The notes below the pieces were generated by a model. That model ran no database searches. It saw only the letters and a program-made list of their open reading frames with translations, and was not told the origin of the DNA. Source: Candidatus Rubrimentiphilum sp. (GTDB lineage: Bacteria > Vulcanimicrobiota > Vulcanimicrobiia > Vulcanimicrobiales > Vulcanimicrobiaceae). Taken from it: a DNA stretch of 64,000 nt. The stretch is from positions 310,001 through 374,000 of the forward strand of contig DASTDE010000001.1 of assembly GCA_035710515.1 (NCBI GenBank), written 5' to 3'. Below are positions 1 to 64,000 of this stretch, in pieces. Each line of letters begins with the position of its first letter. Position 1 is the stretch's first letter. Made by a program: the position numbers and the translations under genes.

Positions 1-81
1 CTGAGCGACGTTGACGATGAGACTAAAGTCCGCTTTATCGTCGGCATCGACAAAGTATTTTCCTTGGTGCGATGGCAGTGA
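1..81 (+). CDS. C-terminal fragment of a gene entering from the left
   Basis: Frame 1 is open from the first base of the window to a TGA at 79-81 and encodes 26 residues ending in KVFSLVRWQ. The composition (SDVDDETKVRF) looks protein-like. Most of the gene would lie outside the window, so neither family nor function can be given. It could also be chance, since a 26-codon open stretch is short. Confidence 0.3.
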   Translation: MSDVDDETKVRFIVGIDKVFSLVRWQ

Positions 82-557
82 TCGCAATGGGCTGATGCCG
101 GCCGCAGCTCTTTTTGACTCGCGTTGTCAGATTGTCCCTCAGCCAACGAGCGCTGTTCTGGCACCTTCCTGCGGCTAAAAGTATGCAGAAGTTAGCGAAG
201 TTCGAAAATCGCGCATGCATCGATAACTTTGGTTAAATTCGGTATAGATTCAGGGGGAGCTGGGTGCTTTTGCGGGTCCCGGAGATGCGGGCGTCCCGGC
301 GGCAAAGGTGGCGATGCTGCGTGAAGGAAGAGGCGGGCGCGGGTTCGCGGCGTGCGATCGGAGATCGCTCACACCCGACGTCGTGGGCCCGCTCAAAGCC
401 TCACAATCGGTTACTATCAGGATGACCCAACCTTCTTGGACTCCGCGCTGCGCAATTTTTGCAGCCGATGCTGACCAGCTTCGCATTTGGGGTTCTGACA
501 AAAGGAGCCCTGCGCAAAGAAGAGTCTAGTCTGAGCGGACCCGCGGAAGCGTTGAAT
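82..557. other. 476-bp stretch with no supported gene
   Basis: Several overlapping short open frames exist on both strands, but none has a ribosome binding site, a recognisable domain or natural-looking composition. No RNA gene, repeat or clear terminator was seen. Confidence 0.4.
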
Positions 558-1226
558 TTAGAAACGATTGTTGCGAACGGCATTCTTTAGTATCTGCTGC
601 AGTCCAGTAAGGAAAATTTGCAGCAACTCGACGATCGGTTCGGGCTTCGGGTTGATCTTCTCGAGTTCGGCATCCAGCTTAGGCCCCAAATCTGGTCTAT
701 TGTAAATAAAGCGGCGCGGTATGACCGAAACGTTTTTAGTTAGTCCCTTCACCCCGATGGCGCCGTCCGGCATATTGATCATCTCGAATTGCGCCGAGCC
801 GCTCCCCATGTGAATTTCTACGCCAAAGCTATTGCTTAAGCTAATTGCCCGATCATGGAAATCGGTACCAGCGACGTCGGCATGAAACTTATAGAGCGGT
901 GCGGCCAGGCGCTCGTCAAGCCATGCGCGAGCGCCGGCCGGCTCCGCCGCCGCATAGAGATAGTTTCGAGCTGTCCTGCCCGCGTTCAGGCACGCCTCTA
1001 GGTCACGAAAGAATGCATTCTTTGATTCCTGCAATTGCGCTGCGTCACTGCGTGAATCGGCCGTCTGCGCCGCAGCCTCATGGGTGCGCAATAGGTCGAG
1101 GTAATGTCTGGCGTTACCCAGGGCACGTTCGATTTCGATAACGCTAGGTGCTCGAGCGCGTCGCTCGGCGCGCGATGCCCGCCCTACGCGCTTGTGTTCG
1201 ATGTCTTCTCGCTTTCCGTGCGACAC
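558..1226 (-). CDS. hypothetical protein, 222 residues
   Basis: No family was recognised. The protein is soluble and probably helical. Its first 28 residues are very Arg-rich, and the better-behaved part begins around VIEIERALGNARHYLDLL. A conserved-looking stretch at about 115-175 contains DFHDRAISL, MGSGSAQFEM and GAIGVKG. The only upstream start is a GTG at 1226 and no good ribosome binding site is visible, so the true start may lie further in. It is a lone minus-strand gene upstream of another unknown protein. I infer accessory DNA but cannot suggest a role. Confidence 0.5.
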   Translation of the reverse strand: MSHGKREDIEHKRVGRASRAERRARAPSVIEIERALGNARHYLDLLRTHEAAAQTADSRSDAAQLQESKNAFFRDLEACLNAGRTARNYLYAAAEPAGARAWLDERLAAPLYKFHADVAGTDFHDRAISLSNSFGVEIHMGSGSAQFEMINMPDGAIGVKGLTKNVSVIPRRFIYNRPDLGPKLDAELEKINPKPEPIVELLQIFLTGLQQILKNAVRNNRF

Positions 1227-1338
1227 TTAGGATTCGCTTGCTCATCGATGATTGCTTCGGCAGCGAGCCGCAGAAGCACGAAGACCACCGCGTCAAGGCT
1301 CACCATGTCATACTGAGCGAGGGCCAGCTGCCCACCGA

Positions 1339-2322
1339 TTACAAGGCGCCTTGCACTTTCCAAGACGCGAGCCTCTTTCTAACTGCTTCTTGGTAACGGT
1401 CGGTCGAGGTGATGCCGTCCACCTTTAGATCCTCTAAAAGAGCTGAATGTCCCGCGCTGTAACTTCGTGTGTGTCTTTCAACGCTGTCGAATTCGCAGAA
1501 ATCTTCGTGCCAATCTGACTGCCGTGCCATCGGCTGCGCATTACCAAGCGCATAAGTGTTCGTGAGCGTTGCTGGGTGCACGTACCCTGAGAGCATCGCC
1601 AGATACTGCGAATGAGGCACCAAACGGCCTATGCATGTCGGCGAATCAGGAAAAAGGCGTTCATCGTACAGCGCGATCATCAAGTCAGCGAAGTCTCGTC
1701 GTTGCCTTGCTCCAGTTGCCCCTACGCTGTTGTGTATGGGTATGCCGGCGACGAGGAGATCATAGCGCCAGCCAATGGCGGGATCTTCACTCGCGGTGTG
1801 TCCAATAATAGATCCCTCGCTGCCTTCGCCGTCAGAAAGCGTGAAGTAGAGCTCATCATAGTTCACGCCTGCCTCCAAAAACGCTCGCAGTAGCAAACGA
1901 CAGTCGTGATATTGGGCGCGCGTCCGAAAACGCGGTTGATCGTGCCCGCCCGACTCAAGCCACTCGGCATCCAAACTCAGCAAATCGCAGAGCCGATCTC
2001 CGTCAGAGAATGAAAGGGGCCGGTCACCGCGCAACTCGGCTTCAAGGACGCTCGGATCCTCGTGCCCGAGCGCGCGAGCGATCCTCGAAATCGTGGGAGC
2101 CGGCTGTAAAACCCGAAAACGTCCTAAGTCCTCAAAGTGTAATACCGCCGCCCGCGCACGCGCTGAGACCGCGGCTACGAGCGATTCGTTCGGACCGAAA
2201 ACTCTTCCGAGGAGGTCACGCAGATATGCTTCACGAGACCGCGCACCGGCTGCTGCTGCTGCTGCTTGTATTGAAGTAGCAATGTCGTCGGGGATATCGC
2301 GGATATTGAACGTAGCGCCCAT
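1339..2322 (-). CDS. FitA-like ribbon-helix-helix protein with large C-terminal domain
   Basis: Residues 1-40 (GATFNIRDIPDDI, then an Ala-rich helix, SREAYLRDLL) match the ribbon-helix-helix fold of FitA-type antitoxins: a beta strand with NIRD, then two helices. FitA is normally about 80 residues and sits beside a PIN toxin (FitB). Here it continues for about 290 more residues and no PIN gene is adjacent. Residues 75-130 (ISRIARALGHEDPSVLE, RPLSFSDGDRLCDLL) resemble a second helix-turn-helix. The rest is unrecognised. ATG 2322 is chosen because it starts the domain; an upstream ATG at 2358 lies across the operator. It is probably an autoregulated DNA-binding protein. Confidence 0.6.
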   Translation of the reverse strand: MGATFNIRDIPDDIATSIQAAAAAAGARSREAYLRDLLGRVFGPNESLVAAVSARARAAVLHFEDLGRFRVLQPAPTISRIARALGHEDPSVLEAELRGDRPLSFSDGDRLCDLLSLDAEWLESGGHDQPRFRTRAQYHDCRLLLRAFLEAGVNYDELYFTLSDGEGSEGSIIGHTASEDPAIGWRYDLLVAGIPIHNSVGATGARQRRDFADLMIALYDERLFPDSPTCIGRLVPHSQYLAMLSGYVHPATLTNTYALGNAQPMARQSDWHEDFCEFDSVERHTRSYSAGHSALLEDLKVDGITSTDRYQEAVRKRLASWKVQGAL

Positions 2323-2329
2323 AGGGGTA

Positions 2330-2350
2330 TGGTAGCATAAATTGCTATCA
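2330..2350. promoter_or_regulatory. FitA-type inverted-repeat operator
   Basis: TGGTAGCA-TAAAT-TGCTATCA is an inverted repeat with seven of eight positions paired per arm. It lies 8 bp upstream of the ATG of the FitA-like gene. The half-site TGATAGCA/TGCTATCA is, as I recall, the half-site in the gonococcal FitAB operator. Autoregulation by the downstream protein is inferred. Confidence 0.55.
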
Positions 2351-2514
2351 TTATGCAATCAACAGTCCCGTCGCTCAGGAAGGACGGGCTGCGAAAGCAA
2401 CTAGGCTGCTTTGGTGGAGTGGCGAGTTCTGTTCGCGGTTTTTCGAGAGTGATCAAAACAAGCGCCGGAAGCTTACGAGCAATCCGACGACGTCATGGGA
2501 CATCTCTCGATGAA

Positions 2515-3180
2515 TTAGGTGCGGGACGGCACAATAGGCGGCATGGAGATTGGAACAGCATCTACGCCACGATGAGTGAAGGCCAGTTGCTGCCCGGTGC
2601 CGGCAAGTGCTTCGTGCGCCGTAATGATAAGCGACGCTTCGAGGTCTAGATATGATGGTATTGCCACATTATGCAGGAAACGACAGGCGGCGTGATCGTC
2701 CAACGGGTCGATGCCGAGCTGCTTCAGGGTGTCCCGGTTGATCGCATGTATATTTTTCGGGTCCTTCCTCCAACTGTGAAGATGGCGCGCGTGGTTTGCC
2801 AGAGCGTAGATCGCGTCATTGAGTTTGACGCCACCGTACGTCTCGACGCCGAGTTTTCGACAATCTTTAGAATCGAGGTCAGCTTCCTCCGCGAACCGTT
2901 CCAGTGAATAGTCAACAATTAGCACGAAGGCGTTCGCGGCATCTTGCGATACCGACAATTCAATTGTCGACGACTCGGTCACATATCGCTCTTCCGCTTC
3001 GTGGCCTGGTCGGACCACATCGGAGCCATCAGGCCGATGGACGTAAAGTGCATCACGGCGCTTTCCCAGTATTTCCGATTCCTGCCAACTATTTAGGGAA
3101 TCGTAATACAGTGTTCGCAGGGTACTCCGTTTTGCTAGAATTGTCGATGCGTAGATCACTGCCGCTTGCACTAGGTCCAT
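2515..3180 (-). CDS. hypothetical protein, 221 residues
   Basis: A soluble, acidic, mostly helical protein with no recognised domain. Features include YDSLNSWQESE at about 26-36, an acidic centre (SLERFAEEADLDSKD) and a C-terminal part with NHARHLHSW and FLHNVAIPSYLDLEASL. The ATG at 3180 gives the longest frame. It lies between a secreted protein gene and the FitA-like gene on the same strand, but gaps of 69 bp and about 190 bp make a shared operon uncertain. No function is proposed. Confidence 0.5.
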   Translation of the reverse strand: MDLVQAAVIYASTILAKRSTLRTLYYDSLNSWQESEILGKRRDALYVHRPDGSDVVRPGHEAEERYVTESSTIELSVSQDAANAFVLIVDYSLERFAEEADLDSKDCRKLGVETYGGVKLNDAIYALANHARHLHSWRKDPKNIHAINRDTLKQLGIDPLDDHAACRFLHNVAIPSYLDLEASLIITAHEALAGTGQQLAFTHRGVDAVPISMPPIVPSRT

Positions 3181-3249
3181 GTTGCATCAGCTTCGCTTGC
3201 TGTTTCGAAAAGACTCCCGGCCGAAGGACAGGGCTTTGCGGGTTGGGGC

Positions 3250-3969
3250 TTATTGAGGGAGTTGGTACGTAACTTTGCCGTCCGCATCCAAGAACTGTAG
3301 CTCCGCCTGTCCGTCGTTCGTTACGAACATGTTGATGCGTGGCCGGCCCTTCGCGTCGTGCAGCATCACCCTTGACTGAGTGCCATCGTTACCGAAGAAG
3401 AAACGTTCGTAGATTCGCTGGTTTGGATATTTCGCGTGCACGGCTCGCTTCTGTGCGTCGGTTTTAGCGGCATGCCATTCCTGGCTAAAGGCCTGAGCTT
3501 CCGAGGTGCTGTTGTCGGGCTCGTTCCAGCCGATCATATAGGCGCTCTGGTGGCCATTGTCGTTGAAGGCGTCGACCTGCAGCAACTGGTCGGACTTGAC
3601 GGAGTCGTACGACAGGACGTTGCCGGATTGAAAACTTCCGTCCTTTTTAATGCGTCCGTTCCATGCGAGCGCGCCCTGTTCGTTCCCGAGTTCGTTGTAA
3701 AACACGATCTCGTTGTCATCGCCAGCGTCGCTCCGCCTGACGTGCTTTCCGTTGATGATGGCATCAGGAGCGTTGTCGTGGTTGGTGATGACCATCGCCA
3801 ATTTGCCCTCGCGATCGACGACGTTGATCTGGTGGAGGGTGACGGTATCGAACGAGGCGTTCTTGGATTCGTGCACGGCGCCGAGCAAAAATGCGCCGGC
3901 TGCGACCGTGGACACTAGTGTATAGACGCGCAGAATCTGGATCTCGCGCCGGATCGAATGTACTTTCAT
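3250..3969 (-). CDS. membrane-anchored periplasmic protein
   Basis: A single N-terminal hydrophobic segment (LVSTVAAGAFLLGAV, about residues 17-32) follows a basic cytoplasmic tail, giving a signal-anchor. The rest carries strand-like repeats of the pattern 'NVVDREGKLAMVI', 'NGRIKKDGSF', 'HDAKGRPRINMFV' and 'QFLDADGKVTYQL'. These look like successive beta units with a D-x-x-G-K turn. This resembles proteins annotated only as hypothetical in many genomes. The ATG at 3969 is natural. It is expected outside the cytoplasm; its function is unknown. Confidence 0.6.
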   Translation of the reverse strand: MKVHSIRREIQILRVYTLVSTVAAGAFLLGAVHESKNASFDTVTLHQINVVDREGKLAMVITNHDNAPDAIINGKHVRRSDAGDDNEIVFYNELGNEQGALAWNGRIKKDGSFQSGNVLSYDSVKSDQLLQVDAFNDNGHQSAYMIGWNEPDNSTSEAQAFSQEWHAAKTDAQKRAVHAKYPNQRIYERFFFGNDGTQSRVMLHDAKGRPRINMFVTNDGQAELQFLDADGKVTYQLPQ

Positions 3970-4303
3970 CGTTACCGGCCTCTTGATTTAGAAATGATTG
4001 ATTAGCGGAGTCTATCCCTGATCAACGCCTTTGTCAACTAACGAATTAAGTGTAAACCGGGTCTTTACGCGGCCGTGGGTCCCAAGCACGCGCGCGCACC
4101 TATTTCCCTGCACTAGGTGTACTTCTCACGGTTAAGCGTAATTTCTCAAACCTTAGGTGGAACTTTCAGCAGTCGCCGCCGGCTTTTCTTTTGAAAACTC
4201 GGGTGTGGGCCTTTTTGCCTAATAGGCTGGAGTTTTTGTTCCGTTAGGTCTACGATAGGGCTGCTCCCAGGGCTTAGTTCTGCGGAACGTATCGGAGGGT
4301 GTA
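3970..4303. other. divergent intergenic region, 334 bp
   Basis: This stretch separates a minus-strand gene from a plus-strand gene and must hold both promoters. An inverted repeat CACCTA/TAGGTG with a 10-12 nt centre lies near 4098-4120, and a further CCTTAGGTGG near 4151. It contains no ACTAG-N10-CTAGT box, although the gene to the right is a relative of one inside that regulon. Confidence 0.4.
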
Positions 4304-5527
4304 GTGAAGGCGCGCGTTTTCTTATCCGTCGGTCTTATTGCCATTTTGGTGACGACGTGGAGCGGCATGTCGCCCGCCGCAGTTGCGCAGGGAGCGGCGC
4401 AGACGGAGTCGCCGACTCCCATACTGGTATTAACGCCTGCGCCCAAACCCAGCAAGCCCCCGAGCATCATCCCATACTGCCTTGCCGTCAACCCAGCGCC
4501 AATCTTGGGCGATCCACTTGCGGCTTGTAACGCAAAAGAACGAGTCATTTTTATGATCGGATTGGCAGCGGATCAGGGAACGCGAGGAAGACTCGTAGCA
4601 ACGCTGACCGATCAGCTTCAAAATTATTATTTGGCAGACGACGCGAGGCTGGTTGCCGAGCCGACGTGGACTACGGACGATTTCGTTACCCAATGCGAGG
4701 CAGACCGCCAACTTCCCAACGCCCCAAAGGAGGGCGCGCTCGTTATTGCCGTAGTGGCACTCGCATCGGGATTGCATGACGCCTTTACGACATATCGCTC
4801 GAAAGTAGAAGCCGGCGTCAACGTGCTGTATGCCGATTGTGCTCTTAAGAAGAAGTCACCGCCGAAAGCTGATTTCGCAAAGTTTGTTCCTTCGAAAAAT
4901 CACGGAACGCTTAAGCCGTCTGCAAGTCCTAGCGCTGCCCCGGCGCCGCCGCCTGTCTACGCTTACATCTGGTCGTCCCATACGCAATTTGGCCAAGAGT
5001 GGAAGACGAGTACAAACACGGCGCGTTATTTTTCGTTCGTAACGGCGTTGTTATCGTTTGTCGCAATCTACGAAGCCTTCGCGCCGTCGAAGTCGTTCAC
5101 GGTGTCTTCCACGACAAGTTTTCCTTCGCCCACGCCGCCGCTGCCAAGCAGCTGGCCGTCATCGATGACCAGTTCATCGACGTCGTCGACGAATTCTGGC
5201 TTTGGGACGCAGTCGCAGGCTTTATTAACGTCGGCCGCAACGAACAGTACGGTGCTTCCGGTTATCCCGGCGGACGACGCTCAAGCTTGGAACGCGATCG
5301 AGGGCGCGGTATACAATATCGTTCGCGAAATGAACTGTGCCTGGCCGACGCCGACTCCGGGCCAGACGAACAGGCCTGGGCAAGAAACACCGATCCCGCC
5401 GCCTCCGAGCGAGCCAATTGCAGACGTCAAAAAGTATGCCGAAAGTCCTCCGCCACATCTTCCGGGGATGCCTGTCCAGGCACCATTTTGCAACCCAAAC
5501 TATCGCGTTAGCGCGTCGGCAAAATAG
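4304..5527 (+). CDS. secreted Pro/Ser/Thr-rich protein, 407 residues
   Basis: The GTG start follows a strong GGAGGG ribosome binding site. A Sec signal peptide (VFLSVGLIAILVTTWSGMSPAAVAQ) is followed by a Pro-rich linker, then a globular part at about 60-190 with scattered cysteines and the pattern 'TQCEADRQLPNAPKEGALVI'. A hydrophobic segment (FVTALLSFVAIYEAF, about 245-260) precedes a long Ser/Thr/Pro region. The order of parts is the same as in the secreted protein at 13223-14467, which shares the W-x3-x-F-x-x-QC ... GA(I/L)V core, so the two are probably distant paralogues. Function is unknown; it acts outside the cytoplasm. Confidence 0.65.
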   Translation: MKARVFLSVGLIAILVTTWSGMSPAAVAQGAAQTESPTPILVLTPAPKPSKPPSIIPYCLAVNPAPILGDPLAACNAKERVIFMIGLAADQGTRGRLVATLTDQLQNYYLADDARLVAEPTWTTDDFVTQCEADRQLPNAPKEGALVIAVVALASGLHDAFTTYRSKVEAGVNVLYADCALKKKSPPKADFAKFVPSKNHGTLKPSASPSAAPAPPPVYAYIWSSHTQFGQEWKTSTNTARYFSFVTALLSFVAIYEAFAPSKSFTVSSTTSFPSPTPPLPSSWPSSMTSSSTSSTNSGFGTQSQALLTSAATNSTVLPVIPADDAQAWNAIEGAVYNIVREMNCAWPTPTPGQTNRPGQETPIPPPPSEPIADVKKYAESPPPHLPGMPVQAPFCNPNYRVSASAK

Positions 5528-5729
5528 ACATCGGGAGTCTTGTCTAGGTAGAGAGCCCGGCTGTAGTCGCGACGCCGTGTCGCGAGACTATGGTCTCAAT
5601 CTGCGCCAGCCTGACGCTTAGTGATGTCGGATTTGGAGAGACCTAAGTTTCAAATGTTAATTAGTGGGTCGCGCCGCCGATTCGCAAGCACGAAATAGCC
5701 ACTAATGACCATCGTACCCGCGCGTTGCG

Positions 5730-6083
5730 CTACACCTTTTTCTTAAGGCTTGCGCCGGCGCGGTCCAGATCTTTGAGAGCCGCCTTCAGGCGTTTTTGAG
5801 CCGCGTCCACTGCTTGGGCGACCTGAGCACCCTGCCCGCCGACGTCGGCATAGACGACGTTTGGGATATCCAAGAGGCCGGCCTTCGCGGCAAGCTCGTC
5901 CAGAGAAACACCCAGAGCCTGCGCCAGCCGGCAGGCTGTTACTAGATTGATGCCTTCGCGTTCGCCCTTTTCCAGGCGCGTCAACGTGGCTTGGCTGAGG
6001 TGCGCGGCGCGGGCTAGCGTCTTGGCTTGCAGATTGCGTTGCTCACGCATGGACTTGATCGCGCGGCCGAGGGATTTGGGCAT
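5730..6083 (-). CDS. XRE-family transcriptional regulator
   Basis: A 117-residue DNA-binding protein. Residues 5-62 form a standard five-helix HTH: LGRAIKSMREQRNLQAKTLA, then SQATLTRLEKGERE, then NLVTACRLAQALGVSLDEL. The C-terminus is a short helical tail rich in Ala, Lys and Gln that probably helps dimerisation. The ATG at 6083 is natural. An 18-bp inverted repeat lies 58 bp upstream and is its likely operator. The neighbourhood (winged-helix protein, serine recombinase) points to the repressor of a small mobile element. Confidence 0.8.
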   Translation of the reverse strand: MPKSLGRAIKSMREQRNLQAKTLARAAHLSQATLTRLEKGEREGINLVTACRLAQALGVSLDELAAKAGLLDIPNVVYADVGGQGAQVAQAVDAAQKRLKAALKDLDRAGASLKKKV

Positions 6084-6140
6084 TAGGGCTGGTTTGCCAC
6101 ATCGGTCCCCGGTTCTCTACTGCGAAAATCAAGCACAAAT

Positions 6141-6158
6141 AATTGCCAAATAGCAATT
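6141..6158. promoter_or_regulatory. inverted repeat upstream of the XRE gene
   Basis: AATTGC-CAAATA-GCAATT is a perfect 6-bp inverted repeat in AT-rich DNA upstream of the XRE regulator gene. It is suited to autoregulation; the assignment is inferred from position and symmetry only. Confidence 0.45.
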
Positions 6159-6430
6159 TCTGAGAGACGGAGTGGCTTAATGGGAGATTGCCACAGTGCT
6201 CTTTGAACACGGCCACCTTCACCGGCGATAACCATGCTTATCGGCGGTTAGGATGGTTGGTCATCAAGCATAAAGCCACTGAGTCAGACCTCCATTTAGC
6301 TGGAAAAGCCTCTGAGGCTCAGCCATTTCTGCTGGCTGATAACGCTGAAGGGATGGCTGTTTTGGCGGTTCTGGACCGGATCGCCGCCCAACGTAAATCG
6401 GCGAAGCGTCGTGACGACAAGTAACGTGCG

Positions 6431-6859
6431 TCAGTCGCTGGGTGTAGTCGGCGCCGAGGTTTCGCCCGGCTTGGCCCGGACTCGAGCCACGCGAAAAGTC
6501 TCCGGTATGAGCCGCCGCGACGCGGCCACAATTTCGTACAGAAAGGCCAGGTCCGCGAATTGCAATTGCGGCCGGATTCGTTCGAAAAGCTCGGCTAGGT
6601 ATTGGTCGTCCTCGCGCTCGATTGAGGGGTTTCGTTCGGTTCCGATCGTAGCCCGGTATCGGCCGTGTTCGAGGCGTTTGAGGCTGCCTTCGCGGGTAAG
6701 GCGGGTCAGGGCGAAGGTGATCGACGAGCGCGTTTTCTCCGGAAGCGCGGTAACGAGCTCTCGAGCGGAGACCGTTCGGCCAGCGGCGACAGCATATTCG
6801 TACACCAATTGCGTGGCGGACTTCGCGCCCTCAGCCTCCAAGAGGGCGCTCGTTGACAT
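6431..6859 (-). CDS. winged-helix DNA-binding protein
   Basis: Residues 20-70 read as a winged helix: VYEYAVAAGRTVSARELV, then KTRSSITFALTRLTREGSL, then KRLEHGRYRA, the last being the wing. This layout resembles the N-terminal DNA-binding part of AbiEi-type antitoxins, though the C-terminal part (ERIRPQLQFADLAFLYEIVAA) is not that of AbiEi and no AbiEii partner is adjacent. ATG 6859 is natural. It is divergent from the serine recombinase, with a symmetrical site between them, so it is probably the local repressor. Confidence 0.55.
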   Translation of the reverse strand: MSTSALLEAEGAKSATQLVYEYAVAAGRTVSARELVTALPEKTRSSITFALTRLTREGSLKRLEHGRYRATIGTERNPSIEREDDQYLAELFERIRPQLQFADLAFLYEIVAASRRLIPETFRVARVRAKPGETSAPTTPSD

Positions 6860-6876
6860 TCATCAATATGTAGGAG

Positions 6877-6897
6877 TTGCCGATTGGCAAACGGCAA
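6877..6897. promoter_or_regulatory. inverted repeat between wHTH and recombinase genes
   Basis: TTGCCG-N9-CGGCAA lies in the 64-bp gap between the divergent winged-helix and serine recombinase genes. It is a plausible operator for one or both promoters. Confidence 0.4.
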
Positions 6898-6923
6898 TCC
6901 TCGGGAATCCGAGGGTCTCCTAG

Positions 6924-8369
6924 ATGAAGCAGCAGCCGAAGAAGAAGAAGTTCGCACCGTCCACGGCGTGGGCGTTACTTGTCGTTTCGGATTCCGGGCA
7001 AGCCGAGACGCTGCCGCATCAAGAGGCTTGGGCGCGGGAAACCGCCGAGCGAAACGACTGGGCGATCACGCGCACGTTTTCCGGCGTCTCAAGCGGAAAA
7101 CACGGAACGCGAGCCCTCGCTGGGGGGATGATTGTCGAACTCGAAGAGCTTCCGGCGGAGTCGCGGCCGCAACGCATATTGATGATACGCCTCGAACGGC
7201 TGGGACGCGGTAACGGGCTTGAGGCGATGGAAAGCTTTCTGCGCATCAGGAAGCTGGGGATAGTTGTCCACACCCGCCTAGATGGTGACGTCGGGTATGA
7301 CCGGGCGAGCGAGCTGCTTTTTCCGGTTCTTCGGTTTTTTATCGGAGGACTCGAAAACGAGGTCCGCCGCGACAAGCTGCACGCGCAATATGCGCGCCGA
7401 CGCGAAGCGAACAAAACCGACCCCGCGATTGCGTTAAGCAATCGCCCTCCCTATGGTTTGCAATATGTCAACGGACGCTATGTCGAGCATCTTCCTGAAG
7501 CCGACACGGTTCGCCAAATCTATGATCTACGATTGGAGGGCTATGGCAGTTATACGATAGCCAAACGCATTCGGGCGACAGCGCCGCCAATGATTCTAAA
7601 GGGTGGTCGCGCCGTTCCACAGGCCTGGTCGGCCGATCGTGTTCGCCAACTTGTCATCAAGCCTGCCTACCGTGGGACGATTGTTGACGTCGCGACCTGG
7701 CAGAGCGCGCAGCGCCGCCGCGAGGTTCGTCGCAGGACGCAGAAGATCGAGTATCCGCTCGGCGGCGCGCTCCAGTGCGAATGCGGCTACACCCTGGCCG
7801 GCCATACCGGCTCCAGTCGAAGCAAGGGTCCATGGCGCAACTATCATTGCTCGCACCTCGAGAAACACGACGGGCGTTCTCGTCACCACCCGATCGCAAA
7901 AATCGACGCACAATTCGTCGATCTGCTCCAGCGTCTGTCGGCAGACGACGCCTTACTCGAACGGTATGTTTCAAACCAGAATCAGGGCCCGAGCCGTAAG
8001 AGTCTCGCGGCAAAGCTGAGCGCACGCAAACGTGAATTGGGCGGGGTGGAGCGCAGCCGGCGCAAAATCTTCGAAGCATTCGAAAGCGGTGCGATTTCCA
8101 AGAGCGACCTGCAGTGGCGACTTTCGGATCTCACTGACGTCGAGCTCGCTTTGGGGTCGACGGTCGCCGCGATTGAGAATCAGTTAGTAACCGATGATGC
8201 CAGGACAACCAAGGTTGACCATGCCCGGGAACTAGTTAAAAAGGCGGCCGAACTCTGGCTTTCCGCTGAGATCGAAGAAAAGCGAGCGTTGGCGAAAGCT
8301 GTAGCAGTCGCGTGCGGCGGTTTAGTTGTCACGCTGGATGGCGTCTTGAGGGTCAATGGACGTCGCTAG
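6924..8369 (+). CDS. large serine recombinase, variant catalytic motif
   Basis: The domain order is that of large serine integrases: an N-terminal resolvase domain (about 12-150), a recombinase domain (about 165-270, 'NRPPYGLQYVNGRYV'), a zinc ribbon (CECGY ... YHCSH, about 285-315) and a C-terminal coiled coil. The catalytic serine is in VVSDSGQAETLPHQ, but the Arg that normally precedes it in the 'RVS' motif is Val here. The later 'DRLGR' motif reads ERLGR, with both Arg kept. Length (481) is normal. It could be a weakened integrase or a real variant. It is the likely integration enzyme of the 5.7-9.2 kb element. Confidence 0.8.
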   Translation: MKQQPKKKKFAPSTAWALLVVSDSGQAETLPHQEAWARETAERNDWAITRTFSGVSSGKHGTRALAGGMIVELEELPAESRPQRILMIRLERLGRGNGLEAMESFLRIRKLGIVVHTRLDGDVGYDRASELLFPVLRFFIGGLENEVRRDKLHAQYARRREANKTDPAIALSNRPPYGLQYVNGRYVEHLPEADTVRQIYDLRLEGYGSYTIAKRIRATAPPMILKGGRAVPQAWSADRVRQLVIKPAYRGTIVDVATWQSAQRRREVRRRTQKIEYPLGGALQCECGYTLAGHTGSSRSKGPWRNYHCSHLEKHDGRSRHHPIAKIDAQFVDLLQRLSADDALLERYVSNQNQGPSRKSLAAKLSARKRELGGVERSRRKIFEAFESGAISKSDLQWRLSDLTDVELALGSTVAAIENQLVTDDARTTKVDHARELVKKAAELWLSAEIEEKRALAKAVAVACGGLVVTLDGVLRVNGRR

Positions 8370-8715
8370 AGACCAGTCAACACTCGATAATATCGCACTC
8401 AGGCTGGTCGTTCGTCTGATGCAGTACATGAGTCTCGACGATGTTCTCGGGCTTTCATGGCAGGCGATGTTTAACGTCAAGTTCATTGGCGATAGTCTTG
8501 GAACCATTTGCGATCGCAAGGGACTAACGATCGGCCCAATTCCATTGGGGCTCGTCACAGAGGTTTGCAGATACCGAGTTGACCGCGTCAGAAGTGAGGG
8601 CTTCCGCACCTTTTCGAGTGCCTTTAAGGAAGTGCTGTTTACGATCGGATTGCGGCCGCTGGTCAAGGAAGATGTTTGGCGTGCGCTGGAAATTTCTATC
8701 GCGGACTTAGCTTAG
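8356..8715 (+). CDS. hypothetical protein overlapping the recombinase
   Basis: A 119-residue protein that starts 14 nt inside the 3' end of the serine recombinase gene and is probably translated with it. It is helical and moderately hydrophobic (LRLVVRLMQYMSLDDVLGLSW) with no recognised family. The C-terminus (SAFKEVLFTIGLRPLVKEDVW) resembles a small helical bundle. It converges with the next gene, overlapping by 9 nt. A role with the recombinase is possible from coupling alone. Confidence 0.45.
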   Translation: MDVARDQSTLDNIALRLVVRLMQYMSLDDVLGLSWQAMFNVKFIGDSLGTICDRKGLTIGPIPLGLVTEVCRYRVDRVRSEGFRTFSSAFKEVLFTIGLRPLVKEDVWRALEISIADLA

Positions 8716-9144
8716 CCGAAATGGCGGCGGTTTGGGTTCGTTTAGCTTCGACAGAGTGTTGTTCCGGCTCAGCGATGTCGATTCGTATTCCTTCAGATCT
8801 TGCTCGATTTTGGCCAGCAAGAAAAGAACTTGCTGATCCATGTTTATCTCGAAAGATCCTCCGAAGTGCCGCATCCGCATGCCCTCAGCGATAAAGTTGA
8901 GTTCCTCGCGCAGCTGTCGAAGCGTTGCGGCAAGATCGGACAGATGTTTTTGTTGATATGCTGCGGTGGAAATGAGGTTCTCAATCCTGTTTACGTATTG
9001 TTTTTCTTCCGGCGTGCTTTCCGAATAGTATAGAGAACCGTTGATAACGGCAAGCGTAAAGTTCACGAAGCGCTCGTCATCGTCTGCGTCGCACAACGCT
9101 TTTTCAAGTGTATGGAGCGTCGACGCGATTCTTATATCATCCAT
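8707..9144 (-). CDS. hypothetical helical protein, 145 residues
   Basis: No family was recognised. The protein is all-helical with a coiled-coil-like middle (YQQKHLSDLAATLRQLREEL, about 75-95) and a second amphipathic helix (QQVLFLLAKIEQDLKEYEST). The chosen ATG at 9144 has a GGAG ribosome binding site just upstream; GTG 9180 would add 12 residues. It converges with the small gene at 8356-8715 and marks the right edge of the recombinase element. Confidence 0.45.
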   Translation of the reverse strand: MDDIRIASTLHTLEKALCDADDDERFVNFTLAVINGSLYYSESTPEEKQYVNRIENLISTAAYQQKHLSDLAATLRQLREELNFIAEGMRMRHFGGSFEINMDQQVLFLLAKIEQDLKEYESTSLSRNNTLSKLNEPKPPPFRLS

Positions 9145-9183
9145 GCTCTCCACCGTAGCAATGTGCGAATCAAGACCCACCAA

Positions 9184-9524
9184 CGAGCTAGAATGAGGCC
9201 TGGTGACGGCTTGTGGCCACGAACGGAGTTGCCGCGATTGAATGGTTCATATGGGTCGCCTCCCGCCGGCCGATTTCTCTCCCGAAAACGGGCCTTCTCC
9301 GGGCCTACCGTACTCCCCGGCCGAGGCAAGCGCAGGAACTAGCACAAATAACCTAGCCCGGGCCTCTGAGGGCCACGAAAGGCCCGGTTTCAGGCCGGAA
9401 GGACCGTTGCTTTGCGGCGCCGCAGGCCAGGACAGATGGCCTAGCTATGAGGGCCGGGGGTCTTATTGAGGAGCTCGGTGCATGATCCTAGCGTTCCGAT
9501 ATTGCTAGGGCCGGTAGCAAGCTG
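9184..9524. other. GC-rich intergenic region with regulon box
   Basis: It holds the ACTAG box at 9338-9357, followed at once by a perfect 8-bp hairpin stem CCGGGCCT/AGGCCCGG (9358-9387). GC-rich symmetrical DNA is spread over most of this stretch. No open frame inside it is convincing. Confidence 0.5.
9338..9357 (+). promoter_or_regulatory. ACTAG-N10-CTAGT box, copy 1
   Basis: ACTAGCACAAATAACCTAGC has the 5-10-5 layout, with one mismatch in the right arm. It lies 167 bp upstream of the GAF membrane protein gene. The centre CACAAAT is shared with copy 6. Confidence 0.55.
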
Positions 9525-10742
9525 ATGCGCTGGCTTGTAATATGTTTGTCTGCATTTATTTTGTGTACGGCGTATAACTACGCGGAGCTCAATCAGCTTC
9601 AGATCTTAGTCCATGCCAGCCGCGCGGTTCCGAGCACGCAATCGACTCCAAACGTGCTCGTGCACAGACCGCCCGTTTCGAATGGACATCGCACGACGAA
9701 AAATCCCTCCAAGGTCGCACACGCTCCCGCGCCTTCTGGGAGCACGGCCTTGTTGGGGCCATCCGAGCCGGCGCAGTATGCGCGCCTTGATCAGGCCACG
9801 CGCCTGTCGCTCTCGTGGGTTCGTTTTTGGAAAATCGAGGCGCTGATCCTCATTTTTTTCCTGGTTGCCGTTGCAATTTATGCTTTTTTTGCTGCGCGTT
9901 TCGGCGCCGACGTATCAGACAAGGACGCCATGCGCAGCATGCAATTGCTGCTGATTCTTGTTGGTGTTGGCGGAAGTCTAGCGCACATATTCTGGACCGA
10001 AACCAAGGGCTCGGCGAGTTATGTCCCCGCGTTTGATCTTGTTGCTCTGGGTTGGGTCGCGTTAGCATTGTTAGGATTTTTGCTTCCCAGACTCGAGGAG
10101 TTCGGCTTTGCCGGCGCGACGTTCAAACTCAAGGATACGATTAAGAACATCGGGGCGTTGACCGAGAGCGCGACCGAGCTATTACGGAACTGGGCGGAGT
10201 CTATCAACCTGCTAGCTGGATGGTTGGTCGACGATCCTGTGCTCGCCCCGGATAGAATCTTCGGATTTATTCGTGATCGTGCGGGTGAAGCAACAGAGTG
10301 GCTGAGCGCTCCGGGCGACGACGGTTTCATGCTGTCGGTTTGGAATTACGACCAAAACGGCTTACAGGTTCTCTATCCGAAGAAAATTGGCGAAGCGCCC
10401 GTGCACGCTCGGATTTGGCGGGTCGGCGAGGGTTGCTTAGGGCAAGCATTTCTCGAGCAACGGCTGTGGAATGAAAAGAACGCGAAGGCGTTACCGGCCT
10501 TCGTCCCTGTTCATAATGAATATCAGGATTACAAAGGGATTCTCTTGGTGCCGATTCGCTACGAGAATCAGAAATTGGGAATGTTGTGCGTGCGACGCAA
10601 ACAAGAAACGTACTTTGCGCCGGAGCAGGAGAATGTAGCTTGCGCGTTAGCGCAGGTCTTGGCATATGCCATGGGGAGCGCAGCGGCGCGCTCGGCTCTG
10701 AAGATCGCTGCAGCAGCCGCTCAAAGCAAAACGCCCGGCTAG
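9525..10742 (+). CDS. membrane protein with C-terminal GAF domain
   Basis: Domains in order: a hydrophobic N-terminus (residues 1-18, signal or first TM helix), a Pro-rich periplasmic segment to about 95, then three membrane helices (about 103-122, 140-155 and 168-188). A helical linker (LKDTIKNIGALTESATELL) leads to a cytoplasmic GAF domain (about 235-395: MLSVWNYDQNGLQVLYPK, GEGCLGQAF, KGILLVPIRYENQKLGMLCV). No kinase or cyclase follows, so it is a receptor without an output domain. Start ATG 9525 is natural. It may sense redox state or a small molecule for the regulon; that is inferred from the shared box. Confidence 0.75.
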   Translation: MRWLVICLSAFILCTAYNYAELNQLQILVHASRAVPSTQSTPNVLVHRPPVSNGHRTTKNPSKVAHAPAPSGSTALLGPSEPAQYARLDQATRLSLSWVRFWKIEALILIFFLVAVAIYAFFAARFGADVSDKDAMRSMQLLLILVGVGGSLAHIFWTETKGSASYVPAFDLVALGWVALALLGFLLPRLEEFGFAGATFKLKDTIKNIGALTESATELLRNWAESINLLAGWLVDDPVLAPDRIFGFIRDRAGEATEWLSAPGDDGFMLSVWNYDQNGLQVLYPKKIGEAPVHARIWRVGEGCLGQAFLEQRLWNEKNAKALPAFVPVHNEYQDYKGILLVPIRYENQKLGMLCVRRKQETYFAPEQENVACALAQVLAYAMGSAAARSALKIAAAAAQSKTPG

Positions 10743-10781
10743 CACTTCGCCGGACGTTCAAAACAAAATCAGGAACGAAGT

Positions 10782-10982
10782 TTAATCGGTGCCGAGTTTC
10801 TCCCGCAACGTCTGCAGTTTCTCGATTCTCGCCGCTGGGCTAGAAGAGCTGACAAGACGCTGGACGCGTGAGGGCTGGCCCTCAGCAACGGAACCGATCG
10901 TCTCCTGGAGCAGCGAACCGTACTCTTCAGGCGATAGGTCCGGCATGGCTGCTGCCGCGCCTTCGTTATCCTTGCCGTGCAT
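10782..10982 (-). CDS. small hypothetical protein, 66 residues
   Basis: A short soluble protein starting MHGKDNEGAAAAMPDLSPEEY and ending in a charged helix (AARIEKLQTLREKLGTD). Composition is protein-like and the ATG is followed by a continuous frame, but the ribosome binding site is weak. It lies convergent to the GAF protein gene and divergent from the LuxR-type gene. No family was recognised. Confidence 0.45.
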   Translation of the reverse strand: MHGKDNEGAAAAMPDLSPEEYGSLLQETIGSVAEGQPSRVQRLVSSSSPAARIEKLQTLREKLGTD

Positions 10983-11118
10983 ATATGAGATTGTACCCTA
11001 CTGTCGCTTGCTGCGCTAGTAACCTGGGCGATATCACCGTTGCGGCTCGCTCAGCGGGCTTACCGTCAAGGCGCAACCCTTCGACGCGCTGAAAACATTT
11101 GATCGTCCGATGAAGATG

Positions 11119-11138
11119 ACTAGTAGCTTTTGCCTAAG
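11119..11138 (+). promoter_or_regulatory. possible ACTAG-N10-CTAGT box, weak copy 2
   Basis: ACTAG-TAGCTTTTGC-CTAAG keeps the left arm and three bases of the right arm with the same spacing. It ends 11 bp before the GTG of the LuxR-type gene. If real it suggests autoregulation. Alone it would not be significant. Confidence 0.35.
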
Positions 11139-11149
11139 GAACAACCCTC

Positions 11150-12697
11150 GTGCTACCTAAGACCCTTAAGGTTCCGTCTCGCCGACTCTCAGGATCGCGC
11201 AATTGGCTGGAAGAGATGAGCCGAGCGTACGGATCGGCTGAGTTCGGAATCGCGGCAGCCGTTTTTGACGCGAATGCTGTTGCCCGCCTGCCCTATGAGG
11301 CTGTGCTGTGGCGTGCGCGTATCTATGCCAAGAAAGAATTTGCCGCTGCGATCAGATTCCTGATCGATCACCCTGCACCCAAAGGTGCTCCGGCGGCTGA
11401 GGCAGAGCGTCACATGCTTCTCGGCATGGCCTACGGTCGTTCGGAAGATCACGATCTTGCTGAAGAGCATTTTCGGACCGCGCAGCGGCTCGCGCAATCG
11501 GCCAAACTCCGCGACCTGCTTTCCGAAATCGTGTATTGGTCGGCACGAGAGTCTGTCGCAATCGGGGACCTGGAGCGAGCCGAAGGCAGTTTTTCTAACC
11601 TTGCAAATCCTCGGACCTTTAAGGCTCGAGTGCGAGCCCTCGACTTGCAGAGTCTGATTGAAGGCCGGCGGCAAAGATATCAAGATCAGGCCGCGACGCT
11701 AACTGAGCTGCTCCACTTCATAGATCAATCTCGAGAGCCGGCGCCGGAATTCGCCGTCTGGGCCACACACACATTAGCAGGCCTCGCTCGCGAAATGCAT
11801 CTTCCGAGCGCGCGAGCAGTCATCGAGTCAGAGCTAGCTGAATCCTGGCCCGAATATTTTCGAGAGAACCGCTTTCAAACGGAAAAGGCGCTGGCGTGGA
11901 GCTGTGCTCTCCAAGGGGACCACTTCAACGGGTTTCGGTACTTGAAGGCGGCCGCCTCGACCGCGCCTGACGATGCATGGAGAACTATGGCGCTTTTGGA
12001 TCGGGCGTATCTCGCCAAATGCATTGGCGAGTCGGCGTGGTCGCGTCAAGAGCTTGCCGAAGCCGAAGAAGTATCGGCGCGAGTCGATTGGCGCAGCAGA
12101 GACGGTGAGGAGCGGATCGCGCTCCTCTTGTTCGCCGAGCTTTTCGCGCCGCTCGATCGCGGAAAGGCAGCCTTCTATTTGGCTCAATTCGGATCTCCGG
12201 GCACTTTACGTGATCCGTTGCTCAATTTTGCTTCCGGCGACGAACGTTTGCAGGCGATTGCGAAATATGTCCACGGAGTCGTTGAACTCACGCTGGATCA
12301 CCGCAAGCAAGGGCTACGTTCCCTTCGCGACAGTTTCGCGATCTTCGACCGAGTTGGATATGATTGGCGGGCTGGCCGAGCCGCCTTACGCATCTATGAG
12401 GCTACGCGCGATCGCTCGATTCTTGCAATCGCACGCGAAAAACTCAAGAACTATACCGCGAGCTGGCTTGGACAAGACTTGATGAAAGTCACTAAAGGTG
12501 GCGTTGACCTGACGCGGATGCAGGAGAAGGTATTTTTGGAAATCTGCCGCGGATTCTCTACGACTGAAATCGCGACGCGGCTTAAACTCAGCGAATCTAC
12601 CGTGCGAAACCATTTGAGGTTGGTGTTTGAATCTTTTGGCGTGAACCGTCGCACGGCGCTCTTAGCGGAAGCATCGAAACGCGGATTGCTTCCATAA
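11150..12697 (+). CDS. LuxR-type regulator with helical-repeat sensor region
   Basis: 515 residues. The first 440 are a series of helix pairs of TPR type (LLGMAYGRSEDHDLAEEHFRT, YVHGVVELTLDHRKQGLRSL). The last 60 are a LuxR/GerE HTH with TRMQEKVFLEICRGFSTTEI and the recognition helix LSESTVRNHLRLVFESFGVN. It resembles MalT-like regulators without the ATPase domain. GTG 11150 has poor ribosome binding site support; ATG 11216 (MSRAYGSAEFG) is an alternative. It is the prime candidate for reading the ACTAG boxes: lux-type HTH dimers bind about 20-bp palindromes, and a weak box lies at its own start. Confidence 0.75.
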   Translation: MLPKTLKVPSRRLSGSRNWLEEMSRAYGSAEFGIAAAVFDANAVARLPYEAVLWRARIYAKKEFAAAIRFLIDHPAPKGAPAAEAERHMLLGMAYGRSEDHDLAEEHFRTAQRLAQSAKLRDLLSEIVYWSARESVAIGDLERAEGSFSNLANPRTFKARVRALDLQSLIEGRRQRYQDQAATLTELLHFIDQSREPAPEFAVWATHTLAGLAREMHLPSARAVIESELAESWPEYFRENRFQTEKALAWSCALQGDHFNGFRYLKAAASTAPDDAWRTMALLDRAYLAKCIGESAWSRQELAEAEEVSARVDWRSRDGEERIALLLFAELFAPLDRGKAAFYLAQFGSPGTLRDPLLNFASGDERLQAIAKYVHGVVELTLDHRKQGLRSLRDSFAIFDRVGYDWRAGRAALRIYEATRDRSILAIAREKLKNYTASWLGQDLMKVTKGGVDLTRMQEKVFLEICRGFSTTEIATRLKLSESTVRNHLRLVFESFGVNRRTALLAEASKRGLLP

Positions 12698-12722
12698 AGA
12701 GAGCCGAAGACAGCAGCGATGA

Positions 12723-12750
12723 AGGAGGGGCGTTGGCTAACGCCCCTCCT
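12723..12750. terminator. perfect hairpin between convergent genes
   Basis: A 12-bp perfect stem AGGAGGGGCGTT/AACGCCCCTCCT with a 4-nt loop lies between the 3' ends of the LuxR-type gene and the lipoprotein gene. Neither side has a strong T run, so it may end transcription weakly or act as a barrier in both directions. Confidence 0.6.
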
Positions 12751-12757
12751 ACGATCC

Positions 12758-12943
12758 TTAGGGCGTTGGCGTAGGTCCGGGATCTGGATTGTTTGGATCA
12801 GCTGGCATGCCGGGGTTTCCGCCGCCGGTGTCAAGCACGTGTCGTGTACTTGGTACGAACCCATTTCCGAGATTACGACTCGTGCACGCAGATGCGCTAG
12901 TCAAGGCAAGAAATACGAAAAAAGAAACACGCAATAGTCGCAT
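12758..12943 (-). CDS. small lipoprotein, 61 residues
   Basis: The signal peptide MRLLRVSFFVFLALTSASAC ends in a typical lipobox with the Cys at position 20. The mature part is about 41 residues, Asn/Gly/Pro-rich, ending DPGPTPTP. The start ATG is natural and sits 29 bp downstream of a regulon box; a second box lies further up. It converges with the LuxR-type gene across a hairpin. Two boxes in front of so small a gene suggest tight control. Function is unknown; it is anchored to a membrane facing outward. Confidence 0.6.
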   Translation of the reverse strand: MRLLRVSFFVFLALTSASACTSRNLGNGFVPSTRHVLDTGGGNPGMPADPNNPDPGPTPTP

Positions 12944-12972
12944 GATTTTTGTCGTCCTTGTCCACTCAGTGG

Positions 12973-12992
12973 ACTAGTATGTTTGTGCTAGC
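12973..12992 (-). promoter_or_regulatory. ACTAG-N10-CTAGT box, copy 3
   Basis: Read on the minus strand it is GCTAGCACAAACATACTAGT, with one end mismatch and the CACAAA centre found in copies 1 and 6. It ends 29 bp before the ATG of the small lipoprotein, within the expected promoter. Confidence 0.65.
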
Positions 12993-13045
12993 TCAAAGGC
13001 TAGAGGCGACTCATGCGACAGCCCTGGGGAAGAGGCCTAGGAGAG

Positions 13046-13065
13046 ACTAGTTCGAATTGACTAGT
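13046..13065. promoter_or_regulatory. ACTAG-N10-CTAGT box, copy 4
   Basis: ACTAG-TTCGAATTGA-CTAGT has both arms perfect. The centre differs from the CACAAAT type, which shows the arms are the conserved part. It lies 103 bp upstream of the lipoprotein start. Confidence 0.6.
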
Positions 13066-13222
13066 TTTCGAATGGCAAAGTCGCCATGCGTACATCGACG
13101 CTTGCCTGCTCTTCTTGCGAGGGACCGGAAATCGGATTGCGGTCTTCACCAGTGTTTAGCTATTCAGTCGAAACCTCGGAGCCTTATAAGTCACCCTAGC
13201 GTCGGCGTGATATCGACGTGAC

Positions 13223-14467
13223 TCACCTGCCCGGTAGCGTGCGGAAGCCATTGAAACGCTTACAATATCGACCAAATTGATACGCCCCGCGATAGAAATC
13301 CGCACCATATGGGTCCTTCGTGTATGTACCGGTTTGGATGACTCTTTGGATCTCGACCACGACAGCGTCGCCGCAGCCCCCGCTCAATTGGGTCATTAGC
13401 CTGTTGGTAAGTTCCCACGCTGCTTCGCTGAGCTGACCGCTCGGGTTGCTTGACGGTACCGTCTGCGAGCTGAGCGAGCCCGCGACAGTGCTAGCAATAA
13501 GCAGAGGCGAGAGATTAGCCTGAGTTGAGGTCGTTGTGGTTTGAATGGTTGTCCCGGGCGCTGCACTCGAAATCGGCGTTGGCCCGGTTTGTAGAGTTGT
13601 TGTTGTGTTTGTGCTCCTGCTCTGCGCAAACAGGGCAACGGTGCTAGCGAGGATGTTCAGCGGCGCAACCAGCTGCCTGCCTCGGCCATCAACGTCCTTA
13701 GCGCTCCATAGATTTAATGGTGACGCCGAGGAGTTGTGGTCTTCGGGACCGCACCCAAGCACCTCTACGTTGGCATCGATTCGAGTCCCATTGTTTACTA
13801 AAATGAGAAACGAATTGGAATACGGCTGCGGGTAATCGGCCTCAACGACGATTGCTCCTTGCGTTTGCGGATCGAGCTGACATTGCGAATCGAAACTCGC
13901 TACGCTTGTCCAGTCGCCCCTGCCGATTACTTCCCAGTCGTCAGCCTTTGATGGAAGGGCGAGCGTCTTTGATAAACGGTCAACGATTGATCGGACAATC
14001 ATGGCATTGGTCGTCTGGTCGACGATGCCCGTTGAGAAAACATAGAACGTTGGACGCCTTGCCAGGAACGGAAGTGGCGAAGCGCTGGGACCAGAAAGCT
14101 CCTTGAGGTATGCCACGCAATCCGTGAGTATGCTGTAAAGCTGGGCCTCGTTAATGCCTTCCTGAGAAGTGCAAGATTCGTTAGGAGAAGGTGTTGCAAA
14201 CCAGGGATCGTCGGGTGGCGGTGTGGGTAGGTCACTCAGGGTCTTTGAGATCTTTTTGCGGCAAGCCGTGATTCGCGACCTCAAGATATCATCGCCCATC
14301 GGCTGCTGACCCCTAGCAGGTAGTAGCTTGAGAATTTGAAGGGCATCCGCATTGTCGCAGGTTGCAGTGGTTATCGGAGCCGCGACTGCGCTGCCCGATG
14401 CGCCCATCGTGAAGCTGCAAGCGAGTCCGGCCGCCACCACGATACAGAGAAGAATGGCTCTATTCAC
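13223..14467 (-). CDS. secreted protein, 414 residues, paralogue-like to 4304-5527
   Basis: A Sec signal peptide (LLCIVVAAGLACSFTMGASGSAVA) is followed by a Cys-containing region, a globular part at about 130-260 ('DWTSVASFDSQCQLDPQTQG' then AIVV), a hydrophobic segment (LVAPLNILASTVALFAQ) and a Thr/Ser-rich region. The tail contains GGCGDAVVVEIQRV and YQFGRYCKRFNGF. The order matches the secreted protein at 4304-5527. GTG 14467 has a purine-rich ribosome binding site. It is the third gene of a likely operon behind the DyP peroxidase (gap 46 bp). Cell-surface or periplasmic location; function unknown. Confidence 0.65.
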   Translation of the reverse strand: MNRAILLCIVVAAGLACSFTMGASGSAVAAPITTATCDNADALQILKLLPARGQQPMGDDILRSRITACRKKISKTLSDLPTPPPDDPWFATPSPNESCTSQEGINEAQLYSILTDCVAYLKELSGPSASPLPFLARRPTFYVFSTGIVDQTTNAMIVRSIVDRLSKTLALPSKADDWEVIGRGDWTSVASFDSQCQLDPQTQGAIVVEADYPQPYSNSFLILVNNGTRIDANVEVLGCGPEDHNSSASPLNLWSAKDVDGRGRQLVAPLNILASTVALFAQSRSTNTTTTLQTGPTPISSAAPGTTIQTTTTSTQANLSPLLIASTVAGSLSSQTVPSSNPSGQLSEAAWELTNRLMTQLSGGCGDAVVVEIQRVIQTGTYTKDPYGADFYRGAYQFGRYCKRFNGFRTLPGR

Positions 14468-14513
14468 GACACACCGCCCTCGTTATTAGCTTAAGCGCTC
14501 AAGACATGAGACG

Positions 14514-14897
14514 CTATTTGGCCGAAATCTCGACGGGAACGATGAACCGTTTGTTTGTGGCATGTACCACGACGGTCGGGGGAACCTGAGGCACAACAAA
14601 ATCGCCTTTCGCTATCGCGGGCACGATCACCATCGCGCACACCTTGTGCGCATTCGCTGGCTTGACTCGGGTCACGACTTGATACTGGACTGGAAGAATC
14701 TTTAGCGGTGAGCGATGAACGGCTGCCTCATAACAGGGGTTAGCCAATTCGACGCTCGCAGTGATCTGGATACCGGATGCAATTCGAAACGCGTGAACGG
14801 TCGATGCTGCGGTCATATGCCAATCTGTCGGCGACGCGGCCGCCGGAGCCAGGCAACAGATGACGGTTGCAGTGATGATTGCGATTCTCTTGAACAT
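14514..14897 (-). CDS. secreted protein, 127 residues
   Basis: The ATG at 14897 is preceded by a strong GGAGGTT ribosome binding site. A signal peptide (MFKRIAIITATVICCLAPAAA) precedes a mature domain of about 105 residues that looks all-beta (GIQITASVELANPCYEAAVH, YQVVTRVKPANAHKVCAMVI, PTVVVHATNKRFIVPVEI). The two mature-part cysteines could pair. Its size and strand pattern suggest a small beta-sandwich such as an inhibitor or binding protein. It follows the DyP gene by 25 bp, so it probably serves the same exported process. Confidence 0.65.
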   Translation of the reverse strand: MFKRIAIITATVICCLAPAAASPTDWHMTAASTVHAFRIASGIQITASVELANPCYEAAVHRSPLKILPVQYQVVTRVKPANAHKVCAMVIVPAIAKGDFVVPQVPPTVVVHATNKRFIVPVEISAK

Positions 14898-14922
14898 GCG
14901 AACCTCCAAAATAAATTGCGTA

Positions 14923-16755
14923 TTATCCGCCATAGCGGGGCGTGGGTGGCTGCGGGGGTTGCGGAGGCACGTGACCTCCGAGGCAAACGGGTGGAACGTC
15001 CGTCCTTCCGGCGATGTGGTAGAGCCCATCGATTGAAGGCGTGAAGAAGTAACCGCCGCCGGTCGGCACGACGAAGTCAGCCGGTATTGTCAGGGTCGGG
15101 TCGTGGAAGTTGTTGTCGTCATCGGTGAATGCGGTCACAAATTGGCGCTGCCGGCCATCCTGTGCGTTCTGTCCCAGAATAGGATCTTGTCCGACGCCGG
15201 CCTCTTTGAAGTTTGGATTGTTGACCCAATTCTTCGTGACGAACTCGAATTGATTGGCTATTGAGGTTTGATATGCCGCGAATAGGAGGCCGCGATCACC
15301 GGTATCTTTTGACAGGTTTCCTTCATCGGCGATCGGGTCTCCGAAAGGAATTCCGCGCCGCAGCAAACGGTGCGTCTGGGTATCGGATTCGGTCAGTTGC
15401 GCGATCAGCGTACTCTTGTCGTCACGCGGATACGCCTTGCGAATGTGAGCGCTAAACGGGCAACGCTGGCCTTGCGGATCGGCAGCCGCTGCAGGCCCCG
15501 GGTTACATTGGCTGTCGTCTTTGGGCGCTTGTCCGCTGGCCGGCGGATTTTGAAATTCGAAGAAGTTATTTCGGCAGTCGTCGTTCCCGATCACCCGATC
15601 ATCAGCCGTCGCCGCGAGCACCGGCGCTCCGTGTGGATGTCGTCCGACGAGCGCCGAACCGAGCTCCTCCGCACTTAGGTCGTGTTGCGCGGCGGTGTCA
15701 CTCAACCACCGATGGAATCCGGCAACGTCCTGACGCAATCGCCGCACAACGTAGAAGCTGCCGTCATCCGTCCAATCCGCGCCCGCCGAGCCTCGCGCTT
15801 TCGAGAACGTGCCGGTTGGGGCGGCGGGGTCAGCTGCGCCAGCATCTTGTTTGAGGTAGCCGAACACAAACTCGCCAGGGTAAAGGCAGTCTTGTCCGGG
15901 TTTCCCTTGCCCCGGCTCATTGGGATTCTGACGCGGCGTTAGCAGGTCGTCGTTGTTGGCCGAGAGTTTTCCTCGAATGCCCGGTTGTGACACGCCATCT
16001 AGCCACCCGAAATGTTCGTGACCAGTTAGCGGTTGAGGGAGCGTCGCGCCTCGCTGGATGTACAGGATTGTTGCACCGCTACGATGGGCGGTAGCGGCCT
16101 GACGGGTGTCGGTCGTACCCTCGATGGCTGCTTGAATGCGATCGATCTCTGCATCAAGATCGCTTTGATCGTCGCTTGCACAGATAAGGACAACGTGTGC
16201 GTCCGAATCGGCGTTGCCGCCGAAGAGCCAATTCTGCGGCGCACCGTCCGAAGCGGCATCGCTGGGATCGTTCAAGGATGCAGACTGCGCGAATAGCGCG
16301 GCTTTAAAAGGAGCATCCAAAAAAGCGTCTACTTCCGACGGATCCATGAGCAGGCGCAATCCTGCCGCTGAAACGCCGATATTGAACCAAGTCGCCTTAA
16401 TGCTACGCTTCTCGGCGCCGCGCCGGAATCGTAAAGCTTTAAAGAGCCGGTTGAAGCTAAGCACTTCGGCGGCCGTGGAAACGAAGGGAACCTCGTTTGC
16501 TAACCACGCCTTGAAGGCCGCCGGGTCGCTAATTCGCAAGAAGACGAGGGTCTGAAAGTCCTTGTTGAAGCCGGCTATGCTGTTGCCTTGGATGTTGTCG
16601 ATGCAGAGCAGCGGCTCGTCACCAGGCCGATCGGATTTGTGTGACGCGTCGTCGACGAAATTCATCAGGGCCGAGGCGGGCGCTTCACGCGGTGAAGACG
16701 ATTGGTTGACGGCTGATGCGCTCATTCCAAGACTCCCGTAGTCCATTTGGACCAC
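14923..16755 (-). CDS. DyP-type peroxidase
   Basis: A haem peroxidase using H2O2 to oxidise dyes, phenols and similar substrates. Family marks: DNIQGNSIAGFNKDFQTLV (about 52-70), the catalytic GHEHFGWLDGVSQPGIRG with the Asp of the GxxDG motif (about 245-262), the proximal-His region CPFSAHIRKAYPR (about 435), HRLLRRGIPFG and RGLLFAAYQTSI. At 610 residues it is longer than bacterial A/B types, with a Ser-rich N-terminus and a Pro-rich tail, closer to the long class. No Tat signal is visible. It heads an operon with two secreted proteins and has a regulon box 98 bp upstream. Confidence 0.88.
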   Translation of the reverse strand: MVQMDYGSLGMSASAVNQSSSPREAPASALMNFVDDASHKSDRPGDEPLLCIDNIQGNSIAGFNKDFQTLVFLRISDPAAFKAWLANEVPFVSTAAEVLSFNRLFKALRFRRGAEKRSIKATWFNIGVSAAGLRLLMDPSEVDAFLDAPFKAALFAQSASLNDPSDAASDGAPQNWLFGGNADSDAHVVLICASDDQSDLDAEIDRIQAAIEGTTDTRQAATAHRSGATILYIQRGATLPQPLTGHEHFGWLDGVSQPGIRGKLSANNDDLLTPRQNPNEPGQGKPGQDCLYPGEFVFGYLKQDAGAADPAAPTGTFSKARGSAGADWTDDGSFYVVRRLRQDVAGFHRWLSDTAAQHDLSAEELGSALVGRHPHGAPVLAATADDRVIGNDDCRNNFFEFQNPPASGQAPKDDSQCNPGPAAAADPQGQRCPFSAHIRKAYPRDDKSTLIAQLTESDTQTHRLLRRGIPFGDPIADEGNLSKDTGDRGLLFAAYQTSIANQFEFVTKNWVNNPNFKEAGVGQDPILGQNAQDGRQRQFVTAFTDDDNNFHDPTLTIPADFVVPTGGGYFFTPSIDGLYHIAGRTDVPPVCLGGHVPPQPPQPPTPRYGG

Positions 16756-16852
16756 TCTGGCATCGAGTGCCCCACTAAAGTAGTGACCTCCGTGGGGGAT
16801 CGCCGCTAGGCCTCGCTACAATAGGCGGCCAACAAAAGACCGAGCCGGCGAG

Positions 16853-16872
16853 ACTAGCATAAATGTACTAGT
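16853..16872. promoter_or_regulatory. ACTAG-N10-CTAGT box, copy 5
   Basis: ACTAG-CATAAATGTA-CTAGT has perfect arms. It lies between the divergent DyP peroxidase and minimal LuxR-type genes, 98 bp and 107 bp from their starts, so it could serve both. Confidence 0.7.
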
Positions 16873-16978
16873 TAGTGGTCCGATTCCTGCGCCTTTGTGA
16901 GGTCTCCGAACGCTGATTGCGATCACACTTTTAGGGCGAGAGTGCAGGACGGACCGGCCGCCGCTGAGGGAGGGTGTA

Positions 16979-17179
16979 ATGTCCGTCTATGAACAGCTGC
17001 CTGCCCAACAGGCGCGCGTTGTCGATTTGCTTCTGGAAGGCTTAAGTACGAAAGAGATAGCCAAGCGCATGCGCCTTAGCCAATACACCGTGCGCAACTA
17101 CCTGGGCGTTATTTTCCTGCGATACGGTGTCAAGTCGCGATCCGAACTTATCGCGCGCGAGCTGAGTGCTAGGATTTGA
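16979..17179 (+). CDS. minimal LuxR-type HTH protein, 66 residues
   Basis: The whole protein is one LuxR/GerE helix-turn-helix: QLPAQQARVVDLLLEGLSTK, then EIAKRMRLSQYTVRNYL and a dimer helix GVKSRSELIARELSARI. No sensor domain is present. The ATG has a GGAGGG ribosome binding site. The recognition helix (LSxxTVRNxL) is almost the same as in the 515-residue LuxR-type protein, so both may bind the same DNA. Stand-alone GerE-like proteins can act as activators or as competitors of a larger regulator. The nearby box suggests it belongs to the regulon. Confidence 0.8.
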   Translation: MSVYEQLPAQQARVVDLLLEGLSTKEIAKRMRLSQYTVRNYLGVIFLRYGVKSRSELIARELSARI

Positions 17180-17232
17180 GTCTTCCGGTTATTTCTTTAG
17201 AATCGGCAGACGGCGGCAGGCGTGCAGTTTTC

Positions 17233-18951
17233 CTAAGGGTCGTTTAGCACGGCATCAGCGATTCGGTCAGACAAGGCCGCGATTGTGAAGCTTGGATTCG
17301 CGCCAACAGGCCCCGGCATAATCGATCCGTCGGCTACATAGAGTCCTGGATAATTGAAGACTCGTCCATAAGAATCGACGACGCCCTCGCTGACGTCGTG
17401 ACCCATCGGGCACCCTCCGAGCGGGTGCACAGTGATCAAATTATTAAACAGCCACGTCAATGGGTTGAGCGAATATCGGCCGCCCAGTGCCCGAGCGACT
17501 TGGCGACCTGCGGCGTTAGCGCGTTTCAAGTAGCCTCGGGAACGCGCGTCATTCCACGCAAGCTGCAGAAGGGGCACGCCGGTCTTCGGATCGATCCTCG
17601 TTGTCATCTGGCCGTCGGGCACGTCGCGGCCCATGCCGAGTAGCGGCATCGAGGTCGATGAAAGAGTTCCTTCGCCGATAAGGTCGCCAAGTTGCCGGTC
17701 AATCTCGCCGCGCGCGTTCCCGGTTATCCATGTTTGGATGAAGCCCCGCGCGAAGCGGAATGCGCGACTAAGTATGTTTCTATCCAGCAACTCCCAAAGG
17801 TAGTCGAGCGCTAGCGGATATCCCGCATCCTGAAGATAAAAGCCACGCCCTTCGTTTGGATTGTCTTGGGTGTCGGGAAAGCGAAACGTGCTGGTGATGA
17901 CCGGAGCTCTCGAAGCGTTCATGCGGACGGGATTTCGATCCTTATCCATGCAGCTAGTGGCGAACATGAGGAGGTCACCATTTCCTGAGAAACGCGTGCC
18001 CAATGCCGCACTGATTCGATCGAATCCGCCAAGGGCGTTCATTTTGAGCAGAAGATAGGTAGAGCCGAGCGTCCCGGCTGACAAGATAAGCTTGTCCGCA
18101 ATAATTTCGTAGCTTCGCCCCACCGGAAGGACGCCGGGGACGGTTTTTTGCGCGATATCATGCTTTACGCAGCTGATACGGTATCCGCCGGCAGGCTCCG
18201 GGGCAAACGATTTAACTTCAGTAAGCGTTCGGATCTCGGCGCCGGCCCGTTTTGCAAGCGTAATGTAATTGTAATCAAGGGTGTTTTTTGACCCATAGTT
18301 GCATCCGACGTCGCACTCACCGCAAAGGCGACACGTTTCCCGAGGCGCTTGGTGATAATTCTCTCCGGGATCAAACACTCGTCCGGGAAGTGGCGCTTCG
18401 CCCTCGACATTAAACGTAACGGCCAGATGGGGTAGGTACCACTGCGGCTCAGAAGGATTGCCATCCCCCGTTGTTTCGGGAATGCTCAGCTTTCGCGCAG
18501 CAGCGCGCATAGCCGCGGTCTTGTTATCGCGCTGATATTGTATCGGGTAGGCCGACGGGCGAAGAACCTGTTCGACTGCGTCATAATGGGGATCCAAGAT
18601 CGCGCGTGTTATTGGCCACGTACCGCCGCCTGGCATCAGTGAATCGGCAAACCAGCGTTCGTCTTTGCGAATAAGGACATTCGCGTAGATTAAGGAGCCG
18701 CCGCCCAATCCGGCCGAGACAACCGCAGCCATCCCACGAAATGACCAGATGTTGAAGAGTCCGTAGTGCTCCTCACTTGGGTCCCAAAAATTGTTATTGA
18801 GTTCGAGTGGAGTGCGGGAGAAGGAGCCTGGCGGATACGGCTTTCCACGCTCGAGTAGACAGACGCGCTTGCCGGCACGCGCAAGGCGATACGCCATGAC
18901 GGAGCCGCCAAACCCTGAACCGACGATGACCGCGTCAAATCGCTGTTCCAT
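17233..18951 (-). CDS. GMC oxidoreductase, cholesterol-oxidase-like
   Basis: An FAD-dependent alcohol or sugar oxidase/dehydrogenase. The dinucleotide fold is at 8-37 (VIVGSGFGGSVMAYRLARAG). A Cys cluster CRLCGECDVGC at about 205-215 is typical of the cholesterol-oxidase-like branch. The C-terminal GMC signature is VHPLGGCPMGHD, with VADGSIMPGPVGANPSFTIA after it; the active-site His is in HPLGG. 572 residues, full length, no signal peptide. It starts 2 nt after the glycosidase gene stops, so both are one transcript. It could oxidise an alcohol or sugar, possibly one released by the glycosidase; substrate unknown. Confidence 0.85.
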   Translation of the reverse strand: MEQRFDAVIVGSGFGGSVMAYRLARAGKRVCLLERGKPYPPGSFSRTPLELNNNFWDPSEEHYGLFNIWSFRGMAAVVSAGLGGGSLIYANVLIRKDERWFADSLMPGGGTWPITRAILDPHYDAVEQVLRPSAYPIQYQRDNKTAAMRAAARKLSIPETTGDGNPSEPQWYLPHLAVTFNVEGEAPLPGRVFDPGENYHQAPRETCRLCGECDVGCNYGSKNTLDYNYITLAKRAGAEIRTLTEVKSFAPEPAGGYRISCVKHDIAQKTVPGVLPVGRSYEIIADKLILSAGTLGSTYLLLKMNALGGFDRISAALGTRFSGNGDLLMFATSCMDKDRNPVRMNASRAPVITSTFRFPDTQDNPNEGRGFYLQDAGYPLALDYLWELLDRNILSRAFRFARGFIQTWITGNARGEIDRQLGDLIGEGTLSSTSMPLLGMGRDVPDGQMTTRIDPKTGVPLLQLAWNDARSRGYLKRANAAGRQVARALGGRYSLNPLTWLFNNLITVHPLGGCPMGHDVSEGVVDSYGRVFNYPGLYVADGSIMPGPVGANPSFTIAALSDRIADAVLNDP

Positions 18952-18953
18952 TA

Positions 18954-21206
18954 CTATCCGATTGCGGAACGCTTTGCGATAATCTCTGCGTATCGTTTCG
19001 CTGAGGGAGTTGCCACGCGCTCCAGATTAGGATCGTGATCGAGGTCGATGCGATAGATGCCGAAATCGCTGTTTTCGTCGAACGTAAGCCCCCATTCCCG
19101 ATTCGAGGTTATGCTCCAACACAGATAAGCTTCGACTGGAACGCCATCGGCAACGGCACGTTGGACCTGGTAAATGTGCCGCTCGAGATATTGGGAACGA
19201 GAGACTCCGTCAGCACTAGGAACGCACCCATTCTCGACGACAATGATAGGCTTCCCGGGAAACTGTTGCTGCTGCTCTCGGAGCAGATCGTACAATACCT
19301 CCGGCCAGACAGGTGCGTTTGCATAGCGGGATTCGGCTGCGGAGGCGAGATGCTGCAATCTCGATGGCCAAAGCGTTCTTACTCCCCAATAGTAGTCCAG
19401 TCCAACGTAGTCAAGCTGACCGATGCATTCTGCCGGGCACAAAAATTCGGGGAGCTTGCCGGCCATGCCAAGATTCCACCAGTTAGTCGCGACGATCGTG
19501 GTTAACATCGAGATCGTTCTGCGGAGCGGATCGAGAAAACGCAACCACGACCGAGTGGCGTTCAACCGTGCCTGTCCACTCAAGGAAACGAACAAGACAC
19601 GGTCCTTCCCGGGACCGAGAATTCGCTGAGCCACGTAGTTCGCGAGGTCTATTTCAAGCCCGCTGTAGCTACCCGAGGCGTCCTGCATACAAAGCCCAAC
19701 AACACCGGGATGCACGCCGACGCGTAGCAGTCCCCGATTTCGTATTGCTTGTAGTGACTTGTCGAGATCAGGCACTTCGATGCGTGAGCTCGAGCAGACT
19801 GGCTGAGCCGCCGCCTTTCCGATGTTCGCTACAGTTTTGCGGTTATCGACGTTTGGCGGGCTGTCGTGAGCTAATCCCGGGAAAGCCGCTTCCATCGCTT
19901 GGTCCCAGCGTGAAAGACCCGAAGCGTCGCGAAGCTTGAACTCGCGAAGGGCAATATCCACGGCGTTCAACAGCGTGCGGCTCCCAAGAGCCATGGCAGC
20001 TGCAAACGGTTGGTCGCTCCCGGCGACGTTGACCAGCACGAGCCCGTCGCTCACGTATTGTCGCAGAACGACGTCATCGTCAAAAACGAGGTCAATTTCG
20101 CCACGGGAAAGGCCGGCCATCGTATCCGCCGTTTTTTGGAAGCTGATAATCGAAGCCGCGGGGAAGAATGTTGGAGCTTGATAGGCTGGGGCGGTGTTGC
20201 GCGTTACGCCGATGCGGCCAGGCCAAGTGGCCAAATCGGCGGGCAAGCTGAGCGTTGCCGGATGCAGAGCGCAAAGATGTGCGATGAAGTAGGGCTCCGA
20301 GAACAAGACCTGGTCCATCCGATTTTGTGTGAGGGTGATCTGCGCGATTGAAAGGTCGACGGCGCCGGACTCCAGGAACTCGCGCTGTGACAAAGTACGA
20401 CTTTGCTTGCGTACGTCTGCGGGGTTCCGAACACGTGTAGCTCGCCGATCAACAAGAGCCTGCAAGCATCGCGGTAATCCTAAAATAAGCGGGTTAGCTC
20501 CCACTCTAGCCGTGGGGTGCACTCCACGAATCGCTGTTCGCGCGCGGCTGTGGGCGCGAAACAGATTTGGGATTAAGCGCAATACGGCATCCATCTGCTC
20601 GGCTGAGGTGGCAAAAGGCTCTAGCCCGGGCGGCATTGGATAAGCGCGCATCCCCCAGCCTTTGATGAAGCCGTAGACCAACTGATTCGGTTCATTTATC
20701 GTAACGTAATAGTCAATCAGATCGCCGAGTTGCTCGGCAACCTGGCGCGCATAAGCAGCGAACAATTCGGGGAATCCCGCGTCGAGAAGTCCTGCGCCGG
20801 CTCCGGACGCTTGGACATGAATGGGCCACGTATTGTGGTGCAATGTGACGACGGCGACCATGTCGGCGTCGCGGATCCGTTGCAGCACCTGTCGATAATG
20901 CGCGAAGGCCTGGCTATCCCACTGGCCGGCTGCCGGCTCCAACGTCGCCCAGGACAATGACAGTCGGAACGCGCGGCATCCCAGCTGGCGTGCCGTTTCG
21001 ATATCTTCGCTGTACCGATTCCAAAAATCGGTTGCTTTCCCGCGCGCGGTCAGACCGCGCACTGCCTCCCACCGATCACGAATATCGTCCTGGCCGGGAA
21101 TGTGCGCCTCACATTGGTGATCTGCGGTTGCGACGCCAAAGCGAAAGGAAGCGGGGAACTGGGGTATCACGGCACCCGCAGTGGCGCCGAGCGGCCATCG
21201 AAGCAA
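18954..21206 (-). CDS. GH1 glycosidase with inserted, permuted solute-binding domain
   Basis: A family 1 beta-glycosidase. The acid/base motif is VTINEPN (near residue 172) and the nucleophile motif is VENG (near 665). Between the two GH1 halves lie about 320 extra residues resembling a type 3 periplasmic solute-binding domain in swapped order. The C-terminal half comes first (FLESGAVDLSIAQITLTQNR, VLFSEPYF) and the N-terminal half second (IRNRGLLRVGVHPGVVG, YSGLEIDLANYVAQRILG). TTG 21206 is chosen because AAAGGAG lies just upstream; GTG 21236 and GTG 21170 are alternatives. No signal peptide is seen. It may be a glycosidase gated by a small ligand; it is coupled to the GMC oxidase. Confidence 0.8.
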   Translation of the reverse strand: MLRWPLGATAGAVIPQFPASFRFGVATADHQCEAHIPGQDDIRDRWEAVRGLTARGKATDFWNRYSEDIETARQLGCRAFRLSLSWATLEPAAGQWDSQAFAHYRQVLQRIRDADMVAVVTLHHNTWPIHVQASGAGAGLLDAGFPELFAAYARQVAEQLGDLIDYYVTINEPNQLVYGFIKGWGMRAYPMPPGLEPFATSAEQMDAVLRLIPNLFRAHSRARTAIRGVHPTARVGANPLILGLPRCLQALVDRRATRVRNPADVRKQSRTLSQREFLESGAVDLSIAQITLTQNRMDQVLFSEPYFIAHLCALHPATLSLPADLATWPGRIGVTRNTAPAYQAPTFFPAASIISFQKTADTMAGLSRGEIDLVFDDDVVLRQYVSDGLVLVNVAGSDQPFAAAMALGSRTLLNAVDIALREFKLRDASGLSRWDQAMEAAFPGLAHDSPPNVDNRKTVANIGKAAAQPVCSSSRIEVPDLDKSLQAIRNRGLLRVGVHPGVVGLCMQDASGSYSGLEIDLANYVAQRILGPGKDRVLFVSLSGQARLNATRSWLRFLDPLRRTISMLTTIVATNWWNLGMAGKLPEFLCPAECIGQLDYVGLDYYWGVRTLWPSRLQHLASAAESRYANAPVWPEVLYDLLREQQQQFPGKPIIVVENGCVPSADGVSRSQYLERHIYQVQRAVADGVPVEAYLCWSITSNREWGLTFDENSDFGIYRIDLDHDPNLERVATPSAKRYAEIIAKRSAIG

Positions 21207-21287
21207 CGCGCAGTGTCTCCTTTGAGGACCGATCACCCGATCGAGTGGCGACTGGCCCGCGGCTCCACGGGCGCGGGCCCGATCAAA

Positions 21288-21307
21288 ACTAGCACAAATG
21301 GGTCAGT
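21288..21307 (+). promoter_or_regulatory. ACTAG-N10-CTAGT box, copy 6
   Basis: ACTAGCACAAATGGGTCAGT keeps the left arm and the CACAAAT centre; the right arm is TCAGT. It lies between the divergent glycosidase and tyrosinase operons. A GC hairpin GGCCCGCG/CGCGGGCC (21254-21279) sits beside it, as beside copy 1. Confidence 0.5.
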
Positions 21308-21493
21308 TTTCCCCTTGACTCGCGCCTTCGTCAGGCGCAGAATTATGAGGGCCGATTTCCAGCGGGCGAGAGAAGAACCGTTGGAGCCTGTCGTGAGTGT
21401 GGCTCCTTAGCCAGACGTCGAGGCTCAGTTGTCCGTCGGGTTCGGACCTGCAATACGGCTGCCTTGGAAGCAAGTGCAGATGGAGCTTCTATC

Positions 21494-22909
21494 ATGACCA
21501 CTAGCCCAACGCGGCGGCGTTTTATCGGCGCCGCAGGCGCTATCGCATCGACTACGCTAATCGGCTCGTCTCTATTGAACGCTGGAATCGCCGAGGGCGC
21601 CGGACCGTTTGTGAGACGTGATATTGGCGGCTTGATGGCGACCGATCCGATCATCGTTTCGTATCGAAAGGCCGTCAAAGCTATGCAGACGCTTTCGATG
21701 AATAATCCTAACGATCCGCGAGGGTGGGCGTACCAAGCCGCAATTCACGGGACCCGGACGATGCCCACGAAGCTCGCCTGGAACACGTGTCAGCATGGAA
21801 CGCTGTTCTTTTGGTCCTGGCACCGGATGTACTTGTACTGGTTCGAGCGGATCGTCCGTAAGATGTCGAGCGATCCGACGTGGGCGCTTCCATATTGGAA
21901 TTGGACATCCGCTAGCGAACGGCACCTCCCGTCGATGTTCCGCGATGTTACTAGCGAGCTGTATACGCCGAACCGGAATCCTTCATTCAACGATGGGACC
22001 GGCTCGCTTCCGGCGACGGACGTCGATTACAGCGCGGCGTTCGCGTTTGCTGGCTTTGCGGACGCAAACGGCTTTATCCAGGGAACTCCACATGGCGACG
22101 TCCATGTTGACATCGGCGGCTGGATGGGCGACGTGCCTACGGCGGCGCAGGATCCGATTTTCTATTTGCATCACAGCAACATCGATCGCCTGTGGAATCT
22201 GTGGCTCGCGCAGGGCGGAGGACGGACGGATCCGCTGGCAGACAATCCATGGAAAAACACAATCTGGACTTTTTTCGACGAGAACGGCGCTACCGTGCAC
22301 ATGACCAGTTGCGATGTTTTGCGCGCCGCGCTGCAGCTCAACTACCGGTATGAGGGCGAGCCGGCTCAAGTGAATGAGTATTGTCGTCTCTTTTTCAAAC
22401 CGCCTATCCCTCTTTATTATCGGGTTCCTTTTCTCCACATTCCCGTTCCGCCGGAGACGCTTGGGCAAGAAAGAGTCTCGTTTCCATTATTCAACACGGC
22501 TCCGCTAAGAGAAAAGCTTTTCGGATTAGCGGAGAGCCAGACAAGAACGCTCATGTTGGATTTTAGCAACGTGGTCGCGCAGCGTCAGCCGGGCGTCGTT
22601 TGGGAAGTGTACGTTGGTTTGCCTGCGAATGCCGCAGCGAACCCAAAAGGCCCCTTTTATGTAGGCAATCTCTCGCTTTTTGGGACGGGCATAAGAAGCG
22701 ATACCCACGGCAATCGCGAGTTCCAGCCGGCGAGATTCAGCTATGCAATAAATAAGGCGGTGGCGGCTTCGTTACGGCTAAATGAGGAGCGTGTCACTGC
22801 GACATTGGTGCCACACGGCATTCTGATCAACGGTAAACCTTCAACTCCGAAGGTGTTGTCGCCCGTGCGAATCGGGCAAGTCAACATTTTAGTCGAACAG
22901 CGCCGATAA
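21494..22909 (+). CDS. Tat-exported tyrosinase (type 3 copper)
   Basis: A binuclear copper phenol oxidase/monooxygenase. A twin-arginine signal (SPTRRRFIGAAGAIASTTLI) opens the protein. The CuA site has H85, H101 and H110 (CQHGTLFFWSWHRMYLYWFE); C99 could form the thioether seen in many tyrosinases. The CuB site has H200, H204 and HH at 226-227 (PIFYLHHSNIDRLWNLW). A C-terminal domain of about 190 residues may cap the active site. ATG 21494 has a GGAG site; a TTG at 21464 is less likely. It heads the operon with a 59-residue peptide gene 48 bp downstream. Substrate could be a phenol or a peptide Tyr. Confidence 0.88.
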   Translation: MTTSPTRRRFIGAAGAIASTTLIGSSLLNAGIAEGAGPFVRRDIGGLMATDPIIVSYRKAVKAMQTLSMNNPNDPRGWAYQAAIHGTRTMPTKLAWNTCQHGTLFFWSWHRMYLYWFERIVRKMSSDPTWALPYWNWTSASERHLPSMFRDVTSELYTPNRNPSFNDGTGSLPATDVDYSAAFAFAGFADANGFIQGTPHGDVHVDIGGWMGDVPTAAQDPIFYLHHSNIDRLWNLWLAQGGGRTDPLADNPWKNTIWTFFDENGATVHMTSCDVLRAALQLNYRYEGEPAQVNEYCRLFFKPPIPLYYRVPFLHIPVPPETLGQERVSFPLFNTAPLREKLFGLAESQTRTLMLDFSNVVAQRQPGVVWEVYVGLPANAAANPKGPFYVGNLSLFGTGIRSDTHGNREFQPARFSYAINKAVAASLRLNEERVTATLVPHGILINGKPSTPKVLSPVRIGQVNILVEQRR

Positions 22910-22957
22910 GCGCCGGGCAGCCGAACCGGGACAGTAATCAATCTGAGGAGCAATCGA

Positions 22958-23137
22958 ATGAGTAATACGGACTATAATGCGGTTCGAGAGAGGCTAAGAA
23001 AGAGTGAATTGAGCCACTCGGACGTCGAGATTCTGGATCAAATGCTCAGAGAACGCGTAGAAATGGGGGATCTTGGTGAGATAGGGGGCCGACGGATCAT
23101 CGCGCGGCTTCCGAACGGTATGGACATTATCAAGTAG
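22958..23137 (+). CDS. 59-residue peptide, possible precursor
   Basis: A short gene with an excellent ribosome binding site (GAGGAG, 7 nt before ATG) between tyrosinase and the diiron protein. It starts MSNTDYNAVRERLRKSELSH, is strongly charged and helical to about residue 36, then has EMGDLGEIGG at 35-44 and ends RRIIARLPNGMDIIK. The 'ELS ... L ... I-GG' pattern resembles double-Gly leader peptides, giving a 15-residue putative core. It has no Cys and a single Tyr (Y6). It lies 7 nt before the next gene. It could be a modified peptide precursor or a small partner protein; no protease or transporter is nearby. Confidence 0.7.
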   Translation: MSNTDYNAVRERLRKSELSHSDVEILDQMLRERVEMGDLGEIGGRRIIARLPNGMDIIK

Positions 23138-23144
23138 CCCAAAC

Positions 23145-23822
23145 ATGGGATTTCGCGACGATGTCGATGCTACGATCGCAAACGAAGTCACCATGTTTCT
23201 CCGCACCGTTCCATATGCAAGTCACCTCACGGGTGAAGGTCGCCTAAACGAGGCTTATTACCTACGACACCGCATTGAAACGATAAAGCGGATTAGACTA
23301 ACGGCTCGATTAGACGCTTTAGCGCTCGCTCAGTTTATCGTAATGGATTACGAGGCCGCGCGCACGTGGGCTCGGTATGCTTGCACTGAGCTTGACCACG
23401 ATCGTCTGTTTTTGGCGGACCTTCAGGCTCATGGTGTCACCGCTAAAATGGTGGCGGACACTCAACCGTTTCCCAGTACGCTGCGAATGATCTCAGCTCT
23501 GGAGCGGGAGATCGAAACAACCGGGCCGACCGCTACGATCGCTTACTCGCTGTTCGTAGAATGGAATTCTGAGCGCTATTCTGCATTAGTGACCGATAAG
23601 GTTGAGTCGCAGTTCTCCCGCGATCATGTTCGTGGTTCTCGCGCGCATCTGAAGATCGACGACGGTGAGGATCACTACAACATGATCTTGACATTGGCCG
23701 CGGGGTTAGGCCGGCGGTTTGGGAATGAACAGATTTTACAGTACTTGCGTGAGATCGGAGCCTTCTTTCGAACCTATTTTGAAGAGCTGTATGAGCAGAC
23801 TTCCGCTAAAGCAGTTTCGTGA
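23145..23822 (+). CDS. haem-oxygenase-like diiron protein
   Basis: A 225-residue all-helical protein of the iron-containing redox / HDO superfamily (relatives include CADD, UndA, BesC and SznF). Candidate metal ligands appear in the expected order: ELDHDRLFLADL (about 85), VEWNSERYSAL (about 145) and AHLKIDDGEDHYNMIL with H-D-H spacing (about 165-180). Such enzymes use O2 for C-C cleavage, N-oxygenation or ring cleavage of amino-acid-like substrates. It has no visible ribosome binding site and starts 7 nt after the peptide gene, so it depends on coupled translation. It ends overlapping the next gene by 4 nt. Confidence 0.75.
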   Translation: MGFRDDVDATIANEVTMFLRTVPYASHLTGEGRLNEAYYLRHRIETIKRIRLTARLDALALAQFIVMDYEAARTWARYACTELDHDRLFLADLQAHGVTAKMVADTQPFPSTLRMISALEREIETTGPTATIAYSLFVEWNSERYSALVTDKVESQFSRDHVRGSRAHLKIDDGEDHYNMILTLAAGLGRRFGNEQILQYLREIGAFFRTYFEELYEQTSAKAVS

Positions 23823-24799
23823 ACGTCACAGTGTGTGGCGCCGGCGCCGTGGGCAGCACCCTTGCGGCTGTACTTTCTACAGACCCAGCAACCTCCGTCC
23901 GCGTTCTCTCCGGCTCGAGGAGTGCGCGGCGCCGACAATTCGAGATTCTGGTTGGGCGCGACATCCTTTTAGGTTACGTCAACCTGATCTCTCACGATCC
24001 GGCTGAAGCGGTCAAAGACGCCGATATTGTCTTTCTCGCGGTTCCTTCACATGTGCGAAGCGATATCCTATCTAGCATTCTGCCGTATTTGCCTCGTCAC
24101 GCGTGCTTATTGTCGCTTCCCGGCAACGGTGGACTTGATCGACAGATCCGCGCCGTAACCCAGCACTCGTTTTTGGGCTCGCGCCGGACGCCTTTCACGG
24201 TTCGATCGAGTTTCGATTTCGACGCTGCAGTGACGGGTGTTGCAAATTGCATTGAACTTGCCGGTTCAGGTGACACGCAGAACATCGTCCCATGGCTGGA
24301 AAGCTCACTGAATATTCCGGTGAGATTAGTGTCGTCTTTCGAGAGTATTACACTTTGTCCGGCAAACGCGGTAATGCACTCCGCGCGCCTCGTCAGTGTA
24401 ATGATGAATGGTGCTGCACTGTCTCGACCGTTAGGTATGTATTCAGAGTGGGATGACTGCGCGAGCGAGATTGCCCTGCGCATGGACGAAGATATCAAGA
24501 CGGTCACGAAGGCTTTGCGTATCAACGATTTGCCAACCTTGAAGGAGCATTACGGCGTTGTTACGGCTGCACAGCTCACGAAGCGCCTGCGAGGGTTGGC
24601 ATCTTTATCTGGCGCCATGATTCCAATGCGAAAATCGGGAGATCACTACGTTCTGGACGTAGAGAATCGCATTGTTAAGGAGGAGGCACTGTGCGGGCTG
24701 CCGGCAATGCTCGAGACGGCCCGTTGCGCGGGAACACCCGTTCCCACGTTGCAGGCAATCACTGAGGCGCTTCGTGGCTTGTGCTCGGTGCCTGTGTGA
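23819..24799 (+). CDS. octopine/opine dehydrogenase-like protein 1
   Basis: An NAD(P)-dependent enzyme of the opine dehydrogenase family, which reductively joins an amino group to a 2-oxo acid or runs the reverse. The N-terminal Rossmann fold shows CGAGAVGSTLAAVL at 5-18. The C-terminal helical domain begins near residue 180 with LCPANAVMHSARLVSVMMNG, the place where the family has its conserved N-x-x-x-H, and the Asp-rich MYSEWDDCASEIALRMDEDI follows. GTG 23819 overlaps the diiron gene stop by 4 nt. 326 residues, slightly short of typical 350-400. It probably acts on the product of the diiron protein. Confidence 0.72.
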   Translation: MNVTVCGAGAVGSTLAAVLSTDPATSVRVLSGSRSARRRQFEILVGRDILLGYVNLISHDPAEAVKDADIVFLAVPSHVRSDILSSILPYLPRHACLLSLPGNGGLDRQIRAVTQHSFLGSRRTPFTVRSSFDFDAAVTGVANCIELAGSGDTQNIVPWLESSLNIPVRLVSSFESITLCPANAVMHSARLVSVMMNGAALSRPLGMYSEWDDCASEIALRMDEDIKTVTKALRINDLPTLKEHYGVVTAAQLTKRLRGLASLSGAMIPMRKSGDHYVLDVENRIVKEEALCGLPAMLETARCAGTPVPTLQAITEALRGLCSVPV

Positions 24800-25908
24800 A
24801 CGTCTGCATCTGCGGGAACGGGAGCCTCGCGCATGCATTAGCCGTCGTGTTCTCGGCAGCCGGCTTAGAAGTCACAGTATTAACGCCTGACGCGGAGGCG
24901 TGGCGTTCGACCCTGCTCCTCTACTACAAAGACTGCGTTCTCGTCGGCCAAGGCATCTTAGCATCGCACGATGCTCGTACCGCGGTACGGTCCGCCGATA
25001 TCGTGATTTGCGCCGTTCCAGCGTCTCAGCGCATCGAACTACTATCCAATATAAAACCTTATCTAAAAAGCCGGGCGTTTGTAGGTTCGTTTCCCGCGGC
25101 TGGCGGTTTCTTTTGGACCGCATCGGCGGCTCTCGGTGATCGCGTGCTCTTTGGGACTGACCGCGTGCCATACGTCAGAGCCGCAGTTGATTACGGGAAA
25201 TCCGTCGAGGTGACCGGGATACGCAGGAGGCTGCTCTTGGGCACCCGGCCATCATCATTTTCAGGGCATCTGTCGGCAGTAATATCCGGAGCGCTCAACA
25301 TGCCGATCGACCCGGACGCTGGTTGTATGTCCGTCATGCTTGCGACGACGAACCCGATCGCGCATCCACCGAGAGTGTATTCACTCTTTAACGGTGCTGC
25401 TCAAGATTACGTCTATCCGGAGGTACCTCGTTTCCTGGCCGATTGGGATACCGAAGCCTCTCATATGCTCCTCTCCTTGGACGATGAACTCAGCGCGTTG
25501 AGTCGATCATTGCCGGCTGATACCTCGAGCCTCAGGCACGTCCTACAACACTTCGAAGTCACATGTTGTGCTGAGCTGACCGAACGTATGCGCAATATCG
25601 TTGCGCAAGACCACGTCTACGCTCCGCTCATAAAAAACAGAGACGACACCGGATATGTCGCGGACCTTCAGTCGCCGTATTTCGTAGAAGACTTTGAATA
25701 CGGACTTACCGTCCTCAGATCGCTTGCGGAGCTTGTAGGTGTCGAAACGCCAACGATGGACCGTCTCCTGACGTGGTACGAACGGTTCACCGGGCGCCGC
25801 TTACTAAAACATGGAACCCTGCGGAATGAGTTCACGGCTGGGCTGCCATTGCCTTGGAATTGCGGGATAAATGACGCAACCGACTTGGGTCGATTCTGTA
25901 ACGCATGA
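24796..25908 (+). CDS. octopine/opine dehydrogenase-like protein 2
   Basis: A second member of the same family, 370 residues. Its Rossmann start CGNGSLAHALAVVFSAAG parallels protein 1. The C-terminal domain has TTNPIAHPPRVYSLFNGAAQ, containing the N-x-x-x-H of the family, then PEVPRFLADWDTEASHMLLS. The GTG at 24796 in GTGTGA overlaps the preceding stop, the same device as at protein 1; a GTG 15 nt upstream is possible. The two are divergent in sequence rather than a fresh copy, so they could form a heterodimer or catalyse successive steps. It is the last gene of the operon. Confidence 0.75.
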   Translation: MNVCICGNGSLAHALAVVFSAAGLEVTVLTPDAEAWRSTLLLYYKDCVLVGQGILASHDARTAVRSADIVICAVPASQRIELLSNIKPYLKSRAFVGSFPAAGGFFWTASAALGDRVLFGTDRVPYVRAAVDYGKSVEVTGIRRRLLLGTRPSSFSGHLSAVISGALNMPIDPDAGCMSVMLATTNPIAHPPRVYSLFNGAAQDYVYPEVPRFLADWDTEASHMLLSLDDELSALSRSLPADTSSLRHVLQHFEVTCCAELTERMRNIVAQDHVYAPLIKNRDDTGYVADLQSPYFVEDFEYGLTVLRSLAELVGVETPTMDRLLTWYERFTGRRLLKHGTLRNEFTAGLPLPWNCGINDATDLGRFCNA

Positions 25909-26064
25909 TCGTGACTCTAAACTGTTATCGCGGGACCGATGAGGGGCACGCTGTTGCGACAGCTACAAGACTGGGAAAAAAGGGCAAGAGCACGAAGGTT
26001 AAACTCGTTTTTTGAAGAGTCGCGTTTATTTGCGCTTACTAGCGAGTGTGCGCGCCGCCGAACA

Positions 26065-26271
26065 TTAGCCAACGTTTCCGAAGTAAGCTTGAAGGAGAAG
26101 TTCAGTCACGATCTTCGCTCCGTCGGGAATCAGGAGCATTTCGTGTGGGGTCTTGCCGTCGAGACGCGCCTTTGGGCTCGAAAGCCACCTTTTCGCCAAT
26201 TGTTCATCGCCGAATACTGCGTTCGCGAGTCTTCTAACGCGATCCAGCGTGTCCGCAACATCCTCGTTCAA
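26065..26271 (-). CDS. MbcA/ParS/Xre antitoxin-type toxin-binding domain (DUF2384)
   Basis: 68 residues matching only the C-terminal toxin-binding domain of this antitoxin family: RRLANAVFGDEQLAKRWLSS, then LDGKTPHEMLLIPDGAKIVT and a final YFG. The N-terminal DNA-binding domain of full-length members is missing and no RES-type toxin is adjacent. The start is a TTG 4 nt after the third recombinase stops; the frame stays open further upstream inside that gene, so the real protein could be longer. It may be a cargo remnant or a third-party regulator carried by the recombinase trio. Confidence 0.6.
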   Translation of the reverse strand: MNEDVADTLDRVRRLANAVFGDEQLAKRWLSSPKARLDGKTPHEMLLIPDGAKIVTELLLQAYFGNVG

Positions 26272-26275
26272 GGCC

Positions 26276-27175
26276 CTAATCCAGCAGGCTTGGCGGGAGG
26301 CTGTTCCAATCCGGTTCGGCTCGCAGGAGGCGCCTGAACGATCGCTCCTCGCCGAAGCCGCTTCGGTAGAGCGCCAGCCCCGGGCCTAGCTCTTTGAGGG
26401 ACCGCAGCGCGTGTGCGCGCCGTATCGACGTGGTGTTATAGCCTTTGTGCCCGTGACCAATTTTTGCAAGAGCAAGTCTTAATGGAACGCCTACAAGCGC
26501 GTTCACCTCTTGAAATGGCTCATACCAGGTGTTGATCCTGGCCGAACCCTGTGTCAGCGGAAATACATATGCTTGAGGGTCAGTTGGAGCCCCCGCGATC
26601 CGCAGCCAATCTTCGACGGCTGCGACGGCACAGTAGGTCGGATCCTTGGATTTAGGTACGGCCATCTGCCGATAAGCGTGCGCGTGAGATGGTAACCAGC
26701 GCAACGTTATCCCCTTTAGCTTTCGCCTTGGCTTGATCCAACCGAGTTTCAGCTGGGACAAACTTATCTCGGCTAGACCGGTCCACCAGACAAGCAAGTG
26801 CGTCGCGCGGGCTCTTGAACCGAAGAATGTGTCGGGACGAAAAGTTGCCAAGACTTGCCGAAAATCCGATTTCAGCATGAGCGGTGAAGGGTCATTCGGT
26901 GGCTTTACGTGGGCGCTTCGTTTGAGCTGTGCAAGAAAGGCCAGCACAAGCTCATGCTGTTCCTCGAGTTCTGCCTTTCGATTTGGGCCGATCTGGCGAA
27001 TAGCACGGGCCATATTGTCGAGCGTGTGGTAGGCATATCCGTTATCCGGGTCAACGAAGGATTCCAGCCAGGCAATTTTGTGCATCGCATTGACTTGACG
27101 ATCCACCACACCGTGTGTTGCCAAGAACTGCCGAAATCGCTTGCGGTAGGCGAGCACGTTTTGCCGAGCTTTCAC
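26276..27175 (-). CDS. third trio recombinase, catalytically degenerate
   Basis: 299 residues with an N-terminal helical DNA-binding part (FLATHGVVDRQVNAMHKIAW) and a C-terminal domain aligned to tyrosine recombinases. The first catalytic Arg region reads WWTGLAEISLSQLKLG, where the family has G-x-R. The C-terminal box keeps SIRRAHALRS, but the usual H-x-x-R and terminal Tyr are not seen. The Cys pair present in its two upstream relatives is reduced to one. It starts with ATGA overlapping the second gene. It is probably a structural partner rather than an enzyme. Confidence 0.6.
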   Translation of the reverse strand: MKARQNVLAYRKRFRQFLATHGVVDRQVNAMHKIAWLESFVDPDNGYAYHTLDNMARAIRQIGPNRKAELEEQHELVLAFLAQLKRSAHVKPPNDPSPLMLKSDFRQVLATFRPDTFFGSRARATHLLVWWTGLAEISLSQLKLGWIKPRRKLKGITLRWLPSHAHAYRQMAVPKSKDPTYCAVAAVEDWLRIAGAPTDPQAYVFPLTQGSARINTWYEPFQEVNALVGVPLRLALAKIGHGHKGYNTTSIRRAHALRSLKELGPGLALYRSGFGEERSFRRLLRAEPDWNSLPPSLLD

Positions 27176-28098
27176 CGAGAGGGGTCCAGTGCGGACCGCG
27201 CACGCTGCATTAGCACGTCATCGTCGACATATCCGAAAGTTGCGAAAATATGTTTGTGTCGAAGTTTACGTTGAATTCTGTCCCAGGGCCAATTTGCAAC
27301 CACTGCGCCGGTCGCCGCCCCCCGTCGTGTGGAGTAGGCTGAGTAGCCCTTGGGCGAGCAACCTACGCGTCGGAGCGTATCTTTCAGCGATCGCGTGAAA
27401 CTGCCGGTGGCCACCACTGAACATCCGATCTTATACCCGGGCCGGAACGTTGGAAAGAGTAGTCCTCGATGATTCCATCCAAGGAAATCGATCCAATCTT
27501 TCAGCGCGCAGACTGGACAGATCGAGGCATCTGCTGTGTGCGCAACCGGAATGAATTCCGGATCGCCACTTTGATTTGTTTTTGAACGCGAGATTGTCAG
27601 TACGATTCCCTTGTCGTATGCAGCAAGTATGCCGGCAGGATATCGTAGCCTGAGTACTTCGCTCGGTCGACACCAGGTATCACACAGCAGCAACAGAATC
27701 GCTTTCAGCCGACGCTGCCAGGGATATTTAGCACTAAGAGCCTGCGCGCACTTGCGCATCAGCCGGGGGAGAAGTGGCTTGGCTTTGCGCGGCGCTTCGC
27801 ACAGGCGCTTGCAAAGGCGTCGCGCGAAGGCGTGCGAGCGCCGCGTGATCGGGCAGCGTTGTCCGGAAGCGCGGTATGAGCTCTCAATGCTGACAACAAG
27901 GTCGGGCAATGTTCGGCGAAACGGCCGTTCTGCTGTGCGGCCCGTTCTATCATAAGTAACTGGTCGAGTTGTACAATACGAAAGAAAAGCGAAGATGTGG
28001 GGATCTTCTCGGATCATATCTGGCTCAACACAGAACCACTCTTTGGCGAAAGCTTCAAGTTGCTCGCGATGAGTGCGCCGCTGAACGTCACGCGTCAT
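27172..28098 (-). CDS. second trio tyrosine recombinase
   Basis: 308 residues. The catalytic set is visible: Arg in CDTWCRPSEVLRLRYP, the second box YSTRRGAATGAVV, LRHKHIF and the Tyr in ATFGYVDDD. A Cys pair (ASICPVCALKDW) lies in the middle. ATG 28098 is chosen because it gives a normal length and an 11-nt overlap with the upstream gene; a longer frame to 28212 would overlap by 125 nt. It works with its neighbours in moving or maintaining the element. Confidence 0.72.
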   Translation of the reverse strand: MTRDVQRRTHREQLEAFAKEWFCVEPDMIREDPHIFAFLSYCTTRPVTYDRTGRTAERPFRRTLPDLVVSIESSYRASGQRCPITRRSHAFARRLCKRLCEAPRKAKPLLPRLMRKCAQALSAKYPWQRRLKAILLLLCDTWCRPSEVLRLRYPAGILAAYDKGIVLTISRSKTNQSGDPEFIPVAHTADASICPVCALKDWIDFLGWNHRGLLFPTFRPGYKIGCSVVATGSFTRSLKDTLRRVGCSPKGYSAYSTRRGAATGAVVANWPWDRIQRKLRHKHIFATFGYVDDDVLMQRARSALDPSR

Positions 28099-29263
28099 GA
28101 CGCCATCCGCGATCCGGATCAGTGGACTCGGCGGTTTGTTTATCGAGAAGTGAGTCAGACGGCACCCGCTGCCATGGATCGATCTGCTCAATATATGCGC
28201 GTAAACCGGCACGTGAACGATGGAGAGTGGTATGCATGATCTCCTCGTCAGACCAGCCCTGGCGGATGCCTTCCTTGACTACCCAATGCCGGTACGAATG
28301 ACTTGTATAATGTTCATAATGCGGGACACCAGCCCGACGAAGATTATGTCTCAGTAAATAGCTCACGGATTTTGGGGAAAGCGCACGTTCGCCAACGTGA
28401 TCCCAGCGGTCTATCTTACGAAAAGCAGGCCCGCGCGGTAAATTCAACTTTTGGACGTAATGATGCAATGCGCACGGCGCGCAATTGACATGTTTCTTTT
28501 GATGCCGAACGCCGACCCAGTAGAGTTCATAGGTTGAGTCGGTCTTTTGGTGTCGCCAGCCTATAAGCACTCCCTTTGGCTTGAACGTCAGATGCTCTAG
28601 CCGAATACTGGTGATGCTAGCGCCACGGAAGCCTCGATTTGACCCCAACGTCTCGATCGCAGCGTCCCTTGCGCCGCGTAGCGTTTCAGTTTCATGCGAC
28701 AACAGCTTGGTAATGACTGGTCGAGACAATGGTTTAGCCTTGTGCGTAGCCCGGTGATCAAAACGGGCCAGCTTGCGCATGAGCCTCTTGTGTTCGGACG
28801 TTCGCGTGGGAGATGTTAGGCCGTATTGCCGGAATAACGCGGCAATCCCGGCCGCGTGCCGTAGCACGGTGCGATGTCGCCGACACGGTCGCCCTTCGGC
28901 TTGTGGTTCACTCGCCAGCTGTGTGAAATAACTCCTCCAGAACTCGCGCGTCGGCATTAGGAAATCGAGCTTTGCCGATTCGGTCGCCGCAATGTAATGG
29001 CGTTGATCGCCTGCGTACGCGCGTTCCGTGTTAGGGCGATCCTCGTCCGCTTGTTCTAGTGCAAGGTCGACCAGGCCGGCCAGCTCAGACGACATTTCTC
29101 GAACGGATTGCGCCGGTTCCGAAAGCATGAATTCCTTCAGGCGAGCACGTCGATCGGCCACGCTGGACGCGCTGGGGCGTGGCCAAGAAACTGGCCCGGA
29201 CTTTGGTTTACGGCGGTTGGCGGTGCGCCCAACCCGCGCATCGGGATCGGCGACAAAATGCAT
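28088..29263 (-). CDS. first trio tyrosine recombinase
   Basis: 391 residues. An N-terminal SAM-like helical DNA-binding part (residues 65-150, including TERAYAGDQRHYIAA and FWRSYFTQLASEP) precedes the catalytic domain. Catalytic residues: Arg in SNRGFRGASITSIRLEHL, SHSYRHWVV, LHRSRAGLRAY with the final Tyr. A Cys pair lies in NCAPCALHHYV. ATG 29263 is fixed by a strong GAGGAGAG ribosome binding site; the open frame runs on upstream without a better signal. It heads the trio operon. Confidence 0.75.
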   Translation of the reverse strand: MHFVADPDARVGRTANRRKPKSGPVSWPRPSASSVADRRARLKEFMLSEPAQSVREMSSELAGLVDLALEQADEDRPNTERAYAGDQRHYIAATESAKLDFLMPTREFWRSYFTQLASEPQAEGRPCRRHRTVLRHAAGIAALFRQYGLTSPTRTSEHKRLMRKLARFDHRATHKAKPLSRPVITKLLSHETETLRGARDAAIETLGSNRGFRGASITSIRLEHLTFKPKGVLIGWRHQKTDSTYELYWVGVRHQKKHVNCAPCALHHYVQKLNLPRGPAFRKIDRWDHVGERALSPKSVSYLLRHNLRRAGVPHYEHYTSHSYRHWVVKEGIRQGWSDEEIMHTTLHRSRAGLRAYIEQIDPWQRVPSDSLLDKQTAESTDPDRGWRHDA

Positions 29264-29557
29264 TGCTCTCCTCCTCAATTCAGAAGGAGAGCATCTTAAT
29301 TTATTGCGGCAGTTTGCGTAAATTGACGATGGATGTACGTTTGCGCCGGCAAGCGCGATGTGCATTCGCCGCGTCGACAAGTTTTGTTTACAAGACTTGG
29401 TCTTGGACCAAGAAGTGGCGGCGGCTTCGCGTTCAATTGGTGTCTTCCTCGCACCTTTTTTGATGGAGGGCAGGCGCAGGAGAGAACGCGCGCGTGCGAC
29501 GTATGCTGATTCGGTGAGCGTGGTTTTTCCCCTGGTGGCTCCGCTGTGTTTTGGTGA

Positions 29558-30190
29558 ATGTTGAAGAATGAGTGTGCCGTGCGTCAACGTCAGGCGATGT
29601 ACGTTGACCGAGTGAGAGCGTCGTTTTGTGCGCAATTGCTGCTCGAAGTTGCTCGCCACTTTAAAATGTCACGTGATGACTGGGCGGCTCTGGTTCAAGA
29701 TGGAGCCAACCAGAACAGACCAAAGACGCAGAGCAAATACATCGCGGTGCGGTACGGCTTCCAAGGGATTTTGGAATCTGATTTGAGAGCGAATTGTCGC
29801 GAAACAAGCGCGCATTGCAGACAGCGCGGCGCATGCTCTCACCAGAAGGCTCTGCTTGTCGAGATGGAAAACGCCGTGGAAGAGATTCTTCGAAGCCCCG
29901 CTGCGTTTGGGCATCACCTTGTGTGTCCAGAGGAGGAATGCTGTCAGGCAATGGTTTCGGACTGCGAAGCGATGCTGAGGCGCTATCCGCGACTGTACGC
30001 GGCAGTAGGCGAGCTCGTCCTGAGGGATTTTCGGCACGTCCTGCCGCGCCTGACGCGAGCCCCACGGCGCCCTCGACCGGCGCCGCGGAGACAGAATTCG
30101 ACCTTGCCCTGCATTTTCGCGCTGCTCCTGGCCGGGGTCGCGTGGATTCCCGCGTGTAGTATCCCGATACTGTGCACCCAACCGCACTGA
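29558..30190 (+). CDS. hypothetical protein, doubtful 3' part
   Basis: A 210-codon frame. Residues 14-165 look protein-like (ASFCAQLLLEVARHFKMSRD, LRANCRETSAHCRQRGACSH, CEAMLRRYPRLYAAVGELVL) with several Cys and His, but no family is recognised. The last 40 residues are Arg/Pro-rich and then hydrophobic and run 19 nt into the RNase J gene, as if read-through past a lost stop. It could be a decayed gene at the border between accessory and core DNA. Confidence 0.35.
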   Translation: MLKNECAVRQRQAMYVDRVRASFCAQLLLEVARHFKMSRDDWAALVQDGANQNRPKTQSKYIAVRYGFQGILESDLRANCRETSAHCRQRGACSHQKALLVEMENAVEEILRSPAAFGHHLVCPEEECCQAMVSDCEAMLRRYPRLYAAVGELVLRDFRHVLPRLTRAPRRPRPAPRRQNSTLPCIFALLLAGVAWIPACSIPILCTQPH

Positions 30191-31866
30191 CAGTCCCCGA
30201 GCCTCCGGCCGGCCCATACCTGCGGATCATTCCGCTGGGCGGCTGCGGGGAGATCGGGCGCAACATGACCGTGATCGAAACGAACGACGACCTGATCGCC
30301 GTCGATTGCGGATTGATGTTCCCCGACGAAGAGATGTACGGCGTGGACATCGTCATCAACGATTTCACGTACTTACGCGAGCGCCGCGACAAGTTTCGCG
30401 CGCTGCTGGTCACGCACGGCCACGAAGATCACATCGGCGGAATTCCTTACCTCTTGCGCGAGTTCAACGTACCGGTCGTCGGAACGCCGCTGACCCTGGC
30501 GTTGATCAAGGCCAAGTCGCGCGACCATAAGATGATCGGCGACGCGCAGCTGGTCACGGTCAAGCCCGGCGACCGCGTGAGCTACGGATCGATCGACGCG
30601 GAGTTCATCCACATCAACCACTCGGTTTCGGGAGCCTGCGCGCTGGCGTTGCGCACCCAAGTCGGAACGGTTTTCCACACGGGCGACTTCAAATTCGACC
30701 AAACGCCGATCGACGGAAGGCCCGCGGACTTCGCTGCGATCGCGCGCGTCGGCGACGAGGGCGTGCTGTGCATGCTCTCCGACAGTACGAACGCCGAACG
30801 TCCGGGGCACACACTCTCGGAGCGGATCGTCGGCGAAGCGTTTACAAATGTTTTCTCGCACGCGAAGGGCCGGATCATCGTTGCATCCTTCGCTTCGAAT
30901 GTTCCGCGTATTCAACAAGTGATCGAACACGCGATTGCCTTCGATCGAAAGATCGCGTTTCTGGGACGCTCGCTGACCAACGTCGTGCACTTTGCATCCG
31001 AACTCGGCTATTTGAGCGTTCCGTCCGATCGCACGATTCGCGTCGAGGAGATCGACGAATTGCCGCCCGATAAAGTCGTGGTCATGACGACCGGGTCTCA
31101 AGGCGAGCCGATGAGCGGGCTGACGCGCATGTCGGTTCGCGATCATCCAAAGCTGAAGATCGTGCCGGGCGACACGGTCGTGATCAGCGCGACGCCGATT
31201 CCCGGCAACGAAAAAGGCGTCTACAAAACGATTAACAATCTCTACCGGCTCGGCGCGATCGTCGTGCACGGCACCGACGGGCGTTCGCACGTTTCCGGGC
31301 ACGGATCGCAAGAAGAGCTGCTCCTGATGCTCAACCTGGTGCGCCCCGAGTTTTTCGTGCCGGTGCACGGCGAGTATCGCATGCTCGTGCAGCACGGTAA
31401 GCTGGCGCAGCGAACCGGCGTGGAGGCGCGCAACGTGTTCGTCGTAGAGAACGGCGACGTGCTCGAGTTTACGCCCGACTACGGCGACAAGATCGGTAAG
31501 ACGTACGGCGGCCATGTTTTTGTGGACGGCTCCGGCGTCGGCGACGTGGGCGAAGCGGTCTTGCGCGACCGCCGGCTGCTGGCGGCCGACGGCTTCATGA
31601 TGGTGGTCGTGACGATCGACGCCGAGGAAGCGCACGTGATTGCCGGGCCCGACATCATCTCGCGCGGCGTCTTTTACATGCCCGACGCCGGCGGCGTCAT
31701 TGAAGAGCTGCGCGCCGAACTCACGACGCTCATACAAGAGGTTTCAGTCGAAGGTCTGCGTGACGTCAACACGGTGAAGGAGCACATTCGCGAGGGTCTA
31801 GCCAAGGCCATTATGGCCCGCTACAAACGCCGGCCGATCATCGTGCCGGTAGTAATGGAGGTTTGA
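30172..31866 (+). CDS. rnj: ribonuclease J
   Basis: A metallo-beta-lactamase/beta-CASP ribonuclease that degrades and matures RNA in the cytoplasm. It opens with LRIIPLGGCGEIGRNMTVIE, typical for the family. The zinc motif HGHEDH is near residue 81. The beta-CASP part has VIVASFASNVPRIQQ, and SGHGSQEELLLM and PVHGEYRML follow at about 380-405. The C-terminal domain is complete at 564 residues. GTG 30172 is the first start; MTV at about residue 33 is too far in. It is the first housekeeping gene after the accessory region. It is followed by an export-signal gene 6 nt downstream. Confidence 0.9.
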   Translation: MHPTALTVPEPPAGPYLRIIPLGGCGEIGRNMTVIETNDDLIAVDCGLMFPDEEMYGVDIVINDFTYLRERRDKFRALLVTHGHEDHIGGIPYLLREFNVPVVGTPLTLALIKAKSRDHKMIGDAQLVTVKPGDRVSYGSIDAEFIHINHSVSGACALALRTQVGTVFHTGDFKFDQTPIDGRPADFAAIARVGDEGVLCMLSDSTNAERPGHTLSERIVGEAFTNVFSHAKGRIIVASFASNVPRIQQVIEHAIAFDRKIAFLGRSLTNVVHFASELGYLSVPSDRTIRVEEIDELPPDKVVVMTTGSQGEPMSGLTRMSVRDHPKLKIVPGDTVVISATPIPGNEKGVYKTINNLYRLGAIVVHGTDGRSHVSGHGSQEELLLMLNLVRPEFFVPVHGEYRMLVQHGKLAQRTGVEARNVFVVENGDVLEFTPDYGDKIGKTYGGHVFVDGSGVGDVGEAVLRDRRLLAADGFMMVVVTIDAEEAHVIAGPDIISRGVFYMPDAGGVIEELRAELTTLIQEVSVEGLRDVNTVKEHIREGLAKAIMARYKRRPIIVPVVMEV

Positions 31867-31872
31867 TTAACT

Positions 31873-32184
31873 TTGAAAACGCGCAAACAGTTCATCGCCG
31901 CGGCCGTTAGCGCCGGGGCCATTTTGGCAGCTCCGGCCGGGGCGAAATCCGCCCCCACGCCCGCACCCACAGCCACGCCGGCGCCGAGAAAGCCGTCCGA
32001 CGCAGCGACGGCGCTCGCCGCGCGCATGCGCGCTTTCGATCCGAAACTCACCGACGACGAGCTTCAGACGATCGCCGAAGGTATCGACGGAGGCTTGCAG
32101 ATCGGCCGCGCAGTCAATCCGAAGGGCACGTCAATCCCGAATTCGATCGAGCCGGCTACTTCATTTAAGGTGATAACGTCATGA
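31873..32184 (+). CDS. secreted small protein preceding the amidase
   Basis: 103 residues with a signal peptide (FIAAAVSAGAILAAPAGAKS), a Pro/Ala linker (APTPAPTATPAPRK) and a helical end (TALAARMRAFDPKLTDDELQ) finishing at TSFKVITS. It overlaps the amidase start as ATGA and so is coupled to it. Members of this arrangement look like an N-terminal export piece split from the amidase; whether the two polypeptides associate is not known. Start TTG 31873 is uncertain. Confidence 0.6.
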   Translation: MKTRKQFIAAAVSAGAILAAPAGAKSAPTPAPTATPAPRKPSDAATALAARMRAFDPKLTDDELQTIAEGIDGGLQIGRAVNPKGTSIPNSIEPATSFKVITS

Positions 32185-33584
32185 CCGAAGAGCAACTCGC
32201 CTTTTCCGATGCGACGACGCTCGGCTCGCTGATCGCAAAAAAGAAAGTCTCGTCGGTCGAACTGACCAAACTCTATCTCGCACGCTTGCAAAAATACGGC
32301 AGTACGTACGGAGCAGTCGTTACCATTATGTACGACCGCGCGCTGCGCGAGGCGCGCAGCGCCGATCGCGAGCTGGCGGCCGGAAAATCGCGCGGGCCGC
32401 TGCACGGCGTGCCGTACGGCGTGAAAGATCTGTTGGCAGCCGTCGGCGCGCCGACCACCTGGGGTGCGGCGCCATACCGCAATCAAGTCTTCGATTTTGA
32501 CGCCACCGTCGTGCAGAAGCTGCGCGCGGCCGGCGGCGTACTGCTCGCGAAGCTCGCCATGGTGGAATTGGCCGGCGGTTTCGGTTACGACGATGCCGAC
32601 GCATCGTTCACGGGCCCGGGACGCACGCCGTGGAATCGCGATTACTGGAGCGGCGGATCTTCGAGCGGACCCGGAGCGGCTGTGGCCGCCGGGCTGGTCG
32701 GCTTTGCGATCGGATCCGAAACGAATGGATCGATCATGGCACCGGCCGCGTACTGCGGCGTCGCCGGCTTGCGTCCGACGTACGGGCGCGTGAGCCGTCA
32801 CGGGGCCATGGCGCTGATGTGGACCTCCGACAAACTGGGGCCGATGTGCCGCTCGGCACGTGACACCGAGCTCGTGCTCCGCGCGATTGCAGGCCACGAT
32901 CCCGCCGATCGCACGTCGCTCGACGCGCCGTTCTTGGGTATCCGCGGCCGCAAGCCGAAGATCGGCGTCCTGGCGCGATCGACCGAGCGCATCATGCCGG
33001 CAGTCGCCACGAACTTTCTCGCTTCACTGGACGTGCTGCGCGAATTCGCCGACGTCACCACAAATGTTGCGCTGCCGCGCGGCCCGTACGGCTCCGTCTT
33101 CGAGGCGATCTTCGCGGGCGAATGCGCTTCGGCGTTCCGCGATCTCATCGAAAGCGGAAAGTCCCGCGAATTGCAATCTACCGACGATCGCTTGGGCGGC
33201 TATCAAGTCTACAACGCGCTCGCGGTCGACTATGTGGATGGAATGCGCCGCCGGACACTGCTGAACGAAGCCGTTGGAAAGGCCTTCGCCGGTTACGACG
33301 CGATCGTTCATCCAACGCGATCGACGGTTTCATATCCGGTCGGCATCAAGTTCGAAAAAGCCTACCCCGCAAAATTCAACGGCGTCACCGGCCTCGGCAG
33401 TCCCGGCAATCTCGCCGGCCTTCCGGAGATCAGCGTTCCCAACGGCTTCGGCGATCACAACTTGCCGACGGGTATGGCGATGATGGGCCGCGCTTGGGGC
33501 GAGATGCAGATCACTTCTATTGCAAAAGCTTATCAAGCTCGCACCTCATTCCATAAGCAACACCCGAAGCTTGTTGTAGTCTAA
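32181..33584 (+). CDS. amidase signature family protein
   Basis: A Ser-cisSer-Lys amidohydrolase, 467 residues. The catalytic Lys is in GVPYGVKDLLAAVG (about 80), and the Gly/Ser-rich core WSGGSSSGPGAAVAAGLVGF (about 158) carries the cis-Ser. The nucleophile Ser is in GSETNGSIMAPAAYCGVAGL. It is related to GatA-type and aryl or peptide amidases, but the lack of gatB/gatC nearby argues against tRNA amidation. ATG 32181 overlaps the small secreted protein gene. Substrate unknown. Confidence 0.85.
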   Translation: MTEEQLAFSDATTLGSLIAKKKVSSVELTKLYLARLQKYGSTYGAVVTIMYDRALREARSADRELAAGKSRGPLHGVPYGVKDLLAAVGAPTTWGAAPYRNQVFDFDATVVQKLRAAGGVLLAKLAMVELAGGFGYDDADASFTGPGRTPWNRDYWSGGSSSGPGAAVAAGLVGFAIGSETNGSIMAPAAYCGVAGLRPTYGRVSRHGAMALMWTSDKLGPMCRSARDTELVLRAIAGHDPADRTSLDAPFLGIRGRKPKIGVLARSTERIMPAVATNFLASLDVLREFADVTTNVALPRGPYGSVFEAIFAGECASAFRDLIESGKSRELQSTDDRLGGYQVYNALAVDYVDGMRRRTLLNEAVGKAFAGYDAIVHPTRSTVSYPVGIKFEKAYPAKFNGVTGLGSPGNLAGLPEISVPNGFGDHNLPTGMAMMGRAWGEMQITSIAKAYQARTSFHKQHPKLVVV

Positions 33585-33650
33585 AGCAATGGGTCGGGCC
33601 GCACGAGCGATTAACCATGCAAAAAAGCGAGTGCGGCCTGACCCATTGCT
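33585..33650. repeat. 20-bp inverted repeat after the amidase gene
   Basis: Arms 33585-33604 and 33631-33650 pair over 19 of 20 bases (AGCAATGGGTCGGGCCGCAC and its complement) around a 26-nt loop. It begins directly at the amidase stop codon and no T run follows. It may be a transcription end structure or a copy of a genome-wide palindromic repeat. Confidence 0.6.
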
Positions 33651-33674
33651 GCCCGGCATGGTCCGATTGCGACT

Positions 33675-34556
33675 ATGGACGTAACGCTCGCCGCCGCAAC
33701 CGAACAATTACCTGCGGGGCGCGGCTATTTCGCGGACGTTTGGCGGAGGCTGACAAAGTCGCCCGGGGCGCTTATCGGTCTCGGGCTGATCGCCATTCTC
33801 GTTGTGACCGCGGCTTTTGCGCCGCTGATAGCGCATAGCGATCCGCTGGCCCAGAACCTCGCGCAGCAATCGCAGCACCCCAGCCTGGCGCATCCATTCG
33901 GAACGGACAAGCTTGGGCGCGACTTGTTCTCGCGGATCGTTTACGGTTCGCGCATCTCGATTCGCATCGGGTTCTTGGCAGTGAGCATTGCGATCACCAT
34001 TGGCACGCTCTTCGGCGTCCTCGGCGGCTATTTGGGCAAAGCGACCGACGGCGCGATCATGTCATTCATGGATCTCATGCTGGCATTTCCATCGATCATT
34101 TTGGCAATCGGCATCACGACGATCTTGGGCCCGAGCATCAACCATCTGATGATCGCCGTCGGCATTGTGTACATCCCGCAGTACGCGCGGCTGGCTCGGT
34201 CTTCAGTGCTTTCGGTCAAGGAGTTGGAGTACGTCGAAGCCGCCAAAGCGCTCGGTGCGCGCATACCGAGGATTTTGTGGCGGCACATCATGCCGAATAT
34301 TCTCGCGCCGCTGATCGTGCAAGCGATGCTTGGCATCGGAACCGCCGAACTCGAAGCGGCCGGACTCTCATATCTAGGCTTGGGCGCGCGTCCGCCGGCG
34401 CCCGAATGGGGCGCGATGCTCAACGACGCGCGTGACTATTGGCTCTCGGCACCGTGGTCGCTGATTTTTCCGGGCGCGGCCATCACGCTAATGGTTCTCG
34501 GTTTCAATCTCTTGGGTGACGGATTGCGGGACGCACTCGATCCCACCCAGCGGTAA
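33675..34556 (+). CDS. peptide/nickel-type ABC transporter permease (DppC/OppC)
   Basis: 293 residues with six membrane helices. The N-terminal OppC_N segment (WRRLTKSPGALIGLGLIAIL) is followed by HPFGTDKLGRDLFSRIVYGS, the usual DppC motif. The cytoplasmic EAA loop is EYVEAAKALGARIPRILWRH, and the end GFNLLGDGLRDALDPTQR is typical. Its normal partners (DppB permease, ATPases, binding protein) are absent here, so they must be elsewhere or lost. It is followed 3 nt later by an EamA transporter gene. Confidence 0.85.
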   Translation: MDVTLAAATEQLPAGRGYFADVWRRLTKSPGALIGLGLIAILVVTAAFAPLIAHSDPLAQNLAQQSQHPSLAHPFGTDKLGRDLFSRIVYGSRISIRIGFLAVSIAITIGTLFGVLGGYLGKATDGAIMSFMDLMLAFPSIILAIGITTILGPSINHLMIAVGIVYIPQYARLARSSVLSVKELEYVEAAKALGARIPRILWRHIMPNILAPLIVQAMLGIGTAELEAAGLSYLGLGARPPAPEWGAMLNDARDYWLSAPWSLIFPGAAITLMVLGFNLLGDGLRDALDPTQR

Positions 34557-34559
34557 ATA

Positions 34560-35393
34560 ATGCCGATCGTTCTGGGTTTGCTCGCCGCCGTGTTCTACGG
34601 CTCGGCGGACTTTTGCGGCGGCTTCGCGACGCGGCGCAGCCCGATGTTTGCGGTGACGGTGATCTCGCAGGCCGTCGGCTTAGCGCTCATCCTCTGCGCG
34701 CTTCCGTTTTTTCCGGGACGCCCGACGCTGCAAGCACTTGAGGTGGGGTTCGTCGCGGGCATGTGCGGCGGACTGGGATTGCTGCTGCTCTACCATGCGC
34801 TGTCCATTGGAAAGATGGGCGTCGTGTCGCCCATCACGGCCGTGCTGGCGGCTTTAACCCCGGTGATCGTCGGCGCAGTGCGCGGCGAACATTTGAGTAA
34901 CTTTAAACTCGCCGGTGTCGCCGTTGCGCTGCTCGCGGTTATCCTCATATCGCTTTCGACTGAAGCGGACGGCACGTTCGAATTCTCGACTGCCGGCGTG
35001 AAAGAAGCGATTGCATCGGGCATTATCTTGGGCGGCTTCTATACGTTTCTCGCGTTAGGTGGAAAGGAGGCGGGTCTTTACCCGATCGTCTCCGCGCGCC
35101 TCGGCTCGATCGCTCTTTTGTTGGTCATCGCCGTCGTGATGCGGCGCAGCATCGTCGCAGCTCCGGCGGCGCTCGGCGTGATCGTCTTAGCCGGCGCGCT
35201 CGACATGGCGGCAAATGCATTCTACGTGCTCGCAGCTTTGGCCGGCTATCTTTCGATCGCAGCGGTTCTCACGTCGCTCTATCCGGCGAGCACGGTGTTT
35301 CTTGCCCGAATCGTATTGGGCGAGCGGCTCGCAGTGTTGCAGAAGATCGGCGTCGCTTTTGCGCTTGCCGGCGTCGCGCTGATCGCGAGCTAA
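34560..35393 (+). CDS. EamA/DMT-family transporter
   Basis: 277 residues with about ten hydrophobic helices in two EamA repeats. The first repeat ends near GVVSPITAVLAALTPVIVGA, the second near YLSIAAVLTSLYPASTVFLARIVLGERL, the sequence signature of the family's last helices. It probably exports metabolites across the inner membrane; substrate unknown. It starts 3 nt after the ABC permease gene and overlaps the convergent dehydrogenase gene by 4 nt. Confidence 0.8.
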   Translation: MPIVLGLLAAVFYGSADFCGGFATRRSPMFAVTVISQAVGLALILCALPFFPGRPTLQALEVGFVAGMCGGLGLLLLYHALSIGKMGVVSPITAVLAALTPVIVGAVRGEHLSNFKLAGVAVALLAVILISLSTEADGTFEFSTAGVKEAIASGIILGGFYTFLALGGKEAGLYPIVSARLGSIALLLVIAVVMRRSIVAAPAALGVIVLAGALDMAANAFYVLAALAGYLSIAAVLTSLYPASTVFLARIVLGERLAVLQKIGVAFALAGVALIAS

Positions 35394-36466
35394 AGACTAG
35401 ACCACACGTCGAGCTTGCGCTTGACGCGATCGATCACGGCGTCGGTGAAATCCGTCGTCGATGCATGGCCGCCGAGGTCGCTGGTTGCGATGCCCTCGTG
35501 AACGGCCTCCAGCGTCGATTCGTAGATCGCCCGCGATGCGTTCTGCGCACGTTTGTCTTCCATATAAGAAAGCAGCGCGCCGGAGGCGAGGATCATCGCC
35601 ATCGGATTGGCGACGTTCTTGCCGAAGAGACGGGGAGCCGTGCCGTGCGGCGCTTCGGTCATCACGACCGACGGTTCGAGGCCCTCTTCAAAGGAAAGCA
35701 AAACCGATTCCGCGCCGGCAATCGAGCCGAAGAGCTGGATCACCAAATCCGACAGGCAGTCGCCGTCGCGGTTGAGCGCCGGAATGACCATCGGGATCTC
35801 GCCATCGGTACTCAGCAGCAGCGCATATGTGGCGTCGATCAATTGCGGATCGTATGGCACATCGGGATGGCGTGCGGCGGCGGCATCCATCTCTTCCTTG
35901 AACATGCCTTCGTAAACCGGGCTTACGGTATATTTGGGGCCGCCGAAAACTTTGGCGTGCATGCGCGCGGCATGCACGAAAGCGTACTCGGCGACGACGC
36001 GGCAAACGCCACGGTCGATCGACTCGGTGCGATAGGCGATCTCGCTCGTGCCTTCGCCCTCGCGCCACTCTTTGGCGCCGTAGGCGTCGCCGACAGCCAT
36101 GCGCACGACGGAGATCGGCGCGTGGACGCCCCCGACCGGCCGGATGCGTGGCAAGCGCCGTCCGGTGCGCACGATCACCTTGCCGTCAACGGCTTTGCGC
36201 AGTATCGCGTTGGGCGATCCGACGTCGTCCTTTTCCTCGGGCGTGATCGTGGCCGCTTTCAATCCGAAGCGTGCGCGCTTCATCGCTTCGGCAGCTTCGA
36301 GTACGACGGCGTTGCGCGTCGCACGGCGGTTTTCGAGTGAAAGATCGAATCGCTCGAATCCCAGCTCCACATCGATCACGGAGCGGTCGAGAACGCGTAG
36401 CGCTTCGAGCAGCAGCTCTTGTCCGGTCTGGTCGCCTTCGAGAACTACGATGCTGGTCGGGGTCAA
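35390..36466 (-). CDS. isocitrate/isopropylmalate dehydrogenase family protein
   Basis: 358 residues. It opens with TSIVVLEGDQTGQELLLEAL, the nucleotide-fold start of the family. LGLKA-type KAATITPEEKD and PVGGVHAPISVVR carry substrate-binding residues. LLLSTDGEIPMVIPALNRDGDCLSDL holds the metal Asp residues, and MTEAPHGTAPRLFGKNVANP the cofactor loop. It is nearest to short NAD-type isocitrate dehydrogenases. TTG 36466 with GGAG upstream is preferred over a start at 36508. It would oxidise isocitrate to 2-oxoglutarate in the TCA cycle. Divergent from ftsK. Confidence 0.8.
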   Translation of the reverse strand: MTPTSIVVLEGDQTGQELLLEALRVLDRSVIDVELGFERFDLSLENRRATRNAVVLEAAEAMKRARFGLKAATITPEEKDDVGSPNAILRKAVDGKVIVRTGRRLPRIRPVGGVHAPISVVRMAVGDAYGAKEWREGEGTSEIAYRTESIDRGVCRVVAEYAFVHAARMHAKVFGGPKYTVSPVYEGMFKEEMDAAAARHPDVPYDPQLIDATYALLLSTDGEIPMVIPALNRDGDCLSDLVIQLFGSIAGAESVLLSFEEGLEPSVVMTEAPHGTAPRLFGKNVANPMAMILASGALLSYMEDKRAQNASRAIYESTLEAVHEGIATSDLGGHASTTDFTDAVIDRVKRKLDVWSSL

Positions 36467-36492
36467 ATGAACTCCTATTAAAATGAAGAAGT

Positions 36493-38802
36493 ATGCAGTC
36501 CATGGCACGCGTGCGCCGCCGGGCGGCGAAATCGCGACTGAACTATGAGATCGCCGGCATGGCGGCGATCGGCATCGCCGTTCTACTGGCGGTTGCGCTC
36601 ACTTTGGCGCCGGCGCATGCCGGATACATCGGCGCCGCCACCGCGCGAGCTCTCCACTGGACCTTTGGAGCCGCCGCCGGGCTTTTCCCGGTTCTCATCG
36701 CGCTCTTCGGCGCAATCATCTTCCTGGAGATCAACCTGACGCGCATCATGGCGACTTTTGGCGTTGCCGCGCTGGGCTATTTTATACTGATCGACGCCTC
36801 GCTTGCCAAACGCGGCGGCTTTCTCGGGACCGAGTTGTGGCGTGGCCTCTCGGCGCTGCTCGGATTAACCGGATCGCGGATCGTGATCGGGCTGATCGCG
36901 GTGTTGCTGCTCGTCTGGATCAGCGACGTTTCCGTCAAGAAGATCATCGGCTGGCTCGTCCTCGTATTTTCAAAGCTACGCATGCCAAAAGTGCGCCTTG
37001 CGTTGCCGGAGGGACACGAAACGCTGCGTGACGCGTTCGCGCTGCCCGCGACCCAGCCCAAGAAAGAGCGCACCGATCTCGCGAGTACCGCGATCATTCC
37101 GGTGGAACCGGTTGCGGCGCCTCTGCCGGTGGCCGTGGATTACGAAGATGAAGAAGTCCTTGAAGATGATGCGGCGGATGATGAAGAGGAAGAGGAAGCC
37201 GACGACGATCCCGATATCGGCGAAGAAGAAGACGACGAAGAGCTCGACGATGAGACGGACGACGACGATCTCGACGAAGACGAGGATGAAGACGAAGACG
37301 AAGATGCAGATGAGCCGGCCGTTTCCGGCGAGTACGAATCGGCCGCGGCTGTAGCCGGCGGCCCGCGAGCCTACAAGTTACCGGATCTCTCGCTGTTCGA
37401 TCCACCGCAAGCGCAGGCGGTCGACGACTCGACGCGGTCCCACGTCCTCGAAGATACGCTGGCCTCGTTCGGGGTCGGCGCCAAGGTCGTGCACATCGAG
37501 CGCGGCCCGTCCGTCACGCGGTACGAACTCAAGCCCGACCGCGGCGTCAAGATTTCGAAGATTGCGAACTTGGCCGACGACCTGGCGCTGGCGCTCGCCG
37601 CTACCAGCGTACGAATCGAAGCGCCGATTCCCGGCAAGTCGGCCGTCGGCATCGAGGTTCCCAACAAGACCGTTTCGATCGTTTCGATTCGCGAGATTCT
37701 GGAAGCGCTGCCGCAGCGGGGGCAAGTTCCGCCGCTGTGGATGGCACTCGGCAAGGACGTTCCAGGCCGTGCCGTGCTGGGCGATCTTTCGAGGATGCCG
37801 CACATGCTGATTGCCGGCGCCACCGGCTCGGGAAAATCCGTTTGCTTGAACTCCGTGATCGCGTCGTTGCTTGTCAGCGCGACTCCGGATCAAGTGCAGA
37901 TCTTGATGATCGATCCCAAGCGCGTCGAGCTCGTGATGTACAACGGCATCCCGCACCTTATAAAAGAGGTTATCACCGATCCGCGACTGGCTGCGGGCGC
38001 GCTCTTCGAGATGACCAAAGAGATGGAAGCGCGGTACGAGCGCTTCGCCAAGGCGGGCGTGCGCAAGATCGAAGAGTACAATGCGAAGTATCCCGACGAG
38101 AATCTTCCGTACGTCGTGATCGTCATCGACGAGCTCGCCGATCTCATGCTGATTGCGCCGGCTCGGGTCGAGACGACGATCATGCGCCTCGCGCAACTCG
38201 CGCGCGCCACCGGCATACACTTGATTGTCGCAACGCAGCGGCCGTCGGTCGACGTCATCACCGGGCTCATCAAAGCCAACATTCCATCGCGCATCGCATT
38301 TGCCGTTACATCCCAGGTTGATTCGCGCACGATTCTCGACCTGGTCGGCGCGGAGCGGCTGCTGGGCCGCGGCGACATGCTCTATCTGCCGATCGATTCA
38401 CCCAAGCCGATTCGTGCGCAGGGCGCCTTCATCTCCGGCGGCGAGCTGCAGCGGCTGATACATTTTTGGACGAAACAGGCGCGCCCGCAGAATCTGCTCG
38501 ACGTGGACATTCAACCGATTTCGGATGAGGAGAAGAAAGACGTCGACCCGCTCTGCTTCGAGGCGGCGAAGTTCATCATCGAAAGCAATTACGCGTCAAC
38601 GGCCGCGCTGCAATCGCAGTTTTCAATCGGCCACCCGCGCGCTGTACGCATAATGAAGCAGCTTGAAGAACTAAAAGTGGTCGGACCGCACGAAGGCACG
38701 AAGCCGCGCCGCATCCATTTCGGCTTGGACGATTTGGAGCGCATATCCGATCGGTTTGGAACCGAGCGGGGACAACAAGATCTCTTCGCCGCTGGTTCCT
38801 GA
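36493..38802 (+). CDS. ftsK: DNA translocase FtsK/SpoIIIE
   Basis: 769 residues. Four or five membrane helices fill the first 160. An unusually acidic linker at about 215-275 is almost only Asp and Glu. The motor domain has Walker A GATGSGKSV near 441 and Walker B VIVIDELADLM. The C-terminal winged gamma domain (ALQSQFSIGHPRAVRIMKQL) recognises polar DNA sequences. It pumps chromosome DNA through the division septum. ATG 36493 is 27 nt from the divergent dehydrogenase start. Confidence 0.93.
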   Translation: MQSMARVRRRAAKSRLNYEIAGMAAIGIAVLLAVALTLAPAHAGYIGAATARALHWTFGAAAGLFPVLIALFGAIIFLEINLTRIMATFGVAALGYFILIDASLAKRGGFLGTELWRGLSALLGLTGSRIVIGLIAVLLLVWISDVSVKKIIGWLVLVFSKLRMPKVRLALPEGHETLRDAFALPATQPKKERTDLASTAIIPVEPVAAPLPVAVDYEDEEVLEDDAADDEEEEEADDDPDIGEEEDDEELDDETDDDDLDEDEDEDEDEDADEPAVSGEYESAAAVAGGPRAYKLPDLSLFDPPQAQAVDDSTRSHVLEDTLASFGVGAKVVHIERGPSVTRYELKPDRGVKISKIANLADDLALALAATSVRIEAPIPGKSAVGIEVPNKTVSIVSIREILEALPQRGQVPPLWMALGKDVPGRAVLGDLSRMPHMLIAGATGSGKSVCLNSVIASLLVSATPDQVQILMIDPKRVELVMYNGIPHLIKEVITDPRLAAGALFEMTKEMEARYERFAKAGVRKIEEYNAKYPDENLPYVVIVIDELADLMLIAPARVETTIMRLAQLARATGIHLIVATQRPSVDVITGLIKANIPSRIAFAVTSQVDSRTILDLVGAERLLGRGDMLYLPIDSPKPIRAQGAFISGGELQRLIHFWTKQARPQNLLDVDIQPISDEEKKDVDPLCFEAAKFIIESNYASTAALQSQFSIGHPRAVRIMKQLEELKVVGPHEGTKPRRIHFGLDDLERISDRFGTERGQQDLFAAGS

Positions 38803-38859
38803 GAAATAGCCATCACCGCGAATCGTAAGCACGCGATCGAACACCTTGTCGCGGCGCTG

Positions 38860-39447
38860 GTGCTCTTCGCCGCGTTTCTGTTGCTTGGCCGGTATGTAAC
38901 TACGCATCCCGAGCCGCACGCGCTCTCGGTGTTTGCTTTGCAGATACGAGGCCACGGCACAGGCATCGCATGGACCTTTACTGAGATGGGTTGGGGCTAC
39001 GTGCTGGGGCCGCTCTACCTAGCGCTGATCGTGCTTGCGATTTTCCGCCCGGAGTGGCGCCTGCCGGCGTTATTCACGGTTGCTGTCGCGTTGATCTGCT
39101 GGTTCGCTGCAACCGAGTTCCAGCATTTCTTTGCGCGGCCGCGCCGCACCGACTGGTTGATACGCCATGAGACCGCGTTCTCATATCCCAGTTCGCATGC
39201 GGCAATCTCGACCGGGTTTTACTTCTTGAGCGGACTCTTTGCACTGCGATCGCAGCTGCCTAACTGGCTGCGCTATACCTTGTTCACGGTGCTGACGTTC
39301 ATCACGCTGGCGATCATCTGGTCGCGGATCGAACTGGCGGCTCATCACATCACGGACGTCATCGGCGGCGTGATGCTTGCCTTGTCGATTATCCTGGCCG
39401 GAACGGCGGTGATGGAGTTCGCCGGCCATCCGGTCGTCGAGCGTTGA
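38860..39447 (+). CDS. PAP2-family membrane phosphatase
   Basis: 195 residues with five or six helices. The family motifs are ARPRRTDWL (about 90), YPSSHAAIST with the catalytic His (about 109) and SRIELAAHHITDVIGG with the second His and the Asp (about 150-165). It resembles undecaprenyl-diphosphatase BcrC and lipid phosphatases. GTG 38860 is the first standard start, but the hydrophobic stretch begins upstream in the same open frame, so the true start may use a rare codon nearer ftsK. It precedes mqnE by 22 nt. Confidence 0.75.
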   Translation: MLFAAFLLLGRYVTTHPEPHALSVFALQIRGHGTGIAWTFTEMGWGYVLGPLYLALIVLAIFRPEWRLPALFTVAVALICWFAATEFQHFFARPRRTDWLIRHETAFSYPSSHAAISTGFYFLSGLFALRSQLPNWLRYTLFTVLTFITLAIIWSRIELAAHHITDVIGGVMLALSIILAGTAVMEFAGHPVVER

Positions 39448-39469
39448 AGAGCCGCCGCCACCAGGGGGG

Positions 39470-40645
39470 ATGCTGCCGATTCCGAAGCATCGGCTGATGG
39501 CTGCGCACGTGATCGACCCGGCTCTCAAACCCATCGAACACAAAGTTGAGGAAGGCATCCCGCTTTCGTTTGAAGACGGGCTGACGCTGTTTGCGACGCG
39601 CGATCTGCACTCGCTTGGCCGCATGGCGCGCGCGCAGAAGGAACGCAAGAGCGGCAAAAAAGTCTATTACGTGCTGAACCGCTACATCAATTCGACAAAT
39701 GTCTGTTATGCGGGCTGCAAATTCTGTTCGTTTGCGGCAGATGAGTTCAAGGAGCCCGAGCGCATCGTGCGCATGGCCGCCGAGCAAGTGCTGGCCAAGG
39801 CGCTGGAGACCGGCACGAACTTCAATCAGATTCACATCGTCGGCGGCCACGATCCGCGCCAACTCTCGCTGGATTACTGGCTTCCGCTGATGCGCCGGTT
39901 CAAGGAACGCCTTCCGCACGTCCAGCTCTCGCTCTTCACCGCCGCCGAGCTCGATTACATGGCCAGGCGCCACCGGATGAAGTATCCGGAGCTCATCGCC
40001 ACGTTGAAGGCAGCCGGGCTCGACAACGTCAACGGCGGCGGCGCCGAGATTTTTGCTCCGGAGACGCGCAGCAAGATTTGTCCGAACAAGGTCGGGACCG
40101 ACAATTGGCTCGCAATTCATGAGGAGCTCCATCGCCAAGGCATCGCCTCGAATGCGACGATGCTGTACGGCCAGATCGAAACGCTCGAGGATCGCGTCGA
40201 CCATTTGATTCGCCTGCGCGAATCGCAAGCGCGCTCGCCGGGCTACAACGCCTTCATTCCGCTGGCGTTTCATCCCGACGGCAACGAACTCAACGATTGC
40301 GGCTGGACGACCGGACTCGACGACTTGAAGATGTTCGCCGTCTCGCGCCTGATGCTGGACAACTTCGATCACATCAAGGCGTACTGGATGATCCAGGGAC
40401 TCAAGATTTGCCAAGTCGCGCTCCATTTCGGCGCCGACGACATGGACGGCACGCACGGCAGCACCGACGAAGAGCTGATCTATCACAGCGCGGGCACGCA
40501 ATCGGGGCAGTACGTGGACGACCGTGAGTTCAGGCGACTCATCGAAGAAGCCGGGTACGTTCCGGTGCGCCGCAACAGCACGTATGAAACGTTTCCCTAC
40601 GATTGGACGCCGCCCGCCGCGCAAGCGGAAGAAGTGTATGCTTAA
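39470..40645 (+). CDS. mqnE: aminofutalosine synthase MqnE
   Basis: A radical SAM enzyme that makes aminodeoxyfutalosine in the futalosine route to menaquinone. The cluster motif CYAGCKFC is C79, C83, C86. QIHIVGGHDPRQLSLDYW and GGGAEIFAPETRSKICPNK are typical of MqnE. Full length at 391 residues. ATG 39470 follows a G-rich stretch; ATG 39497 is a second choice. It overlaps mqnA by 8 nt, and with mqnC forms a three-gene operon. Confidence 0.93.
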   Translation: MLPIPKHRLMAAHVIDPALKPIEHKVEEGIPLSFEDGLTLFATRDLHSLGRMARAQKERKSGKKVYYVLNRYINSTNVCYAGCKFCSFAADEFKEPERIVRMAAEQVLAKALETGTNFNQIHIVGGHDPRQLSLDYWLPLMRRFKERLPHVQLSLFTAAELDYMARRHRMKYPELIATLKAAGLDNVNGGGAEIFAPETRSKICPNKVGTDNWLAIHEELHRQGIASNATMLYGQIETLEDRVDHLIRLRESQARSPGYNAFIPLAFHPDGNELNDCGWTTGLDDLKMFAVSRLMLDNFDHIKAYWMIQGLKICQVALHFGADDMDGTHGSTDEELIYHSAGTQSGQYVDDREFRRLIEEAGYVPVRRNSTYETFPYDWTPPAAQAEEVYA

Positions 40646-41468
40646 CTGCGGGCGCATCAAGTACACAAACGACCTGCCCGTGTACGCGGCATTCGATGAA
40701 GGCGTCATCGCGTATCCCGGCAAGCTGCACGCAGACGTGCCGTCGCGTTTGAACGAGATGATGCGCGATGGGCTGCTCGATGTCGGCCCGATCAGCGCTT
40801 TCGCTTACGCGCAGGACGCCGATCGCTATGTGCTACTGCCCGATCTTTGCATCGGTGCACGCGATGAGGTAATCTCGGTCGTGCTCGTCTCGAACGTGCC
40901 ACCCGCCTTGCTGGACGGCGCGGAGATTGCGGTGACGCCCGAATCGGCGACGGGGCGAAACTTGCTGCGCGTTCTGCTCGAACGGCGCTACAGCGTGCAC
41001 GCGAAGTTTGTCGAAAGCAGCGACACAGCCGCAGCCGCGCTGTCCGGCCAGCCGGCTTTGCTGATAGGCGATAGCGCGATCGACGCGATGCTCACTTTGC
41101 CGGTTGAAAATGTGTACGATCTCGGAACGCTTTGGCACGACTGGACAGGCGAGCAGACGGTTTTCGCCGTCTGGGTCGCGCGCCGCGAAGTCTACGAGCG
41201 CGATCCCGACGCCGTGCGCGCGTGCATGCATGCATTAACCGACGCCTATACATGGGCGCGCGGCAACATGCCGGCGGTCATCGCGCTCGCGCAAGGAATC
41301 ATCGCGCGTCCCGCGGGGTTTTACGAGAATTATTACGCGAAGCTGAACTTTACGTTCCATTCGGCGGCGCAGCGCGGGTTGGCGGCGTACTGCCGCGAGC
41401 TGCTCGCCATCGGCGCCATTGAAGCGTTGCCGCCCATCGTTCCGGAGGCCATTGGTGTCTCTAGCTAG
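40638..41468 (+). CDS. mqnA: chorismate dehydratase MqnA
   Basis: 276 residues of the MqnA/MqnD solute-binding-like fold. It turns chorismate into 3-enolpyruvylbenzoate, the first futalosine step. The opening MLNCGRIKYTNDLPVYAAFD and GLLDVGPISAFAYA agree with MqnA. The mid-part ALLIGDSAIDAM and YDLGTLWHDWTGEQTVFAVW is also diagnostic. ATG 40638 fits the family N-terminus although the frame is open further upstream. It lies between mqnE and mqnC with overlaps on both sides. Confidence 0.9.
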   Translation: MLNCGRIKYTNDLPVYAAFDEGVIAYPGKLHADVPSRLNEMMRDGLLDVGPISAFAYAQDADRYVLLPDLCIGARDEVISVVLVSNVPPALLDGAEIAVTPESATGRNLLRVLLERRYSVHAKFVESSDTAAAALSGQPALLIGDSAIDAMLTLPVENVYDLGTLWHDWTGEQTVFAVWVARREVYERDPDAVRACMHALTDAYTWARGNMPAVIALAQGIIARPAGFYENYYAKLNFTFHSAAQRGLAAYCRELLAIGAIEALPPIVPEAIGVSS

Positions 41469-42537
41469 TTTGCTGGACCGTGCCGCCTCGGGCGGCCGCT
41501 TGACGTTCGAGGAAGGCGTGCGGCTCTATCGAGAGGCCGACATTCACGACCTCGGCGCCGCCGCTCACGCGCGACGAATGCAGCTCTATCCGGACGACGT
41601 CGTGACGTACGTGATTGACACGACCATCAACTATACCAACGTCTGCAACGTGCACTGCACGTTCTGCGCGTTTTTCCGGCCCGAAAAGCACGGCGAAGGC
41701 TACACGATGTCGCACGACGATGTGCTTTCGCGCGTGAAGTTCGCCGCCGACCAGGGCGCGACGCAGATCATGATTCAAGGCGGCGTCAATCCGGAACTGC
41801 GCCTAGCGTGGTTCGAGGAACTTTTCGCTCGCGTGCGGCGCGAATATCCGAGAGTCGACTTGCACTCGCTCTCGGTTTCTGAAGTCGTCGGGCTTTCGAC
41901 GGTCGAGCAGCTGCCCGTCCCCGAGATTCTCGTGCGCCTAAAAGAGGCGGGCATGAAATCGCTGCCCGGCGCGGGCGCGGAGATTTTGGTCGAACGGGTG
42001 CGCAAGCGCATCAGCGCGCGCAAGGTCAAACCGGACGAATGGATCGGCGTGATGCGCGAGGCGCAGAAGCTCGGCATGCCGACCACGGCGACGATGATGT
42101 TCGGCTCGATCGAAACCGACGAGGAACGCGTCGAGCACATGGACGTCATCCGCAACTTGCAGGACGAGATGGGCGGCTTTACCGCGTTCATTCCGTGGTA
42201 CTACGTGCCGTGGAAGACGCCGTTGCGCGGGAAAGAGGCGACCGGCCTAGAGTATTTACGCGTGCTCGCGGTTTCGCGACTCTATCTCGACAACGTTCCG
42301 CACTTGCAGGCCTCGTGGCTGACGCCGGGGCTGAAGATCGGCCAGGTCGCGCTGTATTACGGCTGCGACGACATGGGCGGCACGATTCTGGAAGAGCAAG
42401 TCGTCCACGACGCCGGCTCGACCAACGCCGCAACGCGCAAAGACATTGAAGAGATCATTATCAAGGCGGGCTTCAAACCCGTAATTCGCGACACGTATTG
42501 GAATTTGCGCGACGACGTCGCTTTAGCAACAGCTTAA
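41455..42537 (+). CDS. mqnC: cyclic dehypoxanthinylfutalosine synthase MqnC
   Basis: A 360-residue radical SAM enzyme closing the ring in futalosine-based menaquinone synthesis. The cluster Cys are C64, C68, C71 in CNVHCTFC. MIQGGVNPELRLAWFEELF and GAGAEILVERVRKRIS are characteristic. GTG 41455 with GGAGG 7 nt upstream is preferred over the ATG-like start at 41419. It overlaps mqnA by 14 nt. Genes for MqnB and MqnD are not in the window. Confidence 0.92.
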   Translation: MSLASLLDRAASGGRLTFEEGVRLYREADIHDLGAAAHARRMQLYPDDVVTYVIDTTINYTNVCNVHCTFCAFFRPEKHGEGYTMSHDDVLSRVKFAADQGATQIMIQGGVNPELRLAWFEELFARVRREYPRVDLHSLSVSEVVGLSTVEQLPVPEILVRLKEAGMKSLPGAGAEILVERVRKRISARKVKPDEWIGVMREAQKLGMPTTATMMFGSIETDEERVEHMDVIRNLQDEMGGFTAFIPWYYVPWKTPLRGKEATGLEYLRVLAVSRLYLDNVPHLQASWLTPGLKIGQVALYYGCDDMGGTILEEQVVHDAGSTNAATRKDIEEIIIKAGFKPVIRDTYWNLRDDVALATA

Positions 42538-42581
42538 TTAGCGACATGCTCAGGATGACACTCTGGGGCGCGCCGCTAGCC

Positions 42582-43661
42582 CTAAAACGTGCGCTCGATT
42601 GTGGCGGCGCCGAGCACCTCTTCGCCGTCTAAGTCGAATAGCGCGACCAATTGGCCGGGCGAAACTGCCTTTTGCGGAGCTTCGAACTCCAAGCGCAGCG
42701 TATCACCATCGATAGTGGCGAGCGTAGGCTCTAAACTCGCGCGGTAGCGGGTCATCGCCAACACCTTTTGCGGCGGATCGCCGAAACGCTCAGGCCGGAT
42801 AAGGTTGACTTCGCTCGCAACCAGCCCCGTAACGGCTAGTTCGTCCTCGCGGCCGATGACTATCGTATTGCTGACGGCGTCGATCCGCGTAACGTAACGC
42901 GCACCGTCACCGCTCGCCGGTAAACCTTGGCGCTGGCCGATCGTAAAACCTGACACGCCGGCGTGCCGCCCGACGATCTCGCCTGCCAGCGTTACGACGT
43001 CACCCTCGCGCGCAGACTCGGGGCGCATCTCAGCCACGATGTCGCGGTAGTCCGCGCCTTCAACGAAACAAATATCTTGCGACTCGACTTTGTCATGCAC
43101 GGGCAGACTGAGTCGCCGCGCATGCTCGCGAGTCGTTTGTTTGTCGAGCTCACCGAGCGGAAGCAATAAGCGCGCAAGCTGATCCGGTGTGAGCTGTGCT
43201 AACGCGTATGCCTGATCTTTCGCATGAAGTCCGCGGAACAGATGCGGCCCGTCATCGCGCTGTTCGATCCGCGCGTAGTGACCGGTCGCGACGTACTGCG
43301 CGCCGAGCGAGTCGGCGTATTTGCGCAGCGTTCCGAGCTTGACGAAGTTGTTGCACGAGACGCACGGGTTCGGTGTGCGGCCGGCAGCGTACTCATCGGC
43401 GAAGCGTTCGATCACGCTCCGACGGAACGTCTCCTCAAAATCAAGCACGTAGTGCGGAATTCCGAGTGCCGCGGCGCTGCGACGGGCATCGTCGAAATCG
43501 TCCACGCCGCAACAGCTGCGGGCGTGAGGCGCGCGCGTTTGCGAATACATCTTCATCGTCACGCCAATGACGTCGTAACCCGCTTCAACCAGCAGGCCGG
43601 CGGCCGCCGCCGAGTCAACGCCGCCGCTCATTGCGGCGATTACGCGTGTTTTTTCCATCAT
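42582..43661 (-). CDS. mnmA: tRNA 2-thiouridylase MnmA
   Basis: 359 residues. The enzyme activates U34 of certain tRNAs with ATP and inserts sulfur. The PP-loop SGGVDS is at 12-17. The catalytic Cys pair is in [17 protein letters not shown] (about 95-110) and in [11 protein letters not shown] (about 200). The C-terminal beta domain ([10 protein letters not shown]) is complete. ATG 43661 and a second ATG 3 nt on are equivalent. It is convergent to mqnC and divergent from rodZ. Confidence 0.92.
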
Positions 43662-43705
43662 CTAAAGACACAGGATAACAGGATACGGCCTCTAACAGAA
43701 GCTCG

Positions 43706-44407
43706 ATGGGGCTGGGCGAACGCTTTCGAGCTGCGCGCGAGGAACGGAGCCTCACGCTTTCAGAGGTCGGCGAACAACTTCGCATTCGCTCGGTCTATCT
43801 CGCGGCCATTGAAGAAGAAAACTGGAAGGCGATCGGCGCGCCTGTCTACATCCGCGGCTTTTTGCGCACGTACGCCCGCTTCTTAGGCCTCGATCCTGAA
43901 GAGGCGGTTGCCGAGTTCAACTCCGCCACTGGGCCGCCGCCCGCCTCGTCCGCAGCGTCGCCGGCGTCTCCCGCCGCGCCCGGCCAGCGCAGCCTCGCGC
44001 CCCTAATCTGGATCGCAGGGGTCATCGCAATCGGGCTGATCGGCTTTGTGATTTACCTCTATCTGTCGCCGCCGCGTAACGCCGTTACCGCAGTGCGGCA
44101 AAGCGCCACGCCCGCGCCCTCCGCCCTACCGACCGGCTCAACGCCGCACCCGTCACCCGTCCCGCAGCCGCTGCTGACGCGGACGCTCGCCGTCAACATT
44201 ACGTCCGGGTCGTGGCTCAGGGTTACCATTGACGGCAATGTTAGTATTGAGGGTACGTTTCCGCGGGGCACGAGCAAGACTTTTCACGGCAAAACCGCGG
44301 TCGTTCTCGCCGGCAATGCAGCCGGCGTAGAGGTAACGGTTAACGGTAAACCCGCCGGCAAACTCGGCGCGAAGGGCGCCGTCGTGGAGAAACGTTTTTC
44401 GCTCTAA
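43706..44407 (+). CDS. rodZ: RodZ-like cell-shape protein
   Basis: 233 residues. A cytoplasmic HTH_25 domain (LGERFRAAREERSLTLSEVG, IRSVYLAAIEEENW) is followed by one membrane helix at about 94-114 (LIWIAGVIAIGLIGFVIYLY), a Pro-rich spacer and a periplasmic DUF4115 beta domain (LAVNITSGSWLRVTIDG). This is the RodZ layout, linking MreB to wall synthesis. It begins the rodZ-yajQ-rimO-LCP group with gaps of 3 nt or overlaps. Confidence 0.82.
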   Translation: MGLGERFRAAREERSLTLSEVGEQLRIRSVYLAAIEEENWKAIGAPVYIRGFLRTYARFLGLDPEEAVAEFNSATGPPPASSAASPASPAAPGQRSLAPLIWIAGVIAIGLIGFVIYLYLSPPRNAVTAVRQSATPAPSALPTGSTPHPSPVPQPLLTRTLAVNITSGSWLRVTIDGNVSIEGTFPRGTSKTFHGKTAVVLAGNAAGVEVTVNGKPAGKLGAKGAVVEKRFSL

Positions 44408-44410
44408 ATT

Positions 44411-44905
44411 ATGCCAACCGATTCATCATTCGATATCGTCTCACGCATCGACCAACAGGAACTCGACAACGCACTGAACCAGGCGCGTAAAGAGATTGCC
44501 GGGCGTTTTGATTTCAAGAACAGCAAGACGAAGATCGAGTACGACGGGAAAAAACTAATCACCGTCACCTCGGACGACGAGATGAAGATGAAAAACGTCG
44601 TTGACATCATTCAATCCAAGGCCGTCCGCCGTGGCATCGACCTCAAAGCCCTGGAACTCGGCGCCATCGAACCCGCCGCGGGCGATACGGTGCGGCGAAC
44701 GATCACGCTAAAGAGCGGCATACCGAAAGACAAGATCAAACCGCTGATGGACGCCATCAAAGACCTGAAGCTCAAAGTCAACGCGCAGTTTCAGGACGAA
44801 CAGATTCGCGTCTCCGGAAAAAACAGGGACGATTTGCAGAAAGTGATCGCGCACCTGCGCTCACTGCCATACGAGCTCCCGCTGCAATTCGTCAATTATC
44901 GCTAG
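44411..44905 (+). CDS. YajQ family nucleotide-binding protein
   Basis: 164 residues of DUF520. It opens MPTDSSFDIVSRIDQQELDN and includes ALNQARKEIAGRFDFKNSKT, both standard for the family, and ends LRSLPYELPLQFVNYR. Members bind nucleotides, in some bacteria cyclic di-GMP. The stop TAG shares one base with the rimO GTG. Function in this organism is unknown. Confidence 0.9.
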   Translation: MPTDSSFDIVSRIDQQELDNALNQARKEIAGRFDFKNSKTKIEYDGKKLITVTSDDEMKMKNVVDIIQSKAVRRGIDLKALELGAIEPAAGDTVRRTITLKSGIPKDKIKPLMDAIKDLKLKVNAQFQDEQIRVSGKNRDDLQKVIAHLRSLPYELPLQFVNYR

Positions 44906-46224
44906 TGCGCAAGCGCGTTAGTTTCGTTAGCCTCGGCTGCGCGAAGAATCTGGTCGACACCGAGGTCATGATTGCAAAGCTCGGTGAAGCCGGGTGGGAG
45001 CTCTGCGCCGACTCGGCTGCGGCCGACACCGTTGTGGTGAACACGTGCGCGTTCATCGACCCCGCGAAAGCCGAATCGACCGATGCGATCATGGAACAGG
45101 CGCAGCGCAAACGAGCCGGGCAGCAGCTGATTGTTGCAGGTTGCTTGGCGCAACGGTACGGCGAGCAGCTCCAGGCCCTCGTGCCCGAAATAGACGGCGT
45201 CATCGGAACAGGCGCATACGCGGGCATCGTGGACTTGCTGCATGAGGTTGAGGCCGGAGCGCGTCCCGCGCGCCTGGGCTTCGAACCCGAGCCCGAACAT
45301 GACTTTCTGCCGCGGCTCGTGACGACTCCGCGCGCCACCGCCTATTTAAAGATCGCCGAAGGCTGCGATCACCCGTGCACCTTCTGCATTATCCCCCTGC
45401 TGCGCGGCCGCTTCCGCAGCCGCAGCGAGGAGGCCATTCTAAAGGAAGCGCGCGCGCTGGCCGGCGCCGGAACGCGCGAGCTCGTGCTTATCGCACAAGA
45501 TACGTCGATGTGGGGGCGCGACCGCGGATACCGCCGCGGCGGCCTGGCGCATTTGTTGCGGCAACTGCATGAAATCGACGGCATCGAATGGATCCGGTTG
45601 CTGTATCTGTATCCCGCGACGATCGACCCGGAATTGATCGCGGCTATGGCCGAGCTGCCGAAGGTCTGCAAGTACATGGACATGCCGCTGCAGCACGCGC
45701 ATGCCGACGTCTTGCGCGCGATGCTGCGTCCCGGAAACGGCGAGCGGTACCTCGAGATCTTGGAAAGCTTCCGCGAGCGCATTCCGGACTTGACCATGCG
45801 CTCGACGTTCATCGTTGGGTTTCCCGGCGAGCGCGAAGAACACGTACAGTATATGGAAGAGTGGATCGCGCGAGCTCGCCTCGATCGCGTCGGTTTTTTT
45901 CAATACAGCCGCGAGCAGGGCACGCCAAGCGCCGAACTTTCAGAACAGGTGCCGGCGCGCGAGCAGCGCCGCCGCCTAGTGCGCTTGCGCGAAGCTCAGC
46001 GCCGCGCTTCTTTGGAGGCGCGCGAGCGGCGTATCGGCAGGACGGTTCGCGTGCTGGTGGAGGCGCGCACGCGGCGCGGCTGGGTGGGCCGCTCGATGGG
46101 CGAAGCGCCCGGCGTTGACGGCGCAATTCACTTTACCGGCCGCGCAGCGCCCGGAGAGTTTGTCGATGTCACGCTCGAGCGCAGCGCCGCGTTCGATTTC
46201 CACGGACGGATGAATCATGGGTAA
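44905..46224 (+). CDS. rimO: ribosomal protein S12 methylthiotransferase RimO
   Basis: 439 residues with two Fe-S clusters. The N-terminal cluster Cys are in SLGCAKN, NTCAFI and AGCLAQ. The radical SAM motif CDHPCTFC is C154, C158, C161. The C-terminal TRAM domain follows DFHGRM. IPLLRGRFRSR and the SLGCAKNLVDTE opening identify RimO rather than MiaB. It adds a methylthio group to an Asp of S12. GTG 44905 is the only start that keeps the first cluster intact. Confidence 0.92.
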   Translation: MRKRVSFVSLGCAKNLVDTEVMIAKLGEAGWELCADSAAADTVVVNTCAFIDPAKAESTDAIMEQAQRKRAGQQLIVAGCLAQRYGEQLQALVPEIDGVIGTGAYAGIVDLLHEVEAGARPARLGFEPEPEHDFLPRLVTTPRATAYLKIAEGCDHPCTFCIIPLLRGRFRSRSEEAILKEARALAGAGTRELVLIAQDTSMWGRDRGYRRGGLAHLLRQLHEIDGIEWIRLLYLYPATIDPELIAAMAELPKVCKYMDMPLQHAHADVLRAMLRPGNGERYLEILESFRERIPDLTMRSTFIVGFPGEREEHVQYMEEWIARARLDRVGFFQYSREQGTPSAELSEQVPAREQRRRLVRLREAQRRASLEARERRIGRTVRVLVEARTRRGWVGRSMGEAPGVDGAIHFTGRAAPGEFVDVTLERSAAFDFHGRMNHG

Positions 46225-47605
46225 GCACATGGCGCCCGGAGATTACATCGAATCGCCGGGGCAGCCGCGCGGGCGGACTCTAAAGCGCGTTGCAATGGTG
46301 CTCGGAGTTTTGGTATTGGGTTGCGTCGCGACGCTGGCCGGCATGTCGGTCGCGCAGCGGAAGCCCGTCTGGCAAATTGTTGCGACCGCGCTGACGCCTT
46401 CACCGCAGCAAATCTTCGGCAAGAGTCACATTCTCGTCTTGATCGAAGGCCTCGATTACGATTACACCGCCAAAGACATTGAGTACTCGTCGCACGCGCG
46501 CAGCGACGTCATCTGGGCGGTGAATCTCGATTTTCTGAATCACCGCGTCTATCAACTTTCGATTCCGCGCGATATGGTCGCAACGTTTCCGAACGGCGGC
46601 CGCCAGAAGATCAATCAGGCGCAATCGGATGGCGGCATCAAAGAAGCAAAAACCGTCATCGCGCAATTCCTGGGCATTCCCGGGTTCGACCGGTATATGG
46701 TTTTTCGCCCCGATTCAACCAAGGATTTCGTCAACTCGATCGGCGGCGTTGATGTCAAAGTCATGAATGCCGACTGCCTGATGCACCCGCACGGCTGCGT
46801 GAACGGTCCGCTGGATTACGACGACAGCTGGGGCCACCTGCATATCCATCTCAAGCCGGGCATGCAGCATCTCAACGGGGCGCAGGCTGTCGGGTACATG
46901 CGCTTCCGGCATGACTTCTGCGGCGACCCCTGCCGCATCATGCGGCAACAAGAAGTGCTGCATGCGCTGCTGCACAAGTTGACGGCGGATAAGCTGAACA
47001 CGCTTTTGCATTTGAACGATCTGCTCGCAACCATCAACCGCGACGTTTCGACCAATCTATCGCGCCAGGAAGAAGTGAGCATCGCGACGGCCTTTGCCGA
47101 CATGGGGCCGAACGGACTGACCTCTAAGCAAGTGCCATACGTCGCGGACGTGACGCTGCCGGACGGCGGAGCTGCGATCGTCGCGGATGAAACGCAACGC
47201 GCGCAGTTGGTGCGAACGATGCTGATCGCACCGCCGCAGCCGTCCGCGCCGCCCGATCCGGGCGCCTTGGCGGCGCTCGCGCCAAGCTCGCTGCGTGTGG
47301 ACGTTGAAAACGGAACCGGAATTCCGGGCGTGGCCAAACGCGTAGCCGCGCTCCTGCGATCCGAGGGCTTTCAAATAGCGCAAGTCAGCAATGCGGTTTC
47401 GTCAAACGTGACGACCACCGAAGTGCGCGAGCATTCCCGTCTGGCGCTGGCGGGCCTGAAGGTTCGCGGCGGTCTGGGTTCCGCCGCCAAAAGCGTACCG
47501 GTAATCTCGGAAGCAGTTTCATCGAGCGCCGCAAAGCCGAGCGACGTCACCGTCATCGTCGGATCGGATCTCGTCTCCTCGCTGGCTGCACAATCCCCGC
47601 AATGA
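46217..47605 (+). CDS. LytR-CpsA-Psr family protein
   Basis: 462 residues. One N-terminal membrane helix (VAMVLGVLVLGCVATLAGM) anchors an extracellular LCP domain with ARSDVIWAVNLDFLNHRVYQ, SIPRDMVATFPNGGRQKINQ (conserved Arg and Asp) and YMRFRHD. A C-terminal LytR_C domain (VDVENGTGIPGVAKRVAALL) follows. LCP enzymes attach lipid-linked glycopolymers to the wall or act in capsule assembly. It overlaps rimO by 8 nt and the deacetylase by 4 nt. Confidence 0.88.
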   Translation: MGKHMAPGDYIESPGQPRGRTLKRVAMVLGVLVLGCVATLAGMSVAQRKPVWQIVATALTPSPQQIFGKSHILVLIEGLDYDYTAKDIEYSSHARSDVIWAVNLDFLNHRVYQLSIPRDMVATFPNGGRQKINQAQSDGGIKEAKTVIAQFLGIPGFDRYMVFRPDSTKDFVNSIGGVDVKVMNADCLMHPHGCVNGPLDYDDSWGHLHIHLKPGMQHLNGAQAVGYMRFRHDFCGDPCRIMRQQEVLHALLHKLTADKLNTLLHLNDLLATINRDVSTNLSRQEEVSIATAFADMGPNGLTSKQVPYVADVTLPDGGAAIVADETQRAQLVRTMLIAPPQPSAPPDPGALAALAPSSLRVDVENGTGIPGVAKRVAALLRSEGFQIAQVSNAVSSNVTTTEVREHSRLALAGLKVRGGLGSAAKSVPVISEAVSSSAAKPSDVTVIVGSDLVSSLAAQSPQ

Positions 47606-48426
47606 ACCGGGCCCGAGCCATCGCTGCGTTGGCGGTCTGCGCCATTATCGCTTATGGCATCTACCGGCTATTTCTTCACGCGAGCCACTTGCAGCCCGCG
47701 ATCGTAACGCCGCAGATGGATGCGCGCGAAGCCGTCGCTCCGTCGCTGCTCGGGCACGTGAGGCGCTTGCTTCGCGATCCGGCGATAAGTGGCGCTCCCG
47801 TGCACGGCGAAAAGCTCATCGCGCTAACGTTTGATGACGGTCCCTATCCGGTTTTCACTCCGCTGCTGTTGGACGAGCTAAACGCGCTGAAGCTTCCGGC
47901 GACGTTTTTCCTTATAGGCCACGACGCGCAGCATTGGCCCGAGCTTACGCAGCGGATCGAACGCAGCGGCGACGAGATCGCCAATCACACGCAAACGCAT
48001 CCCGATCTCGATCTGCTCTCCGGCGCGCAAGTGCGTAACGAGATCGCGGGAGGCCGTGCTTCGCTCAGCGCGATCGTGCGCGATCCCGCCATCGACACGT
48101 TCTTCCGGCCGCCGCATGGGCGCTATACGGCCGGCACGGTGCAGATAGCGCAGTCGCTGGGGTATACGACGGTGCTTTGGAACGACGACCCCGGAGACTG
48201 GCGCACCAGCGTGGTGTCGCCGGGCGAGCTGACCCAGCACATCGTGCACGCTGCGACCGCGCCGGATATCGTGCTGCTGCATAGCGGCAAACTCGCCACG
48301 ATCGAGATGTTGCCGGCGGTGGCGGCAGCCTTCCGCTCGGCCGGCTACCGGTTCGTCACGGTTGGGCAGCTGCTCAGGGCAGTCCGGGCCGACGATGTGA
48401 ACCATCCGGCCAGGCATCCCGTTTAA
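47602..48426 (+). CDS. polysaccharide deacetylase (NodB-like)
   Basis: 274 residues with an N-terminal membrane helix (IAALAVCAIIAYGIYRLFL). The NodB domain shows LTFDDGPYPVFTPLLLDEL with the metal Asp pair (about 76), the His motif NHTQTHPDL (about 130) and FFRPPHGRYTAGT. It removes acetyl groups from a cell-envelope polysaccharide such as peptidoglycan. It is coupled to the LCP gene by ATGA, which supports an envelope role. Confidence 0.88.
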   Translation: MNRARAIAALAVCAIIAYGIYRLFLHASHLQPAIVTPQMDAREAVAPSLLGHVRRLLRDPAISGAPVHGEKLIALTFDDGPYPVFTPLLLDELNALKLPATFFLIGHDAQHWPELTQRIERSGDEIANHTQTHPDLDLLSGAQVRNEIAGGRASLSAIVRDPAIDTFFRPPHGRYTAGTVQIAQSLGYTTVLWNDDPGDWRTSVVSPGELTQHIVHAATAPDIVLLHSGKLATIEMLPAVAAAFRSAGYRFVTVGQLLRAVRADDVNHPARHPV

Positions 48427-48437
48427 CCCCAAGAGCC

Positions 48438-48572
48438 ATGCCGCGTCAAATCATCGATACGGAGTCGAGCCGGCCGCGTTACGTGCGGCGGGTGACCGCG
48501 ACGATTGTGGTCGCGGTCCTGGTCGTGGCCCTGTTCGTTATCGCCTTTGCCCTGCATTTTCCAGGAAAGTGA
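48438..48572 (+). CDS. small single-pass membrane protein, 44 residues
   Basis: MPRQIIDTESSRPRYVRRVT forms a basic cytoplasmic end, then one helix of about 20 hydrophobic residues and a final HFPGK. It starts 11 nt after the deacetylase stop and ends where the lipoprotein leader begins. A weak purine stretch precedes the ATG. Its position in the envelope operon supports a real gene; function unknown. Confidence 0.55.
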   Translation: MPRQIIDTESSRPRYVRRVTATIVVAVLVVALFVIAFALHFPGK

Positions 48573-48616
48573 TCCGCGCTGCGGGTATCCTGGGAAGCCA
48601 CCCCTCTAGGAGAAGT

Positions 48617-49735
48617 ATGCTGCGTCGCTCTTTCCCCGGACTGATCTTTGCCCTGGCATGCGGTGCCGTGTTTGCCGCGTGCGGCGGCGGCGGGGGGTAC
48701 AACACCGTCCCCTCAAGCGGCGGCGTCCCCGGGATTGGGCCGAACTTTGTCACGGGCACACTCTACGTGACCAACACGACGCAAAACGTCGTAGAGCTCT
48801 ATACGCCGAGTCCGGCGGCAGCCGCGACGCCGCAATACGCGATCGGCGGCTCGAACACGCAGCTCAACGGACCGCAGTACGCGGCATTCGACAGTTCGAC
48901 GCGGCTGTACACAACGAATTACAATCCGGGAACACAGGCCGCCGCTATTAACGTCTACGCGCAGTTCGCCACCGGTAACGTGCTACCGTTCGCAACAGTG
49001 AGCGGTCCGGGAACATTGCTCGATCAGCCGCACGGCATCGCGCTCGTGAGCGACGGAACGCTCGTTGTGGCCAACACGTCGGCGACCGGAGCCTTTACGA
49101 GCGCCATTCTAGTGTTCACACCGCTAACGTCGGTCTCGGCGCCGGGGCTGTCGGTCGTTATTGCGGGCAACCTCACGCAGCTGAACAGTCCCAATGGCGT
49201 TGCCATCGATTCGACCAAAAGAATTTTCGTGACCAACCGCGGGAGCGGCTCGGTGACGGCGTACGTCATTCCGACTCCGACGCCCGTTCCATCGACGACG
49301 CCGACGGCCACGCCGACCACAAATCCGTCCGCAAGTCCCTCGCCGACGCCGACGCCGATTCCGTTCAACAGCAACGTGGCGCCGAGCGTCGTAATCGCCG
49401 GAGCTGCCACGGGGCTGATCGCGCCAACCGGGATCACCTTGGATGCGAACAACGTAATCTACGTGACCGATCCCGACAACGGCAATCCGAGCGTCCGGAT
49501 CTTTGCAGCCGGAGCGAACGGAAACGTCGCGCCGACGCGCGTCATCGCGGGCGCGCTAACCCAACTTTCGAATCCTCTTGACGTGAAACTGGACGCGGCC
49601 GGAAACATCTACGTGACCGATGCGGGGGCGAACAAATTGTTGATCTTTGCTCCGGCAGCCAATGGAAATGTCGCGCCGATGGTCGCGATAGCGCTGCCGG
49701 TTGGCAGCGTCACGGGGCTCGCGCTATCGCCCTAG
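48617..49735 (+). CDS. NHL-repeat lipoprotein
   Basis: 372 residues. Signal peptide LRRSFPGLIFALACGAVFAAC ends in a lipobox. The mature part holds repeats of the NHL/beta-propeller kind (NGVAIDSTKRIFVTNRGSGS, GITLDANNVIYVTDPDNGNP, DVKLDAAGNIYVTDAGANKL) interrupted at about 230-262 by a TPTPVPSTTP-type spacer inside the propeller. ATG 48617 has a strong AGGAGAAG site; a start at 48569 would destroy the signal. It is a lipid-anchored surface or periplasmic protein that probably binds another protein or a carbohydrate. Confidence 0.75.
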   Translation: MLRRSFPGLIFALACGAVFAACGGGGGYNTVPSSGGVPGIGPNFVTGTLYVTNTTQNVVELYTPSPAAAATPQYAIGGSNTQLNGPQYAAFDSSTRLYTTNYNPGTQAAAINVYAQFATGNVLPFATVSGPGTLLDQPHGIALVSDGTLVVANTSATGAFTSAILVFTPLTSVSAPGLSVVIAGNLTQLNSPNGVAIDSTKRIFVTNRGSGSVTAYVIPTPTPVPSTTPTATPTTNPSASPSPTPTPIPFNSNVAPSVVIAGAATGLIAPTGITLDANNVIYVTDPDNGNPSVRIFAAGANGNVAPTRVIAGALTQLSNPLDVKLDAAGNIYVTDAGANKLLIFAPAANGNVAPMVAIALPVGSVTGLALSP

Positions 49736-49923
49736 AGCGTCGTGCGCCGGCCGCCGACCGCGAAGCCAAGCTGAATGCCCTGCTTGCGCTCATCAACGAA
49801 CGCGCCGGCCACATCCTCGACCGCAAACGCATCGTCGAATCCCTGAGTGAAGACATCCGCGCCGCGTTCGGCGCGGCTCGCGCCGTCATTTATGGGCGAG
49901 ACGATGCTCCCGGTTTTGCGCGC

Positions 49924-51426
49924 GTGCTGGCGCAGGCGCAAAAAGACCGCGTCGGCACACCGATGCCGGCCACCGTGGAGATCGCGCAAACCTGGCTGGA
50001 CGACGTTTTCAAAGGGTCGGTCATCACGCGAGCGCGTGCGACCGACGATCCGCACGATGGCCTGATGCGCGCCATGAACGCCGGGTCTGCCTTGATCGCA
50101 CCGTTGATTATCGAGGGGCGCGTCGAAAACGCAATCGCGCTTCATTTTACGGAGCCCAACGCGTTTGACGAAATCGATGCGCTCTTGCTGCGCTCGGTGG
50201 CATCGCACGTTGCGCTGGCATTGGCCAACGTCCAAGTGTACGAACTCGAACGTCTGCGCAGGGCGCGGGCCGAGTCGCTGGAGCGCGTCGTGCGGATGCT
50301 GCGAGACACGCGCACGGTCGAAGAAGTCGTTCTCGTTTTTGCCGTTACCGTTTCACACGAGGTGAAGGTCGCGTGCGCCATCTATGAGGTCGATCGCACG
50401 GCCGCGATGCGGCGCGCGGTGCGAACGCTCGAACCGGCGCGTGCCGGTATGCCGGTGCGTTTCGATGCCTCGCACCTTTTGCCGATGCTCGAGCGCGGCG
50501 ATCTGACGCTCTCCGAAAAATTGCCCGACACCGAACGCAAACGTCTTTTCGGCAGCAACAGCGGAGCGGTGGTGCCGCTGCGGAGCGACGAAAACGTTTG
50601 GGGATTCATACTCTTCATGGACTCGCCCGGAGCTTTCGATTGGCAAGACGTTGAGCGCCGCGTCTATTTGCGCACGCTCGCCTCGCATCTGGAGCTCGCG
50701 CTTTCGGCCGCGATCGGTTTCGAGCGAATTCAACAGCTGGCCCGCGCGCTCTCGGAAAGCAACGAATTCAAAGACGACCTGCTGGCGATGCTGGCCCACG
50801 ACTTCAAAGGTCCGCTCACCGTCATCGCGGGCTATTGCGAACTCTTGCTCGAGAACGCGCCCGCGGCCGTGCACGAAGAACTCGAAACGATCTACTCGCA
50901 GACGCAGCGGCTGGTGCGGCTCTCCGAAGACGCGGTCGCGCTGGCGCAGACGCAGGCCGGCGGTTTTTCACTCGACCGCTCGATTCTCGACTTGCGCGAA
51001 GTACTGGAGGAGAGCGTGAAGGCGCGCAACCGCGCCGAGGATCGCATCCGCTTTGAAGCTTCGAAGGAGCCCGTGCCCGTTTCGCTGGATCCCGGGCGTT
51101 TTAATCACGTGCTGGATAACTTGCTGATGAACGCTCTGAAGTATTCGGACGGCGAGGTGCTCGTGCGGGTAAGCCGGGGCGACGACAACGCCACCATAAC
51201 CGTGGTCGATCGCGGGATCGGCATCCCCAAAGACGAGCTGGCCCAGGTTTTCACCCGGTTCGGCCGCGCCAGCAACGCCCGGCGCAAGGGCATCTCCGGC
51301 TCGGGAGTGGGCCTGTATGTGAGCCGGAAGATCGTGGACGTCCACGGCGGCAGCATCGCGGTCGCCTCGACCGAGGGCCGGGGAAGCACGTTCACGATTA
51401 CCCTGCCCCTGGCCGAGACCCGCTAG
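49924..51426 (+). CDS. GAF sensor histidine kinase, start unresolved
   Basis: 500 residues from GTG 49924. Two GAF-like units (about 1-110 and 130-270) precede a HisKA helix with [20 protein letters not shown] carrying the phosphoryl His, and a HATPase domain with [32 protein letters not shown] and [14 protein letters not shown]. The first GAF unit is cut by this start: the same frame is open and coding-like back to about 49738 (LNALLALINERAGHILDRKR), without ATG, GTG or TTG. No response regulator is adjacent. It is a cytoplasmic orphan kinase, since no membrane helix is present. Confidence 0.82.
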
Positions 51427-51464
51427 AGCAACCCTCGCGCGCGACGAACGGTACTAAGACAGGC

Positions 51465-54044
51465 ATGTCAATTCTCAAACTTTTCGACGGCAACGAACGA
51501 GAGATCGGCCGTCTGCGGCGCACCGTCGCGCAAGTCAACGCGTTCGAGCCGGCGATTTCCGCGCTTTCGGACGACGAGCTGCGCGCAAAGACGCCGTACT
51601 TCCGCGAGCGTCTAGCCGCCGGCGAGTCGCTCGACGCCATGCTGCCGGAGGTCTTCGCGGTGGCGCGAGAGGCCGCCAAGCGAAGCGTCGGCATGCGCCA
51701 CTTCGACGTGCAGATCATGGGCGGCGAGGTTCTCTACGAAGGCCGGATTGCCGAGATGAAGACCGGCGAAGGCAAGACCTTGGTCGCGACGCTGCCGGTC
51801 TATGCGCGCGCGCTCGAAGGCCGCGGCGTGCACGTCGTAACGGTCAACGATTATTTGGCCAAGCGCGACGCCGAGTGGATGGGACCGATCTATGAGGCGC
51901 TCGGTTTAACTGTCGGCGTCATTCAGCACGATCTCGAACCCGCGCAGCGTCGCGCCGCCTACAATTGCGATGTCACCTATGTGACCAACAACGAAGTCGG
52001 ATTCGACTATCTGCGCGACAACATGGCGTGGCAGGTCGAAGACATGGTGCAGCGCGAGCAGTACTTCGCGCTGGTAGACGAAGTTGACTCGATCCTCGTC
52101 GACGAAGCGCGCACGCCGCTCATCATCAGCGGCCAGGGCACCGAGCCGACCGAGTTGTACGAACAGTTCGCGCAGATCGTTCCGCGGATGAAGAAGGGCG
52201 AAGATTTTACCGTTGACGAGAAAGCGCACGCCGCACCGATCACGGAAGCCGGCGTCGCCAAAGTTGAGAAGATGCTCGGCGTCACCAACCTCTACGATCA
52301 GCGCAACATCGAACTTACGCACCAACTGAACGCGGCGCTCAAGGCATGGAATCTCTTCCACCGCGACCAGCAGTACATCGTCAAAGACAACGAAGTGATC
52401 ATCGTTGATGAGTTCACCGGACGCCTCATGTACGGCCGGCGCTACTCCGACGGCATCCATCAAGCGATCGAAGCCAAGGAAGGCATCAAGGTCCGCAGCG
52501 AGGACCAAACGCTGGCCACGATCACGTTCCAGAACTATTTCCGTTTGTATGAACGGATCGCGGGCATGACGGGTACCGCGAAGACCGAGGAGCGCGAATT
52601 TCGGGATATTTACGGGCTCGACGTCGTCGTCATTCCGACGAACATGCCGATGATTCGCAAAGACAACTCCGACATCGTTTACAAGACGGAGCAGGCCAAG
52701 TTCAAGTCTGTCGTTGACGAGATCATCGCCGAGCACGAAAAGGGCCGGCCGGTGTTGGTCGGCACGCGCTCGATTGAGAAGTCCGAGATGCTCGCGGCGC
52801 AGCTGCGGCGGCGCGGCGTCGAGTGCAACGTCCTCAACGCCAAGTATCACGCTCAGGAAGCCGAGATCATCAAGGATGCCGGTCAGGGCAGCCAGGTGAC
52901 TATTGCCACGAACATGGCGGGCCGCGGCACCGACATCAAACTCGGCGACGGCATCGCACAGATCGGCGGCTTGCACATCATCGGTACCGAGCGGCACGAG
53001 TCGCGGCGCATCGACAACCAGCTACGCGGCCGTTCCGGACGCCAAGGCGATCCGGGTTCGACCCGGTTCTACGTCTCGCTCGAGGACGAGGTCATGCGTC
53101 TGTTCGGCGGCGAGCGCATGACCAATATCATGGAGCGCGTCGGCTTCTCCGACGAAGCGCCCATCGAATCGGGTTTGGTGACCAAATCGCTCGAACGCGC
53201 GCAGAGCAAAGTCGAAGCGCACAACTACGAGATCCGCAAGCACGTCCTCGAGTACGACGACGTGATGAACAAGCAGCGCGAGGTAATCTACGGGGACCGG
53301 CGCGCGATTCTGCGGGGCACGTTCGATTCACGCGAATTCATGCTGCAAACATTGGAAGCTAAGGTCGACAGCGCGGTGCAAGGCAATGCGCCCGAGAACG
53401 CGCATCCCAGTGACTGGGATCTTGAGGAGATGATCAACGAACTCGAGTTGATTTTTCCGATTAAGCAGTCGCTGTCGGTTACGGACATCGAGAAAAAGGA
53501 CCGCGAAGAGATCCGGCGCGTGCTGCATGATAAAGCGCTCGAAGCATATGAGGCTAAAGAGGCTGAGGTAACGCCCGAAATTCTGCGCATGGTGGAGCAG
53601 CGTTATCTGTTGTTGCCGATCATCGATCGCATGTGGGTGGATCATCTTTATGTGATGGATCACCTCAAGAGCGGCATCGGCCTGCGCGGCTATGGCCAGA
53701 TCGATCCGCGTGTTGAGTACGAAAAAGAAGCGTACGAAATATTCGAGGACCTCAAGAGCAACATTGCCGACGAAGCGATCAAGGGCGTATTCCGCGTCGT
53801 GATCGAGGAAGGGCCGCCGCAAGGCGCACAAAGCAATGGCCTGCCCGGCAGTCCGTCGCTCGAGCCGATTCCGTCCGGCCAGATGATTCCTCAGCCTGCG
53901 CGACCCCGCGCTTTGCACACGAATCGCGACGACGAAACGCCGACTCAGCCCGTGCATCGCGCCGATCGCAAAGTCGGACGCAACGAACTCTGCCCGTGCG
54001 GCAGCGGCAAGAAGTACAAGAAATGTCACGGAGCCGCGGCTTAG
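51465..54044 (+). CDS. secA: preprotein translocase ATPase SecA
   Basis: 859 residues, full length. Walker A is in [20 protein letters not shown] (about 100), the DEAD-like box in [20 protein letters not shown], and [15 protein letters not shown] is the second RecA-like domain. The helical scaffold and wing are intact. The C-terminus has the SEC-C zinc motif [16 protein letters not shown], which binds SecB and phospholipid in relatives. It drives unfolded proteins through SecYEG, needed for the many secreted proteins here. Confidence 0.96.
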
Positions 54045-54062
54045 CTGGCGAAGGATTCAGAT

Positions 54063-54233
54063 ATGGAAAAAATCAGGATAGAACAGCACAGCGCGACCGG
54101 CTTACTCTGGTTCGCAGGCTGGCTCTTCACGATTGGATTTCTGCATCTGTCGTTTTGGAGCGGCGTGTTAGCGCTTGTCTTATGGCCATTCGACCTCGGC
54201 ATCTACTTTAGCTCGACGCGTAATGCGCCGTAA
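54063..54233 (+). CDS. small membrane protein, 56 residues
   Basis: MEKIRIEQHSATGLLWFAGW is followed by two close hydrophobic helices (LFTIGFLHLSFWSGVLALVL) and ends SSTRNAP. The ATG comes 19 nt after the secA stop. It looks like a two-helix inner-membrane protein. A similar type is common beside envelope genes, but no function can be named. Confidence 0.6.
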   Translation: MEKIRIEQHSATGLLWFAGWLFTIGFLHLSFWSGVLALVLWPFDLGIYFSSTRNAP

Positions 54234-54245
54234 CGGCGTGGCGGG

Positions 54246-54614
54246 ATGACGGTTCTCTTCGCGTTTCTCCTGGCTCAAGTGGCAACGCCTGCGCCCGCAC
54301 CGGCGGCTCCGCCCCTAACCACAACGTGGCCCGCACGCATCGAGATATCCGCTCCCTCCGCTACAACTTTTGCGCGATTTAACCACGAAGGTTTCGGTTC
54401 AATTCTGGTAGGCATCAAGTGCGACGGCACCAAGACTCCGATAATCCCGCCGACACCCGACATCGATGCCGACCTGAAAGCCGTGTTGATGCATTTCGTC
54501 GACGCTATAACCGTGACGGCCGGAAAAGATTGCGAGACCACGATTTACCTCGTCCGCTTTGAAGTACCGAGCGGCTCCGTTACCGAGGTCGAGCTCCCGC
54601 CACCGCCCGGTTAG
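54246..54614 (+). CDS. short secreted protein, 122 residues
   Basis: An N-terminal hydrophobic stretch (MTVLFAFLLAQVATPAPAPA) is probably a signal peptide with a Pro/Ala cleavage region. The mature domain contains two Cys (IKCDGTKTPIIPP, GKDCETTIYLVRF) suited to a disulphide and ends PPPPG. It seems related to energy-transducing or TonB-like C-terminal domains by its size and strand order, though no motif proves this. It converges with the next gene by 4 nt. Confidence 0.55.
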   Translation: MTVLFAFLLAQVATPAPAPAAPPLTTTWPARIEISAPSATTFARFNHEGFGSILVGIKCDGTKTPIIPPTPDIDADLKAVLMHFVDAITVTAGKDCETTIYLVRFEVPSGSVTEVELPPPPG

Positions 54615-54793
54615 GTCAAGTGTGGCTTCGGGCGGTACTCTAAATCCTCGGGCGGGAAGCGGTGCTCGATTAGCTCGCCGTCCTCTTTTTTGTAACGAAC
54701 GATGACCGTGCGGGTGTCCGGCTCGATGACCTCACCCATAATGTTCAGCGGCCTAATGAACACATGATCGCCGCGCTCCAATTTCGTGGACAC
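54611..54793 (-). CDS. small SH3-like hypothetical protein, 60 residues
   Basis: MSTKLERGDHVFIRPLNIMG, then EVIEPDTRTVIVRYKKEDGE and LIEHRFPPEDLEYRPKPHLT: a compact five-strand pattern as in KOW/SH3-type small domains. The ATG lies 24 nt downstream of the protease stop, so it may be on that transcript. It is charged and cytoplasmic. Function unknown. Confidence 0.6.
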   Translation of the reverse strand: MSTKLERGDHVFIRPLNIMGEVIEPDTRTVIVRYKKEDGELIEHRFPPEDLEYRPKPHLT

Positions 54794-54816
54794 ATGAACC
54801 TACTTTTCGATCGGCG

Positions 54817-56316
54817 CTATGCCGGCTTGATGTAAAGCTGCCGCTTGGCGTAGTTGAAGTACAGTTGGTATTGCGATAGCACGTCACGGCCCAAAATCCC
54901 GTCGTAGTCGCTCAAGTTGAAGGTCGAGGAACTCGGGACGAAAACCATGGCGTCGCCGAAATGAATCCCGCCGAATTTGAGGTCGGTCAGCTGCTTGAGC
55001 TGGGCGGGGACGGTCCCGCCGATCGCGTTCAGGCTCACGCCTTCGTCGAGCGGCTGAGCAGACTTCAGTTTTTTTACGTACGTGTCGTAGGCGACCGTAC
55101 CCGTGGCCCCGGTGTCGACCAAGAAAAAGCCCGGGACGCCCTCGAACGACGCCTGAACGCGCGGCACGCCGTCGTCCATCTGAAGCGGCAGTGTGGCCAT
55201 TCCGAGAGCGTGCGGGTCGAACGAATCCGGATAGAGCGTCACCGTCGATTTTTGAAAGTCGATCCCGACGATCGACGAAGCGATGAAGTCGCAGCCTAAA
55301 ATGCCGACGATGCGCACGCCGTCCGTGTAATAGTTCATTGGGATAACGCTGAACGCGACGTCATGCAGTTTTAGCGGACCGACGTCGAGCTCGGGGATGC
55401 GGGTCCGCGATACGTCAACTTCGCCGCCGATCGTCTGATTCGATCGTCCGTACGTCGTCAGACCCAGTTGGTGCGCGACGCCGGGATCGATCGCCAAGCC
55501 GCCGGCGCCCGAGTCGAGCAAGAAATCCAGCCCGCGGCCGTTGACGGTCACGCGCACGATGATGCCGCTGCGCCCGAACGTTGCGGGAATGGAAAGCGGT
55601 TTGTCGATCGTGTACAGTGGACGCGACGTCGGCATAGCGACCGGCGCGCTATTTGCGGGCGCTTGTTCGAAGGACACCGTTTCGGTGACCGTGTCGTTCT
55701 GGGGACGGCCGTCGTAGCTGTGAATGCGAAATGGACGCAAGCTTCCGAAAACGGACCGGTAATCGCTGAACTCCGTTACGTGCTGGTGAAGATCGGCGTC
55801 GAACGTTATGAAGCGGTCGACCAGAAATGTCTTCGCGTCGTAGTAGCGGACTTGGTCGCTTCCTCCCGGCGGATTCGCCTCGATTACGTATTCTTGCGGC
55901 TGCGTTCGAGTCAAGCCCAGAACCGAAACGTGGTAGTCGGGATTCTCCGGATGCAACAGCGCTTGCGTGTTGGGATCGACGTATCTGCGAAAATCGCTGC
56001 GCAGGAGTACCACGCCGTTTTCGTCTTGATTCCAGCCCTGGCCGTTGTACACGCCGGAAGCGGTCGTGTACATCGGAGCTTGTACGATCGCAATGGAGTT
56101 GGGTCCGTCGATGTGGGTCGTGCGCACGCGTTCGATCCCGCCGCCGCGAATGCGATCGACAATGACATAACGCCCTGGCGCGAGCGTCCCGCGTGCCGTC
56201 CTGCCCCTGGCCACGATCTCCGGTGCGCTCAGATTCGCGGGCAAGTATTGGTCTGTGGCGCTTGCGGCGCCGGCGCAGACCATGAGGAGGCTTGCCACTA
56301 TGAGCAGACGCCTCAT
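54817..56316 (-). CDS. secreted retropepsin-like aspartyl protease family protein
   Basis: 499 residues with a signal peptide (LLIVASLLMVCAGAASA). After an N-terminal beta region of about 230 residues come two aspartyl protease halves: FLLDSGAGGLAIDPGVAHQL (about 265) and FFLVDTGATGTVAYDTYVKK (about 400). Both catalytic Asp are present in the D-S/T-G motif. The order within one chain makes a pepsin-like pair. It would cleave peptides or a tail sequence in the periplasm. It lies 10 nt before the stop of the GDPH protein, likely one operon. Confidence 0.82.
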   Translation of the reverse strand: MRRLLIVASLLMVCAGAASATDQYLPANLSAPEIVARGRTARGTLAPGRYVIVDRIRGGGIERVRTTHIDGPNSIAIVQAPMYTTASGVYNGQGWNQDENGVVLLRSDFRRYVDPNTQALLHPENPDYHVSVLGLTRTQPQEYVIEANPPGGSDQVRYYDAKTFLVDRFITFDADLHQHVTEFSDYRSVFGSLRPFRIHSYDGRPQNDTVTETVSFEQAPANSAPVAMPTSRPLYTIDKPLSIPATFGRSGIIVRVTVNGRGLDFLLDSGAGGLAIDPGVAHQLGLTTYGRSNQTIGGEVDVSRTRIPELDVGPLKLHDVAFSVIPMNYYTDGVRIVGILGCDFIASSIVGIDFQKSTVTLYPDSFDPHALGMATLPLQMDDGVPRVQASFEGVPGFFLVDTGATGTVAYDTYVKKLKSAQPLDEGVSLNAIGGTVPAQLKQLTDLKFGGIHFGDAMVFVPSSSTFNLSDYDGILGRDVLSQYQLYFNYAKRQLYIKPA

Positions 56317-56326
56317 GGCGTAGAGA

Positions 56327-57070
56327 TTAAGGGTGGCGCACTAAATCCCCGCCCAGTTGAACCGCCTGCGCCGCCACGGAGACGTCCACGCCCGGGCCGC
56401 TATCGCGCAGGGTCGTCGTAATGCTTCCGCCCGATTCGTTCGTCTCCGAGATGACGACCGAGCCGTCCGCATTGCGTACGACGCTCTCGCTCCGCCCCAG
56501 CTGCAAGCTTTGCCCGGCTGACAAGAGCGTGGACTTGCCGTTACGCGTGATGCGGGCCTGGCCGTGGTTGTCGAGCGAGACCTGGGTCGCGCCGAAGTTC
56601 GTTGTGACCGCCGCTCGCCGGTTAAAGGTCACGCCGTTCGCGTCGGGTCGCGTGACCTCGGTCGCGATCTGAAAACCGCCGCGGAACGAATTGGAATCCA
56701 GCAAGTCCGGATGGTCGTCCATGCTGTCGAAGCGCGCCTGCTGCGTGCCCGTGCCCGTCGTACCGTCAAAGGCGAGATGCGGGTCGCCTTGCGACGATCC
56801 TTGGGCGCTGTTGAAGAACGGCTGCGCGCTCGCTCCGAGCGCGGACATCAGTTGCTGCAGCAGGTTCATGATCTGCGAAAGGATCGCGCCCAGTCCGCCG
56901 GCCGCGCCGGCCGTTGAAGGCCATGACGGAAATGGTGACCGCCGGATTTTGTCCATGTGCCCCGCGTTCCAGGCCGAGGGCCGGTCCGGCGCGCCCGCGA
57001 CGGCGTCGCTTCCGATAGAATCGTCAATCGCGCCGCCGATGAGCGATGCGATGCTCTGTTGGATCTGCAT
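56327..57070 (-). CDS. protein with GDPH self-cleavage-type motif (DUF1521-like)
   Basis: 247 residues. ATG 57070 has a GGAGGAG site. The first 90 residues are low complexity with a helix (AILSQIMNLLQQLMSAL). At 95-98 lies GDPH in SSQGDPHLAFDGTTGTG, the motif at which NopE-type (DUF1521) and von Willebrand D-type domains cut themselves between Asp and Pro. The following part (TRPDANGVTFNRRAAVTTNF, STLLSAGQSLQLGRSESVVR, SVVISETNESGGSITTTL) is a regular beta sheet resembling DUF1521. No secretion signal of the Sec type is seen. Self-cleavage, if any, would need metal. Confidence 0.6.
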   Translation of the reverse strand: MQIQQSIASLIGGAIDDSIGSDAVAGAPDRPSAWNAGHMDKIRRSPFPSWPSTAGAAGGLGAILSQIMNLLQQLMSALGASAQPFFNSAQGSSQGDPHLAFDGTTGTGTQQARFDSMDDHPDLLDSNSFRGGFQIATEVTRPDANGVTFNRRAAVTTNFGATQVSLDNHGQARITRNGKSTLLSAGQSLQLGRSESVVRNADGSVVISETNESGGSITTTLRDSGPGVDVSVAAQAVQLGGDLVRHP

Positions 57071-57150
57071 ACTCTCCTCCGTGTGCATTCATTCACGCGA
57101 AAGCCGCGCGATGGAAAGGGCCGGCCCCAACATCGCAGAAGGGCGCGAAA

Positions 57151-58252
57151 ATGAGCGACTCGCAGCTCACTGCAATCGGCCGGCTCTCCGAGCGTCTCGT
57201 GACGCTCAAGGAGCGTCTTTGACTATGCCGGCAAGACGCGGCTGATCAGCGAGCTCGACGCCCGCACGCGCAGCGAGGATTTTTGGAGCGATCCCGAGCC
57301 CGCGCAGCGCACCATGAAGCAGCTTTCCGAACTCCGCGATGACGTCGATGCGATGGATGCGATCTCGCGCGCCCTCAGCGAGGCGCGCGAACTGCTCGCG
57401 CTTTTTCCGGAAGACGACGCCGCAAGCAAAGAGGTCGAAGTGAACCTCGCGCTGGCCGAGCAGCGGCTCGACGACGCCGAGATGGCGGCCAACTTCGACG
57501 GCGAGTTTGACGCGCACAATGCCATCGTGAGCATCTTTGCCGGCGCCGGCGGAGTGGATGCCGCCGACTGGACGCAAATGCTTACCCGAATGTACCTGCG
57601 CTGGGCTGAAAGCAAAGGCTTTTTGACGCACGTCGTGGATGAATCGCCGGCCGAAGAAGCCGGCCTGAAATCGGTGACCTTTTTTGTCCGCGGGCGCAAC
57701 GCGTACGGAATGATGGAGAGCGAGCGCGGCGTGCACCGTCTGGTTCGCATCTCGCCGTTCGACGCGGCGCACCGCCGGCATACATCCTTCGCTGCAGTCG
57801 ACATTATTCCGGAAATCGAGACGGGCGAAAACGTGCAGGTGGAGATCAATCCCGAAGATCTGCGCATCGAAACCTTTAAATCGGGCGGCGCCGGCGGCCA
57901 GTACGTGAACAAGACCGAGTCCGCCGTGCGCATCATCCACGAACCCAGCGGACTGATTGCGGCCTCGCAACAGGAGCGCTCGCAAGCCCAGAACCGCGAC
58001 GTAGCCATGAACATTCTGCGCGCAAAACTCGTGCAGCGCGAATTGGAGTCGCGCGATAAGCGTTTGGCCGAATTACGCGGCGAGCGCAGCGCCAACGAGT
58101 GGGGGTCGCAGATCCGTTCCTACGTTTTGAATCCGTACCAACTCGTCAAAGACCATCGCACCAACGTCGAGACTGGCAGTACCGCCGCCGTACTGGACGG
58201 CGAGATCGACACATTCATTTGGCCGTATCTGCAGCAGCGGCGCGACCGCTAG
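57151..58252 (+). CDS. prfB: peptide chain release factor 2 with programmed frameshift
   Basis: The open frame starts at ATG 57151 and reads 23 codons (SDSQLTAIGRLSERLVTLKE) to an in-frame TGA at 57220. It continues in the +1 frame from GAC 57221 (DYAGKTRLISELDARTRSED), giving 366 residues. GGQ is at 248-250 and the stop-recognition SPF is in RLVRISPFDAAHRR. RF2 recognises UGA and UAA and releases the chain. Starting at ATG 57314 would lose 54 residues. High RF2 ends at the TGA; low RF2 favours the shift. Confidence 0.95.
57208..57223 (+). promoter_or_regulatory. prfB +1 frameshift site
   Basis: AAGGAG-CGT-CTT-TGA-C has an internal Shine-Dalgarno element 3 nt before the slippery CTT and a UGA followed by C. 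This is the well-known RF2 arrangement, allowing feedback control of RF2 level. Confidence 0.93.
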
Positions 58253-58278
58253 ATCGTCCCGGCAGTCTGCGCGACGGC

Positions 58279-59652
58279 GTGCTTTGGGGCGCCGTCGTCG
58301 TTTACGCAGTTGTGTTTTTTGCGCTGGGTTACATCCGGTATGCGGGGCATCGCAATTTCGTCGACCTCGGCATCTTTGCGCAAACCACGGCCAGCGCGTT
58401 CGGCTGTTTCTGCAATCCGATCGAAGGCAGTCACTGGGCCTTTCATTTTTCGCCGATCCTCTACGCGGTCGGTGCAGTTGTAGCGATTTGGCATTCGGCG
58501 CTGGCGCTGGTGGCGGTGCAGGCGATCGCAGGGGCGTTGACTGCACCGCCGATCTATGGAATCGTCCGGCGTTACGCGGATCGCAAGACTGCGCTGCTCG
58601 CGGCGTTCGTCGTGCTGCTCTATCCGCCGCTGGCCGGAGTCACGTTCAACGACTTTCACGAAAATGGTTTAGCGCCGGCCGCAATCGCCTGGCTGTTATG
58701 GGCGTTCGACGGCGGCTATGTCGTTGCAACCGTAGTATTCGCTGCTCTCGCGCTTGCGATTAAAGAAGACCAAGCGCTGTTTTTGACCGTTGCAGGGCTA
58801 ATCGGCGCGTCGAGCTATCGGCGGGACCACCGGCGAATGCGTTTGGCGCTCGGCATTGCGATAGCTTCAGCCGTGGTCTTCGTGGCGTACTTCGCACTCA
58901 TTCAGCCGCACGCGAACGCCAATCCCAATTGGGCCCCCACGCGTTTTTATAGCTGGCACTGGAGCCTCTGGGGCGGATTAGCTTCTGCCATTGCGAGCGC
59001 ATTGGGCCAACGCGCCGGTTATTTGTTGCTCGCTTTCGTTCCGCTGTTATTCGTACCGTTCCGCAGTCGCGCCATCGTTCTCGCGATTCTGCCGCTACTC
59101 GAAGTGCTGAGTTCTGTGATGCCGACGACGTTTACGATGGGATCGCATTACGCCGGAGCTTGGATTGGGTATGTGTTTTTTGCCTTCGCGCTCGGAATAG
59201 CGTCTATCGCGCGCTCTAACACGCGCCGCGCGCACGTCCTATTGTATTGGTGTATCGGTTTGTGTGCGCTCGAGTTCGTAGTCGCGGATCCGCTGCACCC
59301 GGGATACTTTCTGCATGCGCCTGCCGCCCGGGATGCGCGGCTCGACGGGTTCTTGGCTGGACTTCCGCCCGACCTAAACGTCGCCACGCAAGAAGAAGCG
59401 TATACGCACCTCGCCGCGACCGATCCGAATGCAACGCTATTGCCTGAGGGGTCGCAGAGCTCCGTGCGCGCTTGCTATTTGCTGACCGACACCGACTTTC
59501 CGGACTCCGTTCGACTGAATGAATCGCGCGAGCTCGTTGGGTTATTGACGAGCAGCCAAACCTACATCACGGCGCGGCGCGACGGCGGCATCACCCTTTA
59601 TAAGTCGCGGCTGTGTCGCGGAGCAGATCTTCCAACGCATCCGCCGCGATGA
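58279..59652 (+). CDS. DUF2079 multi-pass membrane protein
   Basis: About 457 residues with around ten membrane helices. Family marks are RYAGHRNFVDLGIFAQTTAS (about 20-40), the early Asp likely in the active site, NPIEGSHWAFHFSPILYAVG, TFNDFHENGLAPAAIAWLLW and ALAIKEDQALFLTVAGL. It resembles GT-C-type integral-membrane glycosyltransferases. GTG 58279 starts 26 nt after prfB; the open frame extends back inside prfB. The end overlaps the convergent GT9 gene by 62 nt. Substrate unknown. Confidence 0.78.
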   Translation: MLWGAVVVYAVVFFALGYIRYAGHRNFVDLGIFAQTTASAFGCFCNPIEGSHWAFHFSPILYAVGAVVAIWHSALALVAVQAIAGALTAPPIYGIVRRYADRKTALLAAFVVLLYPPLAGVTFNDFHENGLAPAAIAWLLWAFDGGYVVATVVFAALALAIKEDQALFLTVAGLIGASSYRRDHRRMRLALGIAIASAVVFVAYFALIQPHANANPNWAPTRFYSWHWSLWGGLASAIASALGQRAGYLLLAFVPLLFVPFRSRAIVLAILPLLEVLSSVMPTTFTMGSHYAGAWIGYVFFAFALGIASIARSNTRRAHVLLYWCIGLCALEFVVADPLHPGYFLHAPAARDARLDGFLAGLPPDLNVATQEEAYTHLAATDPNATLLPEGSQSSVRACYLLTDTDFPDSVRLNESRELVGLLTSSQTYITARRDGGITLYKSRLCRGADLPTHPPR

Positions 59653-60580
59653 CCGGCCACGCGCCTTCCAATTTCACGACGCGATAAGGCGACGCCCACG
59701 GCGACCAGCGGGCGGTCTGCAGGGCGAAGTTCTGGACGGCGAACACCGCAACAGTAGGAGTTCCGACCATTCCGGCTACATGCACCGCGCCCGAATCCGG
59801 AGCGACGATTGCTTTGGCCGAGGCGATAGCCTCTTTCCAAGGCTCGAGCTCGGCGAAGTATTCGATCGAAACTCCGGCGGCTTTGGAAAACTTCTTAGCG
59901 TAAGCGCGTTCGACTGCGGCAGAGATGAAGCGGATCGTGTGACGCGCGCTCAGGGTGCGGGCGAGCGCGACGAGATCGTCGAGCGATGCTCCCATGCGAT
60001 TCCATTTGTCGGTGACTTGCAAGACGACGCGGTCGTCCGGTGCAGGTTCGGAATCGATCACGAAGGGGCGCAGGCGAGTGGGATCGCGGGGCACGGCGGA
60101 ACCTCCGACGATGTCGCGTCCGAGCGAAAACAGCACCTGACTTTCATGCGGAGCGCGTGGATCCAGCCCCGCCGTGCGGTGAACCGTGCTCGTGCAGAGC
60201 AATCGCGCCCATAGCGTTTTCAGCGGCTTGCCCCAGCCGTTCTCGAACCCAATGCGCCGGCGCGCCCCGCTCACGCGAGCTAGCTGGTAGCCCGCAAGAT
60301 CCTCCGTGGCAATCAGCGCATAGTCGTAGTGCGCGGCCGCCAGCTCGCTGCCGAGCCGCGCGATTTCTCGGCGCGCTTCGGGCGAGCTGTCGCGCAACGG
60401 AAACGTGGCAACGTGCACCGCATTGACCGCGTCCTTCGAAAAAACGCCGGCGTTCGCCGGCCGCAAAACGACGTCCACGCTCGCGCCGCGCTCGCGCAGT
60501 GCGGCGATTAAGGGCACGAGCGCGAGCGCATCGCCAATCGCATCCAGACGGACGATAAGCACCGATGGGGAAGAGTTCAC
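59591..60580 (-). CDS. glycosyltransferase family 9 protein
   Basis: 329 residues. The N-terminus VLIVRLDAIGDALALVPLIA is the GT9 heptosyltransferase signature. The C-terminal domain has the nucleotide-binding KAIVAPDSGAVHVAGMVGTP. It probably transfers a sugar from an activated donor to a lipid or surface glycan. GTG 60580 is chosen; GTG 60562 is close and also plausible, and an open frame further upstream gives no family match. Divergent from the YbjQ-like gene by 9 nt. Confidence 0.8.
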   Translation of the reverse strand: MNSSPSVLIVRLDAIGDALALVPLIAALRERGASVDVVLRPANAGVFSKDAVNAVHVATFPLRDSSPEARREIARLGSELAAAHYDYALIATEDLAGYQLARVSGARRRIGFENGWGKPLKTLWARLLCTSTVHRTAGLDPRAPHESQVLFSLGRDIVGGSAVPRDPTRLRPFVIDSEPAPDDRVVLQVTDKWNRMGASLDDLVALARTLSARHTIRFISAAVERAYAKKFSKAAGVSIEYFAELEPWKEAIASAKAIVAPDSGAVHVAGMVGTPTVAVFAVQNFALQTARWSPWASPYRVVKLEGAWPVIAADALEDLLRDTAATYKG

Positions 60581-60589
60581 TTCAAGCCA

Positions 60590-60916
60590 ATGATTGCCAA
60601 AGAGAATCTGGTAACCCTGGATGCGCCCGACGGCTTTCGGGTCGCGAGCAGCCTGGGACGGGTAACGGGCTCCGCCAGCCGTCCGCACAGCATGCTGCGC
60701 GCGACCTTCCGCAGCATAGGCGCGTTCATCGGCCTCGCACCGATCGAATACCTGACCGACGCCGAGCGGGCTCGCGAAGAAGCGCTTGAGTCGCTGCGCA
60801 GCAATGCTTCGGCGCTGGGAGCGGACGCGGTTATCAAGATTCGGTTCGACGCGGTCGAGGATGAGGGCGGCGTGACGGCTGTGATGGCGCACGGCGAAGC
60901 GGTTCGCCTGCAATGA
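60590..60916 (+). CDS. YbjQ/DUF74-like heavy-metal-binding domain protein
   Basis: 108 residues. The YbjQ pattern appears: VTLDAPDGFRVASSLGRVTG at the start, a middle helix (AREEALESLRSNASALGADA) and VIKIRFDAVEDEGGVTAVMA. Family members form a pentameric domain with unknown function despite the name. It overlaps the uracil glycosylase gene by 4 nt. Confidence 0.65.
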   Translation: MIAKENLVTLDAPDGFRVASSLGRVTGSASRPHSMLRATFRSIGAFIGLAPIEYLTDAERAREEALESLRSNASALGADAVIKIRFDAVEDEGGVTAVMAHGEAVRLQ

Positions 60917-61596
60917 GTTTGGAAGACCGCGCGCGGCGCGAACGCGCGCTCGAAAAATTCGCAGCCGTCGCGGCCGCATGCCGGAAATGCCAGATCGGCT
61001 ACGAGCGGCGCAACAACGTGTATGGCGAAGGCGATCCGTGCGCGCGGCTGATGCTGATCGGCGAAGGTCCGGGTGAGACGGAAGATTTGCTCGGACGTCC
61101 GTTTGTCGGACGCGCGGGCGAGCTGCTCGACAAAATGTTGGCAGCAATCGATCTTCCGCGCGAAGACGTCTACATCTGTAACACGGTCAAATGCCGGCCT
61201 ACCGTTGAAGAAGGCGGTAAACTGCGCAACCGCGCGCCGATGCCGATCGAGATGACAAACTGCCGCCCATATTTGGACGAACAAATCGAAATCATTGCGC
61301 CGCAAGTTATTCTGGCGCTGGGCGCGCCGGCAGCTAAATCGTTTTTGGGCGCCACGTTCAGCATCACGCGGTCGCGTGGCCTCTGGTTCGAGGGGCCGAA
61401 CGGCATTCCGTTGATGGCGACGTTTCATCCGGCCTACGTCTTACGCCAGGGCGGCATGGCGCTGACGGAGACAAAGCGCCAGGTCTGGTCGGATCTCAAA
61501 CAGGTGAGGGCCAAGCTCGATGAGCTACAAGCTCAGGCCGCCAAGCCGAGCGTTCCGGAGCAAGTGGACTTGTTCGGCCCCCGCCCCGTGTTATAA
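60913..61596 (+). CDS. uracil-DNA glycosylase, family 4
   Basis: 227 residues. The [4Fe-4S] cluster Cys are C23 and C26 (CRKCQIGY), one in CNTVKCRP and one in MTNCRPYLDEQ. The catalytic motif LMLIGEGPGETEDLLGRPFV and the C-terminal HPAYVLRQ are those of type 4 UDG. It removes uracil from DNA made by cytosine deamination. Length is normal. Confidence 0.9.
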   Translation: MSLEDRARRERALEKFAAVAAACRKCQIGYERRNNVYGEGDPCARLMLIGEGPGETEDLLGRPFVGRAGELLDKMLAAIDLPREDVYICNTVKCRPTVEEGGKLRNRAPMPIEMTNCRPYLDEQIEIIAPQVILALGAPAAKSFLGATFSITRSRGLWFEGPNGIPLMATFHPAYVLRQGGMALTETKRQVWSDLKQVRAKLDELQAQAAKPSVPEQVDLFGPRPVL

Positions 61597-61604
61597 TCGC
61601 CGCC

Positions 61605-62702
61605 GTGGCTCGTAATCCTCAAGAGATATGGTTTGCGGAAAAAGTGAGGCGCGCCGGGTTTGCCGATGCGCAGGCCTTCGCGGCGCATTTCAATCTCAAA
61701 CCGTACCGCCTCGAGCAGATCTATCGCGCAGCCGCCAAAGAGTTGGTTGAAGACGTCGGCGACGTGACGCCGCTGCCCAAAGAGCTGCGCGCGCAGCTGC
61801 AGGAAACGGATTTTGCTTTCGATTCGGTCACGCCGGTGCTGGTGCAGCGCTCGAGCGATGGGCAAACGAGCAAGGGACTCTTTCGCCTGGCCGATGGCGC
61901 GGAAGTCGAAGCGGTGCTGATGGAGCACTACCGCGATCGCAACACCGTCTGCATCAGCTCGCAGGCCGGCTGCGCCTTCGCGTGCGCGTTTTGTTCGACG
62001 GGCCAGGCCGGCTTCACGCGCAACCTGGAGGCAACCGAGATCTTCGACCAGGCGCGCTATTTTGCGCGCGAGCTCGCGGCTAAGGGCGAGCGGATCACCA
62101 ACATCGTCTTTATGGGCATGGGCGAGCCGTTTCACAACTACGACGCGGTGATGGACGCGGTCGCGCTTCTGCACGATCCGCATGGATTGGGTTTGGGCCA
62201 TCGGCATATCACGATTTCCACGGTCGGACTCGTGGATAAGATCGATTCCTTTGCCGACGAGCATCTGCAAGTGAACCTCGCAATCTCGCTTCACGCGCCG
62301 AACGATGAGATCCGGAGTTCGATGATGCCGGTCAATCGCAAGTTTTCGCTCGAAGAAGTTATGGCCGCGTGCGATCGATATATCCGCAAGACCAAACGAA
62401 AAGTCTTCTTTGAGTACGTGATGCTGCGCGGCGTCAACGACTCCGATGAAAATGCACGGGAGCTCGCGCGCCGTATGGCGGGGCACCTTTACCATGTGAA
62501 TCTAATTCCCTACAACACTACGCCAGGTGCGTCATATGCCGGCACGGATCAGGAGCAGATCTGGCGGTTCGCGGCGATTCTGGAAGCTGCGGGCGTTCCG
62601 GTGACCGTGCGCCAGAACATGGGACGCGATATCGCCGCTGCCTGCGGCCAGCTACGCGTGGAAACTCAGCCGAAGGTGCGGAAAGAAAATGCTCCCGTCT
62701 GA
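61605..62702 (+). CDS. rlmN: 23S rRNA (adenine2503-C2)-methyltransferase RlmN
   Basis: 365 residues. The radical SAM cysteines are C123, C127, C130 in CAFACAFC. TNIVFMGMGEPFHNYDAVMD and NTTPGASYAG are conserved, and the C-terminal Cys in AAACGQL is the methyl-carrying one. It methylates A2503 of 23S rRNA and also tRNA A37. GTG 61605 starts 8 nt after the uracil glycosylase stop. Confidence 0.93.
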   Translation: MARNPQEIWFAEKVRRAGFADAQAFAAHFNLKPYRLEQIYRAAAKELVEDVGDVTPLPKELRAQLQETDFAFDSVTPVLVQRSSDGQTSKGLFRLADGAEVEAVLMEHYRDRNTVCISSQAGCAFACAFCSTGQAGFTRNLEATEIFDQARYFARELAAKGERITNIVFMGMGEPFHNYDAVMDAVALLHDPHGLGLGHRHITISTVGLVDKIDSFADEHLQVNLAISLHAPNDEIRSSMMPVNRKFSLEEVMAACDRYIRKTKRKVFFEYVMLRGVNDSDENARELARRMAGHLYHVNLIPYNTTPGASYAGTDQEQIWRFAAILEAAGVPVTVRQNMGRDIAAACGQLRVETQPKVRKENAPV

Positions 62703-63132
62703 ACTGACGCTGGTGCCGGTATCGCTCGCCCAAGTCCTTTCAAAGGACGGGAATAGAAGCGCGAAAGACTTCTTCGATTTTGTCATCGACGGCATTTCTC
62801 TACGAGAAGTGTTGAAAACTGATGATGTTGCCGTCCTTAGCGATCAATGGGACAGCAGCGATTTTGCGCGTCAGCTCTTAAGCGAAGCTTCCGGCGATCA
62901 GCGCCTTGAAGGCCGAGCGCAGATCTACGGCTGCCGCGAGTGCCTCGACATAGAATGCGGCGGCATTGCCGTCAGCGTCACGCGAGTCGGCGATCGCGTT
63001 CGCTGGGAGACCTTTGCAAAGTTCTGGCCCGATTATGAGTACGATCGCTTCACATTCGAGCCGGTCCTTGCCGGGCGCTACGAGTTTGACTTGTCGCAGT
63101 ACCGCGGGACGTTACAGCGCTTTATCGGCTAA
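62689..63132 (+). CDS. hypothetical protein overlapping rlmN
   Basis: 147 residues, no recognised family. The middle shows YGCRECLDIECGGIAVSVTR, a Cys cluster that could bind metal, followed by VGDRVRWETFAKFWPDYEYD and a compact end DLSQYRGTLQRFIG. It overlaps rlmN by 14 nt, so it is probably translated together. Soluble. The fold resembles hypothetical proteins with the same 'GCRxC' motif, but no function is known. Confidence 0.6.
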   Translation: MLPSELTLVPVSLAQVLSKDGNRSAKDFFDFVIDGISLREVLKTDDVAVLSDQWDSSDFARQLLSEASGDQRLEGRAQIYGCRECLDIECGGIAVSVTRVGDRVRWETFAKFWPDYEYDRFTFEPVLAGRYEFDLSQYRGTLQRFIG

Positions 63133-63280
63133 CCGCGCTACAACAAAGACGAGGCGCCGCATCACTGCAGCGCCTCGCGCGTTTCGATGTGTTGTCGGAA
63201 TGATACCCCTAGCGATCCGACGGTAGCACATCTCCTACGGCTTCGCAACAACTGAGTCGTCGCGGCTGGAGCGCCCGGGA

Positions 63281-63317
63281 GCCCCAGCACTGCTCTGTCA
63301 CGCGGTGGGGCGTTTTT
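63281..63317 (+). terminator. terminator-like hairpin before glyS
   Basis: A GC-rich stem GCCCCA/TGGGGC closes a long loop and is followed by GTTTTT. It lies in a 232-bp gap ahead of glycyl-tRNA synthetase. A second hairpin (GAGGCGC/GCGCCTC near 63151-63177) lies closer to the upstream gene. No T-box motif was found. Confidence 0.5.
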
Positions 63318-63364
63318 GGCAACGGCAAAGGACGGTTTCGCTTCCTGACCTAAACTCGGGGCCA

Positions 63365-64000
63365 ATGGAGAGCGGACCTTCCGGTGCACAAGCTTCGATG
63401 GAAGAGATCGCGGCGCTCGCGAAGCGCCGCGGCTTTATTTTTCAATCCAGCGAAATCTATGGCGGCATTGGCGGCTTCTATGACTATGGGCCGCTGGGCG
63501 CGATCCTCAAGAATAACGTAAAGCAGGCGTGGTGGCGCGACATGGTCGATCTGCGCGACGACGTCGTGCCGTTCGACTCGTCGATCATTATGCATCCCAC
63601 CACGTGGGAGGCATCCGGCCATCTCGAGGCGTTCAACGATCGCATGGTGGACTGCAAAGTCTGCAAGCACCGCTTTCGCGCCGATCAACTCAAGAATCGC
63701 GAGCAGTGCCCGGATTGCGGCAGCAAAAACTCATTCACTGAAGAGCGCAATTTTAATTTGATGCTGCGCACATTCGTGGGCCCGATGGAGGACTCGGCTG
63801 CGGCGGCGTATTTACGTCCGGAGACGGCTCAGGGCATCTTCGTGAACTTCAAGAACGTTTACCAGAGCGCGCGCAAGCGCCCGCCGTTCGGCATCGCCCA
63901 GATCGGCAAAGCCTTTCGCAACGAGATCACGCCCGGTAACTTTACCTATCGGTTACGCGAGTTCGAACAGGCCGAACTCGAGTACTTCGTTCCGGATGAC
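63365..64000 (+). CDS. glyQS: glycyl-tRNA synthetase, 5' part
   Basis: The open frame runs off the right end after 212 codons. From ATG 63365: a class II, single-chain (dimeric) glycyl-tRNA synthetase with [20 protein letters not shown] and [17 protein letters not shown] near the start. A zinc-binding insert follows (CKVCKHRF ... CPDCGSKN), then motif 2 [19 protein letters not shown] and [12 protein letters not shown] 63398 is an alternative start. The gap upstream has terminator-like hairpins, so it may have its own promoter. Confidence 0.93.

What the first reader, a model, noticed from the sequence alone, without database searches (positions are those of the whole stretch)
21494..25908. 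Possible new biosynthetic operon: tyrosinase, 59-residue peptide, diiron protein, two opine dehydrogenases
Five genes are packed together: a 48-nt gap before the peptide, 7 nt to the diiron gene, then two 4-nt overlaps. The peptide gene at 22958-23137 has an ideal ribosome binding site and could be missed by gene finders. Its sequence ends EMGDLGEIGG + RRIIARLPNGMDIIK, like a double-Gly leader and short core. Tyrosinase, an HDO-type diiron protein and two opine-type dehydrogenases are all plausible modification enzymes for a peptide or amino acid. I know of no described pathway with this set; absence from memory is not proof. The tyrosinase has a Tat signal, so its step would be outside the cytoplasm while the others are inside.
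Basis: partly seen in the sequence, partly recalled or inferred. Interest (0 to 1): 0.88.

Follow-up and report, generated by a model that had tools for sequence, protein, structure and literature searches.

The report
Diiron enzyme paired with ribosomal pentapeptide
A small gene whose product ends in a conserved five-residue tail (…G|MDIIK) sits directly before a diiron enzyme related to one known to remodel the C-terminal arginine of a tripeptide; in distant bacteria the same enzyme follows an 18-base gene encoding only those five residues, which points to an unreported way of making a modified lysine-ended peptide.

Summary
The diiron protein (23145-23822) is an HDO closest by sequence to MboA, the mangotoxin enzyme that desaturates the C-terminal Arg of a tripeptide; all six iron ligands and the catalytic Tyr are kept. 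The 59-aa peptide is a real, conserved gene. In ten loci (window phylum, Burkholderia, Paraburkholderia, Mesorhizobium, Rhodobacteraceae, Mariprofundaceae, a gammaproteobacterium) the ORF just upstream of this HDO clade ends in [MLF]-D-[ILVT]-[IV]-K-stop. That motif occurs nowhere else in 410 kb scanned on both strands. In three genomes the whole precursor is an 18-bp gene: Shine-Dalgarno + MDIIK/MDTIK. In the others a longer leader ends in Gly directly before the pentapeptide. The unit is therefore the C-terminal pentapeptide, not the proposed 15-residue core after Gly-Gly. Tyrosinase and two opine dehydrogenases recur in leader-type clusters, not in minigene-type ones. Best reading: a RiPP-like pathway in which the HDO oxidises (probably beta,gamma-desaturates) the C-terminal Lys of a ribosomal pentapeptide; opine dehydrogenases tailor the peptide or the released amino acid. 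Chemistry is inferred. Precedents exist singly (VarO, MboA, biarylitides); I found no report of the combination.

The parts
22958..23137 (+). Precursor peptide gene, 59 aa; charged leader plus conserved C-terminus LPNG|MDIIK
   Evidence: homologues P0006, P0007, P0009; dN/dS well below 1 in Burkholderia homologues
23120..23137 (+). Conserved pentapeptide unit M-D-I-I-K plus stop; equals the complete 18-bp genes of L003 and L005 in amino-acid sequence. The codon before it (23117-23119) is the Gly conserved in all leader-type precursors
23145..23822 (+). HDO (heme-oxygenase-like diiron oxidase), MboA-related; proposed desaturase of the C-terminal Lys
   Evidence: MboA E=8e-22; model pLDDT 91 with HO fold, Z 22.6 to 3dde, 21 to CtCADD, 19 to HrmI/UndA; ligands E82 H85 E139 H168 D172 H177 invariant
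23819..24799 (+). Opine dehydrogenase 1 (Octopine_DH family); best PDB match N-(1-D-carboxyethyl)-L-norvaline dehydrogenase
   Evidence: syntenic with Ms_ODH1 and Pc_ODH1
24796..25908 (+). Opine dehydrogenase 2; best PDB match octopine dehydrogenase (E=7e-21)
   Evidence: orthologue-like to Pc_ODH2 (37%, 1e-72) and Ms_ODH2
21494..22909 (+). Tyrosinase with Tat-like start; six candidate copper His (85, 101, 110, 200, 204, 227) and a CxH motif; recurrent neighbour in leader-type clusters, role unassigned
26276..29659 (-). Three overlapping ORFs resembling tandem tyrosine recombinases (RIT-like); only the middle one hits PF00589. Mobile-element boundary of the island, not part of the pathway
   Evidence: GC3 step at about 29.7 kb

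Best explanation
A horizontally acquired RiPP-like pathway. The ribosome makes a short precursor whose C-terminal five residues, [Met/Leu/Phe]-Asp-[Ile/Leu/Val/Thr]-[Ile/Val]-Lys, are the substrate. [quoted passage not shown] In leader-type clusters, including the window, a leader is cut off after a conserved Gly, giving the same pentapeptide that minigene-type clusters translate directly. The two opine dehydrogenases then probably condense an amino group of the modified peptide, or of the amino acid released from it, with a keto acid. Shown: genes, conservation, motif, diiron ligands, linkage. Inferred: that the peptide is the HDO substrate (about 0.8), Lys beta,gamma-desaturation (about 0.5), Gly cleavage (about 0.6), opine-type end product (about 0.35). 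The role of the tyrosinase is not assigned.
For: HDO is MboA-like, and MboA desaturates the C-terminal Arg of a peptide whose carboxylate ligates Fe1 (PMC13185094). Metal ligands, the candidate base Tyr (Y78 = MboA Tyr82) and the guanidinium-binding Asp (D57 = Asp61) are invariant in the clade; the other two guanidinium contacts, Asn57 and Asp139, are replaced by Thr (Phe in one) and Ser, which suits Lys instead of Arg. Motif [MLF]D[ILVT][IV]K-stop: 10 hits in 410 kb on both strands, all directly upstream of the HDO. Shine-Dalgarno plus five-codon ORF ending in Lys: only in the three minigene loci, only at that place. No conserved minigene upstream of other HDO clades. The motif-linked HDOs group together (9 rows 97/94; the tenth on a long branch). 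Gly precedes the pentapeptide in every leader-type precursor. Peptide, HDO and two ODHs are syntenic in four lineages.
Against: No biochemistry. Minigene loci lack ODH and tyrosinase in the stretches read. No dedicated protease or exporter was recognised in the window operon. No MboB-like reductase was recognised near it, so the alkyne step is less likely. A pentapeptide has too little sequence to prove homology by itself; the case rests on position and recurrence.
Confidence: 0.78

Rival explanations
1. The short ORF is a regulatory leader or arrest peptide: ribosome stalling at ...IIK-stop controls translation of the HDO, which acts on a small molecule.
For: Conservation is strongest right before the stop codon; the ORF lies 70-90 nt upstream of the HDO in minigene loci, with a stable stem-loop between them in L003 and L005.
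Against: In leader-type loci the peptide and HDO genes abut or overlap, leaving no room for an attenuator. The leader is itself under purifying selection and conserved between phyla. No stem-loop of note in L002 (z -0.2). The closest characterised HDO acts on a basic C-terminal residue of a peptide.
Confidence: 0.1
2. A variant of the best explanation: the peptide is only a disposable scaffold. The HDO modifies the C-terminal Lys, proteolysis releases an unusual amino acid, and the ODHs turn it into an opine (an unsaturated lysopine-like compound or metallophore).
For: Opine dehydrogenases normally act on free amino acids; octopine dehydrogenase is the best PDB match of ODH-2; EamA and LysE-type exporters and amino-acid enzymes surround minigene loci.
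Against: The entire pentapeptide, not only Lys, is conserved; no dedicated peptidase seen in the window operon.
Confidence: 0.35
3. The peptide is a small effector protein of the HDO (regulatory or electron-transfer docking subunit), not a substrate.
For: The longer versions have a partly conserved N-terminal part.
Against: Three loci encode only five residues, too short for a folded subunit.
Confidence: 0.05
4. Tyrosinase, peptide, HDO and ODHs are neighbours on a mobile island without a common pathway.
For: The window operon lies in an island of unusual composition beside recombinase genes; neighbouring oxidases and peptidases differ between clusters.
Against: Peptide, HDO and ODH order and tight spacing recur in four lineages. 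It may hold for the tyrosinase, whose strand and distance vary.
Confidence: 0.07

Closest known systems
MboA, mangotoxin biosynthesis (PMC13185094)
   Same: HDO superfamily; nearest solved structure by sequence (E=8e-22); same diiron ligands, Tyr base, Asp61; substrate a short peptide with a basic C-terminal residue
   Different: MboA's peptide is made by ATP-grasp ligases, not the ribosome; needs MboB reductase for the alkyne; Arg-contact residues Asn57 and Asp139 are replaced here
VarO in thiovarsolin RiPPs (PMC6511847)
   Same: HDO acting in a RiPP pathway; genetic evidence for beta,gamma-dehydrogenation of Arg
   Different: Repeating APR cores with YcaO/TfuA thioamidation; no Lys-ended pentapeptide, no ODH
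Biarylitides (18-bp precursor gene; PMC13417212, PMC12951456)
   Same: Whole precursor is a pentapeptide encoded by an 18-bp gene beside its oxidase
   Different: Cytochrome P450 crosslinks aromatic residues; here an HDO, and some clusters keep a long leader on the same pentapeptide
Opine dehydrogenases (octopine DH 3c7a; N-(1-D-carboxyethyl)-L-norvaline DH 1bg6)
   Same: PF02317 family membership of both ODHs
   Different: Substrates unknown; linked to a ribosomal peptide and an HDO

Membership tests
HDO superfamily | Heme-oxygenase-like all-helical fold | tested here: met
   AF2 model pLDDT 91; Z 19-23 to HDO/HO-fold chains
HDO superfamily | 3-His/3-carboxylate diiron ligand set | tested here: met
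   E82 H85 E139 H168 D172 H177 invariant in all clade members
HDO superfamily | Binds two irons and activates O2 | not testable with these tools
   Needs protein
MboA-type acetylenase | Sequence relationship to MboA | tested here: met
   phmmer 8e-22
MboA-type acetylenase | Arg-guanidinium contacts Asn57, Asp61, Asp139 | tested here: not met
   Only Asp61 kept; others Thr53 and Ser135
MboA-type acetylenase | Dedicated MboB flavin/Fe2S2 reductase and ATP-grasp ligases next door | tested here: not met
   None among the annotated neighbours of the window operon; genome-wide not tested
RiPP pathway | Gene-encoded precursor next to a modifying enzyme, conserved across genomes | tested here: met
   10 of 10 loci
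RiPP pathway | Leader/core organisation with the core differing in conservation | tested here: met
   5/9 against 4/50 invariant columns; minigene loci have no leader
RiPP pathway | Modified peptide product | not testable with these tools
   Needs mass spectrometry
Biarylitides | P450 and aromatic residues to crosslink in the pentapeptide | tested here: not met
   HDO instead; pentapeptides have at most one aromatic residue
Double-glycine-leader peptides | Conserved GG/GA before the core | tested here: not met
   GG of the window is not conserved; one Gly before the pentapeptide is

The most novel reading that the evidence does not exclude
A new RiPP class, spread by horizontal transfer over at least two phyla, in which an MboA-type diiron desaturase acts on the C-terminal Lys of a ribosomal pentapeptide that is encoded either as an 18-bp gene or as the tail of a leader peptide (the same chemical unit from two gene architectures), and which opine dehydrogenases convert to a peptide-derived opine.
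Probability: 0.5. Interest if true: 0.85.

Novelty: new variant of a known kind. Interest (0 to 1): 0.8.

Why it matters
If true, it gives an oxidase that installs unsaturation (an alkene or perhaps alkyne handle) on a C-terminal lysine of a genetically encoded five-residue substrate that is easy to synthesise and vary. It would also show that near-invisible 18-bp precursor genes exist outside biarylitides, so that more RiPPs are hidden from gene finders, and that leader-bearing and leaderless precursors of one unit coexist, a natural test of what leaders are for. Opine dehydrogenases would be new RiPP tailoring enzymes.

Tried and rejected
Pfam and NCBIfam find nothing for the peptide. The window's own phylum holds no second copy of the HDO: 60 relatives with P0003, 149 phylum genomes with the HDO profile. 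Profile searches of 398 Pseudomonadota, 293 Rhodobacterales, 318 Alphaproteobacteria and 78 genomes of the L005 class found only already known members of the clade. No relative in viral contigs. The idea that all MboA-like HDOs have a ribosomal minigene was rejected: none is conserved in the other clades. The Foldseek/VIA lists lack MboA itself; the library's entries end on 8 April 2026, so that absence is uninformative. A stem-loop between minigene and HDO was followed and found in two related loci only. Literature searches for ODH with RiPP, ODH with tyrosinase clusters, dehydrolysine with diiron, and HDO with precursor peptides found no description. The organism could not be named with these tools.
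Full report
OBSERVATION. Pfam gives tyrosinase and Octopine_DH for both dehydrogenases above cut-off; the diiron protein matches Haem_oxygenas_2 only below cut-off. In the PDB its one strong sequence match is MboA of mangotoxin biosynthesis, E=8e-22. An AlphaFold model from five sequences has pLDDT 91 and the heme-oxygenase fold, with HDOs CtCADD, UndA and HrmI among its matches.

WHAT MboA DOES. [quoted passage not shown] the substrate's C-terminal carboxylate is a ligand of Fe1, and Asn57, Asp61 and Asp139 hold the guanidinium (PMC13185094). Mapped on the alignment, the window protein keeps all six iron ligands, Asp90, Tyr82 and Asp61, but has Thr53 and Ser135 for Asn57 and Asp139.

THE PEPTIDE. 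A scan of genome contigs found four HDO relatives, and tblastn of plasmids found clusters in Paraburkholderia caribensis, Burkholderia stagnalis and Mesorhizobium. Those three have a 64-75 aa peptide just before the HDO, ending LPIGLDLVK, LPIGFDLVK and LPFGFDIVK against LPNGMDIIK in the window. Five of the last nine columns are invariant against four of the other fifty (Fisher P=0.002). Paraburkholderia mimosarum (L004) has a long repetitive ORF that ends SGLDVIK. In the gammaproteobacterial MAG (L002), the Rhodobacteraceae MAG (L003) and the Mariprofundaceae MAG (L005) there is no longer dedicated peptide: the sequences AAAGGAGAAATAAT-ATGGATACCATTAAATAG, AGGAGGCCGTC-ATGGATATCATCAAGTAA and AAAGGAGGGAGCC-ATGGATATCATCAAGTAA encode MDTIK, MDIIK and MDIIK. 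In L005 the same frame also continues from the transporter gene upstream.

IS IT CHANCE? In 410 kb on both strands, from the window and the loci of this HDO family and its relatives, [MLF]D[ILVT][IV]K-stop occurs ten times, each directly upstream of a member of the clade. A Shine-Dalgarno followed by a five-codon ORF ending in Lys occurs at three places only, the same ones; in those three loci it is the only Shine-Dalgarno-preceded five-codon ORF of any sequence. Thirty-two other MboA-like HDO sequences, mostly from Burkholderiaceae, have no such motif, and the clades sampled have no other conserved short ORF upstream. A caveat: the motif was read off these loci, so the test is of its restriction to this place, not a blind prediction. 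Loci found later through the HDO alone (L024, L025, wider stretches L058, L059) carry it too, but they are close Burkholderia relatives.

TREE AND RESIDUES. Motif-linked HDOs form one group (nine rows, 97/94; the Mesorhizobium row sits on a long branch and joins weakly). Positions 53/57/135 read T-D-S in that group (F-D-S in Mesorhizobium), N-D-N in the mangotoxin-like ATP-grasp clusters, L-E-S and S-H-S in others. That is what a clade with its own substrate would show.

SYNTENY. Window, P. caribensis, B. stagnalis relatives and Mesorhizobium share peptide, HDO, ODH and a second ODH; Burkholderiaceae add PhyH and a methyltransferase. A tyrosinase lies within a few kb in all four, but its strand and distance vary, and other oxidases and secreted peptidases surround it. 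The minigene loci have EamA transporters, ATP-grasp, PhzF, aminotransferase, sulfotransferase or desaturase genes instead, and no ODH in the stretch read. The core module is thus peptide plus HDO.

ORIGIN. Most genes in the window's first 29.7 kb have GC3 0.55-0.65 against 0.7-0.8 beyond, with three tandem recombinase-like ORFs at the junction. No other of 149 genomes of the phylum has the HDO. The operon was probably acquired.

MECHANISM. The ribosomal pentapeptide presents a free C-terminal Lys to an MboA-like pocket that keeps the one acidic contact a Lys amine needs. Precursors with a leader have Gly at the position before the pentapeptide; cutting there would give exactly the unit the minigenes encode. 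I infer desaturation from MboA and VarO; hydroxylation or another oxidation is not excluded. Without a recognised MboB, an alkene is likelier than an alkyne. ODHs could act on the N-terminal amine of the peptide or on a released amino acid. I cannot assign the tyrosinase.

COMPARISON. HDO in a RiPP: VarO. Pentapeptide gene of 18 bp: biarylitides. C-terminal basic residue: MboA. The combination was not found in the held literature, which omits most subscription journals.

Noticed in passing
L003:6895-6935 and L005:6902-6935: Stable stem-loop (GTAGCCAATGC...GCATTGGCTAC / GCAGCCAATGC...GCATTGGCTGC, z -3.5 and -3.2) between the pentapeptide minigene and the HDO gene, one pair changed on both sides, no T-run.
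   Followed up: partly
window 18954-21236 (-): Family-1 glycosidase ORF whose GH1 domain is interrupted by a solute-binding-protein family 3 domain (aa 286-433).
   Followed up: no
window 26276-29659 (-): Three tandem overlapping recombinase-like ORFs, looking like a recombinase-in-trio element at the edge of the island.
   Followed up: partly
L004:5788-6660: Paraburkholderia mimosarum precursor: about 290 aa of RSLRDEELRAELADRAA-like repeats before the terminal GLDVIK.
   Followed up: no
L063:1446-4856 (-): Paraburkholderia caribensis LodA/GoxA-type quinoprotein fused to a second HDO-like domain (Haem_oxygenas_2, aa 676-853); a related large HDO lies 1.7 kb after the minigene HDO in L003 (9387-11549).
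   Followed up: partly
L055:8021-8254 (-): Burkholderia stagnalis: Cys/Ala-rich 77-aa peptide (repeated AAHCAAHAAHCAAN) next to a DUF692 (MNIO) enzyme, radical SAM and methyltransferases, a few kb from the HDO cluster; likely another RiPP.
   Followed up: no
L055:19144-23121: Amine-oxidase/lipoxygenase fusion (1325 aa) conserved next to the Burkholderia clusters.
   Followed up: no
window 2068-2163 (-): ARAGORN calls a tRNA-Pro(agg) inside ORF 1339-2358; possibly an island attachment site or a false call.
   Followed up: no
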